A stretch of DNA of 58,490 nucleotides, from positions 1-58,490 of the forward strand of contig JAKVBV010000013.1 of assembly GCA_022446965.1 (NCBI GenBank), in the 5' to 3' direction. This DNA is from Phycisphaerales bacterium (GTDB lineage Bacteria > Planctomycetota > Phycisphaerae > Phycisphaerales > SM1A02). Of this stretch, positions 1 through 58,490 are shown piece after piece. The position numbers and the translations under genes were made by a program. Within the stretch, counting starts at the first letter, position 1. Every line of letters begins with the position of its first letter. Below the pieces are notes generated by a model. It made no database searches and was not told the origin of the DNA. It worked only from the letters and a program-made list of their open reading frames with translations.

Positions 1-1
1 C

Positions 2-1237
2 ACCCAGGTGGCGCAGTACTGCGTGCTGATCTTCGCCTTCATGGTGCCGGCCATCTTCTTGTCGATCATGGCCACCGGACACGTGCTGCCTCAAACCGGG
101 TTGGGCGCTCAGCTCGAAGGTGGACAGGGCCTGCTGCAGAAGCTCGACCAACTGCACACTGATCTGGGATTCGCCCAGTACACCGAGTACGGCGACAACA
201 TGTTCAACATCGTGTGCATCACGGCGGCCCTCATGCTGGGGACCGCCGGGTTGCCCCACGTGATCGTGCGGTTCTACACGGTGAAACGTGTGAGGGACGC
301 GCGGAGCAGTGCGGGCTGGGCGCTTCTTTTCATCGCGATTCTGTACACCACGGCCCCCGCCATCGCCGTGTTTGCTCGCACCAATCTCATTGACACCGTG
401 CATGGCACCGCCTATCGCGACGTGCCCGCCTGGTTCACCACTTGGGAAGACTCCGGCCTGCTGGCTTGGCATGACCGAGACGGTGACGGTGTCATCACCT
501 ATGCCCCAGGCAAGGTGGTCTCAGGTCGGCCGCTGTTCATCGACCCTGAGGCCGGTACGCCACTGCGTGGCGATCATGGCGAACGGCTCATCTCCACCGA
601 CACCGTGGTGGCAGGCAGCAACGAGCTCTACGTGGATCGCGACATCATGGTGCTGGCCAATCCGGAGATCGCCGGCCTGCCCGACTGGGTGGTGGCGCTG
701 GTCGCCGCAGGTGGTCTGGCCGCTGCATTGTCCACCGCTGCTGGTCTGCTCATGGTGATCTCGTCGGCGGTGAGCCACGATCTCATCAAGCGCACACTCG
801 TCCCGGGCATTTCCGAGCGTGGCGAACTCACAGCGGCTCGCGTGGCCGCAGGCCTTGCCGTGATCTGCGCCGGCCTGCTTGGCATCTATCCACCGGACTA
901 TGTCGCCGCCGTGGTGGCGTTCGCCTTCGGGCTGGCGGCCTCGAGCTTCTTCCCGGTGCTCGTGCTGGGCATCTTCTGGACCCGCTTCAACGCGGCTGGC
1001 GCCATCACCGGCATGCTGGCTGGCCTTCTGTTCACGGGCAGCTACATCGTGTACTTCAAGTTCATCAATCCGGCCGCCAACACGGCTGATCACTGGTGGC
1101 TTGGGGTCTCTCCGGAGGGCATCGGTGCGATCGGCCTGCTGCTCAATCTGGCTGTGAGCGTGCCGGTCACGCTGCTCACCAAGCCTCCGAGTGACGACGT
1201 TCAGGCCATGGTGCGATCGATTCGCGTGCCGACCTGA
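2..1237 (+). CDS. Sodium:solute symporter (SSS family), 5'-truncated
   Basis: C-terminal part of a Na+-coupled inner-membrane symporter, probably for acetate or another small organic acid, resembling the ActP / VC_2705-type branch of SSS. The reading frame is open back to base 2, so the GTG at 8 is probably internal and the true start lies outside the window. About eight hydrophobic segments are visible. The stretch GLPHVIVRFYTVKRVRDARS (about residues 81-100 counted from base 8) is typical of this branch. A periplasmic-type loop carries DRDGDGVITY (about 156-165), which looks like an EF-hand calcium loop. The last third holds the usual SSS helices with SFFPVLVLGIFW. The family is secure; the substrate is a guess. 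Confidence 0.85.
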   Translation, partial: TQVAQYCVLIFAFMVPAIFLSIMATGHVLPQTGLGAQLEGGQGLLQKLDQLHTDLGFAQYTEYGDNMFNIVCITAALMLGTAGLPHVIVRFYTVKRVRDARSSAGWALLFIAILYTTAPAIAVFARTNLIDTVHGTAYRDVPAWFTTWEDSGLLAWHDRDGDGVITYAPGKVVSGRPLFIDPEAGTPLRGDHGERLISTDTVVAGSNELYVDRDIMVLANPEIAGLPDWVVALVAAGGLAAALSTAAGLLMVISSAVSHDLIKRTLVPGISERGELTAARVAAGLAVICAGLLGIYPPDYVAAVVAFAFGLAASSFFPVLVLGIFWTRFNAAGAITGMLAGLLFTGSYIVYFKFINPAANTADHWWLGVSPEGIGAIGLLLNLAVSVPVTLLTKPPSDDVQAMVRSIRVPT

Positions 1238-1256
1238 CCGATTCGTATACCTCGGA

Positions 1257-1287
1257 TTGAAATCTGGTTCGATTCGCTGGCTATAGT
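1257..1287 (+). promoter_or_regulatory. Possible sigma70-type promoter
   Basis: TTGAAA (1257-1262) and TATAGT (1282-1287) are separated by 19 bases in the 124-bp gap after the symporter gene, correctly oriented for the YbjN-like gene starting at 1362. The spacer is slightly long and no other support exists. Confidence 0.3.
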
Positions 1288-1361
1288 CGAACTGCACATG
1301 AGGGCAGATAACCACGCCATGTTGGTGATGGGTCTGCGGCTCTGCACAGGAGACCCGGACC

Positions 1362-1940
1362 ATGGCCACCACTTTGAACACACGACGCATCTGGACCAGT
1401 CTGCTGGCACTGACAGCGCTGATCGCCGGCGGCGCCGCGGCGGCCACTGCTCTGGAAGAACCGCTGCCCCCGGAGGCGGACTTCTACTACGTCGGAAGTG
1501 ATGACGAGCGGGCCGCCCAACTCCTGCACGACTGCCTGCAGCGCGATCCCAACTTCTCGAATGTCACCGTGCTCAATGACGTCGTCGCCTTTCAGTTTGA
1601 AGGATTCTCTTTGTATCTGCGGCCCGTGATGTTTCGCGGGATTCGTGATCGCGTGGCGTTGATCGACTTCCAGACCGGCAAACGCGGGAATGAGGACGAC
1701 TGCGCAGCGCTGAAGTTCGCCAACGAACTGAACGAGACGCAAAGCATGGCCACGTACAGTTGGGACAAGGATGGCGATCTGCGAATGAGCACATCCATCA
1801 CGTTCGACAATCTGCTCGTCAACGACCAGATCCGCGATCTGGTGGCTCGACACCTCGCCTTGAAGGTGGCCTTGGTCATGGAACACGAGCAGAGGATGCG
1901 ACGGTTTCTGTCACTTGATGACGATAACCAGTTGAACTGA
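1362..1940 (+). CDS. Secreted YbjN-like protein
   Basis: 192-aa protein with an N-terminal signal peptide: basic start, hydrophobic core LLALTALIAGGAAAATA, probable cleavage near residue 30. The mature part alternates predicted strands and helices. Its acidic/aromatic pattern (a strand pair around residues 60-100, then YSWDKDGDLRMSTSITFDN followed by a helix) resembles the YbjN/sensory-transduction-regulator fold. No catalytic motif is visible. It is flanked by unrelated genes and appears to be transcribed alone. The fold assignment is tentative, and the protein could equally be an uncharacterised planctomycete family. Confidence 0.5.
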   Translation: MATTLNTRRIWTSLLALTALIAGGAAAATALEEPLPPEADFYYVGSDDERAAQLLHDCLQRDPNFSNVTVLNDVVAFQFEGFSLYLRPVMFRGIRDRVALIDFQTGKRGNEDDCAALKFANELNETQSMATYSWDKDGDLRMSTSITFDNLLVNDQIRDLVARHLALKVALVMEHEQRMRRFLSLDDDNQLN

Positions 1941-2016
1941 TCCCGGTCCGACAGCCGCTGAAGCAGGCAAGCTCCACAACGCCTCGATCACGCGGTGCAC
2001 CTACACTTGCACCGCG

Positions 2017-2409
2017 ATGATCCGTCCCGCCCATCCCGCGGCCCACGCCACCGCCCGCAATGTGCTCGGTGGCCCCCTGTTGCCATGCAGCACTGACCCC
2101 ATGACCGGCTTCTATCGAACGGGCTGTTGTGAAACCGGCCCCGATGACCATGGCAGCCACACGGTGTGCATCGTGGCGACGGCGGAGTTTCTTGCGTTCT
2201 CCAAGATGGCTGGAAACGACTTGAGCACGCCCATGCCCCACTATCGGTTTCCCGGGCTGCAGTCAGGCGATCAATGGTGCCTGTGCGCCCTGCGGTGGCT
2301 GGAGGCGCTGCAGGCTGGCCATGCCCCGTTGGTCGTACTGGGCGCCACCCACGAACGGGCACTAGACGTGTTGGACCTTGAAGACCTCCGCACGCACGCC
2401 GTTGAATAG
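2017..2409 (+). CDS. DUF2237 family protein
   Basis: 130-aa soluble protein matching the DUF2237 pattern: N-terminal NVLGGPLLPCS, then TGFYRTGCCETGPDDHGSHT with conserved Cys, Asp and His, VCIVATAEFLAFSKMAGNDLSTP, and a C-terminal PGLQSGDQWCLCALRWLEA. The length (about 120-130 aa) is normal for the family. The clustered Cys/His residues suggest metal or cofactor binding, but the function of DUF2237 is not established. It ends 12 bp before the sulfatase start, so the two genes may be cotranscribed. Confidence 0.85.
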   Translation: MIRPAHPAAHATARNVLGGPLLPCSTDPMTGFYRTGCCETGPDDHGSHTVCIVATAEFLAFSKMAGNDLSTPMPHYRFPGLQSGDQWCLCALRWLEALQAGHAPLVVLGATHERALDVLDLEDLRTHAVE

Positions 2410-2421
2410 TAGGCTGACCAC

Positions 2422-3930
2422 ATGCTTGAACTCATGCTGACCGCGGCGTTGGGTGCCCAGCCCAACATCATCTTCTTTCTCAGTGACGATCACGCGTGCA
2501 ACGCCACGAGTGCGTACGGCTCGGTCATCAATGACACCCCCAACATCGACCATATCGCCGCCACTGGCGCCACCTTTGATCGCGCCTTCTGCAACAACGG
2601 CATTTGCGCACCAAGCCGCGCGGCGTTTCTCACTGGTGTGCATGGTTGGAACAACGGGGTGGAGACCAACGGCGATCGATTCGACGGCAGCCAACCCACG
2701 ATCGCCTCGGCCCTGCACGATGCCGGCTACACCACCGCCATGATCGGCAAGTGGCACTTGAAGACCGACCCCACCGGGTTCGACCACTGGGACATTCTGC
2801 CTGGCCAAGGGCACTACTACGGGCCCGACTTTCGCACGTCCGAGGGCAAGCGCCGAATCAACGGCCATGTGACCGATGTCACCACTGATCTGGCCCTCGA
2901 GTGGCTCAACAGTGGCCGCGACACTGACAAGCCCTTCATGATCATGATCAACCACAAGGCGCCACACCGCGCTTGGATGCCCGCGCCGCAACATGTGGAC
3001 ATGTACGAAGGGGAAGTCATCCCCGAACCACCTTCACTTCTGGACGACCACGCCAACCGAGGCACGGCCGCCAAGGCCCAGGAGATGGAGATTGCCAACC
3101 ACATGTGGCTGTGGTACGACCTCAAGATCGACCCCGACGAAGGCACGCCCCTCACTGGCCCTGATCGCTGGGCCAAGGGACGCTACGACCGGATGACCCC
3201 TGCCCAAGCCGCCACATGGAACGAGGCCTACGGCCCACGCAACGCGTGGTTCGAAGCGTCGGACCTCGAGGACGACGAACTCACGCGCTACAAGTACCAG
3301 CGGTACATCAAGGACTACCTCCGCTGTGTGGCCGGCGTGGATGACTCGGTTGGCGAGATTCTGGACTGGATCGACGACGCCGGACTGCGTGAGAACACCA
3401 TCGTGATCTACGCCAGTGATCAGGGCTTCTTCCTAGGCGAACAAGGCTGGTACGACAAGCGATTCATGAACGATCCCGCCCTGCGGTTGCCGCTGCTCGT
3501 GCGGTGGCCCAACGTCACCGAGCCTGGGTCACGCATCGACGCCATCGTGCAGAACATCGATCTCATGCCCACGCTGTGCGCTGCCGGCGGTGCCACGACG
3601 CCCGACCGGGTGCAGGGCCGTGACCTTCGCCCAGTGCTCGAAGGCCACACGCCCGATGACTGGCGCGACGCCATCTACTACCGGTACATGGAAGAAGGCA
3701 TTCACAATGTGGCCCCCCATGAAGGCGTCCGCACAGATCGGTATGCGTTGATCCACTGGCCGACGCATGACGAATGGGAACTGTTTGATCTAGAGACGGA
3801 TCCACAAGAGACCACCAACGTGCACGACGATCCCCGCTTCGCCACAGTGCGCAAGCACATGCATCTGGCGCTCGAGCAGATGCGCAGCGAAGTTGGTGCT
3901 CCGGGGATGCCTGGGCCCGATGCGGGCTGA
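2422..3930 (+). CDS. Sulfatase (alkaline phosphatase superfamily)
   Basis: 502-aa sulfatase, expected to hydrolyse sulfate esters, in marine planctomycetes usually of algal polysaccharides. The metal-binding pair DD (22-23) lies in IIFFLSDDH. C62 in CAPSR is the cysteine converted to formylglycine by the maturase in the C-x-P-S-R signature. IGKWHL and the late GEQGWYDKR and DPQETTNV segments are also typical. The N-terminus is short (MLELMLTAALGAQPN) and may act as a minimal signal peptide ending at AQ. Sulfatases of this arrangement are often exported. The exact substrate cannot be read from the sequence. Confidence 0.92.
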   Translation: MLELMLTAALGAQPNIIFFLSDDHACNATSAYGSVINDTPNIDHIAATGATFDRAFCNNGICAPSRAAFLTGVHGWNNGVETNGDRFDGSQPTIASALHDAGYTTAMIGKWHLKTDPTGFDHWDILPGQGHYYGPDFRTSEGKRRINGHVTDVTTDLALEWLNSGRDTDKPFMIMINHKAPHRAWMPAPQHVDMYEGEVIPEPPSLLDDHANRGTAAKAQEMEIANHMWLWYDLKIDPDEGTPLTGPDRWAKGRYDRMTPAQAATWNEAYGPRNAWFEASDLEDDELTRYKYQRYIKDYLRCVAGVDDSVGEILDWIDDAGLRENTIVIYASDQGFFLGEQGWYDKRFMNDPALRLPLLVRWPNVTEPGSRIDAIVQNIDLMPTLCAAGGATTPDRVQGRDLRPVLEGHTPDDWRDAIYYRYMEEGIHNVAPHEGVRTDRYALIHWPTHDEWELFDLETDPQETTNVHDDPRFATVRKHMHLALEQMRSEVGAPGMPGPDAG

Positions 3931-4081
3931 GCAGCGTCGATTAGGCCGGCCACGACGGAAGCGATAAGCAGCCTTGTGATTTCCATGACGAATCTCCTGT
4001 CACCCCGAAGACGGCCATGATCCGACCAGTCAACGCCCCGGCAGGCTTGACGAGTGCCCCCCCGAGCCCGACGATCCCCTC

Positions 4082-5476
4082 GTGAAGGTGCGTGACCCCA
4101 ATCACAGCCATCGCTGGCGCACGCTGGTGGCGATGACCGGATCGCTGTCGATGATCATGCTCGACACGACCGTGGTGGGCGTCGCCCTCCCCACGATCCA
4201 GGTCGACATGGCCATGTCCACGGCGCAGGGCGGCTGGTTGGTCACAAGTTTCGTACTTACGCTGGCATGTCTGCTGGCCATCGGAGGACGCCTCGGCGAT
4301 CGCACCGGACGCCTGAAGCTGTTTCGCGTGGGAGTGCTCAGCTTTCTGGGCGCCTCGGTGTGGTGTGCATTCGCCACGTCACCAGCCACGCTGATCGCAG
4401 CTCGAATTCTGCAGGGCGCCGCTGCGGCGTGCATGCAACCATCGGCCACCGCCATCGTGATTGGCGCATTCCCACAAGGACAACGGGGCCTGGCGATGGC
4501 CACGTTCTTCGGCATCTCCTTGTGCTTCCTCGTGGCCGGACCGGTGATCGGCGGGCTGCTCCTTGAGATGACCACATGGCACTGGATCTTTCTGCTCAAC
4601 GTGCCTGTGGGGATCGCATCATTGGTACTCACCATTGGTCTGCCCCCTGCACCTTGTGCCACTGACGCTCGACCATTCGATCCCCTCAGTGCACTGCTTC
4701 TGTGCACCGGCCTGCCCATGATGGTGCTCGGCCTTGAGTGGATCGTGCAGCCCGGTGACTTCCCCGGGGCGCGGTGGGTCTTCATTCCTGGCATATTGGT
4801 GTGCGCCGCCTTCGTGCATCGAGCGCTACGCAGTGATGCACCGCTGCTTGATCTGCGGTGCTTTGCAGATCGCACGTTGCTCGGGGAATCACTCGTGCTC
4901 ATGCTGCTGAACGCGGTGATGGTGGGCCAGAGCGTGTACGGCGTGGTGTATCTGCAAGATGTGCTGGGCTGGTCACCGCTGGCATCAGGCCTTGGCGGGC
5001 TTGCCTTGTTGGGTCCCATTCTGCTGGTGATTGGCCCGGCCGGTCGGCTGTACGACCGCCACGGCGCGGCGCCGCTCATGCGTCTGGGCCTGCCCGTCGC
5101 CCTGCTGGGCATCGCCCTGGAAGTGCCGGCGCTGCACATGGAGTCGTTCCCGCTGCTGGCCTGTGGCATGGTGCTGCTGGGTACGGGCACCACCTTGGTG
5201 ACCACCCCGTGTAACACCGATGCACTGTCTCGTGCTCGAGCAGGCGCCCGCGGTGAAGTGTCTGGGTTGATCCAGACCATGCGCATGCTCGGTGCGAGCA
5301 TCGGCGTGGTGGTGTGCGTGGGCGCGATCTCCATGTGGAACACCGCCAGTACCACCGCGGCCCTGAGCGACGGCATCGCCGCTGCATTTGCGATGCAGTG
5401 GATTCTGGCTGCCGCAGCGTTGGGCGTGACCGTGGCGCTGGTTCGAACGAATCCACCCACAGCGAGCGCCGCCTGA
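4082..5476 (+). CDS. MFS transporter, DHA2 family (EmrB/QacA-like)
   Basis: 464-aa inner-membrane transporter starting at GTG. It is expected to export drugs or other hydrophobic compounds using the proton gradient. The N-terminal helices contain the DHA2 signature DTTVVGVALPTI (about 22-33). MFS motif A follows TM2 as GGRLGDRTGRLKLF. Motif C is seen as GPVIGGLL in TM5 with WHWIFLLNVPVG after it, typical of the DHA2 group. About 13-14 hydrophobic segments are present. No linked EmrA-like membrane fusion protein or TetR regulator is seen nearby. The family is certain and the substrate unknown. Confidence 0.9.
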   Translation: MKVRDPNHSHRWRTLVAMTGSLSMIMLDTTVVGVALPTIQVDMAMSTAQGGWLVTSFVLTLACLLAIGGRLGDRTGRLKLFRVGVLSFLGASVWCAFATSPATLIAARILQGAAAACMQPSATAIVIGAFPQGQRGLAMATFFGISLCFLVAGPVIGGLLLEMTTWHWIFLLNVPVGIASLVLTIGLPPAPCATDARPFDPLSALLLCTGLPMMVLGLEWIVQPGDFPGARWVFIPGILVCAAFVHRALRSDAPLLDLRCFADRTLLGESLVLMLLNAVMVGQSVYGVVYLQDVLGWSPLASGLGGLALLGPILLVIGPAGRLYDRHGAAPLMRLGLPVALLGIALEVPALHMESFPLLACGMVLLGTGTTLVTTPCNTDALSRARAGARGEVSGLIQTMRMLGASIGVVVCVGAISMWNTASTTAALSDGIAAAFAMQWILAAAALGVTVALVRTNPPTASAA

Positions 5477-5532
5477 TCCGCTGCTCGGGGGGCCACTGCC
5501 CGTAGGATGGAGCACCCCAAGGAGAGCCCCCC

Positions 5533-6837
5533 ATGTTCAGTGCCGTGTTGCTTGCGGCGGTCCTCACCGCCCCACCGACGCTCTACACCAACGCCCATCT
5601 CATCCCAGTCACCGGCGCCGAGATCCCCGTGGGTGACATGCTCGTGGCCGACGGCATGATCGTCGACCTGGGCACGGCGGGCACGCTGGTCGACAGCACA
5701 CAGGGCCTTGTGGTCGTCGACTGCATGGACCGCGTCATCATGCCCGGGCTGATCTGCACCCACAGCCACATTGGCGGATGGGGTGGCGGCGATCGTTCCG
5801 GACCGATCCAGCCGGAAACGCGCATTTTTGATGCGATCAACGTCAGTGACCCTGGCTTTCGCCGCGCCGTCGCCGGCGGGCTCACGGCCTTGAACATCAT
5901 GCCCGGCAGCGGTCACCTGTCGTCCGGACAAACCACGTATGTGAAGCTGCGCCCGGCCCGCACGGTTGATGACATCCTGATTCTCGATGACAACGGCCAA
6001 CCCATGGGCGGCTTGAAAATGGCCAACGGCACCAACCCTCAAGGTGGCCCGGGCTTCCCCGGCACGCGCGGCAAGAGTGCGGCACTGGTTCGCCAGGCCT
6101 TCCTCGATGCACAGCACTATGCCGCACAGATTGAGGCGGCCGGCGACGACCCGGCCAAACTGCCCAAGCGTGATCTGCGTCTGGAGACACTGGCCCAGGT
6201 GCTTGACGGCAGTCGCACCGTGCACCATCACACGCACCGCCATGACGACATCATGACCGTGTTACGCCTCGCCGAAGAGTTCAACTTCAACGTGGTGCTG
6301 CACCATGTGAGCGACGGCTGGAAGGTGGCCGACGAAATCGCCGCGGCCGGCGCGCCCTGCTCGATCATCGTCGTGGACAGCCCCGGCGGGAAGGAAGAAG
6401 CCCTCGACATCTCATTCCGCACTGGCAAGATCCTCGCCGATGCAGGTGTGACGATCGCGTACCACACGGACGATTTCATCACCGACTCTCGGTACTTCCT
6501 TCGCTCACCGGCGATGGGCATTCGCGCCGGACTCGACCGCGACACGGCCTTGCGCAGTGTCACCCTGAACGCCGCCGCGATGTTGGACATCGATCACCGC
6601 ACCGGGTCATTGGAGCCGGGCAAGGATGCCGATTTCATCGTGCTCGACGGCGACCCATTCAGCATCTGGACCAAGGTGCTCGCCACCCACGTGGAAGGTG
6701 AGCAGGTGTTCGACCGTACCGATCCAGATGATCTGCTCGTCGCCCAAGGCGGCTGGGGCGTAGGGACGCCCGGCCGGCCGTACATGTGCTGTCAGGAGCA
6801 CTTCTATTCCGGCACGGAATCTGGAGGTGCCCATTGA
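5533..6837 (+). CDS. Exported amidohydrolase (metal-dependent hydrolase)
   Basis: 434-aa amidohydrolase-superfamily protein, imidazolonepropionase-like branch, with a short signal-peptide-like start (MFSAVLLAAVLTAPPTL). The first metal-ligand motif is intact: H77-x-H79 in ICTHSHIGG after strand 1. Later His and Asp candidates lie in HHHTHRHDDI, VVLHHVSDGW and AYHTDDF. The C-terminus carries the family hallmark LEPGKDADFIVLDGDPF. A Shine-Dalgarno AGGAG precedes the ATG. It is translationally coupled to the next gene, a paralogue, by a 4-bp TTGA overlap. Substrate unknown; relatives include exported amidohydrolases and peptidase-like enzymes. Confidence 0.88.
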   Translation: MFSAVLLAAVLTAPPTLYTNAHLIPVTGAEIPVGDMLVADGMIVDLGTAGTLVDSTQGLVVVDCMDRVIMPGLICTHSHIGGWGGGDRSGPIQPETRIFDAINVSDPGFRRAVAGGLTALNIMPGSGHLSSGQTTYVKLRPARTVDDILILDDNGQPMGGLKMANGTNPQGGPGFPGTRGKSAALVRQAFLDAQHYAAQIEAAGDDPAKLPKRDLRLETLAQVLDGSRTVHHHTHRHDDIMTVLRLAEEFNFNVVLHHVSDGWKVADEIAAAGAPCSIIVVDSPGGKEEALDISFRTGKILADAGVTIAYHTDDFITDSRYFLRSPAMGIRAGLDRDTALRSVTLNAAAMLDIDHRTGSLEPGKDADFIVLDGDPFSIWTKVLATHVEGEQVFDRTDPDDLLVAQGGWGVGTPGRPYMCCQEHFYSGTESGGAH

Positions 6838-8030
6838 GCCTGCTTGCCTGCCTTGCCCTCACCTTGAGTGCCGACACGGTGCTGGTCTACGGCGACACGG
6901 TTCACCCTGTGTCATCTGCACCCATCACCGATGGCTATGTGCTGATTCGGGATGGTGACATCGTCGAAGTGGGCGCCGCATCGACCTTCGTGCCCACCGG
7001 GCACGAACAGGTGCTCCGCGCCGCCGTGGTCACTCCGGGCCTCGTGGACGCCCGCGCCACTGTGGGCCTCACAGGACAACTCAACATCGACGCCGATCAG
7101 GATCACATCGAACGATCCTCGCCCATGCAACCGCAGTTGCGGGCCATCGATGCCTACAACCCACAGGAACGCCTCGTGGAATGGGTACGTGACTTCGGCA
7201 CGACCACTGTGCACACCGGACACGCCCCTGGCGCCCTGCTCAGCGGTCGCACCTTCGTGGTGAAAACCACCGGCCGAACGGTGGACGATGCCGTGGTCAA
7301 ACGCGATGCCATGCTGTCGTGCACACTCGGCCCCGATGGGCAGAGTGGCGATGGCGCACCGGGCAATCGATCCAAGGGCGTCGCCATGCTGCGGCAGAAG
7401 CTGCTTGATGCCTCGCACTGGAATCGCCCTGCTGCATCAGAAGACGCCCCGACCAAGAAACCCGATCTGGAAATGCAGGCCCTCGTGGCGGTGCTCAATG
7501 GCGACATGCCACTGCTGGTGCATGCCGATCGTGCACAGGACATTATGAACGCCATTCGCCTCAAGCGCGAGTTCAAGATCGACGTGATCATCGACGGCGG
7601 GACCGAGGCCTATGCCGTGATTGATGACCTCCGCGATGCGGATGTCCCCGTGATCGTGCATCCACCGATGATTCGGTCGTACGAAACGCGAGAGAACGCG
7701 TCCTTCACGACCGCAGCTGTCCTCGCCGATGCCGGGGTGCCGATCGCCCTACAGACTGGCTTCGAAGGCTACGTGCCCAAGGTGCGTGTACTCGTATTCG
7801 AAGCTGGTCAGGCCGCGGCCCATGGGCTTGGCTTCGATCGCGCCCTCAAGGCCTGCACGATCGATGCTGCAACACTGCTTGGCGTGCACGACCGCGTGGG
7901 ATCACTCGAGTCGGGCAAGGATGCTGATCTCGCCCTGTGGGACGGTGACCCCTTTGAATGGACAACACACTGCACGCATGTCGTGATCGACGGCGCGGTG
8001 CTGCCATCGCGGGACGCAATGGGTAACTGA
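6834..8030 (+). CDS. Amidohydrolase paralogue lacking N-terminal metal ligands
   Basis: About 398-aa paralogue of the preceding gene. I chose the TTG at 6834 because GGAGG lies six bases upstream and TTG overlaps the upstream TGA (TTGA); a longer reading from GTG 6786 has no such support. Signal-like start SLLACLALTLSA. The family C-terminal hallmark LESGKDADLALWDGDPF is present, but the first motif reads PGLVDARATVG (about 69-79) where the sister gene has PGLICTHSHIG, so the H-x-H pair is lost. The later Asp position is also changed (ALQTGFEGY against AYHTDDF). It may be an inactive subunit that pairs with its neighbour. The paralogy is clear and the loss of activity inferred. Confidence 0.83.
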   Translation: MSLLACLALTLSADTVLVYGDTVHPVSSAPITDGYVLIRDGDIVEVGAASTFVPTGHEQVLRAAVVTPGLVDARATVGLTGQLNIDADQDHIERSSPMQPQLRAIDAYNPQERLVEWVRDFGTTTVHTGHAPGALLSGRTFVVKTTGRTVDDAVVKRDAMLSCTLGPDGQSGDGAPGNRSKGVAMLRQKLLDASHWNRPAASEDAPTKKPDLEMQALVAVLNGDMPLLVHADRAQDIMNAIRLKREFKIDVIIDGGTEAYAVIDDLRDADVPVIVHPPMIRSYETRENASFTTAAVLADAGVPIALQTGFEGYVPKVRVLVFEAGQAAAHGLGFDRALKACTIDAATLLGVHDRVGSLESGKDADLALWDGDPFEWTTHCTHVVIDGAVLPSRDAMGN

Positions 8031-8040
8031 CTTGGCGGCG

Positions 8041-8727
8041 CTACGCGCCGGCCTCGATCTGCTTGAGTTGCTCGACCACCTGCGGCGCCCAGCCGCGGTT
8101 GGCCGCTGGTGATGCCGGACTCGGGTGCAGGATTTGTTCCACCCGCATATCTGGTAGCGCTGCCGCCGCCTTCTTGCGGGCGAAGGCGCCCACACCGATC
8201 ACAAGTTCAGGGTCGATGGCCTCGACCACCGCACGCAGTGCGTCATCACATGGCCCTTCGATCGATGCACGCTCGGCAGCGGGCAGTTTGTCGGGCGTTC
8301 GATTGCGGCCCCCTTCTTCCATGAAGCCCAGTGGACACCAGTTCCATACGAAGAACCGTTTGAAGAAGGCGTCTGGTGTGGTGAACGTGTCCTTGGCCCA
8401 TGTCCACAGACGTCGGCCGCTCACTTCACTGCGTGGGCAGGCCATGCCTTGAATCGGACGCGCCGGGTGCGGCGTGTCGGGCTGTTTGATCTCGCCATCA
8501 ATACCGAGGAAGTCACGCACGTGGTCGATCTCGCCGAAGGGCACACCCGTCTGTGCCATCCCCCACGGGCCGGGATTCATGCCAAGCAGCAGCGCCCACG
8601 GGCGAGGCTGTGCACGGGCCAGATACTGCCGGTGCAACGACCATGCGTAGTCCAGCGGGTTGTACACGTGCGTCACCGGCGGCGCAAAGACACGCCCCGA
8701 GACGGCGCGGGCGAGATCCCGCGACAC
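8041..8727 (-). CDS. SMUG1-like uracil-DNA glycosylase
   Basis: 228-aa DNA-repair glycosylase of UDG family 3, predicted to excise uracil (and possibly 5-hydroxymethyluracil) in base-excision repair. Motif 1 is GMNPGPWGMAQTGVPFGE and motif 2 is HPSPASPAANR near the C-terminus; together these are diagnostic of SMUG1. DHVRDFLGI and GVGAFARKKA also fit. The start is taken at GTG 8727. No better ATG is seen, and the frame stays open a little further upstream, so a few residues may be missing. The gene follows the TlpA-like gene after 38 bp on the same strand and is convergent with the amidohydrolase, 10 bp away. Confidence 0.9.
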   Translation of the reverse strand: MSRDLARAVSGRVFAPPVTHVYNPLDYAWSLHRQYLARAQPRPWALLLGMNPGPWGMAQTGVPFGEIDHVRDFLGIDGEIKQPDTPHPARPIQGMACPRSEVSGRRLWTWAKDTFTTPDAFFKRFFVWNWCPLGFMEEGGRNRTPDKLPAAERASIEGPCDDALRAVVEAIDPELVIGVGAFARKKAAAALPDMRVEQILHPSPASPAANRGWAPQVVEQLKQIEAGA

Positions 8728-8765
8728 CGCCTCGAGGCGTGCATCAAGCGCTGGTGAGACGGGGC

Positions 8766-10112
8766 TCAGTGGTCCTTGCCGTCACCGTCGTGATCATGAT
8801 CGTGGTCGTGATCATGATCGTGGTCATGGGCGTGGTCATGATCATGGTCATGCCCGTGGCCATCGTCATGGGGATGGGGCTTGCCTGCGTCGTGCAGCAA
8901 GCGATCGATGATCACGTACTTCTTCTCCGGATCGATGCCCGGATGCAGGCCGTTCTCAACCACCTTGCCCTCGGTGTCGATGATCACCACGTGGGGAATC
9001 CCGTTTACGCCGTACATGGGGTTGAACACGTTGTCCTTGGTGAATGCGATCGTCCAGGTGATGTCCTTCTCGCCCATGAACTGTTGCATGAGCTTGAACT
9101 CTTCGGCAGGCTTGCCTTCGACATCCACCTGGCCTTCGCTGCCGTAGTGCGTACCCTGCACGCTGGTGGCACCGATGATCTCCACGTCGTAGTCCTTGTA
9201 TCGCTCCTGCAATTCACGCACCTGCGGGAAGCTGCCGATACACGGCCCACACCACGTGGCCCAGAAGTCGACGACGACCACCTTGCCCTTGTGATCACGC
9301 AACGACTTCTCGTTGCGGCCATCGCTCACCCAGAGGTACTCCAGATTGGGCGCAGTGTTGCCGAGGAGTTCGCCACGTGCAGCCGGTCCGGTGAGGAACT
9401 TGGCTCGGCTGGTGAGGCGATCGTTCATTTCATCTTCATCCTGCGGATCACGCTCGACAGCGGCAAGCATGGCGGCCGCGGCGGCATCGAACAGGGTGTT
9501 GCGTTCAGCCTTGGACAGACCAACGCCCACCTGCGCCATGCCTTCGATCAATCCGCCGCCGGCCATGATGTTGCCCGTGTCCTTGGAGGCAATCAGGCGC
9601 TTGGCGATTGCGATGAGCTGATCCTTGTGCTCGGCCAGTGCTTCACCTGGCGCGAAACGGAGCATGCTGAAGAGCGAGTTGGCTTCGCCGGCTTCGATGG
9701 CGCTTTCCAGCCCGGGGTGGCTGAGCAGCATGGAGATGTCGAGATCCGCAGCGGAGTTCATCTGCTGACGAGCCAGCAACACGGCGGCCTGCAGGCCGGC
9801 ACCGGAGGGATCCTTGGCCAGTGATTCAAGATGATCACCAAGCAGGGCCTGCTTCTCAGGCACCATGTTGAGCATCCAGCCGATGTCCTCGATCTGACCA
9901 GGCGTCAACGTGGTCACGTCGACATCAGCGAGCGCACTCTTGGCCCATTCGGCGGCGGCTTCGCGGGTGACACCGCGACCAGCTTCTCGTTCGCCGTCAA
10001 GCCAGGCTGCCCAGCTCTCCTGCAGACCGGTCACAAGTTGATCGTCGCCGGCATCCTGAGCCACAACGGACGCGGCAACCAGCACCAACACACTGAGAAT
10101 CGACATCGACAT
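8766..10112 (-). CDS. TlpA-like periplasmic thioredoxin with His/Asp tail
   Basis: 448-aa exported protein with a signal peptide (residues 1 to about 18, ending VVAQD). A long helical region follows (about 25-240), then a TlpA/ResA-like thioredoxin domain (about 250-405) with active site W287-C-G-P-C291 in VDFWATWCGPC. Its role would be a periplasmic thiol-disulfide oxidoreductase. The last 39 residues are mostly alternating His and Asp, with 15 His, which resembles metal-storing or metal-sensing tails. A strong Shine-Dalgarno GGAAGGAG precedes ATG 10112. It lies between the PqiA-like gene (63 bp upstream) and the SMUG1 gene. The helical region between signal and thioredoxin is unassigned. 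Confidence 0.88.
   Translation of the reverse strand: MSMSILSVLVLVAASVVAQDAGDDQLVTGLQESWAAWLDGEREAGRGVTREAAAEWAKSALADVDVTTLTPGQIEDIGWMLNMVPEKQALLGDHLESLAKDPSGAGLQAAVLLARQQMNSAADLDISMLLSHPGLESAIEAGEANSLFSMLRFAPGEALAEHKDQLIAIAKRLIASKDTGNIMAGGGLIEGMAQVGVGLSKAERNTLFDAAAAAMLAAVERDPQDEDEMNDRLTSRAKFLTGPAARGELLGNTAPNLEYLWVSDGRNEKSLRDHKGKVVVVDFWATWCGPCIGSFPQVRELQERYKDYDVEIIGATSVQGTHYGSEGQVDVEGKPAEEFKLMQQFMGEKDITWTIAFTKDNVFNPMYGVNGIPHVVIIDTEGKVVENGLHPGIDPEKKYVIIDRLLHDAGKPHPHDDGHGHDHDHDHAHDHDHDHDHDHDHDGDGKDH
8769..8885 (-). repeat. In-frame His/Asp-rich coding repeat
   Basis: Low-complexity stretch of alternating GAT/GAC and CAT/CAC codons encoding the last 39 residues of the TlpA-like protein. At DNA level it reads as degenerate 6- and 12-base tandem units, so it is prone to length variation and assembly error. 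Confidence 0.9.
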
Positions 10113-10175
10113 CGCTCACTCCTTCCCCGTGTTCCATTGAAGGGGCCAAGGATAGCAGCCCGTCGCGAGCGGTGG

Positions 10176-11219
10176 TCAGCCTCGGCGGTCGGCCCGCCGC
10201 TGCGCCTGATACAGCAGGATGCCAGCCACATGGAACAAGGCCATGGCCGCAATCAAGTGTGTGAAGCCGGCCTTCAGATTGAGCGGGGCGAAACTGCCCT
10301 CCTCGGTGAGATACAGCACCATGGCTAGCAGGAACACGTCGAGCATGCACCACTCGTAGATGTGATGCACCACCCGGTGGATCACGACCTCCGCCTTGGC
10401 ATGCACGTGAGCCGCGAGCACCGTGATCAGCCCGATGGCCAGCAGGGTGGGCATCACGATCAGGAACACCGCCATGACCCCGGCGAAGAGTTCGAGCCCC
10501 TGAGACTGAAACTGGGCGATGGCGTCGTACAACGACCAACTGTTGCTCATCAGTCCGAACTTGTCCACCTTGAACAGCGGCAGCGTCACCGCGTTGACCA
10601 GACACACACCCGCGGCCAGCACGACGGGTGTAGTCAGCCAGCCAGCGATGCCACCTCGCATGAGCAGTGGCGTCGTGGCATTCGGCCTGGATTCGACCGG
10701 TCGGCTGTACTCCTGCAGAATCGATACCGCGGTCATGCTGAGCACGATGGCGCCCACGAAGGCGTACAACCCGAACGACACCGTCGATCCGGTGAATGAC
10801 TGTTTGGCTGTGATGATGAGCAGCAGCAGTGCAACGAACACATCGAGCAGTGACCACCGGCCCAGATGGCCCAATGTGTTCAGCAATCGAAATCGGCCCG
10901 CCCGTGTCATGGGCCGCATCAATGACATTGCCGCGAGCGCGATCTTGACCGGCGGGAAGAGCACTGAGAATCCGATCACCAGCACCACCAGCGGGTAGAG
11001 GTGATGTTCCCACAGCAGGTGGATCACCTTAAGGATCGAGTACGGCCCGGGCAGCAGCAGTCCTTTGAGTTCAAGGAAGGCCACGCTGGGCAGCAATGCG
11101 ATCACGTTGAGCACCGTGCTGCAGACGAGCAGTACACACACGAACACCAGCACCGGGCGGGGTAGATCGGCGGCCCCTCGGGTTTGTACTGCTGTGTTCA
11201 ACGAATGCGATGGGTTCAA
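10176..11219 (-). CDS. PqiA-like integral membrane protein with two repeats
   Basis: 347-aa membrane protein of the PqiA/YebS type, which in enterobacteria works with MCE proteins in envelope lipid transport. Two homologous halves are visible. The first has RWSLLDVFVALLLLI and the second EWCMLDVFLLAMVL at equivalent places, and each half has about four membrane segments. The Cys-rich zinc ribbons usually found before each PqiA half are absent. No MCE-domain partner (PqiB) is present in the window. The start is TTG 11219 without a clear Shine-Dalgarno and is uncertain. The gene leads a minus-strand run with the TlpA-like and SMUG1 genes. Confidence 0.78.
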   Translation of the reverse strand: MNPSHSLNTAVQTRGAADLPRPVLVFVCVLLVCSTVLNVIALLPSVAFLELKGLLLPGPYSILKVIHLLWEHHLYPLVVLVIGFSVLFPPVKIALAAMSLMRPMTRAGRFRLLNTLGHLGRWSLLDVFVALLLLIITAKQSFTGSTVSFGLYAFVGAIVLSMTAVSILQEYSRPVESRPNATTPLLMRGGIAGWLTTPVVLAAGVCLVNAVTLPLFKVDKFGLMSNSWSLYDAIAQFQSQGLELFAGVMAVFLIVMPTLLAIGLITVLAAHVHAKAEVVIHRVVHHIYEWCMLDVFLLAMVLYLTEEGSFAPLNLKAGFTHLIAAMALFHVAGILLYQAQRRADRRG

Positions 11220-11286
11220 GACGGGTGGAGCCTAGCCCCCACCGTCGAGGACTGCCAGTTGGCCTGCCCCGGGATACCATGTGCCC

Positions 11287-12000
11287 ATGACCACCACCAC
11301 ACGACCGAACATCTACACAGGCGAAGGGGATCAGCTCATGGAGGCTGATCGGCGCAGCGACCGCATCGTGTTGCTGCCCGCGGCCGACCCACGCGAAGCA
11401 ACCCTCGGCGGAGGCGAGATTCGCATTCAATGGGGCCAGAGTTTGTTGCGTGACGTGCTCGCGGGCCGCTATCGCACGGTGGTCTGCGGCATCAACGACA
11501 CCGACAACACGGCCGGCATCATCGGTACGCTGCTGCATCTGGTGCAGACCAGCCAGTGGACCGTGGACTCCGCAACCAGCTACGCGAAGGTGTTCCAGGA
11601 TTCCATCAGTCTGCACGGCAGCGGTGATCGCGAGCCGTACATCTTGAAGTTCGATCTGGACAGCCTGCTGATCCTCGCCATCTTGCGCCCTCGAGGCAAG
11701 GATCATTTCACGCTTGACGACATGGAACGCGGCTTCCGCACCGTGTCGAAGATGCTCGACAAGCGTCACGACCGACAACCCGCCGCGAGCGTGTCCTTCC
11801 TTGGCGCCCGCAGCAACAAGCTGCTCGACGACAAGGGTAACGAGCCCTCCTTTGAGCAGGTGTTGCGCAGCATGTACACCGCCGGCTGGCGGGGCGACGT
11901 GTATCCCGCGCTGTCCATGTGGGAGTGTGCCCCCACCGGCGTGTTCGCCACGTATCCCTTCCCCGACAGCCTGGACCGGATGCGCGAAGGCTCAAGCTGA
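11287..12000 (+). CDS. Conserved-looking protein of unknown function
   Basis: 237-aa soluble protein that I do not recognise. There is no signal peptide or membrane segment. It contains mixed alpha/beta stretches (IVLLPAADPREATLGGG, RTVVCGINDTDNTAGIIGTLLHLVQ) and an ordered C-terminal half with SLLILAILRPRGKDHFTLDDMERGF. The start may be ATG 11287 or the in-frame GTG 11281; neither has a strong Shine-Dalgarno. It is divergent from the PqiA-like gene and convergent with the small membrane ORFs. Codon use matches its neighbours, so I treat it as a real gene. Confidence 0.7.
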   Translation: MTTTTRPNIYTGEGDQLMEADRRSDRIVLLPAADPREATLGGGEIRIQWGQSLLRDVLAGRYRTVVCGINDTDNTAGIIGTLLHLVQTSQWTVDSATSYAKVFQDSISLHGSGDREPYILKFDLDSLLILAILRPRGKDHFTLDDMERGFRTVSKMLDKRHDRQPAASVSFLGARSNKLLDDKGNEPSFEQVLRSMYTAGWRGDVYPALSMWECAPTGVFATYPFPDSLDRMREGSS

Positions 12001-12014
12001 TCAGGGACTGACGA

Positions 12015-12110
12015 TCAGGTGAGTACAACCAGCAGCAGGCCGATGCCAGTTGACCCAAGCACGGTCAGCAACACCCAACATGCGCTGTGTGCGGGCACCA
12101 CGCGCTGGCC
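12015..12110 (-). pseudogene. In-frame continuation after TAG: second hydrophobic segment
   Basis: Directly after the TAG that ends the 50-aa ORF (12111-12113) the same frame stays open for 31 codons to a TGA at 12015-12017. It encodes a second membrane-like stretch, CWVLLTVLGSTGIGLLLVVLT. Together the two parts would make an 82-residue two-helix membrane protein. The TAG could be a recent nonsense mutation, a sequencing error or a readthrough codon. The segment could also start independently at a GTG shortly after the TAG. Confidence 0.4.
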
Positions 12111-12263
12111 CTAACACAGGGTGAGCACGGCAAGGACCAACGATAGCACCGCGCAAGGCAGCACGATGTAGAACCACAGCAACCGCGGAGCGACCATCAC
12201 TTGCGCCGCTTGTTCGGATGCATGATCGGTCGCCGTACTGCTTGAATCTGGCATCGACGTCAT
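12111..12263 (-). CDS. Small membrane protein (50 aa)
   Basis: 50-aa ORF beginning MTSMPDSSSTATDHASEQ with one membrane helix, LWFYIVLPCAVLSLVLAVLTL, near its C-terminus. Its ATG (12263-12261) overlaps the TGA of the upstream zinc-ribbon membrane protein as ATGA, which argues for translational coupling and sets the start. No family is recognised. It ends at a TAG followed by more in-frame hydrophobic sequence, so it may be a truncated form of a two-helix protein. Confidence 0.6.
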   Translation of the reverse strand: MTSMPDSSSTATDHASEQAAQVMVAPRLLWFYIVLPCAVLSLVLAVLTLC

Positions 12264-12772
12264 CGCTGAAAGAGCATCATGTAGACGAAGAACAGCAGCA
12301 GACACACGGTGATGGCCAACGGGGCCGAGAGGAATCTCCACCCCCATCCACACAGCCCGCTGGTGTCACCTTGCCCCTGGGCGATGAACAGCAACAGCGC
12401 TGCGATTGCGATGACGGGCGCCACAACGAAAATCCATGCAAGCACGGGCAGAAACGGACCAAAGTCCATACCCACGGAATCCCATGCGGCGACCATGGCG
12501 ATGATGAACCACAGCAGGACGAGTGCAGCAAGCACACAGGCCACAAGCGTTGCTTTCCACGCGGCCCGAGCAGTGGTGTTCGCCTGCAACTTGGCCGCGT
12601 AGATCTTGGACCCCATCGTCCAGTGCAGCTCGAGTTTGCCACACTCGGGACACACCGCATCGGTCGCCAGCCCCTTGCGGTGATAGCCGCATGTGCATCG
12701 CAGCGGCCGGTCGGGCCGCCAGGCCCGCAGCGAGTCCGTATCAGGCGAGTTGATGACCGGTGGCTTCTTCAT
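12260..12772 (-). CDS. Zinc-ribbon membrane protein of unknown function
   Basis: 170-aa protein with an N-terminal Cys motif, C-x-C (LRCTCGYHRKG) followed by CPECGK about 13 residues later, which should form a small zinc ribbon (about 25-46). Three hydrophobic segments follow (about 70-92, 100-128 and 148-168). Planctomycetes often carry short proteins with this design, and their role is unknown. The start overlaps the end of the AmpG-like gene by 32 bp and the stop overlaps the 50-aa ORF by 4 bp, so it is an inner member of a tightly coupled minus-strand operon. Confidence 0.75.
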   Translation of the reverse strand: MKKPPVINSPDTDSLRAWRPDRPLRCTCGYHRKGLATDAVCPECGKLELHWTMGSKIYAAKLQANTTARAAWKATLVACVLAALVLLWFIIAMVAAWDSVGMDFGPFLPVLAWIFVVAPVIAIAALLLFIAQGQGDTSGLCGWGWRFLSAPLAITVCLLLFFVYMMLFQR

Positions 12773-14081
12773 CGTCGTCGGTCCCTCCCAGCACCCGCCG
12801 CGTCTGCCGCGGGTCGATCAACACCAACAAGCCTAATGGAACAGCTTGGAGCGCCGCCGCCCACAACCACACCTGCGGCCACAGGGCCAGCGTGGGGTCT
12901 TCTGGCACGATCGAAGGCACCAGGGCGGCCCCGAGCAGTCGCGACAGATTGAGCATGGCCATGTACGCGGTGAACTGCGTCGCGGCAACGAGCGGCCATG
13001 ACAACGTCATGAACATGGAAAAGCACGCCACCGAGAGCATGCCGGCGCAGAAAGTTTCCACGCACATGTAGCCGATCACGAACGTGTCGTTGGTCCAGTG
13101 TGCATTGAGCAGCGCGAAGCTCGCCAGGCAGATGGTCACACCGATTCCGGCGATGGCCGCCACCAATCGTGCCCCGAGTCTGTCGGCCGCGAATCCACCC
13201 ACGATCGAACCGGCAAGTCCGACAAAAGCGATGTTGCCCATCCACAGGCTGTAGGCCCCCTGTGACCACCCCAAGTCCTGGATCATCAGCACGCTGGAGC
13301 ACGACTGCAGCACTCCAACCTGCAGATTGAGCAGCAACGCAAAGAGCGCCGCGGCGATGGTGCTGCGCAACGCGAATGCCCGGACCAATCTTGTCAGCAC
13401 CAGCAACACACTGGTGCGCTGCGCCAGCACGTGTGGCGTGGCCTGACCGACCGACCACGGAAAGCGGCGCTCACCGGCCCGTTCACACACCAGCAGCGGC
13501 AGCAGCATGACCGCAGCGATGCAGCAGGCCAGCACCATCGCGGCGATACGGACATCTGCCTTAGCAGCGATCGCACCAAGCGCCGCGCCGCCGGCAGCCA
13601 GGCCCACGTAATTGCTCCCCCACATGAACCCGTTGATTCGCCCGCGTTCGGATTCCGAGAGCTGATCCACCGCCAATGCATCTACCGATACGTCCTGCAA
13701 CGAACAGCCAATGTTCACGAACAGCAGGCTCATCATCAGCCATGTCTTGTGTTCCATCGGATCCGGGCCGATGGCGATGGCCAGCACACCGAGCACCATC
13801 AGTGACTGCGCGGCAAGGATCCACGGTCGACGCCGGCCCATCGCCGACAGACTGAAGCGGTCAATCAGTGGTCCCCACGCCCACTTGAATGTCCACGGCA
13901 GCAGGATCGTGGCGATCAGCGTGGCGATGTCTTCAGGTGCAGCCCCGTGCTTGGCCAGCGCCGCTGACACTGCGATTGATGCAAAGCCGTATGGCAGCCC
14001 TTGTGCGAAGTACAGCCCGCACAACGTGACGGCCCGCAACACCGAATTGGATTCGATCGTGGCGCGGTCAGCCCCGGCCAT
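12741..14081 (-). CDS. AmpG-like MFS permease
   Basis: 446-aa transporter with about 12 membrane segments and the hallmarks of the AmpG/PAT branch of MFS: CGLYFAQGLPYGF near the N-terminus, ILLPWTFKWAWGPLIDRFS, GRRRPWIL after TM2, and LQDVSVDALAVDQL in TM4. AmpG imports anhydro-muropeptides for cell-wall recycling, and relatives carry acetyl-CoA or other solutes. I prefer ATG 14081, which has AGGA nine bases upstream and a 14-bp overlap with the glycosyltransferase gene, over the TTG at 14108. It is followed with a 32-bp overlap by the zinc-ribbon protein. A muropeptide substrate is plausible but not proven. Confidence 0.85.
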   Translation of the reverse strand: MAGADRATIESNSVLRAVTLCGLYFAQGLPYGFASIAVSAALAKHGAAPEDIATLIATILLPWTFKWAWGPLIDRFSLSAMGRRRPWILAAQSLMVLGVLAIAIGPDPMEHKTWLMMSLLFVNIGCSLQDVSVDALAVDQLSESERGRINGFMWGSNYVGLAAGGAALGAIAAKADVRIAAMVLACCIAAVMLLPLLVCERAGERRFPWSVGQATPHVLAQRTSVLLVLTRLVRAFALRSTIAAALFALLLNLQVGVLQSCSSVLMIQDLGWSQGAYSLWMGNIAFVGLAGSIVGGFAADRLGARLVAAIAGIGVTICLASFALLNAHWTNDTFVIGYMCVETFCAGMLSVACFSMFMTLSWPLVAATQFTAYMAMLNLSRLLGAALVPSIVPEDPTLALWPQVWLWAAALQAVPLGLLVLIDPRQTRRVLGGTDDDEEATGHQLA

Positions 14082-15222
14082 CGGCGGCGTCCTGATACAT
14101 GGCTTCAATCAGCCCCGCCACTCGATCTGTCGCCAGATGTTCCAGCACCCAGGCTCGTCCAGTCTGCCCCATCGCGGTGCGCACCTGCGCATCGGCCAGC
14201 ACCGGCGCAAGCCCGTCCACAATGCCATCGGCCGATTGCGTCACGGCGATTCCACCACCACTGGCGACCACCTCATGGTGGGTGTCGACCATCGTGGTGG
14301 TCATGCAGGGTGTGCCACAGGCCATGGCTTCGAACTGGACGAAGCCGAAGTTCTCCTGACTTGACGGCAACACGAACACATCCGCGGCGGCATACAGCGA
14401 CAGTTTCAAACTGCCTCCGACATGGCCAAGCCAGTGCATTCGATCGGCCACGCCGACGCGATCAGCCCGTTGCTTGAGTGCGGCGACATAGGCGTCGTCA
14501 CCGGTGCCTGCGAGCATCACCTGCAGATTCGGGTGCTGCTCGATCAAGGCCGGTAGCGCATCGACCAGATGCTCGATGCCCTTCTTCTCATGAATCCGAC
14601 TGAGGAACAGGAGCACAGGGCCGTCGCCCTCGAGCAAGGGCCACTGGGCGCGAGCTTCGGCTGGATCGGGCAGTGTTTGATAGTCGGCCAGATCGATGAG
14701 GTTGGGTATCACACGCGGCGTGCCCTTGGGGAACCACTGGTGCGACTGATCCGCCTCACCTTGAGCCGTGCAGTGCACGAAGGCAGCCCCCTCGAGATAT
14801 CGCCTGCCCATCACCCGCAGGTAGAGCCTCTTCTTGGTGGGGCCCTGAGCCATGCACCAGTCGTCAAGCATGCCTCGCAGTGTGATGACATAGGGGGTGC
14901 CCAACGCACGGCACATGCTGGCCACCTGCGCGTTCATGCGTTCCCACACTGCATGGCAGTGCACGACATCGGCCCCGGCCAGCACATCGCGTGCGCCGCG
15001 CAGTTGCCCTGGCGCGAACAGGCCCGTGGGCAGGGATGGCTTGGGCACCTGGCACACGTCCGGGCCGCCGGTGGCCCACGCCTGGGGCACATCCGTGGTG
15101 TCGGTCGTCAGCAGGGTGACCTGATGGCCGCGGCCATGTTGCACCCCACAGAGGTCGACCACCGCGCGAGGAGGGCCACCGTCATGGAAGTTCACGCGTT
15201 GCAGGACATGCACGATGCGCAT
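14068..15222 (-). CDS. Glycosyltransferase family 4
   Basis: 384-aa GT-B glycosyltransferase, likely retaining, cytoplasmic, acting on cell-surface polysaccharide or glycolipid. The N-terminal domain starts MRIVHVLQRVNFHDGGPPRAV with the glycine loop for the acceptor side. The C-terminal domain has LLFLSRIHEKKGIEHLVDAL and the E-x7-E motif in SQENFGFVQFEAMACGTP. The frame is open for 21 codons upstream (to 15285), but MRIVHV at 15222 matches the family N-terminus. It leads the minus-strand operon with the AmpG-like permease and zinc-ribbon protein. Donor and acceptor are unknown. Confidence 0.88.
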   Translation of the reverse strand: MRIVHVLQRVNFHDGGPPRAVVDLCGVQHGRGHQVTLLTTDTTDVPQAWATGGPDVCQVPKPSLPTGLFAPGQLRGARDVLAGADVVHCHAVWERMNAQVASMCRALGTPYVITLRGMLDDWCMAQGPTKKRLYLRVMGRRYLEGAAFVHCTAQGEADQSHQWFPKGTPRVIPNLIDLADYQTLPDPAEARAQWPLLEGDGPVLLFLSRIHEKKGIEHLVDALPALIEQHPNLQVMLAGTGDDAYVAALKQRADRVGVADRMHWLGHVGGSLKLSLYAAADVFVLPSSQENFGFVQFEAMACGTPCMTTTMVDTHHEVVASGGGIAVTQSADGIVDGLAPVLADAQVRTAMGQTGRAWVLEHLATDRVAGLIEAMYQDAADGRG

Positions 15223-15296
15223 GTGAGCAGCATAGGTGCCGGGGCCTCCTGCTTTTTGGTCAACGGACCCCGCCGCCACGGACATCCACCAGTAGG

Positions 15297-15785
15297 ATGC
15301 CCGACATGGAATTCAATCCGCAGGACGCAGGAGACCGCGGCGCTTTCACCCTTCTCCCGGAAGGACTCTACGACATCGAGGTCGTGGAGGCGGAAGAACG
15401 CACGAGCCAGAAGGGCAACCAGATGATCGCCTTGACGATCGAGGCCCGCCATCCAGACGGCTACCCCAGCCGAGTGTGGGACTACCTCGTGTCCACGCCG
15501 GCGGCCGTCTTCAAGATTAAGCAGTTTTGTGATGCTGCCGGGCTCACCAGCCACTTTGAATCCGGCCGACTCACGGTGCAGGATTGCCACAATCGGCATC
15601 TCAAGGCCAAGATCATGATCGAGGCCGGCCGTGATGGCTATCAAGACCGAAATGCTGTGCGGGAGTATCTGTCCGCCGATGCAGTCAGCGCCCCGGCAGG
15701 GATCGCCACCATGCCCGAAGCCGTCAATGGCACCGCGGCACCGGCCGAGCCTGTGGCGGTGTCGGAAGACGAAATCCCATTCTGA
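15297..15785 (+). CDS. DUF669/SSB-like protein with SSB-type C-terminal tip
   Basis: 162-aa protein resembling DUF669, a family common in phages and thought to bind single-stranded DNA. An N-terminal beta-rich domain (about 1-115) has LLPEGLYDIEVVEAEERTSQ and GNQMIALTIEA. An Ala/Pro-rich linker (about 130-155) follows, and the protein ends EDEIPF. Bacterial SSB ends in a very similar acidic D-D-I-P-F tip that recruits replication and repair proteins. A role as an accessory ssDNA-binding protein is therefore likely. No phage genes surround it, and its base composition matches the neighbours. ATG 15297 or 15306 could be the start. Confidence 0.72.
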   Translation: MPDMEFNPQDAGDRGAFTLLPEGLYDIEVVEAEERTSQKGNQMIALTIEARHPDGYPSRVWDYLVSTPAAVFKIKQFCDAAGLTSHFESGRLTVQDCHNRHLKAKIMIEAGRDGYQDRNAVREYLSADAVSAPAGIATMPEAVNGTAAPAEPVAVSEDEIPF

Positions 15786-15801
15786 GTTGACCCCCGCTGC
15801 A

Positions 15802-15828
15802 TTGACCGCGTCTGCTGTTGACGGTCAA
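15802..15828. terminator. Weak hairpin between convergent genes
   Basis: TTGACCG (15802-15808) pairs with CGGTCAA (15822-15828) around a 13-base loop, in the gap between the DUF669 gene and the convergent small membrane gene. No T-run follows on either strand, so termination is only possible. Confidence 0.25.
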
Positions 15829-15842
15829 GTGAGCGATTCGGA

Positions 15843-15986
15843 TCAGATGTTGCTGTCGGTGACGTCGTCACCGATCTCAACGCTGTTGAGTTCGGCTTCG
15901 TAGCTGCGCGTGTTGGACATCAGCAGCACGCCCCAGACCAGCAGGAAGACGACCCAGGCGATGTTGGTTCCGATGGTCAGCAGCAT
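15843..15986 (-). CDS. Small single-helix membrane protein (47 aa)
   Basis: 47-aa ORF starting MLLTIGTNIAWVVFLLVWGV, a single membrane helix at residues 2-23, followed by a polar acidic tail (SYEAELNSVEIGDDVTDSNI). GGAG lies about nine bases before the ATG, which favours this start over the longer frame to 16085. It is convergent with the DUF669 gene and divergent from the DUF1080 gene. No family is recognised. The helix-plus-acidic-tail layout suggests a small inner-membrane accessory protein. Confidence 0.5.
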   Translation of the reverse strand: MLLTIGTNIAWVVFLLVWGVLLMSNTRSYEAELNSVEIGDDVTDSNI

Positions 15987-16072
15987 GGCGAACAACTCCA
16001 CATTCCACCACGGATGTCGTGGCAGGGCGGGAAGGATACCAGTCCGACCCGGCCTACGGGTAGGCTTTCGCC

Positions 16073-16726
16073 ATGCTTCATGCACTCCTCGTTGCGACGG
16101 CGTTGGTTGGGCCCGAAACAGGCTTCACGGCACTCTTTGACGGCACCTCCCTCAAGGGCTGGCAAGGCGACACCGTGGGCTATCAGGTGGTGGACAGCAC
16201 GATCGCCGTGGTCCCCTCGGCCACTGGCGGCACGAACCCTGGCTTCCTCTTCACCCAACAGCCGTGGGACAATTTTGAACTGCGGTTCGAATTCAAACTC
16301 ACGCCGGGTGCAAACAATGGGCTCGCCCTGCGATGGCCAGGCAAGGGCGACCCCGCCTACGAAGGCATGGAAGTGCAGATCCTCGACAACGAGCACCCGA
16401 GCTACGCCAACCTCAAGCCGTGGCAGTACCACGGGTCGATCTACGGTGTGGCGGCCGCACGGCGTGGGTGTCTCAAGCCCACCGGGAAATGGAATGACGA
16501 AACCGTGATCTGCGACGGTCGCCGCATCACGGTGATCCTGAACGGTCATGTGCTGGTCGATGTGGACCTCGACGAGGTCACACGCGCGGGCACGATCGAC
16601 GGTCGTCCCCACCCGGGACTCGCCCACCCCTCGGGCTACATCGGATTCTGCGGCCACGGCAGTGCCGTGTCATTCCGCAACATCCGCATCCGGCCACTGG
16701 CCCCGGTGCGGGACGACGCCGGGTAA
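16073..16726 (+). CDS. DUF1080 / 3-keto-disaccharide hydrolase family protein
   Basis: 217-aa exported protein of the DUF1080 (LamG-like, 3-keto-disaccharide hydrolase) family. The N-terminal ALLVATALVG is a short signal-like segment. It is followed by the family start GFTALFDGTSLKGWQG, then NFELRFEFKLTPGANNGLALRW, EGMEVQILDN, and the late DGRRITVILNGHVLVDVDLD. The family is greatly expanded in Planctomycetes, where members are thought to act on carbohydrates outside the cytoplasm. A second, more divergent member lies at the right end of the window. The exact reaction of this copy is unknown. Confidence 0.88.
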   Translation: MLHALLVATALVGPETGFTALFDGTSLKGWQGDTVGYQVVDSTIAVVPSATGGTNPGFLFTQQPWDNFELRFEFKLTPGANNGLALRWPGKGDPAYEGMEVQILDNEHPSYANLKPWQYHGSIYGVAAARRGCLKPTGKWNDETVICDGRRITVILNGHVLVDVDLDEVTRAGTIDGRPHPGLAHPSGYIGFCGHGSAVSFRNIRIRPLAPVRDDAG

Positions 16727-16732
16727 TCGCGT

Positions 16733-17287
16733 TCAGTGCGCTGTGGTGCGCACCGGGCTGGTTGACCGGCCCTTGTGCGCTGCACACGGTGGCATGGGTT
16801 CCGCAGCAATCACGACAGTGCGAATGGACTCAGGGGTCCACGATGCGACGGCCGTCTCAACGCCGCGACGAAGCGAACGGTGACTGCTGGCAAACTCATC
16901 CCATGTCACCTGCACAGTGGTCACGGTGGTGCTCCCAGGACGAACATCCTTCACACTGGTCTCCACAGTGATGTGCTCGCCATCGGGCGTGCCAATCTGC
17001 ACGGTTCCGGTTGAGCGTTCAATGAGCGTGTCATCGAGCACACTGGTCCAGTGCAGTTCCAATTCCAGAAGCGTGTCGACAGCCACACCAGGAACGAGAC
17101 GAGCCTCGGCCACCTGCACATGCATGGCGGCATCGTGATGCGACTGAACTACGGACTCGTCGGCCTGTGCATCGGCTGGTCCGGCGCCGGTGAGCAACAT
17201 GCCCGTGAACAGTGCGGTGACACACAGAGCGCCAAGCGCGATGGTGTGTCGAGTGCGTCGTGAGGTGTGCATGTCGGTCCCTGCCAT
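16733..17287 (-). CDS. Secreted protein of unknown function
   Basis: 184-aa protein with a signal peptide (RRTRHTIALGALCVTALFTG, cleavage near ADAQA at about residue 41). The mature part looks like a single beta-sandwich: MHVQVAEARLVPGVAVDTL, LELELHWTSVLDDTLIERST and STTVTTVQVTWDEF. A C-terminal polar tail follows. No enzymatic motif is seen. ATG 17287 has AGGA six bases upstream, and that AGGA can pair within a structured leader (17293-17355). An alternative ATG lies at 17272. It is convergent with the DUF1080 gene, seven bases away. Confidence 0.65.
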   Translation of the reverse strand: MAGTDMHTSRRTRHTIALGALCVTALFTGMLLTGAGPADAQADESVVQSHHDAAMHVQVAEARLVPGVAVDTLLELELHWTSVLDDTLIERSTGTVQIGTPDGEHITVETSVKDVRPGSTTVTTVQVTWDEFASSHRSLRRGVETAVASWTPESIRTVVIAAEPMPPCAAHKGRSTSPVRTTAH

Positions 17288-17292
17288 TGTTA

Positions 17293-17355
17293 ATCCTGCC
17301 TCCGCAGCCTGCGAGGCCTCACCGTCATCAGTGAGGAGTCACGAAGCCACAGGAT
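17293..17355 (-). promoter_or_regulatory. Putative structured 5' leader with sequestered Shine-Dalgarno
   Basis: Three nested stems can form. The outer stem ATCCTG/CAGGAT pairs 17350-17355 with 17293-17298. One inner hairpin is CCTCAC/GTGAGG (17317-17322 with 17331-17336). The other is CCT-c-CGCA/TGCG-AGG (17299-17306 with 17310-17316). Read on the minus strand, the distal arm of the outer stem is CAGGAT, containing the AGGA that serves ATG 17287. The layout resembles a three-way-junction riboregulator, but it matches no class that I can name. Confidence 0.35.
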
Positions 17356-17593
17356 CTTTTCGGTCATTCCCACCGCTCGCTTGGCTGCGCCCCCCCATCA
17401 CGGGCCAACGACCGGCCTTGCCTGCTGCACAGCACGCACAGCCCGCACAGCCCCACCGCGTGCGGCCCTGGTCAGGCCATCGTCCACCGTGTTCTCGGAC
17501 GCTCCAGTTGCCCGCAATCACGCAATCAGACCCCCTGCAACACCGCTGAGGGGCCTACAATGCTCCATCTCCAGCCTCCGAGGCCCCAGCACC
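17356..17593. other. Non-coding gap before folE2
   Basis: Together with the leader structure this is a 306-bp gene-free region between divergent genes. I see a TACAAT box at 17556-17561 that could be a -10 element for folE2, but no convincing -35. The folE2 frame stays open upstream to 17381, but those codons look non-coding. No tRNA or known riboswitch is recognised. Confidence 0.4.
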
Positions 17594-18409
17594 ATGACGA
17601 ACACACAGACCATGCCCACCACCATGCCCGACGTACAGAGCGAGCAGGATCACCGTGAATTGGCGATCGATCGCGTCGGTGTCACTGGGATTCGGTTCCC
17701 GGCCACGCTCGCCGTCCGCGGTGGTGGCAGCGAAGGCACCGTGGCCACGGTGAACATGTTCGTCGCCCTGCCGGCCGAGCGCAAGGGCACCCACATGAGT
17801 CGCTTCCTCGAGCTGCTCAACACGTGTCGCGATGGCCTGTCCCCGCAAACGGTGGTCGAACTGTGCCGCCGCATGCGAACCGAACTCGACGCCGAGCGCG
17901 CCCATGTGGAGTTGTCATTCCCGTACTTCATCGCCAAGCCTGCACCTGCCACGGGTCGCGAAGGCCTGATGGACTACGAAGCCACGATCGTGTGCGAGTC
18001 TACCGCCGACACCGATGATGTCGTGCTGGGCGTCACGGTCCCTGCCACGAGTCTGTGCCCGTGTTCCAAGGAAATCAGCGAGTACGGCGCCCACAATCAG
18101 CGATGCCTGATTCGCGCCGAAGCCCGCTTCACCGAAACGGTCTGGATCGAAGAACTCGTGAAGTACTGCGAGCAATCAGCCAGTTGCCCGGTGTACAGCG
18201 TGCTCAAGCGTCCCGACGAAAAAGTCGTGACTGAGCAGGCCTACGACAACCCCAAGTTCGTAGAAGACATCGTGCGCGATCTGGCCACCATGCTCGAATC
18301 CGATGACCGCATCACCTGGTTCCACGCTCGCAGTGAGAACCACGAGTCGATCCACAGCCACAATGCATGGGCTGAAATCACTCGCGGCGCGGCGCCAACG
18401 CACGCCTGA
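17594..18409 (+). CDS. folE2: GTP cyclohydrolase FolE2 (type IB)
   Basis: 271-aa enzyme converting GTP to 7,8-dihydroneopterin triphosphate, the first step of folate (and queuosine-type) biosynthesis. Family features are IDRVGVTGIRFPATL, TVNMFVALPAERKGTHMSRF, the active-site region SLCPCSKEISEYGAHNQR with its Cys and His, and the late FHARSENHESIHSHNAWAEI. ATG 17594 gives the usual length of about 270; the frame extends upstream without good codons. FolE2 uses various metals and often replaces zinc-dependent FolE when zinc is scarce, and no folE is seen here. The stop abuts the stop of the convergent gene (TGATCA). Confidence 0.95.
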   Translation: MTNTQTMPTTMPDVQSEQDHRELAIDRVGVTGIRFPATLAVRGGGSEGTVATVNMFVALPAERKGTHMSRFLELLNTCRDGLSPQTVVELCRRMRTELDAERAHVELSFPYFIAKPAPATGREGLMDYEATIVCESTADTDDVVLGVTVPATSLCPCSKEISEYGAHNQRCLIRAEARFTETVWIEELVKYCEQSASCPVYSVLKRPDEKVVTEQAYDNPKFVEDIVRDLATMLESDDRITWFHARSENHESIHSHNAWAEITRGAAPTHA

Positions 18410-19315
18410 TCACTTCGTCACTTCGGTCCCCGTGCGAATCAGGTTGCCTGTTGCGGACAGGCCCCAGCCTTCATCCTCAAAGTAGTGGTCGCTGTACGTG
18501 CCGTACCCGGCATAGACATTGGGATGGTCGTACACGCTGCGGTGGTCGTAGGCACTTGGGTGGTCATACGCGCTGCGATGGTCGTACACGTTGGTATGGG
18601 TGTAGGCGTTGTCTTCGTCGTACACATTGGGATGGTCATAGGCGCCTCGATGCGCAGCGGCCCGTGCTGCATGCCGATCCCATGCCCACTTCAATCTCGA
18701 CTGTCGCTGCGCGGTCATGGCCTTCGTGAACGCGGCATGACGATCCTGCACCAACTGCTGCGCCTGCGCCGCCCTCGCCTGCGCTGCTTGCGCATTAGCC
18801 TGCGCATCGTCCATGCGGGACTGGTGCGCTGCCGTGGCTTGATCGGCAGACCACTGCATGTACCCGGACATCTGCCCCTGACTGCGCAGGAAGCGTGTCA
18901 TGTCATTCACGGCGGCCATCGACTGCTGCAATCGTGACCAAGACGCCTGCGCAAGCTTCTCATAGGCGTTGATCTTGCGTTGCATGTCGCCGCTCCCCGC
19001 CCCACCACCTGCACCATGCGCCTGCACATTGAGCACGGCCTGATGCAGCGCCTCGCCGAAACTCATGGCGGCATCGTGTGTTCCCGTCGCCTCGTTCGCC
19101 GCAAAGGCATCACCCAACTCATGCTCGGCGATGAAGGCCTTCATGCGTCGCTCCCGGGCCAACGACTTCTCCAGCGTGCTGTTGCACGACGCCGTCATGT
19201 CTTCCAGCGCCGTCAGGTGCACCATCTCGGTGGCATGCGTCTCCGGGCTTGCCGCACTCCATTGCGTCAGTGCAGTCACGACGAGACAGACAAGAATGGT
19301 CAAAATGCGAGGCAT
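18410..19315 (-). CDS. Secreted protein with nine Y-D-H hexapeptide repeats
   Basis: 301-aa protein with a signal peptide (MPRILTILVCLVVTALTQWSAA). The central part (about 25-215) is helical, Ala/Gln-rich and probably coiled-coil, with an N-terminal segment rich in charged residues. Residues 224-277 are nine tandem hexapeptides of consensus [NS]-[AV]-Y-D-H-[PR], for example NVYDHR, SAYDHP and SVYDHP. A short tail DEGWGLSATGNLIRTG follows. The regular Tyr, Asp and His spacing suggests metal binding or an adhesive surface. I do not recognise the family. It is convergent with folE2 and divergent from the aminotransferase gene. Confidence 0.75.
   Translation of the reverse strand: MPRILTILVCLVVTALTQWSAASPETHATEMVHLTALEDMTASCNSTLEKSLARERRMKAFIAEHELGDAFAANEATGTHDAAMSFGEALHQAVLNVQAHGAGGGAGSGDMQRKINAYEKLAQASWSRLQQSMAAVNDMTRFLRSQGQMSGYMQWSADQATAAHQSRMDDAQANAQAAQARAAQAQQLVQDRHAAFTKAMTAQRQSRLKWAWDRHAARAAAHRGAYDHPNVYDEDNAYTHTNVYDHRSAYDHPSAYDHRSVYDHPNVYAGYGTYSDHYFEDEGWGLSATGNLIRTGTEVTK
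18485..18646 (-). repeat. 18-bp coding tandem repeat, nine units
   Basis: Nine in-frame 18-base units encode the Y-D-H hexapeptides. The first, second, third, eighth and ninth units are more diverged than units four to seven, as expected for an array that expanded from its middle. The unit length and the in-frame coding argue against a CRISPR array. Confidence 0.85.
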
Positions 19316-19431
19316 GTGGTCTTCTCCCTGTACGGAACCAACCGCACCGATCGAGTATAGACCGCCTCGAGATTCGGTCCGGGATAGAATCGGCTCTGCA
19401 CGCCACAGCCGTGGCGACTGCGGAGCATGTC

Positions 19432-20658
19432 ATGACGAACATCACCCTGTCCACGCGCGGCGCGACGGCGCCGGCCTCACCGATTCGGGCCCTTGCCGCG
19501 CTGGCCCGCGCCCAGGCCGATGCCGGTGTCACGGTGCACTACTTGAACATCGGCCAGCCCGATGTCGCCACCCCCGAACCGATCGTTCAGGCGTACCGCG
19601 ATTTCGACGACACCGTGCTCGCCTACGCCCCCAGCGATGGGTATCCGGCACTCCGCACCAAACTGGCTGCGTGGTACACGGGTGTGGGTGGACTGTCGAG
19701 AACCGTGCATGCCGACGATATCGTGGTGACCACCGGAGGCAGTGAGGCACTGCTCTTCGCCATGACGGCAGTGACCGACCCCGGCGACGCCATCATCGTG
19801 TGCGAGCCGTACTACACCAACTACAGCGGCTACGCCCACATGCTGGGCATCGACACCGTTCCTGTCACCAGTACCGCAGCGTGCGATTGGCAGGTGGATG
19901 CCGCTGCGATCGAAGCAGCCATCACCCCCAAGACCAAGGCGATCGTGCTGCCCACACCAGGCAATCCCACCGGCCGCGTGCTCACTCATGAGGAACTGGC
20001 TGCAATCACCGACATCTGCGTGCGCCACGGCCTGTTCTTCATCTGTGACGAGGTGTACCGCGAACTCGTGTACAAAGGTCCGCGTGGCAGTCGAGCGCCA
20101 TCGCTGCTCGATGTCGAGGCTGCCGATGAACTGGCCATCGTGATCGACTCCGCATCCAAGCGGTGGAGCGCCTGCGGCGCCCGGATGGGCTGGTTGGTGA
20201 CTCGCAACACGCAGGTGCGTGAAGCATCGCTGCGCTTTGGCCAGGCCCGTCTCTCGCCGGCCACGGTTGACCAGTACGCGGTGCAGGCTGCGCTGGACAT
20301 TCCTGCCGACTGGTACGACGACATGGTCGACGAGTACCGCCACCGCCGCGATGTGCTGGTACAGGCACTCCGCGATGAAGGACTCGATGTCACCACGCCA
20401 CACGGCGCGTTCTATCTCGCTGTTCCTCTGCCAGTGGAGGACGCTGACGCCTTCTGCCGCTGGCTGGTGAGCGAATTCACGCTGGACAACGAAACCGTGT
20501 GCCTTGCCCCGCTGTCGGGCTTCTACGCCACCGACGGCGCTGGCCGAAACGAAGTACGCATGACCTACGTGCTCAATGCGCCCACACTCAAGCGGTGTGC
20601 CCAGATCCTCGGGGCGGCGCTGCAAGCCTGGCCAGCGGCGACGCCCGCACCTGCCTGA
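19432..20658 (+). CDS. PLP-dependent aminotransferase, class I/II
   Basis: 408-aa fold-type I aminotransferase, AspC/ArAT-like. Visible features are the N-terminal YLNIGQPDVATP, the cofactor loop TTGGSEALLFAM, PTPGNPTGRVL, the Asp/Tyr of ICDEVYRELVY, the Schiff-base lysine in SASKRWSACGARMGW, and the C-terminal Arg in GRNEVRMTYV that holds the substrate carboxylate. ATG 19432 is chosen because GGAG lies six bases upstream; the open frame reaches 19249 with no better start. It precedes the SpoIIE-type phosphatase gene by only six bases and may belong to the same transcript as the ebo genes. The amino-acid substrate is not resolved. Confidence 0.9.
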   Translation: MTNITLSTRGATAPASPIRALAALARAQADAGVTVHYLNIGQPDVATPEPIVQAYRDFDDTVLAYAPSDGYPALRTKLAAWYTGVGGLSRTVHADDIVVTTGGSEALLFAMTAVTDPGDAIIVCEPYYTNYSGYAHMLGIDTVPVTSTAACDWQVDAAAIEAAITPKTKAIVLPTPGNPTGRVLTHEELAAITDICVRHGLFFICDEVYRELVYKGPRGSRAPSLLDVEAADELAIVIDSASKRWSACGARMGWLVTRNTQVREASLRFGQARLSPATVDQYAVQAALDIPADWYDDMVDEYRHRRDVLVQALRDEGLDVTTPHGAFYLAVPLPVEDADAFCRWLVSEFTLDNETVCLAPLSGFYATDGAGRNEVRMTYVLNAPTLKRCAQILGAALQAWPAATPAPA

Positions 20659-20664
20659 CACTCC

Positions 20665-22518
20665 GTGAACCTCCGCACGAAGTTCGCGTTGTCCATGGCC
20701 ATTCCATTGGCCGTGGTCTACGTGATCCTCAACACCATGGAGGGCATGGAACTCGCCCGCACCACGCTCAATGAAGAGCGCAAGCGTGCCCAACTTGTAG
20801 TGCGGCTGCAGTCGGATGAAGTGTCGGCGCATGTGCGCATGGCCACCCTGCGTGCCCATGGCATTCTGGCCATGACGAGCGCCGTACAGCAAGTTGACCC
20901 TGCCCGCCTCAAGACCTACCTCCGTGCCGCTGCCACCCCGCAGTGGATCGCCGGCATCGGCCTGCTCGACACCCGCAACACGATGAACACCACCATTGTC
21001 ACGGGCCTCGATGGCGCACCAGCGGTGGTCTCGTCGCCTGGTGACAACACCGTGGCGGCGCACCTCGACACCCTGCTCCAGCACGCACTCACTGGACCGG
21101 TGGATACCTGGCTCACGCCGAAGGACACCGACGGTGGCATCACGCCAATCTTCATAACCCACGCCGACCATGAGCAGGTGGCCGTCGCCATCGCGGTGGA
21201 CGCCAGATTGCTCACTGCACATGTCGCGACGGAAGACGAACACGCCGACCCATGGGTGGTAGTCAATGCCGGTGGCGACGTGGTGTTTGGCCATCCGGTC
21301 GATGCGATCGGCAGACCAGTGGGCGAGCTGTATCGCGATGTCCCGGTGGACGAGATGACACGAATTCGAGCCGACATGGACGCCAACCAAGCCGGCTGGC
21401 TCGAGCTGGACGAACCCCACTACTGGGTGGGCTGGGCGCCGGTGCAAGGCAGCCCCTGGCGACTGCTGTTACCCATCGACATGGGCATGATCCTCACACC
21501 GGTGTGGAGCGCCGTCCGCAATGCTGCGATCATCGCGGCCGTAGGCATCGTGGTGAACCTGCTCGTGATCGTGTTGCTCGCCGGGGTGTTCACCAAACCG
21601 ATTCGCACCTTGGCCGCGGCCTTCACCCGAGTGCGTGAAGGCGCGCTCGACACGCGCGTCGAGGTGCAGTCACGCGATGAACTCGGGCACCTCGCCGATG
21701 GCTTCAATGCAATGACCGCCCAGTTGACGGACCTGATCGACGAGAAGTCTCGTGCCCAGGTCGAGCAGGCGGCGGTCGAACGTGAACTTGCAATCGCCCA
21801 TGAGATGCAGGCTTCGCTACTGCCGCCTTCGGACCAACTGCCCAACTGTGCCACCGGCCGCGTGCTCGCCCTCACGCAGCCTGCCAAACAGGTGGGGGGT
21901 GACTTCTTTGATGCATGGGAACGCGACGGTTCGGTGTGGTTCACCGTGGCCGACGTCTCTGGCAAGGGTGTGGGGGCGGGACTGTTCATGGCGGTGGCGT
22001 CCACCATCCTGCACGGTGTGCGCAAGCACGCGGACAATCCTGGCACGGCGCTCAACATGCTCAATGACCGGCTGCTGGAAGATGGCACCGATCGCCCCGT
22101 GTTCCTCACCATGTTTCTGGGCCGACTGGATCCCGACGGACGTCTTACGTTCGCCTCCGCCGGTCACCCACCGGTCATTCGAATCGGCAGCGAGGGTGTC
22201 GCCATCGATGCGGGGGCCACAGGCCCACCGTTGGCAATGGCCCGCGACATGACCTGGACCACCGAAACGCTGCATCTGGAACCAGGCGAGCGGGTGCTCG
22301 TGTACTCCGATGGCGCCAGTGAAGCGCACGATATCAATGGTGACATGCTCGACACTGAAGGGCTCGCCACCATGGTACTGGACTACCTCAAGGGCGATGC
22401 CCCTGATGCTGAGCTGTACGCCCTGGCCACGGCCCTCACTGACATGCAGCCCGAGGGCCAGTTCGACGACATCACACTGCTGTGTCTTCACCGCCCGCAG
22501 AGCGACTCCCCCGCCTAA
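20665..22518 (+). CDS. Membrane HAMP-SpoIIE protein phosphatase
   Basis: 617-aa signalling protein. It has a membrane helix at about 7-25, a periplasmic sensory region (about 35-275, possibly dCACHE-like), a second helix at about 285-310, a HAMP domain (KPIRTLAAAFTRVREGALDTRV and the following helix), a short coiled coil, then a PP2C-type SpoIIE phosphatase with GGDFFDAW and VADVSGKGVGAGLFMA carrying metal-binding Asp residues. It should dephosphorylate a serine on an anti-sigma-antagonist-like protein in response to an outside signal. The GTG start is six bases after the aminotransferase stop, and the eboD gene begins within a few bases of its TAA. Confidence 0.9.
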   Translation: MNLRTKFALSMAIPLAVVYVILNTMEGMELARTTLNEERKRAQLVVRLQSDEVSAHVRMATLRAHGILAMTSAVQQVDPARLKTYLRAAATPQWIAGIGLLDTRNTMNTTIVTGLDGAPAVVSSPGDNTVAAHLDTLLQHALTGPVDTWLTPKDTDGGITPIFITHADHEQVAVAIAVDARLLTAHVATEDEHADPWVVVNAGGDVVFGHPVDAIGRPVGELYRDVPVDEMTRIRADMDANQAGWLELDEPHYWVGWAPVQGSPWRLLLPIDMGMILTPVWSAVRNAAIIAAVGIVVNLLVIVLLAGVFTKPIRTLAAAFTRVREGALDTRVEVQSRDELGHLADGFNAMTAQLTDLIDEKSRAQVEQAAVERELAIAHEMQASLLPPSDQLPNCATGRVLALTQPAKQVGGDFFDAWERDGSVWFTVADVSGKGVGAGLFMAVASTILHGVRKHADNPGTALNMLNDRLLEDGTDRPVFLTMFLGRLDPDGRLTFASAGHPPVIRIGSEGVAIDAGATGPPLAMARDMTWTTETLHLEPGERVLVYSDGASEAHDINGDMLDTEGLATMVLDYLKGDAPDAELYALATALTDMQPEGQFDDITLLCLHRPQSDSPA

Positions 22519-22524
22519 GATGCG

Positions 22525-23697
22525 TTGCTCGTGACCGACGCGCCCGACATGCCCGAATGCTTCGCCATGGACCACCGCCACCGTGTGGTCTTCGAGCACG
22601 ATGCGCTCACCGCAGGCACGGCGCTGATCGAGATGTTGCGTGTTGGTGACGCTCCGGCCCGAACACTGTTCGTGGTCGATGACGGTCTCGTTGCAAGTCG
22701 CCCCGACATGCTGTCCACCCTCGACACGTTTGCTCGAACCCATGCAGACATCATCACGCCCGCAGGCCATCCCCTGCTGCTGCCCGGAGGCGAAGCGTGC
22801 AAGCAAGGCACTGACCCTGGCATGACGCCGGTAGTCGACGCAATTCGCAGTCGCGGCATCTGTCGCCGTTCCACGGTGCTTGTGCTCGGTGGCGGTGCGG
22901 TGCTCGACGCAGCTGGCTTCGGTGCCGCCGTGGCCCATCGCGGTGTGCGTCTGGTGCGCATGCCGACCACGACCTTGGCCCAAGGCGATGCCGGCGTTGG
23001 CGTGAAGAACGGTGTGAACATGCCCGGCGTCCGCGGGGGCAAGAATCTCCTGGGCACATTCGATGTGCCCGTGGGTGTCCTCAACGATCCCACGCTGCTC
23101 ACCTCGCTTGATGACGTGCATTGGCGTGCCGGCCTGGCCGAGTCGATCAAGGTGGGCCTGGTGAAGGATGCCGCCCTGCTCGACGCGATCGAGCAGGATG
23201 CTGCAGCCCTCACGAATCGCGATCTGCCCACGATGACCCGAGTCATTGAGCGCACTGCCGCATTGCATGTGGCACACATCGTCGACGGCGGCGACCCCTT
23301 CGAACGTGAACGTGCTCGACCGCTGGACTTCGGACACTGGATGGCGCACGAGCTCGAGGCCACCAGCGATTGGGCCGTGCCACATGGTGAGGCGGTCGCC
23401 ATGGGCATGTGCGTCGATCTGCTCATCGGCGAAGCCATGGGCATCACCGAATCAGGGCTCGCTGAGCGTATGCAGCACCTGCTGCGCGAACTGGGCTTCC
23501 TTCAATGGCCCGTGCGAGACGTCGGCCCTGACACCCTGCTCGATGGCCTCGAGCACTTCCGCCAGCACCTCGGTGGCGAGTTGACGGTGTGCATGATCCA
23601 GTCGCCCCAGCATGCCGTGGATGTGCACGCGATCGACGCCGGTGCGGCTCGATCCGCCGTGAGCACCGTGCTCGACGTGAACGCGTCCGGGGTCTGA
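22525..23697 (+). CDS. eboD: EboD: 3-dehydroquinate-synthase-like sugar-phosphate cyclase
   Basis: 390-aa member of the sugar-phosphate cyclase superfamily. The NAD-binding loop is GGGAVLDAAGFGAAVAHRG (about 122-140). The three metal ligands are visible as E206 (GLAESIKVG), H271 (DFGHWMAHELE) and H287 (PHGEAVAMG). Family AroB makes 3-dehydroquinate, but the surrounding genes identify this as the EboD branch, whose product is unknown. It is the first gene of the ebo block, a few bases after the phosphatase gene. The start could be TTG 22525 or GTG 22531; neither has a strong Shine-Dalgarno. Confidence 0.87.
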   Translation: MLVTDAPDMPECFAMDHRHRVVFEHDALTAGTALIEMLRVGDAPARTLFVVDDGLVASRPDMLSTLDTFARTHADIITPAGHPLLLPGGEACKQGTDPGMTPVVDAIRSRGICRRSTVLVLGGGAVLDAAGFGAAVAHRGVRLVRMPTTTLAQGDAGVGVKNGVNMPGVRGGKNLLGTFDVPVGVLNDPTLLTSLDDVHWRAGLAESIKVGLVKDAALLDAIEQDAAALTNRDLPTMTRVIERTAALHVAHIVDGGDPFERERARPLDFGHWMAHELEATSDWAVPHGEAVAMGMCVDLLIGEAMGITESGLAERMQHLLRELGFLQWPVRDVGPDTLLDGLEHFRQHLGGELTVCMIQSPQHAVDVHAIDAGAARSAVSTVLDVNASGV

Positions 23698-23716
23698 CCC
23701 CCTGTACCATGCGGCC

Positions 23717-24016
23717 ATGGCTGACGGCCCCTGCCCGCTGACTGCATCCGACGTGGTGGAGGAGTACTTCCTCGAGCACCGCGCCAAGGTGTTGGACATC
23801 GCCGCGTTTCTCGATCGGCTCGATCGTGCCGCAGATGCACCCCAGCCCCTTGATCACCGCGTGGTCGCCCTGCTCGACACCATCGCCATGCTGCATGACG
23901 GCAACGGTGATCGAGCCAAGCGTATTCAGGAGCGGCTCAGCGACCAGAGCACCACGCCCATCGACGCGGCGCCCATGCAGGGCGCGCTCGGCGCTCCATC
24001 GGAGCCCACAGCGTGA
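23717..24016 (+). CDS. Small helical protein in the ebo operon (EboA position)
   Basis: 99-aa acidic, mostly helical protein (EEYFLEHRAKVLDIAAFLDR, then DHRVVALLDTIAML and KRIQERLSDQSTTP). There is no signal peptide or membrane helix. It lies 19 bp after eboD, and its TGA overlaps the GTG start of eboB as GTGA, so it is a coupled member of the operon. Known ebo clusters carry eboA, encoding a protein about twice this long; this short protein occupies the equivalent place but I cannot show homology. It may be an adaptor for the pathway or an unrelated family. Confidence 0.75.
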   Translation: MADGPCPLTASDVVEEYFLEHRAKVLDIAAFLDRLDRAADAPQPLDHRVVALLDTIAMLHDGNGDRAKRIQERLSDQSTTPIDAAPMQGALGAPSEPTA

Positions 24017-24816
24017 AGTACATCGACCCGCACATCCACATGGTGTCGCGCACGACCGACGACTATCGCCGCATGGCCCAGGCCGGGTGCGCCGCCATCA
24101 CCGAACCGGCCTTCTGGGCGGGCTATGATCGCTGCTCCGTGGAGGGGTTTCGCGACTACTTCCGCCAACTCACGGACACTGAACCAGCCCGCGCCGCCAA
24201 GTACGGCATTCGCCATCACTGCTGGCTCTGCATCAATCCCAAGGAAGCAGAAGACGTGGGCTTCGCCACAGAAGTGCTGTCCATGGTGCCGGAGTTCATG
24301 CAGGCATCCAACGTGCTGGGGATCGGCGAAATCGGGCTGAACAAGAATTCCCGCAACGAACTGCAGGTGCTCGAAATGCATCTGCAGTTGGCCAAGGCGC
24401 ACGACGCACTCGTATTGGTGCACACCCCGCATCTGGAGGACAAGCGCAAAGGCACCATGCTCATCATGGACGCGGTGGACAACGCAGGGCTCGATCCCGA
24501 CCGCGTGTTGATCGACCATGTCGAAGAACACACCGTGGGCATGGTGCTCGATCGTGGCTTCTGGGCCGGCATGACACTGTACCCGGACACCAAATGCACG
24601 CCTCAACGAGCCGTGGACATTCTCGAGCGGTGGGGCACGGAGCGCATCTGGATGAACAGCGCCGGTGACTGGGGCGACTCCGACCCGTTGGCGGTACCCA
24701 AGGCCCGCATGGAAATGCAGCGCCGTCGCCACCCGGCCGCGATGATTGAGCAGGTCACGTGGGGGAACCCCGTGACCTTCCTCAGTCGCAGCGAGAACTT
24801 CGCAACGCATGTCTGA
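24013..24816 (+). CDS. eboB: EboB: TatD-like metal-dependent hydrolase
   Basis: 267-aa TIM-barrel hydrolase of the TatD/amidohydrolase type. Ligand positions are D5-x-H7-x-H9 in YIDPHIHM, E106 in IGEIGLNK, H137 in VLVHTPH, H169 in LIDHVEEH, and D219 in NSAGDWGDSD. The set is complete, so it should be active, though TatD proteins differ in substrate and the role in the ebo pathway is not known. The GTG start overlaps the previous stop by four bases, and the end overlaps eboE by eight. Confidence 0.88.
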   Translation: MKYIDPHIHMVSRTTDDYRRMAQAGCAAITEPAFWAGYDRCSVEGFRDYFRQLTDTEPARAAKYGIRHHCWLCINPKEAEDVGFATEVLSMVPEFMQASNVLGIGEIGLNKNSRNELQVLEMHLQLAKAHDALVLVHTPHLEDKRKGTMLIMDAVDNAGLDPDRVLIDHVEEHTVGMVLDRGFWAGMTLYPDTKCTPQRAVDILERWGTERIWMNSAGDWGDSDPLAVPKARMEMQRRRHPAAMIEQVTWGNPVTFLSRSENFATHV

Positions 24817-25903
24817 GCCCAGGCCGGTCGCCTGGTGTACCAACGTGCATGATGCACACGATGTCGATGCGCTGTGCACCGCGATCGACGAGGTCGCCCA
24901 AGCACTCACCTGCCCGGCCGCCATTGGCCTGTGGCTGTCGCCGGCCATGCTCGCCCAGGACGACCTGGGACCACTGCGAAGCGTGCTGGATCGTCATGGC
25001 CTGCCCTGCATCGGTCTGAACGGCTTTCCCGCCATGTCATTTCGTGACGCCGTCGTGAAGGACCGCGTCTACCAACCGGCGTGGGACAGTATTGACCGGC
25101 TCGAGTACACCCTCGCGTGTGGCCGTGCCCTGTTGCAGGTACTGCCGCCCGGTGGCGAAGGGAGCATCACCACGGTGCCCATCGGCTGGCCCGCCCACGA
25201 CATCGACATGCCCAAGGCGGCCGACACACTCCGCAAGGCATGTGTGGCACTTGATCGCATGGCGGCTGATGCACGCTGCACATTGCATGTGTCGATCGAA
25301 CCTGAACCGGGGTGTGTGCTCAACACCGCCGCGGCCACGGCGGAGTTCGTGCGGGCGCACGACCTGCATGATCTTGCCGCCGATGGCCTGCTGCGCATCT
25401 GCCTGGACGCCTGCCACATGGCGGTGATGCACGAAACACCGGAGCGGGCATTCGCCGCCATTGATGATGTCTCCTTGCGGATCGGCCGCGTGCAGGTGTC
25501 CGCCTGCCCGTGGGCACCGAACCCGACACCGGAGATGCTCGAGGCGATGGCGGCACTCGATGAGCCACGGTGGCTGCACCAGACCACGGTGCACGACGGC
25601 ACTCAGCGACACAACTTCATCGATCTGCCTGACGCACTGGCCGCTGGCCTTGAAGGCGACTGGCGAACCCACCTCCATGTGCCTGTGCATCTTCACTCGC
25701 TGGGCATGTTGCGCACCACACAGCCCATGCTCGTCGACCTCCTGCAGTCGCTCGCGGTGCGGGAGGATCATCCTCCACTGGAGGTGGAGACATACGCCTG
25801 GTCCGCACTGCCCCAGGCGCATCGGTGCGACACACTTGCGGAAGACATCGCCCGCGAAGTGCAGTGGACCACCGACGCCGCGCACCGTGCGGGAGCACTG
25901 TGA
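24809..25903 (+). CDS. eboE: EboE: TIM-barrel metabolite traffic protein
   Basis: 364-aa protein of the xylose-isomerase-like TIM-barrel group that marks ebo clusters. Typical segments are WCTNVHDAHDV near the start, GLNGFPAMSF, a metal-site-like VSIEPEPGCVLN, CLDACHMAVM, and the C-terminal HLHVPVHLHSLG followed by LEVETYAWSALP. Family members keep Glu/His/Asp positions that suggest a metal-bound sugar-like substrate, but no reaction has been shown. The start overlaps eboB by eight bases and the stop overlaps the eboC ATG by one base (TGATG). Confidence 0.88.
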   Translation: MSEPRPVAWCTNVHDAHDVDALCTAIDEVAQALTCPAAIGLWLSPAMLAQDDLGPLRSVLDRHGLPCIGLNGFPAMSFRDAVVKDRVYQPAWDSIDRLEYTLACGRALLQVLPPGGEGSITTVPIGWPAHDIDMPKAADTLRKACVALDRMAADARCTLHVSIEPEPGCVLNTAAATAEFVRAHDLHDLAADGLLRICLDACHMAVMHETPERAFAAIDDVSLRIGRVQVSACPWAPNPTPEMLEAMAALDEPRWLHQTTVHDGTQRHNFIDLPDALAAGLEGDWRTHLHVPVHLHSLGMLRTTQPMLVDLLQSLAVREDHPPLEVETYAWSALPQAHRCDTLAEDIAREVQWTTDAAHRAGAL

Positions 25904-26781
25904 TGGCCGGCCCCTGGGCTCGAACACTGCGCATCAGCAACCTGCCCACGGTGTGGTCGAATGTCATCCTCGGCAGCGTGCTTGGCGCCGACACCGTGCA
26001 CATCGGGGCGATCGCTGTCATGGCCGCCGCTGGATCGGCCGCCTACATGGGTGGTATGGCCCTCAACGATGTCTTCGATGTGCGCTTTGATCAGGCCAAC
26101 ACCACGCCGAGGCCGCTTGCCATGGGCGAATTGCGCCGCGGTCAGGTCTGCGCCGTTGCCACAGTGCTGTTGGCGGCTTCGATCGGGAGCGCGATCGTCG
26201 CGGCGGTGCTGGCAAGCACCGCACTGCTCCCCACCCTCGTGATGGCAGCGGCGCTGTGCTTTGCCATCGTCAACTACAACGCGGTGCATCGGCGCCATGC
26301 CGCGCTGGCCGCCGGGCTGATGGGGCTGTGCCGCGTGGCATTGGTGCTCACGGCCGCTGTGGCGACCGCCGGTGTGTTGCACCCTGCAGTGTGCATTGGG
26401 GCAGCAGCCGTCGGCCTGTGGACGGCCGCCATCACGCTGCTGGCTCGAGGCGAGCGCGGCGGCGAACGCGCGGCACCCAACTGGTTGTTGCTCATGCTGA
26501 TCGCCGCGGCCGGCCCGATCGCCATCGGTCTGTATGCGACGGGCACCGTTTCAGGGCCACTGATCGGCGGCATGCTGGTGCTCACACTGGCCTGGATCCC
26601 CGCGGTCGTCCGCATGCACCGTGGACACCCCCCACCGGCGGCCATCCTCTGGGCCATCGCTGGATTGGGCGTGCTCGACATGGCCTTGTTGATGGCCAGC
26701 GGCCACGTGCTAGCGGGTGCCATCGCCATGTGTTGCGGTGCGACATGCCTGTTGGCCCAACGGCGAGTGCTCGGAACCTGA
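25903..26781 (+). CDS. eboC: EboC: UbiA-like membrane prenyltransferase
   Basis: 292-aa integral membrane protein with eight or nine helices, of the UbiA superfamily. The first Asp-rich motif N55-D-x2-D59-x3-D63 (LNDVFDVRFDQ) is intact, followed by NTTPRPLAMGEL, as in polyprenyltransferases that bind a Mg-diphosphate. The second Asp motif, normally in the later loop, is not evident (LARGERGGERAAP instead), so the reaction may differ. In ebo clusters this is the only membrane component and is thought to handle a lipid-linked or exported precursor. ATG 25903 gives the natural start; the longer frame from 25825 runs into eboE. Confidence 0.87.
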   Translation: MAGPWARTLRISNLPTVWSNVILGSVLGADTVHIGAIAVMAAAGSAAYMGGMALNDVFDVRFDQANTTPRPLAMGELRRGQVCAVATVLLAASIGSAIVAAVLASTALLPTLVMAAALCFAIVNYNAVHRRHAALAAGLMGLCRVALVLTAAVATAGVLHPAVCIGAAAVGLWTAAITLLARGERGGERAAPNWLLLMLIAAAGPIAIGLYATGTVSGPLIGGMLVLTLAWIPAVVRMHRGHPPPAAILWAIAGLGVLDMALLMASGHVLAGAIAMCCGATCLLAQRRVLGT

Positions 26782-26793
26782 TAGAACAGCATC

Positions 26794-28188
26794 GTGGCTC
26801 ATCGTGTCGCCATCGTGAATCTGGTCGCAGTGACCCCGCGTCTTCTCGAGCACATGCCTCGATTGCGGTCGATCATGGAGATCGGCAGCAGTACACGCAT
26901 GGCTGCGCCCCTGCCCGCCGTCACGTGTACCAGCCAGGCCACCATGCTCACCGGCACCACCCCCACGGTGCATGGCATCGTGGCCAATGGCTGGCATGAC
27001 CGTGACCGAGCTGAGACGAAGTTCTGGCAGCAATCCAGCGGTCTGGTGCAGGCGCCTCGAGTGTGGGATTCGTTGTCCCGGGAAGACCCGTCAATCTCCA
27101 CTGCGAACTGCTTCTGGTGGTACGCGATGTATGCCTCGACCGATGTCACGGTGACACCACGGCCGATGTATCCAGCTGATGGCCGCAAGATTCCTGATGT
27201 GTGGACGCAGCCCGGCGATCTGCGTGAGGAGCTGCAGGCCAAGTTCGGCACCTTTCCGCTGTTTCGATTCTGGGGCCCCGGTGCCAACATCGAGAGTACG
27301 CAGTGGATTGCACAGGCCACTCGCCACATTGAGGAACGATTCGATCCAACCGTGCTGCTCACCTACCTGCCGCATCTGGATTACTGCCAGCAGAAGTTCG
27401 GCCCGGACGCACCCGAAACCGCCACGGCCTGCGGCGAATTGGACACCATCGCCGCTGACCTGATCCAACATCTGCTGCAGCGTGGTCGTCGAGTCATGGT
27501 GGTCAACGAGTACGGCATCATGCCCGTCACCGGCGCCGTCGCCCCGAACACGGTGCTGCGTGAGATGGGCCTGTTGACCATCCGCCAAGAGCAAGGGCGG
27601 GAGTATCTCGATGCAGGCGCCTGCCGAGCGTTCGCGGTGCCCGACCATCAAGTTGCGCACGTATATCTCCGCAATCTCGCCGATGCACCCCGCGTGGCCG
27701 AAGCCATGATGGCTGTCGAGGGCGTTGATCGAGTGCTTGATGACCGTGCCCGCCGTGTGTCCCAACTCGATCACGATCGCAGTGGCGACCTGATTCTCGT
27801 GTCGGACGCCGACAAGTGGTTCACGCACGACTGGTGGTTGGATGACACCAAAGCTCCAGACTGGCAACGCACCGTGGATATTCACCGCAAGCCTGGCTAC
27901 GACCCAAGAGAGCTGTTCCTCGATCCCGAACTGGGCATGCCCAAACTCGCGCTGGCCTGGAAACTGATGCTGCGCAAGCTCGGGTTCCGCACTCTGCTCG
28001 ATGTGATCCCCCTAGATCCGACATTGGTCAAGGGCAGCCATGGCCGCCCCGACCCCGATCACGACCCGGTGCTGTGGTGTTCCGAACACATCGATGATCT
28101 ACCCCCACGGCTGCAAGCCACGGCTGTGCGCGGTTTGATCGAGCAGTTGGTGATGAGCGACGCGGCGATCAACGCCACAGAAGCATGA
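26794..28188 (+). CDS. eboF: EboF: alkaline-phosphatase-superfamily protein
   Basis: 464-aa protein of the nucleotide pyrophosphatase/phosphodiesterase branch of the alkaline phosphatase superfamily. T44 in LPAVTCTSQATMLTG aligns with the nucleophilic Thr of ENPP and phosphonoacetate hydrolase. Two metal-site segments differ from the canonical form: the first strand reads VNLVAVTPRLL rather than an Asp-Gly sequence, and the usual S/T-D-H-G is NEYGIMPV. These changes appear to be normal for EboF rather than damage. It closes the ebo operon and its end overlaps the convergent beta-helix gene by 20 bp. No signal peptide is seen. Confidence 0.85.
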   Translation: MAHRVAIVNLVAVTPRLLEHMPRLRSIMEIGSSTRMAAPLPAVTCTSQATMLTGTTPTVHGIVANGWHDRDRAETKFWQQSSGLVQAPRVWDSLSREDPSISTANCFWWYAMYASTDVTVTPRPMYPADGRKIPDVWTQPGDLREELQAKFGTFPLFRFWGPGANIESTQWIAQATRHIEERFDPTVLLTYLPHLDYCQQKFGPDAPETATACGELDTIAADLIQHLLQRGRRVMVVNEYGIMPVTGAVAPNTVLREMGLLTIRQEQGREYLDAGACRAFAVPDHQVAHVYLRNLADAPRVAEAMMAVEGVDRVLDDRARRVSQLDHDRSGDLILVSDADKWFTHDWWLDDTKAPDWQRTVDIHRKPGYDPRELFLDPELGMPKLALAWKLMLRKLGFRTLLDVIPLDPTLVKGSHGRPDPDHDPVLWCSEHIDDLPPRLQATAVRGLIEQLVMSDAAINATEA

Positions 28189-29245
28189 GCAGGGCCACGT
28201 CGCGATCGTCAATTTCGCCGTCGAAGTCGACATCGCCTGCAGTAATGCGGGCTGCCTCCTGCGCCGAAGCGCCACACGGCACGTGATCGCCCAGATACAC
28301 GCCGCCGGCGAGCAGACAATCCGCTTCTTCACTGACCACGCACCATCGGTCGAGCACGCATCCACCACGCACTGGCGGTCGGTGCAAAGAGATGCGACTT
28401 CCGGCAAGTTCATCCGTCGGCGACAGGAAGTGGCACCGATCGAGCGAGCCACGTGAGTCGTGTCCGAGGTATGCGGCACCACCACGCAATGAAGCGCGAT
28501 TACGATCAAACGTGACATCCGTGACGGTCGACTCTGCGTCGTACTCGTACAGACCACCCCCGGTGAAGCCAGCGATGTTGCTCACGAACTTGCCACCTTC
28601 GATGCGCATGGCGCTATTGTCCGCGGCGTACACACCGCCCCCAGCAAATGACGCACGGTTTTTGGCGAAGAGGCAATCCACAAACACCGGGGCTGCGTCA
28701 GACACGATGACCGCGCCACCCTTGTCGCTCATGTTGTTCCGGAACGTGCAGTCTTCAAACCGCGCCGTCGACCCACCGTCGCAGTACACGCCGCCACCAC
28801 TGAGGGAGGCCGTGTTCGTCTCGATGATGCATCGCCGCACGGTGGGTGAGCTACCCCGACACAACAGACCGCCGCCAACCGTGATGGTGGGCAGCCCGTT
28901 GATCGACTGACCCGATCCGTCGCGAATCACCAGATCCTCGAACACGGTGCCCTGGCCCTCACCACTCACACATCGCAACACGGGCCCAACGCGGCCTGCG
29001 TTGGTCAGGATGGACCGACCCGGTACGCGACCGCGAAGCACGATGGCCTTGCCCTGGAGGTCGATTCCACCGGCCCACTGGCCTGCACCAATGTCGATGA
29101 CATCGCCATCCTGGGCATTAGCGACGGCCGCAAGCACCGTCGGCGAGTCCTCAGGAACCCGCACCACATCGGCCTGCGCCGCCCCGGTGAGGGCAGCGAT
29201 CGCCCCGAACAGGGCCATCAAACGGGTTTTTCGACGATGAAACAC
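28169..29245 (-). CDS. Secreted right-handed beta-helix protein with C-terminal Ca-loop
   Basis: 358-aa exported protein. GTG 29245 gives a signal peptide (basic HRRKTR, then LMALFGAIAALTGAAQA). It is preferred to the longer frame because AGGA lies eight bases upstream; ATG 29218 is also possible. The body is a parallel beta-helix of the NosD/pectin-lyase type with repeated GGGVYC/GGGVYAA and FEDCTFRNN/FVDCLFAKN coils, common in planctomycete surface proteins. The C-terminus VDFDGEIDDRDVALLML is a dockerin-like Ca-binding half repeat. No catalytic site is apparent, so binding or structure is likelier than lyase activity. Confidence 0.75.
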   Translation of the reverse strand: MFHRRKTRLMALFGAIAALTGAAQADVVRVPEDSPTVLAAVANAQDGDVIDIGAGQWAGGIDLQGKAIVLRGRVPGRSILTNAGRVGPVLRCVSGEGQGTVFEDLVIRDGSGQSINGLPTITVGGGLLCRGSSPTVRRCIIETNTASLSGGGVYCDGGSTARFEDCTFRNNMSDKGGAVIVSDAAPVFVDCLFAKNRASFAGGGVYAADNSAMRIEGGKFVSNIAGFTGGGLYEYDAESTVTDVTFDRNRASLRGGAAYLGHDSRGSLDRCHFLSPTDELAGSRISLHRPPVRGGCVLDRWCVVSEEADCLLAGGVYLGDHVPCGASAQEAARITAGDVDFDGEIDDRDVALLMLLWR

Positions 29246-29367
29246 TGCACTCGTCCTATCGGCTCTCTTGCCAACCGTCCCAAGGCCAACCCGGCATAAT
29301 CCTCGCTGCAGTGGCACTGAAGGCCAAAAACGGGCATGATTCACACCCAACAGGAGAGTCAATCACC

Positions 29368-29991
29368 ATGCTTGCCCGGATCATTCGCTGTGCCCTGCTG
29401 ACCATCACGTTCACGCTCGTGCTGCCTGCACACGGGCTCGACGCCCCTTTGAGAGACCCCGATACGCAGCAAGCGGCCTGGCGGGTCGATGCAACTCACT
29501 CCATGGTGCTCTTTCGTGTCCGACACCATGTGGGCGCGTTCTGGGGGCGATTCAACGACGTGAAGGGCACGGCGGACCTGTCCATCGACGGCAACACGCT
29601 CAAGGGCATGGCGCTGGATATCAGCGTGCCCATCGCGAGTGTGGATTGCGGGAACGACAGCCTCGACCGCCATCTTCGCAGCCCTGATTTCTTCAATGAA
29701 GTGGAGTTCCCAGCCATGACGTTCAAGAGCACCAGTGCCACCCCAGCTGGCGGGAAGAACTGGACCGTCAAGGGCGACCTCACATTGCTGGGCGTCACCA
29801 AGCCCATCGAGGCACAGGTGGAGTATCTCGGTACGGCCACATCACGCCGCGGTGCGGTTGCCGGGTTGGAAGCACGGTTTTCCATCAAGCGAAGCGAGTT
29901 CGGCATGACATACGGCGTGGAACAAGGTTCACTTGGCGACACCGTGCGCTTGGTAGTGGGCCTGGAAGTGAACAAACCCAAGGACGGCTGA
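29368..29991 (+). CDS. YceI family lipid-binding protein
   Basis: 207-aa exported protein: signal peptide MLARIIRCALLTITFTLVLPAHG, then a YceI lipocalin-like barrel (about 36-205) with DATHSMVLFRVRHHVGAFWGRF, AVPIAS-like SVPIASVDCGNDSLDRHL, FFNEVEFPAMTFKST and the late VKGDLTLLGVTKPIEA. YceI barrels bind long isoprenoid or fatty molecules in the periplasm. ATG 29368 has AGGAGAG upstream; the frame is open earlier, to 29311. The divergent beta-helix gene starts 122 bp away. Confidence 0.92.
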   Translation: MLARIIRCALLTITFTLVLPAHGLDAPLRDPDTQQAAWRVDATHSMVLFRVRHHVGAFWGRFNDVKGTADLSIDGNTLKGMALDISVPIASVDCGNDSLDRHLRSPDFFNEVEFPAMTFKSTSATPAGGKNWTVKGDLTLLGVTKPIEAQVEYLGTATSRRGAVAGLEARFSIKRSEFGMTYGVEQGSLGDTVRLVVGLEVNKPKDG

Positions 29992-30058
29992 TCCACGACG
30001 GCGTGTATCCTGTACGTCATCGTTGCACAGGGCGACACCCGCCCACGGAAACATCCAC

Positions 30059-31162
30059 GTGACCGAGTCGACCGAAGACACCACCCGAGACCAGACAGAG
30101 CGCATCTTTGACGAAGCGCTCTCTCGCCCCCCTGCCTCCCGGGCGGAGTTCATCGCGTCAGCCTGCGCTGACGACCCCGACATGCAGGACGAGGTAGAGG
30201 CCATGCTGGCCCACTACCTGTCCACGCACGGCGCGCTGCAGGAAGACGAAGCCTCACACACGCTGCAATCCGCCACCGCCGAAGACGGCCCTCCAACCAT
30301 CAGTGGTGCTGAGGTGCTCGATGCGATGGATACCGATGGCCCCGTCCATCGCTGGCACACCCGTCGTGAAATGGCACCCAAGGATGGCATCTTGTCGCTG
30401 CTCCGCGGCACACTCACGCACGATGCACGCCGACGTCTCACTTGGCGGGCCGAGTCGTTGCTCCGTGCCGAACATCCTGCGCTTCCCCGAGTGTTGGAAA
30501 CCGGATCGATCGAAGCGGGTCGTGGCACTGAAGTATTCATGCTGCACGAGGATGTCGGCGGCGTGTCGCCACATCAACACGGTGCACAATCGGTGGCCGA
30601 ACTTCGTCGTGTGATCGCTCGCCTATCGCTGTTGTGCGACGGCCTGGAAGAACTGCACCGCCGCGGGCTGTTTCATGGCCGAGTGGCAAGCGCCGCGCGT
30701 CTGGCCGACAACGACACGCTTCGCCTCGCCGAACCGGGGTTCGCCGGTTTGCTGGCGGTCATCCCACCTGATGGCTCCGAACTCGATCCGCTGCCTGGCC
30801 CACGACATGCTGCGCCCGAATGGGCATCGCTTCCGGGCTGGGAACTCGACGGCCGCGTGGACGTTTTCGCCGTGGGACAGCTGCTCCAGCATGCGTGTGA
30901 CGGCCTCGATCACCCGCTGGGGATCGCCGCGGCGTCACTAGCGCAATCATGCATGGCGGCCGACCGCAACGAACGGCCCCGTGGTGGTGGCGAGTTGGCC
31001 GATGCGCTCCGTCGCATCAGCACCGACGATGAGGCTGCCTCGGCAGATTTCTCGCCCAAGCACATCGTGGCCGTCGCCGTGTTGTGTCTGGTGTCAGCAG
31101 CTGCCGGATTCGCATTGGCAGCCGCATGGCTGTGGCAGAGCGGCCCTGCCGCCACCCCCTGA
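30059..31162 (+). CDS. Membrane pseudokinase of the planctomycete Ser/Thr kinase type
   Basis: 367-aa protein. The N-terminus (RIFDEALSRPPASRAEFIAS and the DDPDMQDEVEAML helix) is typical of planctomycete receptor kinases. A kinase-like domain follows (about 85-310), recognisable from AESLLRAEHPALPRVLETG, an APEWASLPG segment and DGRVDVFAVGQLL, but catalytic residues are missing: the HRD loop is LFHGRV, DFG is AEPGF, and no glycine-rich loop is seen. One membrane helix (about 330-355) ends the protein. It probably acts as a non-catalytic scaffold. GTG 30059 is preferred to TTG 30023. Confidence 0.75.
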   Translation: MTESTEDTTRDQTERIFDEALSRPPASRAEFIASACADDPDMQDEVEAMLAHYLSTHGALQEDEASHTLQSATAEDGPPTISGAEVLDAMDTDGPVHRWHTRREMAPKDGILSLLRGTLTHDARRRLTWRAESLLRAEHPALPRVLETGSIEAGRGTEVFMLHEDVGGVSPHQHGAQSVAELRRVIARLSLLCDGLEELHRRGLFHGRVASAARLADNDTLRLAEPGFAGLLAVIPPDGSELDPLPGPRHAAPEWASLPGWELDGRVDVFAVGQLLQHACDGLDHPLGIAAASLAQSCMAADRNERPRGGGELADALRRISTDDEAASADFSPKHIVAVAVLCLVSAAAGFALAAAWLWQSGPAATP

Positions 31163-31187
31163 CTCCGAAAGAAGAAGTCCGGCCCCT

Positions 31188-31233
31188 AAAAAAGAAGACC
31201 GGCGCAGCCTGCTCTTCCTCAAGCTGCGCCGGT
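31188..31233 (-). terminator. Rho-independent terminator of the PEP-CTERM gene
   Basis: Perfect 11-bp stem ACCGGCGCAGC/GCTGCGCCGGT (31198-31208 with 31223-31233) around a 14-base loop. On the minus strand it is followed by TCTTCTTTTTT, giving a U-tract, so it ends transcription of the minus-strand gene whose stop is at 31254. It may also serve the convergent pseudokinase gene weakly. Confidence 0.85.
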
Positions 31234-31253
31234 CCGTGGTGCGATCGTCCTGA

Positions 31254-31925
31254 TCAGCGGCGACGACGTCGCGTCGCGGCGCCAGCTAGACCCAGCAGCG
31301 CGAAAGCGCCAGGGGCGGGCACGGCGGTGAGCACGTCCACGCTCACCATGTCGAGACTCATATGTGCTCCTGAGCCTTGGAAAATGAGGCCCAGCTCACG
31401 CACGTCTGCATCGATTCCCGAAAGGTCCCAGGTGTAGGACACATTGACGAGCGCGCCTGTGCCCTGACCGAAGTCGACCTCTTCCCAGTAGTTGATGGAC
31501 GGACCGGCGAAGGCCATACCCTCGGCGCCGCCTTCAGTGCCGTCCGTCCAGGCCAGGAACATGCTGCCGTAATCGATCTCACTGCCCAACGTGGCGATGT
31601 TGATCGTGAGGGCCTGCGCATCAGCCTGGGTGTAGATGTAAGTGTGCACATTAAGCGGGCCGCCAAAGCCGTAGATGTTGCCCTCGCCGGAGATGAAGGC
31701 GCCATCGCTGAAGTTGAACAGCATGGCATCGCCCGAAGGCCACATCTCGTTGTTGGGCATGTTGGGGCCGTCAGCAGCGCTGGCTGAGGTGAAGTCATCC
31801 CACAGGTAATACGCCGAACCTTCCGCACCGCGCCACGCGGGCACGTCTTCCGCAATCCATGTGCTAGCTGAAGCCGATGCTGTGAATACAGCGGCACCAA
31901 TTATGGCACTCATTCGAATGGACAT
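31254..31925 (-). CDS. PEP-CTERM sorted secreted protein
   Basis: 223-aa exported protein. Signal peptide MSIRMSAIIGAAVFTASASAS, a beta-rich extracellular domain (about 24-195), and a C-terminal sorting tail VPAPGAFALLGLAGAA followed by six basic residues, the planctomycete variant of PEP-CTERM (motif, membrane helix, Arg cluster). It is probably recognised by an exosortase and attached to or released at the cell surface. ATG 31925 is chosen for its signal peptide and the purine-rich AGAAGAGAAAC upstream; the frame extends to 32060. No exosortase gene lies in the window. Ends in a strong terminator. Confidence 0.88.
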   Translation of the reverse strand: MSIRMSAIIGAAVFTASASASTWIAEDVPAWRGAEGSAYYLWDDFTSASAADGPNMPNNEMWPSGDAMLFNFSDGAFISGEGNIYGFGGPLNVHTYIYTQADAQALTINIATLGSEIDYGSMFLAWTDGTEGGAEGMAFAGPSINYWEEVDFGQGTGALVNVSYTWDLSGIDADVRELGLIFQGSGAHMSLDMVSVDVLTAVPAPGAFALLGLAGAATRRRRR

Positions 31926-31965
31926 GTTTCTCTTCTCTTCTTGATACAAAGGGTGATGGCGGTGG

Positions 31966-32964
31966 TCAGGAAGTCCAACCGCCGATGAGGGTAAGGAGGT
32001 CATCAACATCGACCACGCCGCTGCCATCCAGATCGCTGGCACAGCACGGGCAGGGTCCATAGTTGCTCAGGAGTTCAAGGAGATCGTCGATGCCAACGAG
32101 CCCATCGCCGTTGATGTCGCCGGGAACACCGCTGGGTTCCACCAGATCCACGGTCAGTGTGATGGTGGCCGCATCGATGAGGCCCATGCCCACCAGGGCG
32201 TGCTCGGCAAGCACCCAGTCGGGCCACACGCCACCCCCGCCCGAGCCAGGTTCACTGGCACTGTGCAGTGACGTCACCATGAACTCGACCAGCCCCTGGG
32301 CGACACCCTGTCGCAGCCAGCACTGGATGTGCTCATCGGTGACATCCACTTCGAAGGTCAGCACGGTGAATTGCGGCATCACCTCGCCCGGTGCAACTGC
32401 ATTGCTCGACGCCACAGCGAACACGTTGGGCTGAAAGCCCTCGGTGAGCGAGTTGGAGATGTCGCGAAGTTGCCCTTGGGCATCAAAGTCGGCGGCGTAG
32501 CAGTTGCGAGCACCCGCGTCGGTCGATCCAAACGCGCCGTCATCCCCGAAGGTGAAGGCATCCCACCCATTGCGGAAGCCCACCGCGGAGAGCACGGTCG
32601 GGCGGCCTTCGTCGGTGTCGTCGCCGCCGTCCATGTAGGTGGCTGGGGCGTCCTGTGTGGGGTCGTAGGGCACGTCATCCGATGCGATCGTCACCGTCAC
32701 GGTGCAGGCCGTCACGTCGTAGGCGAACGCGGGCCAACCGGCGTCCACCACGTCTGAGGTCAGCCAGCCAAGCAGCACCTGGCCATCACGATTGTCGAAG
32801 TCGTACTCGCTGCCATAGGCGCTGAACGTTGATCCAACGCTGCGCGAACCTGGGGTGGCATTGAAGGGGTAGTTCCATCGATCGAAATCCGGTGGCGTCA
32901 ACGTGTGAGCCCCCGAAACGCCCATCATCGTGACGGCACACAAGATCAGTGATTCAATGGACAT
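31966..32964 (-). CDS. Secreted dockerin-domain protein
   Basis: 332-aa exported protein with signal-like MSIESLILCAVTMMGVSGAH. The body (about 22-275) is a beta-rich domain of unknown type, containing TVTVTIASDDVPYD and EVDVTDEHIQCW. It ends in two dockerin Ca-binding loops, GDINGDGLVGIDDLLELLSN and DLDGSGVVDVDDLLTLIGGW. Such repeats, common in Phycisphaerae, attach or display surface proteins in ways not yet described. AGGAG precedes the start; ATG 32964 or GTG 32970 may be used. It lies 40 bp upstream of the PEP-CTERM gene on the same strand. Confidence 0.82.
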   Translation of the reverse strand: MSIESLILCAVTMMGVSGAHTLTPPDFDRWNYPFNATPGSRSVGSTFSAYGSEYDFDNRDGQVLLGWLTSDVVDAGWPAFAYDVTACTVTVTIASDDVPYDPTQDAPATYMDGGDDTDEGRPTVLSAVGFRNGWDAFTFGDDGAFGSTDAGARNCYAADFDAQGQLRDISNSLTEGFQPNVFAVASSNAVAPGEVMPQFTVLTFEVDVTDEHIQCWLRQGVAQGLVEFMVTSLHSASEPGSGGGGVWPDWVLAEHALVGMGLIDAATITLTVDLVEPSGVPGDINGDGLVGIDDLLELLSNYGPCPCCASDLDGSGVVDVDDLLTLIGGWTS

Positions 32965-33045
32965 ACACACACAACTCCTGCTGGATCCACGTGACGAATC
33001 GTCGTCGACAACGGACCGGAACGCGACAGGATACCTTGTTGCGAA

Positions 33046-33101
33046 TCAGTTGCAATAGCAATTTTGGCCGAGAATCAGAGATTGTTGACACTCAGTTGCA
33101 A
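33046..33101. repeat. Paired direct repeats in a divergent promoter region
   Basis: TCAGTTGCAA occurs at 33046-33055 and 33092-33101, each followed by T or C and then AG, 46 bases apart. They lie between the divergent dockerin (-) and pseudopilin-like (+) genes. A TTGACA at 33085-33090 sits beside the second copy. They may be operators or part of the promoters. Confidence 0.4.
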
Positions 33102-33108
33102 CAGTAGA

Positions 33109-34053
33109 ATGTCCGCCCCGCTGACTGCCATGTCGACCCCGCTCACCCAGCCCGATCAACGCCCTCGAACAGCCTTCACGCTGGTCGAGTTGCTCGTGGT
33201 GATCAGCATGATCGGCATCCTCACGGCCATAATCGTGCCTGCTGCGTCGAGCCTGCAGCAGGCCGCAGATGCAACCACATCGATCGCCGCTGCCCGCCGC
33301 ACCACGCAGGCCTGGCGATCGTGGTCGACCGACCGCGAAGGTCGTTTGATGTGCAGCCAGCTGGACAGCGGCACGCCGCTGAGTGCGTCCGAAGCGCCCA
33401 CCCATCATGGGGGCGCCGAGATTCCGGATATTGCCCGCCGACGCTGGCTGTGGCGGTTGTATGCCTACTTGGAAGATCCGGTGCAGACGATCTGGTCCGG
33501 CGGCCAGCGCACCTGGTGGGACGCCGTGATGGACGGTGGCGGTGACATGAGCAGCAAGCTGTACGTGGCCACCTTGCATCCTTCAATGGGCCTCAATGGC
33601 GAGTGGATCGGCGGTCGCCACAGCGGCGAATCCGACACCTTCGCCCTGACGCAGTACATGCAGTCACAGGATCCACTGGCGACACCGCTGTACGCCGAGA
33701 CACTCGCGCAATTGCGCAATCCCGCCAAGCTGGTGTTGTTCGCATCTGCTCGCGGCGCCGACAACGCCTCAGGTGGACAGCCCATCGAAGGTTGGTGGCG
33801 CATCGAACCCCCCTACCGACCGGGCGTGGGCGAAGGACAGCCCAGTTGGACACAGACCGACTCGGGCGGATTCGCTGTCCCTGATACGTCCACTGATCCA
33901 GGACACAGCGGTTTCGTGTCGGCCCGCCATGGCGGGCGCACGGTGACGGCCGCGCCTGATGGCTCGGCGCGGCTTGAGAAGTTCGAACAACTCGGCGACA
34001 TGCGACGCTGGGCCAATGAGGCGGTCAGCCCCACCTGGTCACCGTCCTTCTGA
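33109..34053 (+). CDS. Type II secretion / type IV pilin-like pseudopilin
   Basis: 314-aa protein with a prepilin N-terminus: a short positively charged leader (QRPRT) followed by A/F-TLVELLVVISMIGILTAIIV (about 25-45), the class III signal cut by a prepilin peptidase, with the conserved Glu five residues after the cut. The C-terminal part is the long DUF1559-like planctomycete domain seen in many such proteins, ending with an SARHGGRTVTAAPDGSARL segment. Its role is probably in a secretion or pilus-like fibre. ATG 33109 or 33130 may start translation. Confidence 0.85.
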   Translation: MSAPLTAMSTPLTQPDQRPRTAFTLVELLVVISMIGILTAIIVPAASSLQQAADATTSIAAARRTTQAWRSWSTDREGRLMCSQLDSGTPLSASEAPTHHGGAEIPDIARRRWLWRLYAYLEDPVQTIWSGGQRTWWDAVMDGGGDMSSKLYVATLHPSMGLNGEWIGGRHSGESDTFALTQYMQSQDPLATPLYAETLAQLRNPAKLVLFASARGADNASGGQPIEGWWRIEPPYRPGVGEGQPSWTQTDSGGFAVPDTSTDPGHSGFVSARHGGRTVTAAPDGSARLEKFEQLGDMRRWANEAVSPTWSPSF

Positions 34054-34062
34054 TCACGTCGA

Positions 34063-34077
34063 CAGGGGCCGCCCCTG
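34063..34077. terminator. Short GC hairpin between convergent genes
   Basis: CAGGGG (34063-34068) pairs with CCCCTG (34072-34077) around a 3-base loop, in the 32-bp gap between the convergent pseudopilin and chagasin-like genes. No T-run follows on either strand. Confidence 0.25.
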
Positions 34078-34085
34078 AAGACTGA

Positions 34086-34505
34086 TCACTGCACGGACAC
34101 CTGTACGATCCATCGATCGGCCGCTCCGGCAAGCCCGTGCCCCGGGCGGACGAGGGCGAGATCAAGCACCACATCGCCTGGCCCCACACCACGAAAACGC
34201 AATTGCTGTGACCCGATGTCCGGGTCGTCCGGGGATGCCTCGAATCGCTGCCCTTCAGGATGCAATACGCCTGCAGGCAAGCCTGACACCAGTTGCCACG
34301 TGGTGCCCGTCGACGGCCGCTCGGGCAATTCCACCAAGAGCACCTGGCCCACATCAAGACGAAACGTGGCACCACTGGAGGCATGCGTGGCCTTGAGGAC
34401 GCCCGGCTCAAGAACAGGGCCGCCGGGCAATGGCGACGGTTGCCCCGCGCAGCCCCAGAGCAGTCCGGCCAGAGCGATCGACATGACGGTTCGTTGCATC
34501 GGCAT
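34086..34505 (-). CDS. Chagasin-like cysteine-protease inhibitor lipoprotein (I42)
   Basis: 139-aa lipoprotein: signal peptide MPMQRTVMSIALAGLLWGCAG, with a lipobox ending at C19. The mature protein has the inhibitor I42 (chagasin) fold: a loop RPSTGTTWQL matching the N-P-T-T-G-x-W binding loop, the GVGPGDVVLDLALVRP strand, and a late WIVQVSVQ. Chagasin proteins inhibit papain-type cysteine proteases. Here it should sit in the envelope and protect against host or own proteases. ATG 34505 is used, although 34496 is possible. Convergent with the pseudopilin-like gene. Confidence 0.8.
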   Translation of the reverse strand: MPMQRTVMSIALAGLLWGCAGQPSPLPGGPVLEPGVLKATHASSGATFRLDVGQVLLVELPERPSTGTTWQLVSGLPAGVLHPEGQRFEASPDDPDIGSQQLRFRGVGPGDVVLDLALVRPGHGLAGAADRWIVQVSVQ

Positions 34506-34542
34506 GCGGCGACTGTACCGGGCGAGTGGTCATACTGGGGGC

Positions 34543-34803
34543 ATGGTCCTGCTTCGACTGGTGAGGTGGCTGCGACAGCACATCCCCTATCTGGTGCTCT
34601 TCTTGTGCATCGGCGAGGGGATCCTGGCCTTTCTCTGCATGTTCAGCTTTCCACCGGCGGCACTGGCACTGGTCTTCATCGGCCTGCTCACGATCGCCGT
34701 GGCGCCGCTACTGGGATGGATGCTTGGTGGCCTGGAGCGTGTCCTCATGTGGGTGCTTGGCGTGGCTCCGCAGGAGGCACCCGCCGAGGACATCGAGCTC
34801 TAG
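34543..34803 (+). CDS. Small two-helix membrane protein (86 aa)
   Basis: 86-aa protein with two membrane helices (about 13-33 and 38-60, IPYLVLFLCIGEGILAFLCM and ALALVFIGLLTIAVAPLLGW) and a short acidic tail (QEAPAEDIEL). No family is recognised. It lies 12 bp before the gluzincin gene on the same strand, so it may be a membrane partner of that protein. The frame is open upstream to 34216, but only MVLLRLVRWLRQH at 34543 gives sensible codon use. Confidence 0.6.
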   Translation: MVLLRLVRWLRQHIPYLVLFLCIGEGILAFLCMFSFPPAALALVFIGLLTIAVAPLLGWMLGGLERVLMWVLGVAPQEAPAEDIEL

Positions 34804-34815
34804 AATGCTCGTCCC

Positions 34816-36774
34816 ATGAGCACCGCAACACTCGATCTCCCTGACACCGACACCATCATCAATGACCTTGTGCAGACGCACGGCGACGCGTGCCGTGATC
34901 GAGCCGCCGCAGGCGTTGCGCGATTGCACGACTGCTGGACCGAAGCCGATGGCGACGCCGACGCCTTCGCCACGTTTTGCAGCGACTACTTCGTCGCCAA
35001 TGACGACCTCGACACACTGGTTGACCGACTCGAAACGGCGCTCGAACAAGTTGGTGGCCACCTGTACGAAATGCGTCGCACCCTGCGACGATGGAGCGAT
35101 CTTCGCGGTGAACCCTTCGGCAAGGTCGATGATCTGCTTGCGACCTTCGACCCGGCGCCGGATCTGGCCGAGCAGTACTGGGGGCAAAAGCTCGCCTTCG
35201 TTGCCCGACTGAATCTCGATCGCCCTGATCTGCAGGGCATGATCGACAAGGGGCTCGACTGGTCCGCCGACGAATGGGCGGCGGTGCGAGTTGCGCATGC
35301 CTTCGGCCCGAGAATCCCCAAGGACGTGGCCGACCTCGCTCGTGAACTAGGCTTCAAATCGGGCAAGTTCGTCAGCGAGTTTCACGTGCCCGTGGGATCG
35401 CTGGTCACGGCATCAGGTGAACGCTGGTTCGATGCCGATCGCAAGCTGATCGCCCACTGGCTCATTCGCGAGGAGATTCGCGCTGCATACGCTCAGGATG
35501 GCGGCGTGGAACGACAGCGGGCACTCATGTGGGTGATGCGCCGCCACATCGACGGCACGATTCCGACATCCATCATGCGTGGCGAGGCCACGGATGACTG
35601 GTGCGCTCAGGCGAACACCATCGGCGGGTCTGACCCCGGTGCGCTACTGGGCCCGGTGCGATATGAACACTGGCAGGACAATGTGCGGGTGGCCCAGGCG
35701 CTCGACGCCCACCACACCGAACATCCCACGGCGCTGGCCCGCAAGTTCGATCTCGAACGCGAGATCCCGGAAGATGAAGTCGTGCGCCAGCTTGAACTGC
35801 TGCTGGAAGCACCGGCCCGCGCCGATCTGGCTGAACTCATGCGACGACGCCTCGGTCGCGATCTTGAGCCACAGGACATCTACTTCGATGAACTGGCCGA
35901 GCCCACAGCCGCCGACGCCCTCGACGCCGCCGTGAAGGCTCGCTTCGGCGACCACCGCGGCTTTGAGCTCGCCCTGCCTCAGGTGCTGGAGCAACTGGGA
36001 TGGTCTCGCGGTGATGCGGACTTCCTCGGCAAGCGAGTTCGGGTGGAGATCGCCCGCGGCGCCGGGCACGCCATGCGACCGGCGCTCCCCGAATATGGCG
36101 CCTGGCTCCGCACCAACAGCCTGGACCACGAACTGGGCTGGGACGGCTACGACACCGCTATGCACGAGCTGGGCCACAATCTCGAGCAATTGTGTTCAAC
36201 CCACTTCGTGCCCCGCCCGGCACTCCGCGGTGTGCCTAACACCGCATGTACCGAAGCCTTCGCGTTTCTCTATCAGGGCCTCGCAGCCACCGTGCTGGAA
36301 TTGCCCGAAGACGATCCAGAACGTGCCGCGGACATGGGCTGCTGCGAACGCCTGCTGGAAGCCGCACAGATCGCCGGTCCAGCCTTGCTGGAGATCCACG
36401 TGTGGCGATGGATCTACGAGCACCCCGATGCCGGCCCCGAAGCCATCCGCGACACCGTCCTGCGGGTGGCCGACGAGCTGTGGCAGCGGTTCTATGCCGC
36501 ACACTTGGGGTCTGACCCCTATGCCATTCTCGGTGCCTACCAGCACATGGTCGGCTACCCCCTCTATCTGGCGGATTACGCGCTGGGTCACATCATCAGT
36601 CACCAGATCATCCAGTACATGGATGGCCGCGATCTGGCCGCGGAAACGCGCCGTATCTGTAGCATCGGCAACCGCACACCCGATGCATGGATGCGGATCG
36701 CAACAGGCAATGGCATTGACGCGGGCATTCTGGCCGCCGACGCCGCTGCTGCCGCCCAGCGACTGCTGTCCTGA
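34816..36774 (+). CDS. Gluzincin metallopeptidase (M3-like)
   Basis: 652-aa zinc peptidase. HELGH is at 450-454 (TAMHELGHNLEQL) and the third ligand is E480 in TACTEAFAFLYQ, 26 residues later, the gluzincin arrangement. The long helical N-terminal half (about 1-420) and the position of HExxH in the last third resemble the M3 oligopeptidases, although similarity to named members is loose. It is expected to cut short peptides in the cytoplasm; no signal peptide is present. It follows the two-helix protein and precedes serA by 14 bp, so the three may share a transcript. Confidence 0.78.
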   Translation: MSTATLDLPDTDTIINDLVQTHGDACRDRAAAGVARLHDCWTEADGDADAFATFCSDYFVANDDLDTLVDRLETALEQVGGHLYEMRRTLRRWSDLRGEPFGKVDDLLATFDPAPDLAEQYWGQKLAFVARLNLDRPDLQGMIDKGLDWSADEWAAVRVAHAFGPRIPKDVADLARELGFKSGKFVSEFHVPVGSLVTASGERWFDADRKLIAHWLIREEIRAAYAQDGGVERQRALMWVMRRHIDGTIPTSIMRGEATDDWCAQANTIGGSDPGALLGPVRYEHWQDNVRVAQALDAHHTEHPTALARKFDLEREIPEDEVVRQLELLLEAPARADLAELMRRRLGRDLEPQDIYFDELAEPTAADALDAAVKARFGDHRGFELALPQVLEQLGWSRGDADFLGKRVRVEIARGAGHAMRPALPEYGAWLRTNSLDHELGWDGYDTAMHELGHNLEQLCSTHFVPRPALRGVPNTACTEAFAFLYQGLAATVLELPEDDPERAADMGCCERLLEAAQIAGPALLEIHVWRWIYEHPDAGPEAIRDTVLRVADELWQRFYAAHLGSDPYAILGAYQHMVGYPLYLADYALGHIISHQIIQYMDGRDLAAETRRICSIGNRTPDAWMRIATGNGIDAGILAADAAAAAQRLLS

Positions 36775-36788
36775 GACGCCTGCCCCCG

Positions 36789-37994
36789 ATGACACACCGC
36801 GCCCTCATTCTCGAGAACGTTCACCCCGATGCCGATGCCGCCCTCTCTCAGGCTGGGCTACAGGTGGAGCGCGCCTCAGGCGCCATGGATCGCGACGCCT
36901 TGATCGAGGCACTCAAGGGTGTGACGGTCCTTGGCATTCGCTCCAAGACGCAGGTCACCACTGAAGTGCTTGAAGCGGCCGACGATCTGCAGGCCGTGGG
37001 CTGCTTCTGCATCGGCACGAACCAGGTTGATCTGGACAGTGCCGCCCATCGCGGCATTGCGGTTTTCAATTCGCCGTTCAGCAACACGCGAAGCGTGGCA
37101 GAGATGACGCTCGCTGAGATCATCTCGCTGCACCGCGGCCTGTTTGATCGCTCCCGGGAACTGCACGAAGGCAAGTGGCACAAGACTGCGGCAGGCGCTC
37201 ATGAAGTGCGGGGCCGCACGCTGGGCATCGTTGGCTACGGTCACATCGGATCGCAGGTGTCCGTGTTGGCTGAACTGCTGGGCATGCGGGTTGTGTTTCA
37301 CGACATTCGCCCGTGCATGCCCTTGGGCAACGCCACGGCGCTCGATTCACTCGACGCAGTGCTGCAACAGAGTGACATCGTCACGCTGCATGTGCCCGCC
37401 ACGGCCATGACCAAGAACCTCATCGGCGCAGCCGAGTTGAGTCGCATGCAACCGCATGCCTGTCTCATCAACAACGCTCGTGGCAGTGTTGTCGATCTTG
37501 ACGCACTCGCCGATGCGCTGCGCAATGGCACCATCGGCGGCGCTGCCGTCGATGTGTTCCCCACCGAGCCCACCGCTGGCGAAGCTGCATTCGACTGCCC
37601 GCTCGCGGGCTTGCCCAACGTCATCATGACGCCCCATGTGGGAGGCAGCACCTTGGAAGCACAGGCAGGCATCGCCCGTGAAGTGGCACACAAGCTCGGT
37701 CGATTCTTCGCTACTGGTACGACGACGTCATCCGTGAACGTTCCCGGCGTGGATCTCCCTGAACACCACGCTGATCATCTCCGCATGCTGCACTTCCACC
37801 GCAACGTGCCCGGTGTGCTGAGCACGTTGCACGGCACGCTCGCAGACATGGACGCCAACATCCACGCCGAGTATCTGCAGAGCATGGGTGACGTGTCATA
37901 CGTGATTCTCGACATCGACCGTGTTGACATCGATCCGCTGCGCACGGCCATCGCGGCCATGCCCGAGACGATCAGGCTTCGCGTGCTGAACTGA
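36789..37994 (+). CDS. serA: D-3-phosphoglycerate dehydrogenase
   Basis: 401-aa enzyme that oxidises 3-phosphoglycerate to 3-phosphohydroxypyruvate, the first step of serine biosynthesis. NAD fold with GIVGYGHIGSQVSVLAELLG, catalytic Arg in LINNARGSVVD, acid in the AVDVFPTEP segment and His in MTPHVGGSTLEA. A C-terminal ACT domain (about 330-401) is present, as in the E. coli-type enzyme, and probably senses serine. It is convergent with gcvP, four bases away, so serine synthesis and glycine cleavage genes are adjacent. Length is normal. Confidence 0.94.
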   Translation: MTHRALILENVHPDADAALSQAGLQVERASGAMDRDALIEALKGVTVLGIRSKTQVTTEVLEAADDLQAVGCFCIGTNQVDLDSAAHRGIAVFNSPFSNTRSVAEMTLAEIISLHRGLFDRSRELHEGKWHKTAAGAHEVRGRTLGIVGYGHIGSQVSVLAELLGMRVVFHDIRPCMPLGNATALDSLDAVLQQSDIVTLHVPATAMTKNLIGAAELSRMQPHACLINNARGSVVDLDALADALRNGTIGGAAVDVFPTEPTAGEAAFDCPLAGLPNVIMTPHVGGSTLEAQAGIAREVAHKLGRFFATGTTTSSVNVPGVDLPEHHADHLRMLHFHRNVPGVLSTLHGTLADMDANIHAEYLQSMGDVSYVILDIDRVDIDPLRTAIAAMPETIRLRVLN

Positions 37995-37997
37995 GGC

Positions 37998-40895
<2,898 letters not shown>

Positions 40896-40949
40896 GAGCC
40901 CCGTATCGTATCCGGGATCCGCCCTCGAATGAACCATCCCGGGGGATGT

Positions 40950-41702
40950 TCACGCCGGCGGTTGAACCACCACCACTTCCCCTTGGCGCAGTGGCCGCAT
41001 GAGCCCCTCGGGCACCTCGAATCCATCAGGCATGTGGATGAGCCGGATCTTCTTCTGCAGGGTGTCGGGCAAGGTTTGCAGGTCCTGCAGGCTGGTGTGT
41101 TTGAAGTGCTCGCCGCACTCATGCACGATCACGTCAGCCTCGGACAACCACGCCACGAGTTCAGGCACGAACTCCGTGTCACTGGACCATCCCAGGGTGG
41201 CGGTGCCGTTGGTGATCCGCAGGGCCATGCAGGGCAGAGAGTGCACGGTTCGGCGCACGTGCACCGTGAGCTCTCCGATCGTGGCGGGTGACTCGGGCGT
41301 GATGGGACACGGCTCGAAGTAGTCCTCGAGCGTAGATCGCGAATTGGCCACCGCTCGAGTTGAGCCATCCATGGCTGGCGCCAGCTTCTCCCACACGCGG
41401 TCGAGCACTTCGGGCAATGCATGCAAGCGTGGGCGGCGAGCGGGGTCACGCACATACCGATTGAGAAACCCCATGGTCTCAAGACCGTCGGAGTGATCGC
41501 CGTGCAGATGGGTCAACAAGATGTCGGACACGTCGGTTGGATCCACGGTCCATCCGGAGGCCTCGGTGGCATCGCGGTACATGTGCAGCACGGCCCCCGG
41601 GCAGTCGATGGCCACGAGTCCTTCGGACGAGGCGATCAACCCCGATGATCCGAACGACGCCGCCGTGAAGGCGTCACCGATTCCCGTGACCAGCAATTCC
41701 AT
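40950..41702 (-). CDS. MBL-fold metallo-hydrolase
   Basis: 250-aa metallo-beta-lactamase-fold protein. The zinc motif is LLTHLHGDHSDG (H-x-H-x-D-H), with further ligands in RRTVHSLPCMALRI, GWSSDTEFV and VIVHECGEH. It resembles RNase Z/ElaC-like single-domain members that act on phosphodiesters or metabolites. ATG 41702 is used; the open frame extends to 41777. It lies 55 bp before gcvP on the same strand and divergent from the porin gene. Substrate unknown. Confidence 0.85.
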   Translation of the reverse strand: MELLVTGIGDAFTAASFGSSGLIASSEGLVAIDCPGAVLHMYRDATEASGWTVDPTDVSDILLTHLHGDHSDGLETMGFLNRYVRDPARRPRLHALPEVLDRVWEKLAPAMDGSTRAVANSRSTLEDYFEPCPITPESPATIGELTVHVRRTVHSLPCMALRITNGTATLGWSSDTEFVPELVAWLSEADVIVHECGEHFKHTSLQDLQTLPDTLQKKIRLIHMPDGFEVPEGLMRPLRQGEVVVVQPPA

Positions 41703-41782
41703 GTCCACATGGTGCCATGGATTCGCGTGCTGTGCCAATCCCACAGGGGTACACTTGCAAACACTGTGTGGAGACACGCTTG

Positions 41783-43255
41783 ATGGCGGGACACCCCCCT
41801 ACACATCTGATCTGGATCAGCACCACGCTTGCCCTGTGTGCTGCGTCGTCGACGCACGGTCAATCAACGCAAGAATCGCTGCTCAATCGCCTTGAGCAGG
41901 AGATGCTCGACGCCCAGATCGAACAGCGCCTGGCCGATTATGAAGGCCAGACCGCGTTTGAACGCATGACCTTCGACTACGGCACGTCGTTGCGGGTGGG
42001 TATCGCTGGCCTGCAGAACTCGACCGGGCAAGACTCGACGATGTTCCAGTACGAGGCCAACCTCTTCGCCAACATGGTGGTTGACGGCGGGCACCGATTC
42101 TTCGGCAACCTCCGCTTCCTGTACAACCAATACGACGTGCACCGTGGTTCGAATGAGGACGGGTTCCTCATCCCCTATGGCAACCGCTACTGGTACGAGT
42201 TCGATCTCAAGGGGCTGCAGCGTGCCACTGAAGGTGGCGCCGGCGACGTGGGCCTGAAGATTCGCGCCGGCCGGATGTTCTCCAACTGGAACTCGGGGGC
42301 GATCTACAGCAACGATCTGTACGGCGTGCGCATGCGTGGTGACTGGGAGCAATGGTCCTGGGAGGCCATCTTTGGCCGCACGGCCAGCAGTGGCTTCTAC
42401 GACTTCGACCCCGGCCGTCCAAGTTACGACTCGAACACGAATCGACTGCTCTACGGCGTACGAGGTGCATACGCCGTGGGCTCCGATCTCGAGTTGTTTG
42501 TCTCGAACTTCTGGCAACGTGACCACAACGATCCCAACGTACAGACGGTGGACATCGGCGGCATCGTGTACCAACACGACTTCACCTACAACTCGCAGTA
42601 CCTCTCGCTTGGAGGTAGCGGCACGGTGGGCCCGGAGTTCCTCTGGACCGCCGAGTTCATCCATGAGACAGGCCGCGGCACCAGCCGCATGCAGATCCAG
42701 CCGGATCTGACGGCCCTGCAAACCACCGAAGACATCTCCGCCTGGGCCGGCGTGGTCAACATGGCCTGGACACCATCGGGCATCGCCACTCGACCTCGCA
42801 TGGACGCCACCATCGCCTTCGGCACGGGCGACAACGACCGCTTCACCGCGGCGGGCTCGATGGCGGGCAACACACCTGGCACGCAGGACCGCAGTTTCCA
42901 GAGCCTGGGGTACGTGAACACCGGCCTAGCCGCGGCACCAACGTTGTCCAACTTGATGATGCTGCGTGTTGGCGCTTCCACGGGCGTCGCGATCGACCCT
43001 CGTCGCCCCGATGCGTTGCGCATGGGTCTTGATGTGTTCGTCTATGGCCAGCAGGATTCAAACGCACCGATGTCCATCCCCACCGGGTCGGGCACATTTG
43101 CAGGCTGGGCACTGGACGGCAAGGTCGATTGGCGACTGACCAGCGACGTGAGTTTCACGGTTCGCGGCGGCGTGTACTTCCCGCCACCGGGCGTGGCACC
43201 GGCTGCCGACTTCACACGGCACTTCGTCTATGGAGGATTCACCTATGCCTTCTAG
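41783..43255 (+). CDS. Outer-membrane beta-barrel (porin-like)
   Basis: 490-aa exported protein with a signal peptide (HLIWISTTLALCAASSTHGQ), an N-terminal coiled-coil segment (about 28-55: LNRLEQEMLDAQIEQRLADY) and then a run of amphipathic beta strands rich in aromatics. The last residues are HFVYGGFTYAF, the terminal Phe typical of barrels inserted by BamA. Planctomycetes have an outer membrane and such proteins. GGAG lies about ten bases before ATG 41783. It opens a run of six genes and overlaps the lipoprotein gene by 11 bp. Substrate or ligand unknown. Confidence 0.8.
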   Translation: MAGHPPTHLIWISTTLALCAASSTHGQSTQESLLNRLEQEMLDAQIEQRLADYEGQTAFERMTFDYGTSLRVGIAGLQNSTGQDSTMFQYEANLFANMVVDGGHRFFGNLRFLYNQYDVHRGSNEDGFLIPYGNRYWYEFDLKGLQRATEGGAGDVGLKIRAGRMFSNWNSGAIYSNDLYGVRMRGDWEQWSWEAIFGRTASSGFYDFDPGRPSYDSNTNRLLYGVRGAYAVGSDLELFVSNFWQRDHNDPNVQTVDIGGIVYQHDFTYNSQYLSLGGSGTVGPEFLWTAEFIHETGRGTSRMQIQPDLTALQTTEDISAWAGVVNMAWTPSGIATRPRMDATIAFGTGDNDRFTAAGSMAGNTPGTQDRSFQSLGYVNTGLAAAPTLSNLMMLRVGASTGVAIDPRRPDALRMGLDVFVYGQQDSNAPMSIPTGSGTFAGWALDGKVDWRLTSDVSFTVRGGVYFPPPGVAPAADFTRHFVYGGFTYAF

Positions 43256-43826
43256 ATCGCTGCTTCTGTGTCTTTTGGTGTGGTGCACGGGCTGCTCGAT
43301 GGAACGAACCCGTGTGGAGACATCCGCCGTGGTGCAGTTCCCGGGGCCCGACGACACCCTCGATTTCTGGGACACCTTGGCCGATCAGCCGGTGGCCACC
43401 AACAACGATGCGCTGCACGGCCTCATCCTGCTACATGACGGCGATGCGGGCATTCTCGATTCGTGGCCGCAGCGCGAAGCACGCGCCAAGGCGGTGGGCT
43501 GGCTGCCCGCCGACGCCACGCTGGACCCGGATGAATCAGCCGCTGCAGGCCATCTGGCCATGGCGGGCTGTGCGATTCTCGATGTGCGGGGCGGCCTGTC
43601 CATGCGGCTCTGGGGCCGAAAACCTCGATTTTGTTTGCGAGAACTGGTTCACATTGGGGTGCTACCGGGCATATCTGAACATGAGGCCCTCTCCGGGGCC
43701 GAATTCATCGCCTTCATCGAGTCGCTGGAAGACCGCCAGCGTGTCGATGCGGCCTGGGCACACCGTCTGCAGCAAGACGAGCCTGCCCGCCCGACGGATC
43801 CGTACGCCAAGGAGGATCAACCATGA
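43245..43826 (+). CDS. Lipoprotein of the porin-FecR cluster
   Basis: 193-aa lipoprotein. The signal peptide SRSLLLCLLVWCTGC ends in a lipobox-like segment with the modified Cys at about 17. The mature part is alpha/beta (FWDTLADQPVATNNDALHGL, AAGHLAMAGCAILDVRGG, FCLRELVHIGVLPG) without a recognised domain. GGAGG lies eight bases before ATG 43245. It overlaps the barrel gene by 11 bp and the FecR gene by four bases (ATGA), so it should be cotranslated with both. It may be the periplasmic partner that links barrel and FecR proteins. Confidence 0.72.
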   Translation: MPSRSLLLCLLVWCTGCSMERTRVETSAVVQFPGPDDTLDFWDTLADQPVATNNDALHGLILLHDGDAGILDSWPQREARAKAVGWLPADATLDPDESAAAGHLAMAGCAILDVRGGLSMRLWGRKPRFCLRELVHIGVLPGISEHEALSGAEFIAFIESLEDRQRVDAAWAHRLQQDEPARPTDPYAKEDQP

Positions 43827-45334
43827 GTACTGCACGCACGCTCGGCATCATGCTGGTGACGGCCCTGACAGCCTGCCCCTTGGCGATGGCACAGGATGAA
43901 CCGGTCACCACAGCCACACCGAACACCCCGATCCTGCCGGCCCAAGAAAGTCAAGTGCAGTCCGTCCAACAGAAGCTCGATGCGTTGGCGACACAGGCCG
44001 CTCAAGCAGTGGCCGAACTACCTGCCGGTGAGCAGCGCACCTTGCAGACGGTCGTCATGGCCGCGACAGGCAAGTGCCAGTGGCGAGCCACCGCTGACAA
44101 GCCTTGGGCCACTGCCAAAGCCGACCAGGTACTCACCCAAGGCACGCAGATTCGCACTGGTCGCAAATCCAAGCTCGTGCTCCGTGTCGGCCTCAACGCG
44201 ACATTGCTCATTGATTCACTCGCTCGTGTCACCATTCCGACCGTGCTGCACCAAGGCAAGGTGCTCACCACCACCGTGCAGGTGGACCGCGGCCGAGCCG
44301 ACGTCAAGGTGGGCCATGTTGGACTGACCAACGATTTCAGTGTGCTCACGCCAAGTGGCGCGCTGGCCGTGAAGGGCACCGAGTTCGCCGTCTCACACAG
44401 TGCGCTCAAAGGCACGCAGATCGTGTCGGCACGGACCAACGCCATGCGCGCGATTGAGGTCAGCTACTACGGGTCCAAGGCGACCAACTATCTGTCGGCC
44501 TCATCAGTGTCCACGCAGGAGACCCCCAATCCCGCCAACACCGCCGCCTTCGCCAGTGCAGGCGCCATGCCGCTTACCGCATCCGAAGCGGTGGATCGTC
44601 AGGATGCGGCATCGGCTACGGCTGAAGCGGTAGTTGGCGCGGATCCAGTGCAGGGCTCAACTCGAACGCAGGTGGCTGCCCAGCAGGAATCTAACACTGA
44701 AGATGCGGTAGATGACCTGCCACTGCCGCCGGACTATCCGCAGAATCTCGACGGGTGGAACGACTACTTCCAGCACACCGTGCTGCCCGAGGACGACGGC
44801 CAACTCGCCGCGACGATCTACTTCGACCTGCAAGTGACCCACTTCGTCGATTCTGCGGGCAACGAGATTCAGGCCCGCCGCGTGCCCGCAGACTTCGAGA
44901 ACCGGTTGTATCTGGCCACGTCGTGGTACGACCCATCACGCGAAACCTATCTGGAAACGCATGGCGATGACACCGTGCTCAACGTCCCATGGGGCGCCGC
45001 ACTGCCTGATGCAACCACGTCGTATCTCGGCGCCGCATACGCCGACATCATCGCCTACGGCGACAATGTTCCAGAGGGATATGACGGTGGCAGCGCCGAT
45101 CTCAACGCCCTGTTGTCGGTGATGAACGACTTCTGCGTGGTCACCTTCGATGAGAACGGTAACCAAGTTGCGGCGTGCCGCCAGGCCTTCGCCGAAGCAC
45201 TCAACGCCTATCTGCACAACGCTACAGGCACCACGGCCTACGCCGAGGCCATCGCCGCCTACAACGATTACTACGAGTCGGGCGGCAGCGGTAACTACAC
45301 CAGCGCCGGCGATTGCCCCACCTGCCCCGATTGA
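43823..45334 (+). CDS. FecR-domain periplasmic protein
   Basis: 503-aa exported protein with signal peptide MSTARTLGIMLVTALTACPLAMAQ. A FecR domain (about 75-195) contains QVLTQGTQIRTGRKSKLVLR, a middle strand region, and the hallmark FSVLTPSGALAVKGTEFAVS. The C-terminal part (about 290-500), with WNDYFQHTVLPEDDGQL and repeated Tyr/Asn-rich segments, is of unknown fold. FecR of the iron type signals to a sigma factor, but this copy has no membrane helix or cytoplasmic tail, so it acts within the periplasm. It starts in an ATGA overlap with the lipoprotein gene. Confidence 0.85.
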   Translation: MSTARTLGIMLVTALTACPLAMAQDEPVTTATPNTPILPAQESQVQSVQQKLDALATQAAQAVAELPAGEQRTLQTVVMAATGKCQWRATADKPWATAKADQVLTQGTQIRTGRKSKLVLRVGLNATLLIDSLARVTIPTVLHQGKVLTTTVQVDRGRADVKVGHVGLTNDFSVLTPSGALAVKGTEFAVSHSALKGTQIVSARTNAMRAIEVSYYGSKATNYLSASSVSTQETPNPANTAAFASAGAMPLTASEAVDRQDAASATAEAVVGADPVQGSTRTQVAAQQESNTEDAVDDLPLPPDYPQNLDGWNDYFQHTVLPEDDGQLAATIYFDLQVTHFVDSAGNEIQARRVPADFENRLYLATSWYDPSRETYLETHGDDTVLNVPWGAALPDATTSYLGAAYADIIAYGDNVPEGYDGGSADLNALLSVMNDFCVVTFDENGNQVAACRQAFAEALNAYLHNATGTTAYAEAIAAYNDYYESGGSGNYTSAGDCPTCPD

Positions 45335-45396
45335 TCGGTGAACCCGCTCCCCCGTTGGGCAGGCAATACCCTTGAGAAGGCCGTATCCTCGACACC

Positions 45397-48057
45397 ATGA
45401 GGCGTTCGGGCCCCATGGTGTTGTTGGCGAGTTGCCTCGCCACGTTATGCGTGGTGCTCTTGTCGCAATGGGGACTGCTGCAAGGTCTTGAGGACCGAAT
45501 GCTCGATGCCCGCATGCGGCATTGGCCACGTGACGCCACCCCCATGTCCAATGAAATCGTGCTGGTGGCCATCGACGACAAGTCGCTGGAACAGATCGGT
45601 CGTTGGCCCTGGCCGCGTACTCGACTGGCCGATTGCATCGCCGAGTTGTGCCGGGCCGGTGCCCGAACCGTGGCCTTGGATCTTGATTTGAGCGACCCAC
45701 AAGGCCCAGCGTGGGATGCTGCTCGCGGCGCCATCGTCGACGGCGACGCGGCACTCGCTCAGGCCGCCGACAACCGACTCGTCATCGCCGTGTTGCCCAG
45801 CGATGACGAGCTGCACCTGCGTTGGCACGATGCCGGTGGTGATCCGGAACGTCTGGACGCCGTGCTGGGCAGATTGCGCACCGACCCAGGTGGCGACCCC
45901 ACAGAAGGCCTCGCCGATGGAGATCTCGCCGCCGCACGCTCGACCACATACATGCTGCGTCGCGCTGCCATCGAACAATGCATTGCAGGTGGTGAGTCGG
46001 CAGAGGCACTCTTGGACCGGATGGGTTCACAGGCCGCCACGCTCGAGCAATTGGTTCGTGGTGCCGCACGCCGAGATGCCGTGCGCGATGCGCTGCCGGG
46101 CTTGGTGGACCACGATGTATCTCGTGGTCACTCTCCTGCCGACAAACTTCCCTTGGTCGCGCTGGCGGAACAGGCCGGCTCGGTGGGCTATGTGACCATC
46201 CTGCACCGTGATCCCGATGGTGCCATTCGCCGGTTGTACGGTTCGGTGCCCATGAGCGATGGCCAGGTCGTGCTGCCTCTGGGCCTCGCCGCGGTCGCGA
46301 TGCACATTGATGAGTCGCCCGCATCGATCACCGTGCATGACGAGCATGTACGCATCGGCGATCACACCCTGCCGATGTCCAACGGCCTCATCACGATGAA
46401 CTGGCCGCGATCCCCCACCGGCCCCGACTGGCCCGACCTGCACCGCACTGACGCCTCCACCCCACGCTTCCATGGCCATATCGGCATGGGGGCCATCGCA
46501 ATGCTCGCCGACTCGCGTCGCACACTGAACGCGATGGAACAGCAACTTCAGGATCAAACGGCGCTGCTGCTTCGCGCCATCAGAAACGACCCGGGCATCC
46601 AATCGAGCGATTGGCTGGCAGACGAGTACGTGGCGGAAGTGCAGGACGAGATCGACTTCACATTGGGCGATGTCCGCACCGACGAACAACTTGCCGAGCT
46701 GCAGACTGGAACCGACGACGACACAGGCGCACTTTTGCTTGCCATGTTGCGATGGCGACAGTTGGCCGACGCCCATGCGATGGCTCGCGAACAGATCGCC
46801 GACGTGGAGACGTCGTTGCGTACTGCCGTGTCTGACCGGCTCTGCTTTGTCGGGTGGACGGCCACCGGGGCGTTGGCAGACTTCGTCCCCACAGCTGTCG
46901 GCCCCCGCACTCCCGGCGTGGTGGTGCATGCATCGCTCGCAGACATGCTGCTGCAGGAACGCACGCTGCATGCGGTGCCCGCGTCCACGTCGATTTCGAT
47001 CACCGCCGTATTGGGATTGATCGCCGGGCTCATCACGGCCGTCGTGTCCCCGTGGGCAGCCACGTTGATGGTGCTGCTCCTGGCCGGACTCTGGCTCGGC
47101 ATTGATCTCTCCGCCCTCAACACGGGCCTGCTCTTGCCGGCCGCCACGCCACTGGTCGCCATGACCGCCAGTTGGGCGACCGGAACCGGTACACGAGCAG
47201 TGTTGGAGCAGCAGGCTCGAGCGTATGTCACACGACAATTCAGGGCCCGTGTCCCCGGTGAACTCGTTGATGAACTCGCCCGCAATCCCGCCGCCGTGAG
47301 CATGACCGGTCAACGACGAGAGGTGAGTGTGCTGTTCGCCGATCTCGCTGGCTTTACCGCCGCAAGCGAACGAATGGGATCGGAAGCCACGGTCGCCCTG
47401 CTCAACCGGTGCATGCGTGACCTCACGGGTGCACTCACCGATCATCAGGCGTACGTCAACAAGTTTCTCGGCGACGGACTGCTCGCCTTCTGGTCGGCCT
47501 TTCACGAGCAACCGGATCAGGCCACGTTGGCATGCCGTGCCGCATTGGCCTGCCAACAGGCCATCGAAGCGATCAACACAGATCGCCCCGGCGAACCGCC
47601 GCTGCACGCGCGCATCGGCATCGCCACCGGCGAAGCGATCGTGGGCGATTGCGGCGCTCCGCCGCGACTCAATGACTACACCGTCATCGGCGACACGGCG
47701 AATCTCGCCGCGCGTCTCGAGTCGGCCAACAAGCAGTTCGCCACCGCAATCTTGATCGACGACACGACGCACGCCCAACTCGATGAGCCACTGCACACGC
47801 GTCCGCTGGGCCCGGTGGGTGTCGTGGGCCGTGAGCAGGCGGTGCAGATGTTCGAACTGCTGGATGCACCCATCTCCCAAGACATTGCCGAAGCTTGGAC
47901 CACGTTGGCTGCGGCAATGCATGTTGGCGAAGGCGTCGCGCAGGCCCTGGATGCGCTGTCGGCCGCCGGCGTGCCCGACACATCGCTCGCCTTGTGGCGG
48001 TCGCATGTGGATGGCGACACGGATGATTCAACCGTGTTGCGATTGACAGAGAAATAG
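45397..48057 (+). CDS. CHASE2-domain adenylate cyclase
   Basis: 886-aa membrane sensor. A helix at about 7-27 is followed by an extracytoplasmic CHASE2 domain (about 30-500, with IDDKSLEQIGRWPWPRTRLA), three helices (about 530-605), and a class III cyclase domain (about 640-830). Metal Asp residues D649 (VLFADLAGFT) and D693 (GDGLLAF), K689 and T762 (adenine-selective) and N769/R773 of NLAARLE are present, so it should make cAMP. A 62-bp gap separates it from the FecR gene. CHASE2 cyclases beside FecR proteins are a recurring pattern in bacteria. Confidence 0.92.
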   Translation: MRRSGPMVLLASCLATLCVVLLSQWGLLQGLEDRMLDARMRHWPRDATPMSNEIVLVAIDDKSLEQIGRWPWPRTRLADCIAELCRAGARTVALDLDLSDPQGPAWDAARGAIVDGDAALAQAADNRLVIAVLPSDDELHLRWHDAGGDPERLDAVLGRLRTDPGGDPTEGLADGDLAAARSTTYMLRRAAIEQCIAGGESAEALLDRMGSQAATLEQLVRGAARRDAVRDALPGLVDHDVSRGHSPADKLPLVALAEQAGSVGYVTILHRDPDGAIRRLYGSVPMSDGQVVLPLGLAAVAMHIDESPASITVHDEHVRIGDHTLPMSNGLITMNWPRSPTGPDWPDLHRTDASTPRFHGHIGMGAIAMLADSRRTLNAMEQQLQDQTALLLRAIRNDPGIQSSDWLADEYVAEVQDEIDFTLGDVRTDEQLAELQTGTDDDTGALLLAMLRWRQLADAHAMAREQIADVETSLRTAVSDRLCFVGWTATGALADFVPTAVGPRTPGVVVHASLADMLLQERTLHAVPASTSISITAVLGLIAGLITAVVSPWAATLMVLLLAGLWLGIDLSALNTGLLLPAATPLVAMTASWATGTGTRAVLEQQARAYVTRQFRARVPGELVDELARNPAAVSMTGQRREVSVLFADLAGFTAASERMGSEATVALLNRCMRDLTGALTDHQAYVNKFLGDGLLAFWSAFHEQPDQATLACRAALACQQAIEAINTDRPGEPPLHARIGIATGEAIVGDCGAPPRLNDYTVIGDTANLAARLESANKQFATAILIDDTTHAQLDEPLHTRPLGPVGVVGREQAVQMFELLDAPISQDIAEAWTTLAAAMHVGEGVAQALDALSAAGVPDTSLALWRSHVDGDTDDSTVLRLTEK

Positions 48058-48071
48058 GCCAGCATTGCCCC

Positions 48072-49343
48072 ATGTCGATTCGCCCTGATCAAGTTGCACC
48101 GCTCCTGGAGACAAGTTGTCTGCTTGGATCCACGGCCGACGCCAAGGTGGTGTTGAGCCGGGTGGCCGACTGTCTCCGTGATGTGCTGCAGGCCGAACGG
48201 GCCACGGTATTCCGACATGACGTCGAGGCCGGAGAACTGGTATCTGTCGTGGCCCATGGCCCTGATGGCAACCTTGACGACGATCTCGATGCGATCCACG
48301 TTCCGCTGGGACAGGGCATCGCCGGTGCGGCTGGCTCGCGACGGGAGATCGTGAACATCCCCGATGCCTATGCCGATGACCGCTTCTATCGCGACATCGA
48401 TGAGGCAACGGGCTATCGCACCAGATCAATCCTCACCGTGCCGCTCGTTGCTCCAGAACGCGACGACCTCATCGGCGTGGCCCAGATTCTCAATCGCGCT
48501 GGCGGCCCGTTCACGGAAGACGACGAACGCCTTGCCACCGCACTCGCGGCGCAGTGCGCCGTCGCCATGCAGCGTGCGGATCTGGTGAAGGACCACGTTC
48601 GTCTCGCCGCGGTTGAACACGCACTCGACCTCGCCCGAGATATTCAACAGGACACGTTTCCCACCGATTTTGCGGCACCATCGGGCTGGGAGTGCGGTGG
48701 TTGGAGCATGCCGGCAGAACAAACTGGCGGAGACACATTCGATGTGGTCAACACTGACACCGGATTGCATCTGTTTGTCGGCGATGCCACCGGACACGGC
48801 ATCGGCCCGGCCTTGAGCGCGTCACAAGCGCGATCGATGCTGCGCATGGCGACACGACTGCACACGCCACCATTCGACATCATTCGGCATCTCAATGCGC
48901 AGATTCACGCCGACTCGCGCAGTTCGCGGTTCGTCACGGCGTGGTTGGGCTTCGTGCAGGCTGATTCGGGATGCATGGTGTCGATGGCCGCTGGACAAGG
49001 CCCCCTGCTCATTGTGCGAGCGGACGGCGCCGTGGAACACCTCAATGCCGACGCACCACCGCTGGGCGTCATGCCTGAGTTAATGCTCGATGCCCCGCAC
49101 ACATTGGAGTTTGGACCGGGCGACCTACTCGCAGTGCCTACCGATGGAATCATGGAGGCGACCGACGAGGCCGGCGACTACGGCGAGGGCCGGTTGGTCG
49201 ATCTGCTTCGAACAAACCGTGCCCAAGCCCTCGATGTGCTGCTCGAGGCCGTCCGAGCCGACACCATGGACTTTCATCAGGGGCGCGAAGCGGCGGATGA
49301 CCGCACGATCCTAGTGGTGCGGCGAACCGCAAACGGTCGATAA
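48072..49343 (+). CDS. GAF-SpoIIE (PP2C) serine phosphatase
   Basis: 423-aa cytoplasmic protein with an N-terminal GAF domain (about 12-175, with RATVFRHDVEAGELVS and VPLVAPERDDLIGVAQILNR) and a PP2C-type SpoIIE phosphatase domain (about 200-420; GGDTFDVV, VGDATGHGIGPALSAS, LAVPTDGIMEATD) keeping the metal-binding Asp residues. It may dephosphorylate an anti-anti-sigma or STAS-type protein under control of a bound small molecule, possibly cyclic nucleotide. It follows the cyclase gene by 14 bp and precedes the polymerase-like gene by 26 bp. Confidence 0.9.
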   Translation: MSIRPDQVAPLLETSCLLGSTADAKVVLSRVADCLRDVLQAERATVFRHDVEAGELVSVVAHGPDGNLDDDLDAIHVPLGQGIAGAAGSRREIVNIPDAYADDRFYRDIDEATGYRTRSILTVPLVAPERDDLIGVAQILNRAGGPFTEDDERLATALAAQCAVAMQRADLVKDHVRLAAVEHALDLARDIQQDTFPTDFAAPSGWECGGWSMPAEQTGGDTFDVVNTDTGLHLFVGDATGHGIGPALSASQARSMLRMATRLHTPPFDIIRHLNAQIHADSRSSRFVTAWLGFVQADSGCMVSMAAGQGPLLIVRADGAVEHLNADAPPLGVMPELMLDAPHTLEFGPGDLLAVPTDGIMEATDEAGDYGEGRLVDLLRTNRAQALDVLLEAVRADTMDFHQGREAADDRTILVVRRTANGR

Positions 49344-49369
49344 CACCCCTCAGCGGACCCACCAGACGC

Positions 49370-50767
49370 ATGCGCTATCTGATCGCCATCTATCTCGCCG
49401 CTCTGGCCATCGTGATCATCACGAAGATGGTGTCGCACGCCAAGCAGGGCAAGGTGGAGTTGTTCTCGATCCGCAACCTTTTCCTCGCGGGCTTCTGCGT
49501 CTTTCAGTTGTCCAGCGCCGTGCTTGGCCTAGCCTTCTCGATCTTCGGTGACACACGCCCGGAGAACTTCCAGACCACGCCGTTGATCTACGCCTTCATG
49601 GTGTCGATCTTTCTGTGGCTGTTCTTCTGGGCGTACAACCGCCAATGGCGTGCCCTGAACAAACTCCGTCAATCTGGCAGCGGCTGGGACGGCCCTGGCA
49701 GTGGATGGATCCTGCTGAGCATTGTCATGCTGGCATTCGGCGCGATCCTCAAGATTGGCCTGGTGACCATCCCCTTGGTGAACATCGTTGCCAGCCAGAT
49801 GGGTGGCGGCGTGATCGCCGCGGCAGCGGGATGTGCCGCCTGGGGCTGGTCGAAGAACTTCCGCAACCCGACATTCGCCGCACTGGCGGTCGCCGTACTG
49901 CTGGCTGCCTCGTCGCTGATTCTGTATCGCGCCTTCGGCCGACGTCCTGTGCTCGGTGTGTTGATGGCGTTTGGCTGGGCGCTGTACTGGGGCTTGTGGC
50001 GGGCGTTGCCCGTGGGCATGCTGCTGCGGCGGCTCTCCATCTGGGGTGGCGCGGCCATGTTCGCCTTGATCGCGTACACCGCCAGTCGATCCTCGGCGAG
50101 CCAATTCGAGAAGAAGGGCATCGCCGAACTCCTCAAGGCTGTGCTGCAGGTTCGCGGCGAAGACTTGCAGGTGGGCATCGCTGCCGTCTTCTCCGGTCAG
50201 AATGCCGGGCCGCTGTCGATGTGGTGCATCGAAACCTACGGCACCGCCTATCCCTACGAACCACTGCATCAGGTCGAGTATCTGTTCACGATACCCATCC
50301 CCCGGGCATGGTTCCCAAGCAAGCCCGAACCACTGGGCAAGCAGATCGTGGACCATGGATTCATCCGCCTCAAGGGTTCGGGCAACAGGTACAACGTGGG
50401 ACCGGGCATCATCGGCCACGCAGCACACGATGTGCCGTACATCGCGCTCCCGCTGTACGCGCTGGCTCTAGGCTTCCTGGTGCGTTGCCTCGACGAAAAG
50501 GTGCAATGGTCGCTCCATCTCCCTGTGGCGGTGATCCCCATCGGCTGCGCCCTTGGTCAGGTGATGGCATTGCCACGTGGAGAAACGGCGCTCTTCGTGT
50601 TCGAAGGCACACTGGCCATTGCTGGCGCGTGGATCTTCATTCGGCTCGGGGGTCGAATGGTCGCCATGTTCGGCGGCCTCGTGCAGACGCCACCGGAGGA
50701 TCCATTCGACCCGTTGCTGCCATCTGAAGAGGTATGGGATGACCACGCCCCTGCCGGGACCTATTGA
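49370..50767 (+). CDS. Polytopic membrane protein, oligosaccharide polymerase-like
   Basis: 465-aa protein with about ten to twelve membrane helices. A large loop near residues 265-340 holds ETYGTAYPYEPLHQVEYLFTIP and IPRAWFPSKPEPLGK, a pattern seen in oligosaccharide repeat-unit (O-antigen) polymerase-like proteins. The soluble C-terminal tail is acidic. It is the last gene of the six-gene block that starts with the barrel protein. A role in capsule or exopolysaccharide synthesis is plausible but no other Wzx/Wzy gene is present. Convergent with the dockerin gene, three bases away. Confidence 0.65.
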   Translation: MRYLIAIYLAALAIVIITKMVSHAKQGKVELFSIRNLFLAGFCVFQLSSAVLGLAFSIFGDTRPENFQTTPLIYAFMVSIFLWLFFWAYNRQWRALNKLRQSGSGWDGPGSGWILLSIVMLAFGAILKIGLVTIPLVNIVASQMGGGVIAAAAGCAAWGWSKNFRNPTFAALAVAVLLAASSLILYRAFGRRPVLGVLMAFGWALYWGLWRALPVGMLLRRLSIWGGAAMFALIAYTASRSSASQFEKKGIAELLKAVLQVRGEDLQVGIAAVFSGQNAGPLSMWCIETYGTAYPYEPLHQVEYLFTIPIPRAWFPSKPEPLGKQIVDHGFIRLKGSGNRYNVGPGIIGHAAHDVPYIALPLYALALGFLVRCLDEKVQWSLHLPVAVIPIGCALGQVMALPRGETALFVFEGTLAIAGAWIFIRLGGRMVAMFGGLVQTPPEDPFDPLLPSEEVWDDHAPAGTY

Positions 50768-50770
50768 GCA

Positions 50771-52348
50771 TCACTGTGCCGCGGTGATGATCGGTGAGAT
50801 GTCATAGCCATGCCGTACAAGACCAGCGAGGTTCACTGCGACAGTCTCTCCTGCTTCAAGCAACTCAACCGAGGTGTCCAGCTGCCATTGCAGCAGATCG
50901 AAGTCGGGGTCATACCCTGACTCATTGGGGCTCATCCCCGACGGCCAGATCACTAGGTGAATTGCACGCCCCCCTGCCGCTTTGATCTCTTCAGGGGTAT
51001 AGAACCACTGCGGGCAATCACCGGAGAAGTCTTCCCACAGGCGATGCTCCGCCACCACGCTCTGCCCCAGCAGGTGGGGAGAGTTGCGGCGGGGAATGGA
51101 CTCAAGGAACACCTCAACGCCACGAGCACGCAGTTCCGGAACCATTTCCGTGTACCACGCGGAGTCGGAAGGATGATGGGCGGAGGCATCATGGCCAACA
51201 CCGCTGAACCCCTGCTGCAGCAGGTCGCCGTACCACTTGTCCACCAAGTCTGGAGCGCCGTGGTCTGGCATGGCTGACCAGTCTCCAGTTGGCGAGTCGT
51301 AGGTACGAGGCAGGCCGACGTAGCCGTACATGCGGCCACCGATACCGTCCATCCACTGCCGTACAGCGTCCAGTTCCAGCAGGCCGGGTCGATGCTCGCG
51401 GGCCAACTTGAGTTGTTCGAACACCATGGGCTGCGTCTCACCGTCTGGTGCACGCCAGGTGTAATCATGATCGAACCAGTACCCGCCCGGGTTGTGCAGC
51501 CACATGTCCCACCCGTCTGGTGCTTGCTCCGAAATCAAGGCGAGGTTGTTCTCGATCAGGGCCTGCCAACCATCTTCATCGTTGTAGACGTTGGGATGGA
51601 TGAAGTTGGGATCCGCGTCCGTGTGTGACCCACCCACCAGTTGGAAGTGGATCAGCCGGCTCGGGGCATCGGATGTGTATCCCGACGTCTCCCCGTAGTG
51701 CTGAAGCACAATGAGAATGTCCTGCACATTGACCACGCCATCACCGTCGACATCGCCGTAACAGTCTTCTTCGGGAAGACATGAATTGAACAAAGCCGAC
51801 ACCACCTGCAACAGGTCATGCACCAGCACGATGCCATCGGCGTCGATATCGCCGGGAATGCCGTTGACCGGATCGGCCTGGACTCGGTCGGTCTGCAGCA
51901 TATCGAACAACTCACCCTCCGGGCCGGTGGCATCGATCTCGATACGAGCCATGGCATCCACGGCGGTCGATGTGGTGCGGGCCGCCGACACCTGATCGAC
52001 GTCGGCGCGGAATCGAACGGTGGTCGGATCAAAGTCGAAGTCCACCGAGTTCAGTATGTCCAGTCGGGCGGCTTCAACCTCACCGAGCTCGTCGGTCCAC
52101 ACGAGCCCCATCCCGTGCCGACCGGTGTCGGTGTTGGCATCAAGAGCGATGATCACGGCGCGGTCGTCGCACAGATCCTCGGGGCTCAGATCCAACGATG
52201 TCGTCTGCCCTGTGAGCAAATCATGCGATACGAAACGCATGGTGCCATCGGGCAGACGGTGTCCGGTCCAACGCACGGCCGCGGTCGCATTCGTAGCGAA
52301 AGCGGCGGTGCAGGCGAAAGTCAGGAGTGAGAGTGATCGGTGGAGCAT
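50771..52348 (-). CDS. Secreted protein with internal dockerin and a C-terminal barrel-like domain
   Basis: 525-aa exported protein with signal peptide MLHRSLSLLTFACTAAFATNATA. A beta-rich domain (about 25-160) precedes two dockerin-like Ca loops (GDIDADGIVLVHDLLQVVSA and GDVDGDGVVNVQDILIVLQH, about 166-220) lying in the middle of the protein. The C-terminal half (about 225-525) is alpha/beta with HNPGGYWFDHDYTW, YVGLPRTYDSPTGDW, GVGHDASAHH and FLESIPRRN, which resembles a TIM-barrel glycosidase-like domain, though no catalytic pair is certain. Usually dockerins are terminal, so the order is unusual. Confidence 0.72.
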   Translation of the reverse strand: MLHRSLSLLTFACTAAFATNATAAVRWTGHRLPDGTMRFVSHDLLTGQTTSLDLSPEDLCDDRAVIIALDANTDTGRHGMGLVWTDELGEVEAARLDILNSVDFDFDPTTVRFRADVDQVSAARTTSTAVDAMARIEIDATGPEGELFDMLQTDRVQADPVNGIPGDIDADGIVLVHDLLQVVSALFNSCLPEEDCYGDVDGDGVVNVQDILIVLQHYGETSGYTSDAPSRLIHFQLVGGSHTDADPNFIHPNVYNDEDGWQALIENNLALISEQAPDGWDMWLHNPGGYWFDHDYTWRAPDGETQPMVFEQLKLAREHRPGLLELDAVRQWMDGIGGRMYGYVGLPRTYDSPTGDWSAMPDHGAPDLVDKWYGDLLQQGFSGVGHDASAHHPSDSAWYTEMVPELRARGVEVFLESIPRRNSPHLLGQSVVAEHRLWEDFSGDCPQWFYTPEEIKAAGGRAIHLVIWPSGMSPNESGYDPDFDLLQWQLDTSVELLEAGETVAVNLAGLVRHGYDISPIITAAQ

Positions 52349-52547
52349 GGCGAATCAGGAATGGCGTCAAACCAAGAAGGGTCTGTCGCTGTTCCCGAGT
52401 CGGTCCCCTATACGGGCCCACCGAGTCGGTCAACAGGAGCATCGGATGAGGTGTGGCCCTACTCAAGACGGTTGTGCGGGCAATTGCGGTGTCAACGGCC
52501 GTTTGTGCGGGCGGTACCGCCTGTGAACAGAGCGCGGTTCGGGTTGT

Positions 52548-52724
52548 TCAGAATGGCGCGGCTGCGCCGTGGAGTTCCAGGCCCAGGGCGTCGCCGGCAA
52601 CGAGCAAGGTCGTGCGATCGGGCATCACGCCCAGGGCGGGCCGAGTAGAGTTGGTTCGTGGTGTGCAGCCCATCAGTGGGAGCACAAGCATCGCGCAAGC
52701 GGCGATCGTGGCCGTCCTTGTCAT
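52548..52724 (-). CDS. Small lipoprotein (58 aa)
   Basis: 58-aa lipoprotein: MTRTATIAACAMLVLPLMGC gives a signal peptide and lipobox (L-M-G-C20), followed by a 38-residue mature chain (TPRTNSTRPALGVMPDRTTL and a short hydrophobic end). GGAGG lies seven bases before ATG 52724, a strong Shine-Dalgarno for this GC-rich genome, so I treat it as real although it is too short for any family. It lies between the metzincin gene and the dockerin gene on the same strand. Confidence 0.6.
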   Translation of the reverse strand: MTRTATIAACAMLVLPLMGCTPRTNSTRPALGVMPDRTTLLVAGDALGLELHGAAAPF

Positions 52725-52844
52725 GGCGTAGCCTCCAGGTGTTGCTTGGAGAATGCGCACCCCCACGCGATCTATTCACCCATTTGGAGGCCGCCACGGC
52801 CCAAGCGGAGGCAGTTGTCATTGTGAACCGCCACCTGAGGCTGT

Positions 52845-55010
52845 TCAGCCTTCTTCAGACCAGTTCACGATCAGCAGCAGCACATCCCCGATATCAATAC
52901 TGCCATCGCGGTTCAGATCCGCCGTACACGGTCCACACGGGCCCCAATCTGCAGCGATGAGCATGAGCAGATCATCGAGGCCCACGACGCCATTGCCATC
53001 GAGGTCACCGACCAGTGCAGCGTCGTGCTGCCACAATGCAGCAGGAATCACCTGCTTGTCCATGCCCGGGCCCGCCATGCGGACAATGCATCCGGCCCCA
53101 CCACCACGCTCGAAGAACTCCACTTGAATCGCGTGCAGCCCCGTAGCGAGTGCGATTTCGCCGCTTTGTTCCACCATGCCGTGCGTGCCGTCGTTGTCCG
53201 CGATCAACGTGTCACCGATCCAGAGACGCGAGCCATCGTCCGATTCCACGAAGAACGTCCACACGCCTGCCGACGGCACGTCGACAAAACCGTTGAAGAG
53301 GGCGCCCACATCGTCGTGCCGACCTGAACCGGCGAAGTCCCCGCCCGTCGACGCGAAGTTGATGTCGTCCACAACTTCGTACGAGTACGGAGTCAGTGTG
53401 GTGAAGTCGGGCAGCACAGTGGGCTGTTCGAGTTCGTAGTACAGCACCGATGCGCCCGGCAGCGTGGCTGATGGTGAGTCAGGTGGCCGTGCTGGTTCCA
53501 TACGGATCAACATGCCAGCGGTCGCCAACTGCCCCGACCCGTCACGCACGGTGTACTGCACGCCGTCGATGTCGACCGGTTCGGCTGGCGGCGTGTACCG
53601 CACCACAGCACTGCCCGGATCGGCGGTGATCACTTCCGCTGTGCCACCGTGAATGCCGATGGGTTGCACGCTGACCAGTTCCACGTCCGAGCAGTCATTG
53701 GCCCAGTCGTTGAACAGCACATCAACGTCGACCACCTCACCGTGGTACGACCAGACATTGTCAACATTGGCTTGTGGCGGCGCGCCGTCGCCCCCGAGAT
53801 CGCATGTCGCACCGGCGAGATAGGTTTCGATCGTCTGCTGTACCTGCGGATGGAACGACATCACCATGTTCGACAGGCCCCCGCTGCACTGGTGGCAGTA
53901 GCTCATGATCGTGCCGCCCCAGGCCAGCTCGCAGTCGCCGTTTCCACAGCCGTCGATCGGCGGGTTGTAGTCGTGCGTGTGATACGTGCCGCAGTTGTGC
54001 CCAAGCTCGTGGGCCACAACCATGAGATCCCAGTTGTTCCCGTGGTGATCTTCGATAGGCAACGGAAACGAACCAGACAGGTTGCCCGACACCGCATACC
54101 CCGAAGTGGGATTGCAGACCACACTGACATAGGCGATACCACCGCCGAGCCCTTGGCCACTGAGCATGTGGGCAAGGTGCCGTGTGACATTGGTCATGTG
54201 GGCGTTCCAATGCGATTGAAACTCACTCAGACGTCCCGACGAACTGCCCGTCTCCCACGGGTCGTCGCCGTTGGGCCAGAGGCGCAAGTAACAGATCATC
54301 ACCGCTGTATCGACATCGGATTCGTAGATGGACGACACGGCGCCCAGAAGCGTCATGGCGTACTCCGCACTGGCGAACGCATCTCCGTTGAACAATCCGG
54401 TGAACTGTGTATCGGTGTCGATGGCCACACGCAAGGCCTGTGGGCACTCGCCCATGGCACGCACGGCAGCGTTGCCGTCCAACATCGGCTGTGGCATGTC
54501 GGCCACGGCACACTGCACGTCGACCCAGTGCATGGATGCTTCATCGATGTCCATCATGTTGTAGATGGCCGTCCATCCCTCGGTGCTGTCCCGCACGATC
54601 ACGTGCCGATCACCAGCATGCTCGATCACACCATTGGTGGTGTGGGCACCAACAGCGAGGAAGACCCGCGAGTGTGGTGCGCCTTCCACATGACCCCGCA
54701 GCAGCACACATTCGGGTCGTGGCATGTCCACTTCTACGATCCGTCCATCAGCCCCGAGCGTGGCGTGTACGAGGCGTGCGTCGGTCGTGAACACGTCGAA
54801 TGCTTCGAGCGTGAGCGACACGGGGGTGCCGTCTGCCAACGGAAGATCGGTGATCCGCACCGCTTCACCAGGCTCGATCCCGTGCCCATCATGCAGATCA
54901 ATGGTGATTGCCTGGCCCCCGAACTGGGCCACGGCCGCAGGCGACGGCACCGCCTGCACCACCAATTCGTGGGGCGCAGCAAATGCAAGAAGTACGGTGA
55001 GTGTGATCAT
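52845..55010 (-). CDS. Secreted metzincin protease with PA14 and dockerin domains
   Basis: 721-aa exported protease. Short signal peptide MITLTVLLAFAAP, a pro-like N-terminal region (about 20-190), then a reprolysin-type catalytic domain (about 192-390) with HELGHNCGTYH at 334-344 (HExxHxxGxxH) and the Met-turn M369 in GGTIMSYC. An Ig-like segment follows, then a PA14-like domain (about 525-655: FFVESDDGSRLWIGDTL), and two dockerin loops (GDLDGNGVVGLDDLLMLIAA, DLNRDGSIDIGDVLLLIV). It should be active outside the cell. It lies 80 bp downstream of the sulfatase gene, same strand. Confidence 0.88.
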   Translation of the reverse strand: MITLTVLLAFAAPHELVVQAVPSPAAVAQFGGQAITIDLHDGHGIEPGEAVRITDLPLADGTPVSLTLEAFDVFTTDARLVHATLGADGRIVEVDMPRPECVLLRGHVEGAPHSRVFLAVGAHTTNGVIEHAGDRHVIVRDSTEGWTAIYNMMDIDEASMHWVDVQCAVADMPQPMLDGNAAVRAMGECPQALRVAIDTDTQFTGLFNGDAFASAEYAMTLLGAVSSIYESDVDTAVMICYLRLWPNGDDPWETGSSSGRLSEFQSHWNAHMTNVTRHLAHMLSGQGLGGGIAYVSVVCNPTSGYAVSGNLSGSFPLPIEDHHGNNWDLMVVAHELGHNCGTYHTHDYNPPIDGCGNGDCELAWGGTIMSYCHQCSGGLSNMVMSFHPQVQQTIETYLAGATCDLGGDGAPPQANVDNVWSYHGEVVDVDVLFNDWANDCSDVELVSVQPIGIHGGTAEVITADPGSAVVRYTPPAEPVDIDGVQYTVRDGSGQLATAGMLIRMEPARPPDSPSATLPGASVLYYELEQPTVLPDFTTLTPYSYEVVDDINFASTGGDFAGSGRHDDVGALFNGFVDVPSAGVWTFFVESDDGSRLWIGDTLIADNDGTHGMVEQSGEIALATGLHAIQVEFFERGGGAGCIVRMAGPGMDKQVIPAALWQHDAALVGDLDGNGVVGLDDLLMLIAADWGPCGPCTADLNRDGSIDIGDVLLLIVNWSEEG

Positions 55011-55090
55011 GGTCAGGATGAATCACCCCCGATCCACGGCTCCAGTCTAGGACGAGAGGACCGTCTGACCAAGCCCGATCCAACGCCGAA

Positions 55091-56470
55091 TCAAGGCAAC
55101 GACCGTTCCTGTTCGCGAGTCTGCACCTCGGGCCGGTGCTTTTCCCGTTGGTTGTCCACCCACTTAGCCCCAGAACTCCAGCCCGCCGGTGGCAGATCAC
55201 GCCGCCACTGCGCCAGGGCCGCGGTCATGTCGGCTGCCACCGCTTCAGGAATGGGCTCGACGGTGGCCCGCTCGTGGTTCGGCGACTGCAGATCGAACAG
55301 CATCGGGGGATCATCACCAACGAGGATCATCTTCCACCGGCCGTCGGTGAGCACCGCCCCCACCGGACCACGCTGCCAGAACAGATGCTTGTGCGGCGGC
55401 GACACATCTTCACCCTGCAGTCGTGCTCGAAGATCCACCCCGTCAAGGTCTTCGGTGGCCTTGTCGATGCTGGCCAGCGTGCTTGCGGCGATGTCGAGCG
55501 TGGAGACTGGATGGTGATAGGTGCTCCCAGCAGGCGTCACGCCAGGCCATCGCACCAGCATGGGCACCCGCACCCCGCCTTCGAACACTGAACCCTTCAT
55601 GCCCCGCAGTTCGCCGTTGTCGGAACTGTTGTTGGTCGCGCCGCCATTGTCATTGACGAACCAGATCACCGTGTTGTCACGCTCGCCCGACGCATCCACC
55701 GCAGCCAGAATGTCGCCTACTGCTCGATCCAGCCCGTGCTGCATGGCCAGATACACGATTCTGCGTCCTGTAAAGGGCGCGAACGGTTCTAGGTCCTGCG
55801 GATCGGCAGCCAGTGGTGTGTGCGGTGCAGTGAACGCGATGTACAGGAAGTACGGCTTGCCCGGAGCCAGTTCGGTGATGTCAGCCGCAGCGCGTTCGCC
55901 AAAGTACTGCGTCACCCATGTGAAGTGCTCCGCCTCATGCTCGATAAGCTCATCGCCGGTGCGTTGGCGGTAGTTCGCCCGCGTCTGCTCATCAGGCAGC
56001 GGTGTGTACGGACGACTCCCCGCCAGCTGCCCATGAAAGCGATCAAAGCCCTGCGCCAACGGACGCATGTGCGGTTCGTACCCCAAATGCCATTTGCCCA
56101 CGGCAGCCGTGGCATATCCCCCACGCTGCAGTCGTTCGGCGAGCGTGTCCACGTCGCCGGGCATGCCGTGCGATCCTCCCACCGGGATGTTGTTCTGGTG
56201 GCCGAAGCGTTGCTGGTAGCGGCCACTGATGAGTCCTGCCCGCGACGGCGAACACACCGAGGCGGTCACGTAGCCCCGCGTGAAACGCGTGCCTGAGGCG
56301 GCGAGCGCATCGAGATTCGGCGTGACAGGTTCCTCTGATCCTTGAAAGCCGAAGTCGGCCCAACCCGCATCGTCACACACGATCACGATCACATTGGGCG
56401 GCGTGGGTGTGACCGCGGTCTCATCGACAGCCCCCGCACCTGCGAGCAGTGCCAGTGCGGCGAGCATCAT
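55091..56470 (-). CDS. Sulfatase (arylsulfatase A-like)
   Basis: 459-aa exported sulfatase with signal peptide MMLAALALLAGAGA. Metal pair DD 33-34 (VIVIVCDDAGWADFG), the formylglycine site C73 in VCSPSRAGLISGRY, the catalytic-site AVGKWHLGYE segment and the late NDNGGATNNSSDNG are all present, so it should be active on sulfated glycans. Its ATG overlaps the TGA of lemA by four bases (ATGA). It differs from the sulfatase at the left end of the window in length and close motifs, so the two probably have different substrates. Confidence 0.92.
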   Translation of the reverse strand: MMLAALALLAGAGAVDETAVTPTPPNVIVIVCDDAGWADFGFQGSEEPVTPNLDALAASGTRFTRGYVTASVCSPSRAGLISGRYQQRFGHQNNIPVGGSHGMPGDVDTLAERLQRGGYATAAVGKWHLGYEPHMRPLAQGFDRFHGQLAGSRPYTPLPDEQTRANYRQRTGDELIEHEAEHFTWVTQYFGERAAADITELAPGKPYFLYIAFTAPHTPLAADPQDLEPFAPFTGRRIVYLAMQHGLDRAVGDILAAVDASGERDNTVIWFVNDNGGATNNSSDNGELRGMKGSVFEGGVRVPMLVRWPGVTPAGSTYHHPVSTLDIAASTLASIDKATEDLDGVDLRARLQGEDVSPPHKHLFWQRGPVGAVLTDGRWKMILVGDDPPMLFDLQSPNHERATVEPIPEAVAADMTAALAQWRRDLPPAGWSSGAKWVDNQREKHRPEVQTREQERSLP

Positions 56471-57039
56471 GAATCGATATCCACCCGTGGGGCCTCTCGC
56501 ACCACATGATCTTCGACTTCAAAGAAGCCCGCTTGTTGCAAGCCCAGGATCGCCGCCACTAGGTTGGACGGGAACGATTCGCGAAGTGTGTTGAACTCTC
56601 GCACATTGCCGTTGAAGAAGCGTCTCGCCGCAGCGATGCGATCCTCGGTGTTGGTGAGTTCCTCCTGCAGATGTATGAAGTTCTCGTCAGCCTTGAGGTC
56701 GGGATAGCCTTCTGCCACAGCAAACAGGCGTCCCATCTGCCCCACCAATCGTTGTTCGTCCACTGACTGGCTCGCAGGATCGCCGGTGCTGGCCATCGCC
56801 GCCGTTCTAGCCGAGGTGACGGCGTCGAACACCTTCTGTTCATGAGCGGCATAGCCCTTGACTGTGGCCACGAGATTGGGAATCAACTCGTACCGACGCT
56901 GCAGCTCAACGTCGACATCCGCCCAACTCTCCTTCATGTGATGCCGCAACCGGACGAACCGGTTGTACGTGACCACGAACCACACGAGCCCGATCAGAAG
57001 CAGAATCCCCGGGCAAATGATCAACTCCATGCCTGCCAT
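56467..57039 (-). CDS. lemA: LemA family membrane protein
   Basis: 190-aa LemA protein: one N-terminal membrane helix (LIICPGILLLIGLVWFVVTY), followed by a helical bundle with the family segments YNRFVRLRHHMKESWADVDVELQRRYELIPNLV and the late FNGNVREFNTLRESFPSNLVA. LemA proteins sit in the inner membrane, often beside phosphatase or protease genes, with an unsettled role. Start at ATG 57039 with AGAGGA upstream; ATG 57030 is also possible. It lies three bases after its upstream neighbour and overlaps the sulfatase start. Confidence 0.9.
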   Translation of the reverse strand: MAGMELIICPGILLLIGLVWFVVTYNRFVRLRHHMKESWADVDVELQRRYELIPNLVATVKGYAAHEQKVFDAVTSARTAAMASTGDPASQSVDEQRLVGQMGRLFAVAEGYPDLKADENFIHLQEELTNTEDRIAAARRFFNGNVREFNTLRESFPSNLVAAILGLQQAGFFEVEDHVVREAPRVDIDS

Positions 57040-57042
57040 GTG

Positions 57043-57798
57043 TCAGTCCTCTCTTGAGTAGCCGCCGTCACGCAGCGTGCTGACGGTGTGATCCGGCCAG
57101 TGTGCCATGAACGTACCGGCAAAGTCCACATGCGACATGAACTCGGCCGGTGACCACGTGGACTTGCGGGCAATCAGCATCCACTCGCCGTCCAGCTCGA
57201 TCAGGGGCGGATCGTCGTGCGTAAGGAGCCACTCCATCACTCGGGGATCGATCAGATCCCATGCGAACCGCTTGTTCGTGCCCTTCACCGAGAATCGCTT
57301 GGAGAACTCCACCGATTCAAAGTCGATGTCGTCGAAGCCGAAGAATGCGCCGATCTTGTCGAGGAATGTCTCGGCACGAATGATGAGTTCCGGGGCCGTC
57401 ACATCCATGTGAACCAGCAGATAGCTGAACCGGTAGGTGACACGACGGCGGTTCTTGCCACTGCCTTGCGTGACTGTGTAGCGATAGTCCCCCATCTGCA
57501 CACCACGGGTCGCGTCACCAACAGTCATGTGGCCCCGCATCGTGTTGTACACACGGCGGGTGTCACCCTGGCGAAAGGTGGCAAAGATCTCAGCCAGTGC
57601 CGTATCTGAAATCGACCGATGCTCAGCATCGAAGGCGAGCCCGGAACTGGCGGCCATCGCCGCGAGGGCTTCCGTGCGTTCGCGGGCCTTGCGCCGTGCA
57701 TGGATGATGGCGGCCACGACAACCACCACGATCACCAGTCCCACCAGAAGGACTGGAACGACCTCAGCTACGGTTGCAATCAACGCATCGCTCAGCAC
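57043..57798 (-). CDS. Membrane-anchored protein coupled to lemA (DUF3137-like)
   Basis: 251-aa protein with one N-terminal membrane helix (VVPVLLVGLVIVVVVVAAII) and a basic loop (HARRKARERTEAL), followed by a beta-rich cytoplasmic domain (about 50-250) with YNTMRGHMTVGDATRGVQMG, GSGKNRRRVTYRFSYLLVHM and FSVKGTNKRFAWDLIDPRV. It resembles DUF3137-like proteins that pair with LemA in other bacteria. GTG start at 57798. Only three bases separate it from lemA. Probably the sensing or binding partner of LemA. Confidence 0.7.
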   Translation of the reverse strand: MLSDALIATVAEVVPVLLVGLVIVVVVVAAIIHARRKARERTEALAAMAASSGLAFDAEHRSISDTALAEIFATFRQGDTRRVYNTMRGHMTVGDATRGVQMGDYRYTVTQGSGKNRRRVTYRFSYLLVHMDVTAPELIIRAETFLDKIGAFFGFDDIDFESVEFSKRFSVKGTNKRFAWDLIDPRVMEWLLTHDDPPLIELDGEWMLIARKSTWSPAEFMSHVDFAGTFMAHWPDHTVSTLRDGGYSRED

Positions 57799-57906
57799 AC
57801 CTGCAGCCTAGCGGCCCGCGGCCGCGGCCAGCACTCAAATGCACAGACCTCAAGACCCCAACAACAGCAGGATGGTTGATTCCCCTTCGATTGCAAGCGA
57901 GGGGCT

Positions 57907-58488
57907 CTAGAGCGGCCGCAGACGCAAGTTTTTCCAGCGCACCTGACCAGCCCGCCCTGAATGCACCTGCAGCGCGATGAAGCCGACATGGTCGCCACCT
58001 GTATCGATGAAGTCGACACAGGGCACACCATTGAGCCATGTCTGAATGTGTGGCCCATCTGCGCGGATACGGACGTGATTCCAGTCATCCAGATTGCGGG
58101 CGGCCCGTGCCGCATCGTTGTCGTTGAGCGGATCAAGCCAGCCCCTGGGGCCTTCGTAGAACAGACCGCATGTCCAACTGCGTGGGCTCGGATCGAGTTC
58201 GCACTGGTACCCCTGCACCAAGCCCTCTACCGAATCAAGATGCGAACGGATCTGAATGCCGCTGTTGCACAGTTCGTCCCAGCGGAAGTCTAGTTCGAGT
58301 TCGAAGTTGTCGAACTCCTCGGTGGTGCACAGGAACGTGTTCCGCCCCGGGCCGCGACGCCCGACGATGCAGCCATCTTCTGCTGTGTAGGTTGCCTGAC
58401 CACCATGCACTACCCAGCCATCGAGCGTCTCACCATCGAAGAGGGTGCGCGTTGACTGGCTGCATCCGCCGCAGCAGATGACCGACAT
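57907..58488 (-). CDS. DUF1080 family lipoprotein, 5' end probably cut
   Basis: 193-aa reading frame starting at the window edge. A lipobox-like segment (SVICCGGC) lies within the first ten residues, too close to the ATG at 58488 for a full signal peptide, so the true start is probably outside the window. The body is DUF1080: TLFDGETLDGWVVHG, NFELELDFRWDELCNSGIQIRS and the late HVGFIALQVHSGRAGQVRWKN. It should act on carbohydrates outside the cytoplasm. It diverges from the DUF1080 protein at 16073 in sequence. Confidence 0.82.
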   Translation of the reverse strand: MSVICCGGCSQSTRTLFDGETLDGWVVHGGQATYTAEDGCIVGRRGPGRNTFLCTTEEFDNFELELDFRWDELCNSGIQIRSHLDSVEGLVQGYQCELDPSPRSWTCGLFYEGPRGWLDPLNDNDAARAARNLDDWNHVRIRADGPHIQTWLNGVPCVDFIDTGGDHVGFIALQVHSGRAGQVRWKNLRLRPL

Positions 58489-58490
58489 GA

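What the first reader, a model, noticed from the sequence alone, without database searches (positions are those of the whole stretch)
41783..50767. Barrel-lipoprotein-FecR-CHASE2 cyclase-phosphatase-polymerase run
Six same-strand genes with overlaps or short gaps span the outer membrane, periplasm, inner membrane and cytoplasm. A barrel, a lipoprotein and a periplasmic FecR could pass a signal to the CHASE2 domain, with cAMP then acting on the GAF-phosphatase and a polysaccharide polymerase. FecR-CHASE2 pairs recur in bacteria, but I know of no description of the full six-gene unit.
Basis: partly seen in the sequence, partly recalled or inferred. Interest (0 to 1): 0.7.

Follow-up and report, generated by a model that had tools for sequence, protein, structure and literature searches.

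The report
Split outer-membrane cAMP signalling module
A marine planctomycete has a conserved set of genes that probably passes a signal from the outer membrane to a cAMP-making enzyme, with a likely cAMP-destroying enzyme and a phosphatase as off-switch and output; the polymerase-like gene at the end of the run is probably just a neighbour.

Summary
The six same-strand genes are real, at the stated coordinates, but they are not the unit. In 151 related genomes, barrel, lipoprotein, FecR and CHASE2-cyclase occur together in 55, in that order on one strand in 46 of 56 inspected. The polymerase shows no association and is adjacent in 4; two relatives (one genus) lie beside glycosyltransferase genes. 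The GAF-phosphatase often adjoins the cyclase on either strand; 54 of 56 genomes with it match the cyclase. A neighbour count without preset families recovers these six. One class III cyclase and no cNMP_binding protein were found in the genome. Architecture resembles Sinorhizobium NsrA-CyaK, where a FecR-TPR-barrel protein is required for a CHASE2 cyclase to respond. Here FecR and an AlgE-type barrel are separate, and a lipoprotein without a known family is added. Most likely: a trans-envelope sensor controlling cAMP, reset by the phosphodiesterase and read by the GAF-phosphatase. cAMP synthesis, hydrolysis and binding are inferred, not shown. New variant of a known kind.

The parts
40950..41702 (-).
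   Evidence: profile of 22 relatives best matches Apyc1 7u2r (2.8e-33) and 7u2s (8.8e-32) over nearly full length; HxHxDH and the following Glu invariant in 27 of 27; on the opposite strand upstream of BARREL in 30 fetched genomes; Pfam Apyc1 35.3 bits is under its cut-off of 50
41703..41782 (.). 80-nt intergenic stretch between the divergent phosphodiesterase and barrel genes, presumed promoter region
   Evidence: position only; the sigma-70 scan found nothing there and no excess over shuffles; median spacing 143.5 nt in 30 relatives
41783..43255 (+). AlgE-type outer-membrane beta-barrel, 490 aa, signal peptide by eye
   Evidence: Alginate_exp in 26 of 27 aligned members; Foldseek top 17 PDB hits all AlgE (model pLDDT 56.8)
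43245..43826 (+). lipoprotein without a Pfam family, 193 aa, overlapping the barrel gene by 11 nt
   Evidence: Cys17 invariant in 55 of 55; no significant Pfam or PDB match; in 151 genomes found only where barrel, FecR and cyclase are also found
43823..45334 (+). periplasmic FecR-domain protein, Sec-type signal by eye, no membrane segment after it
   Evidence: FecR PF04773 28.2 bits; no hydropathy-predicted membrane segment; 4-nt overlap with the lipoprotein gene
45397..48057 (+). CHASE2 - membrane stretch - class III (IIIb-type) adenylate cyclase, 886 aa, the only class III cyclase found in the genome
   Evidence: CHASE2 132.9 bits, Guanylate_cyc 69.2 bits; hydrophobic stretches 3-31 and 526-576; metal Asp, Lys, Thr, Asn, Arg invariant in 54 of 54; 1 match in own genome
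48072..49343 (+). GAF - SpoIIE/PP2C phosphatase, proposed cAMP receptor and output
   Evidence: GAF 68.1 and SpoIIE 133.5 bits; GAF closest in PDB to PDE2A GAF-B 1.6e-32 and CyaB2 1e-28, but so are control GAFs; 54 of 56 genomes with it match the cyclase
49370..50767 (+). membrane protein, possible polysaccharide polymerase; neighbour, judged not part of the module
   Evidence: adjacent in 4 of 151 genomes; no co-occurrence; relatives in one other genus beside a GT4 gene

Best explanation
A trans-envelope cAMP relay of the NsrA-CyaK type with its outer-membrane receptor split into separate proteins. The AlgE-type barrel and the outer-membrane lipoprotein sense a ligand or the state of the envelope (inferred). 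The periplasmic FecR protein passes this to the CHASE2 domain (inferred from NsrA, whose own FecR domain and barrel are on one chain). The CHASE2 enzyme makes cAMP (inferred from intact catalytic residues). The divergent Apyc1-like phosphodiesterase removes cAMP and resets the system (inferred from family). The GAF-PP2C phosphatase binds the cyclic nucleotide and dephosphorylates a STAS-type or other phosphoprotein (inferred from phylogenetic profile, neighbourhood, GAF type and lack of CRP-type receptors). Shown here: composition, order, co-inheritance and conserved active sites. Not shown: signal, direction, cAMP synthesis, hydrolysis, binding, target.
For: Barrel, lipoprotein, FecR and cyclase all present in 55 of 151 genomes; lipoprotein without cyclase in 0. 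In order on one strand in 45 of 55 fetched genomes plus the window. Clustering of neighbours in 60 fetched stretches and part of the window, the stretches having been chosen for a cyclase or barrel match, finds only six families in 12 or more genera: cyclase 30, barrel 26, FecR 24, lipoprotein 17, phosphodiesterase 13, GAF-phosphatase 12; the next reach 4. The four-gene order is also in L005, L006, L013 and L016. Phosphodiesterase: Apyc1 is the best PDB match, active-site motif intact, in 34 of 36 same-family genomes with all four genes against 9 of 51 with none of barrel, lipoprotein or FecR. GAF-phosphatase tracks the cyclase, 54 of 56; in G025, one of the two exceptions, it lies 46 nt from another class III cyclase. 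It adjoins the phosphodiesterase in G011 and G116 away from the core, and lies 8-9 kb from a CHASE2 cyclase in G103 and G121, which lack the barrel set. One cyclase and no PF00027 match in the own genome; 23 of 55 module genomes have no PF00027 match, 19 of these 23 have the GAF-phosphatase. NsrA carries FecR and TPRs and, by the paper, an OM barrel; its gene overlaps cyaK by 1 nt; perception of its signals requires NsrA (PMC7529298, passages read).
Against: Control GAFs (a sigma-54 activator in L007; a kinase paralogue in the same genome) match the same PDB structures, so the GAF match does not discriminate. G006, G009, G051 and G075 have the four genes, no PF00027 match and no GAF-phosphatase orthologue, so another output must exist there. 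G011 has phosphodiesterase and GAF-phosphatase but no cyclase match. G116, G119 and G099 have a different gene order and in G010 the cyclase is on another contig. Eighteen of the 55 module genomes have no phosphodiesterase match at E 1e-20. The phosphodiesterase misses the Pfam Apyc1 and NCBIfam cyclic-nucleotide-phosphodiesterase cut-offs (35.3 of 50, 45.3 of 400 bits). In S. meliloti the FecR gene smc02177, in the cyaD1 neighbourhood, was not needed for perception of the plant signal (PMC5498481, passages). Lipoprotein and barrel models are of low confidence. Profiles of barrel, lipoprotein and FecR protein do not hit NsrA.
Confidence: 0.6

Rival explanations
1. The same sensor relay, but cAMP acts through another receptor (a CRP-type protein in some genomes, an unknown one in others) and the GAF-phosphatase is a neighbour with a different ligand.
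For: 32 of 55 module genomes have PF00027 matches; in S. meliloti the output is the CRP-type Clr (PMC5498481, passages); four module genomes lack the GAF-phosphatase and PF00027 both; the GAF match is not discriminating.
Against: Own genome and 22 other module genomes have no PF00027 match; the GAF-phosphatase follows the cyclase more tightly (odds ratio 156) than PF00027 does (4.6), relatedness not corrected for.
Confidence: 0.22
2. A polysaccharide production unit: the AlgE-type barrel exports, the last gene polymerises, and cyclase and phosphatase regulate it.
For: Barrel is nearest to the alginate-export family; relatives of the last gene in one genus lie beside a glycosyltransferase.
Against: Polymerase adjacent in 4 of 151 genomes and not associated with the barrel (15 of 59 genomes with it, 31 of 92 without); none of the six recurrent neighbour families is a polysaccharide synthase (rarer neighbours were not all annotated).
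Confidence: 0.08
3. A Pycsar-like antiphage system, with cyclase and an Apyc1-like enzyme as its control.
For: Cyclase domain matches PADLOC PycC models, best 2e-25; the phosphodiesterase is nearest to Apyc1.
Against: Lys and Thr of the adenine-type pocket are invariant in 54 of 54 (assignment recalled); FecR protein, GAF-phosphatase and phosphodiesterase have no PADLOC match and none of the six recurrent families looks like an effector (rarer neighbours not checked); gcvP synteny in five genera points to an ordinary chromosomal site.
Confidence: 0.03
4. FecIR-FecA type cell-surface signalling to a sigma factor.
For: FecR domain plus an outer-membrane barrel.
Against: FecR protein has a signal sequence by eye and no membrane segment; no TonB-receptor family among the barrel matches; none of the six recurrent neighbour families is a sigma factor.
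Confidence: 0.02

Closest known systems
NsrA-CyaK / CyaD1-D2 cAMP signalling of Sinorhizobium meliloti (PMC7529298 and PMC5498481 passages read; PMC13001267 abstract and passages read; Garnerone 2018 not held, recalled only)
   Same: FecR domain, outer-membrane barrel and CHASE2 class III cyclase encoded together; nsrA and cyaK overlap; CyaK matches the cyclase profile at 2.2e-107
   Different: NsrA has FecR and TPRs on one chain with a barrel at 600-1200 by the paper, and our barrel and FecR profiles do not hit it; no lipoprotein or Apyc1-like gene among the 12 features shown around it (gene table incomplete); output is the CRP-type Clr; our cyclase is longer (886 against 649 aa) with extra segments inside the CHASE2 span
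Campylobacterota CHASE2-cyclase cluster (PMC9239204, passages and one section read)
   Same: CHASE2 adenylate cyclase clustered with a phosphodiesterase and an FecR-domain outer-membrane protein
   Different: also a TPR protein; no lipoprotein or GAF-phosphatase named for the cluster in the section read; type of the phosphodiesterase not stated there
BiofilmReg operon of Burkholderiales (PMC5192318, abstract and passages read)
   Same: FecR (LysM-FecR) protein next to a CHASE2 sensor; one f4 genome here (L060) also has LysM-FecR
   Different: histidine kinase and response regulator instead of a cyclase
Apyc1 / class II MBL phosphodiesterases (PMC9117128, passages and section 6 read)
   Same: HxHxDH and following Glu conserved; nearly full-length profile match
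   Different: fixed beside a chromosomal cyclase module; substrate preference unknown; under the Pfam cut-off
AlgE alginate exporter
   Same: best fold and family match of the barrel
   Different: no polysaccharide synthase among the recurrent neighbour families

Membership tests
NsrA-CyaK-type FecR/barrel-CHASE2 cyclase signalling | FecR domain, OM barrel and CHASE2 class III cyclase genes linked | tested here: met
   NsrA comparison
NsrA-CyaK-type FecR/barrel-CHASE2 cyclase signalling | barrel protein required for signal-induced cAMP synthesis | not testable with these tools
   needs genetics and cAMP measurement
NsrA (the protein family itself) | FecR, TPR and barrel on one chain | tested here: not met
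   separate proteins here, no TPR match; barrel and FecR profiles do not hit NsrA
Class III adenylate cyclase (IIIb) | two metal Asp, adenine Lys, Thr in place of Asp, transition-state Asn and Arg | tested here: met
   54 of 54 sequences at each position; residue roles recalled
Apyc1-like MBL phosphodiesterase | full-length similarity and HxHxDH plus catalytic Glu | tested here: met
   equating our Glu75 with E74 of the paper is inferred from the alignment
Apyc1 by curated model | score over the Pfam PF23023 cut-off | tested here: not met
   35.3 bits, cut-off 50
Apyc1-like MBL phosphodiesterase | hydrolysis of cyclic mononucleotides; catalytic Tyr from the other protomer | not tested
   no assay; Tyr112 equivalent not examined
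Alginate_exp / AlgE barrels | PF13372 match and 18-stranded fold | tested here: inconclusive
   window protein 25.0 bits, cut-off 25.2; 26 of 27 members match at E 0.01 or better; AlgE best structural match with a model of pLDDT 56.8
Cyclic-nucleotide-binding GAF | NKFDE-type motif and ligand-contact residues | tested here: inconclusive
   N 24, K/R 19, F 24, D 21, E 22 of 24; D 24, T 22, T 24 of 24 at PDE2A positions 485/488/492, Tyr481 only 5 of 24 (numbering recalled); control GAFs match the same structures
FecR anti-sigma regulator | cytoplasmic N-terminal domain plus membrane segment, sigma factor partner | tested here: not met
   no membrane segment, signal sequence by eye; no sigma factor among the six recurrent neighbour families
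Pycsar | PycC cyclase with a Pycsar effector | tested here: inconclusive
   PycC-like cyclase domain by PADLOC; FecR, GAF-phosphatase and phosphodiesterase without PADLOC match; rarer neighbours not scanned for effectors

The most novel reading that the evidence does not exclude
A CRP-free cAMP pathway from the outer membrane to protein phosphorylation: a barrel-lipoprotein-FecR sensor drives the genome's only class III cyclase, cAMP is read by a GAF domain that switches a PP2C phosphatase acting on a STAS partner (opposed by the REC-GAF-Ser/Thr kinase encoded beside a STAS gene elsewhere in the genome), and a chromosomal Apyc1-like enzyme is its dedicated off-switch.
Probability: 0.35. Interest if true: 0.72.

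Novelty: new variant of a known kind. Interest (0 to 1): 0.55.

Why it matters
It would give a host role to bacterial Apyc1-like enzymes, which the discovery paper left open (PMC9117128), a defined parts list for how an outer-membrane protein talks to a CHASE2 cyclase, and a route by which bacteria without CRP could use cAMP. It also brings in a lipoprotein without a Pfam family that, in the 151 genomes searched, occurs only together with barrel, FecR and cyclase.

Tried and rejected
The polymerase as a member: rejected by survey. Pycsar and FecIR-FecA: see rivals. The thought that the lipoprotein is SLH-like: no SLH match in 33 members at E up to 5, no significant PDB relative (best 0.26, a designed protein), and the model is too weak to search (pLDDT 53.7), so it is dropped. 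GAF-to-PDB matches as proof of cAMP binding: withdrawn after the controls; the L007 control is itself beside a CHASE2 cyclase, so it is not a clean one. Search for other constant partners of the GAF-phosphatase away from the core (20 further stretches plus G011, G116, G025): no other family recurs in 4 or more genomes; in L128 and L132 the gene caller did not recover the GAF-phosphatase, so those two were uninformative. Promoter scan: nothing above shuffles.

Counting choices. Phosphodiesterase presence was taken at E 1e-20 or better, dropping eight weaker genomes of 59. GAF-phosphatase presence was taken as E 1e-50 or better, identity 38% or more and the GAF part covered: 56 of the 148 genomes with any match; under that rule the fragments in G044, G087 and G120 count as absent. 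Cyclase presence is any match at E 1e-3, so in some genomes it rests on the cyclase domain alone. In G087 the divergent phosphodiesterase is only a fragment. Fisher values ignore relatedness; at genus level 29 of 31 genera with the GAF-phosphatase have the cyclase match. The crude first gene caller missed some genes in GC-rich loci, among them the window's own phosphodiesterase, so its genus counts are lower bounds. The stretches were chosen for a cyclase or barrel match; G062, G073 and G120 were not among them.
Full report
What is there. The window is contig C18 of a 2.24-Mb genome, 97.3% complete. A genome of the same family, G085, has a contig of the same length (31,088) as one of a Phycisphaerales bacterium whose isolate name points to Station ALOHA, so the host is taken as a Phycisphaerales planctomycete (inference). 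The lipoprotein start is better placed at 43245. The first two junctions overlap by 11 and 4 nt; the others have gaps of 62, 14 and 26 nt. A divergent gene at 40950-41702, 80 nt from the barrel gene, was not in the finding.

Conservation. The six proteins and the divergent one were each searched in 151 genomes. At E 1e-3 or better the barrel is in 59, lipoprotein in 55, FecR in 57 and cyclase in 68. All four are in 55. Five genomes have some of barrel, lipoprotein and FecR but not all four genes (G047, G062, G073, G085, G123); their completeness is 55, 76, 70, 91 and 85%. Nine genomes have a cyclase match and none of the other three. One of these, G117, has a long cyclase frame (1001 aa) close to a contig end. 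Two others, G103 and G121, have short CHASE2 cyclases of about 700 aa, against 851-1004 aa in 53 complete frames from the fetched stretches.

Order. In 60 fetched stretches from 55 genomes, the four genes lie in order on one strand in 45 genomes, and in the window's own. Of the other ten, six (G047, G059, G090, G085, G065, G053) lack part of the set on the stretch, which reaches a contig end nearby; G116, G119 and G099 have another order; in G010 the cyclase is on a different contig. The lipoprotein gene overlaps the barrel gene in 26 of 53 stretches and is within 91 nt in all 53, with starts chosen by script. The same order is in L005 and L013 (Sedimentisphaerales) and L006 and L016 (labelled Planctomycetales); L004 has barrel, lipoprotein and cyclase without a FecR match. 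A lipoprotein profile matched 42 of 392 genomes drawn across the phylum.

The real set of six. Clustering all predicted neighbours in the 60 stretches and part of the window, without choosing families beforehand, gives only six families in 12 or more genera: cyclase 30, barrel 26, FecR 24, lipoprotein 17, phosphodiesterase 13, GAF-phosphatase 12. The next reach four genera. gcvP, on the far side of the phosphodiesterase, is one of these (four genera; five by tblastn), which shows how fast ordinary synteny decays here. The polymerase is beside the GAF-phosphatase and cyclase only in G000, G001, G002 and G036. Its presence is unrelated to the barrel (15 of 59 genomes with the barrel, 31 of 92 without). 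Relatives in G042 and G069, both of one genus, sit beside a family-4 glycosyltransferase; in G042 an APS kinase and an ATP-sulfurylase are near too. 'Polysaccharide polymerase' is thus plausible but outside the module.

The parts. Barrel: Alginate_exp in 26 of 27 members; a model of modest quality (pLDDT 56.8, pTM 0.58) finds AlgE as its 17 best PDB matches. Lipoprotein: invariant lipobox Cys in 55 of 55, no significant family or PDB match. FecR protein: a Sec-type signal by eye and no membrane segment; in 56 relatives the frame called runs from 253 to 2001 aa, and in L060 it carries LysM. Cyclase: the metal, adenine and transition-state residues are invariant in 54 of 54 (roles recalled), and it is the only PF00211 match in the genome.

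The phosphodiesterase. By sequence its best solved relatives are the Apyc1 enzymes; RNase Z and others follow far behind. HxHxDH and the next Glu are invariant in 27 of 27; that Glu probably corresponds to E74, reported as catalytic. It scores below the Pfam Apyc1 cut-off. It is divergent to the barrel, 35-241 nt away, in 30 fetched genomes, in G087 as a fragment only. In the same family it is in 34 of 36 genomes with all four genes and 9 of 51 genomes without barrel, lipoprotein and FecR; outside the family only 3 of 19 module genomes have it. The Apyc1 paper says closely related bacterial proteins cleave cyclic mononucleotides broadly and leaves their host role open, while B. subtilis YhfI prefers cAMP/cGMP (PMC9117128, passages).

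The output. The GAF-phosphatase is next to the cyclase on the same strand in eight fetched genomes and the window. It is on the opposite strand in 18, in one of which (G055) it is 6.5 kb away. Also where unlinked it follows the cyclase: 54 of 56 genomes with it have a match to the window's cyclase, and 14 cyclase genomes lack it by the rule used. Of the two exceptions, in G025 it lies 46 nt from a gene with cyclase, kinase and TPR domains; G011 has no cyclase match, and there, as in G116 away from the core, it adjoins the phosphodiesterase. In G103 and G121 it lies 8-9 kb from a short CHASE2 cyclase. The genome has no PF00027 match. In all, 23 of 55 module genomes have none; 19 of these have the GAF-phosphatase, and G006, G009, G051 and G075 have neither. 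The GAF is near PDE2A GAF-B and CyaB2, but two other GAFs are too, so cAMP binding is a hypothesis. Aspartates of the SpoIIE domain are conserved. A REC-GAF-Ser/Thr kinase beside a STAS gene lies elsewhere in the genome and would be the natural opponent; this is inference.

How it probably works, and what it resembles. In S. meliloti, perception of two plant signals by CyaK and CyaD1/D2 requires the outer-membrane protein NsrA (PMC7529298, passages); these are CHASE2 cyclases (PMC13001267, passages). NsrA holds FecR (66-160) and TPRs, with the barrel at 600-1200 by that paper, and its gene overlaps cyaK by one base. The planctomycete set looks like the same idea with FecR and barrel as separate proteins and a lipoprotein added. 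An alternative for the sensing step, by analogy with RcsF (recalled), is that the barrel holds the lipoprotein and envelope damage frees it. A CHASE2 cyclase-phosphodiesterase-FecR-TPR cluster is already described in Campylobacterota (PMC9239204, section read). The kind is therefore known; the combination with a barrel-lipoprotein pair, an Apyc1-like enzyme and a GAF-phosphatase was not seen in the listings of searches, which cover an open-access library only.

Verdict. Observation confirmed; interpretation right about the front half and probably about the GAF-phosphatase, wrong about the polymerase, and missing the phosphodiesterase. New variant of a known kind; interest 0.55.

Noticed in passing
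L111:963-3256 (own genome, G000:C80): REC-GAF-Ser/Thr kinase next to a STAS protein; its GAF is 49% identical to the GAF of the window's phosphatase; the same pair is in G006 (L112).
   Followed up: partly
L118:11639-15863 (G025): Class III cyclase-kinase-TPR protein 46 nt from, and divergent to, a GAF-phosphatase orthologue in a genome without a match to the window's cyclase.
   Followed up: partly
L007:3571-7661: CHASE2-type cyclase divergent to a GAF sigma-54 activator whose GAF is very close to CyaB2 (1.2e-48); a GAF-HD gene follows. Possible cyclase-to-GAF pairing elsewhere.
   Followed up: no
L065, L052, L062, L051 and others: FecR proteins of this position range from 253 to 2001 aa; the two long ones scanned show only the FecR domain, and L060 has LysM.
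   Followed up: partly
window about 45310-45331 and relatives: The window's FecR protein and 6 of 56 others end in a Cys-x-x-Cys motif: five in the two closest genera, one in G119; L013 also ends so.
   Followed up: no
L009:121-4423: CHASE2 cyclase of a Bdellovibrio-labelled MAG directly follows a type I phosphodiesterase/nucleotide pyrophosphatase gene.
   Followed up: no
L110:1598-2143: A gene annotated DUF5706 lies between a GntR regulator and nsrA-cyaK in S. meliloti; from memory this family includes Pycsar membrane effectors. Not checked.
   Followed up: no
window 37998-40937 (-): gcvP keeps its place beside the phosphodiesterase gene in five genera, a useful synteny yardstick.
   Followed up: partly
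L117 (G102): The match to the Apyc1-like protein lies about 300 nt from a PF00027 match in a genome where the module is on another contig.
   Followed up: no
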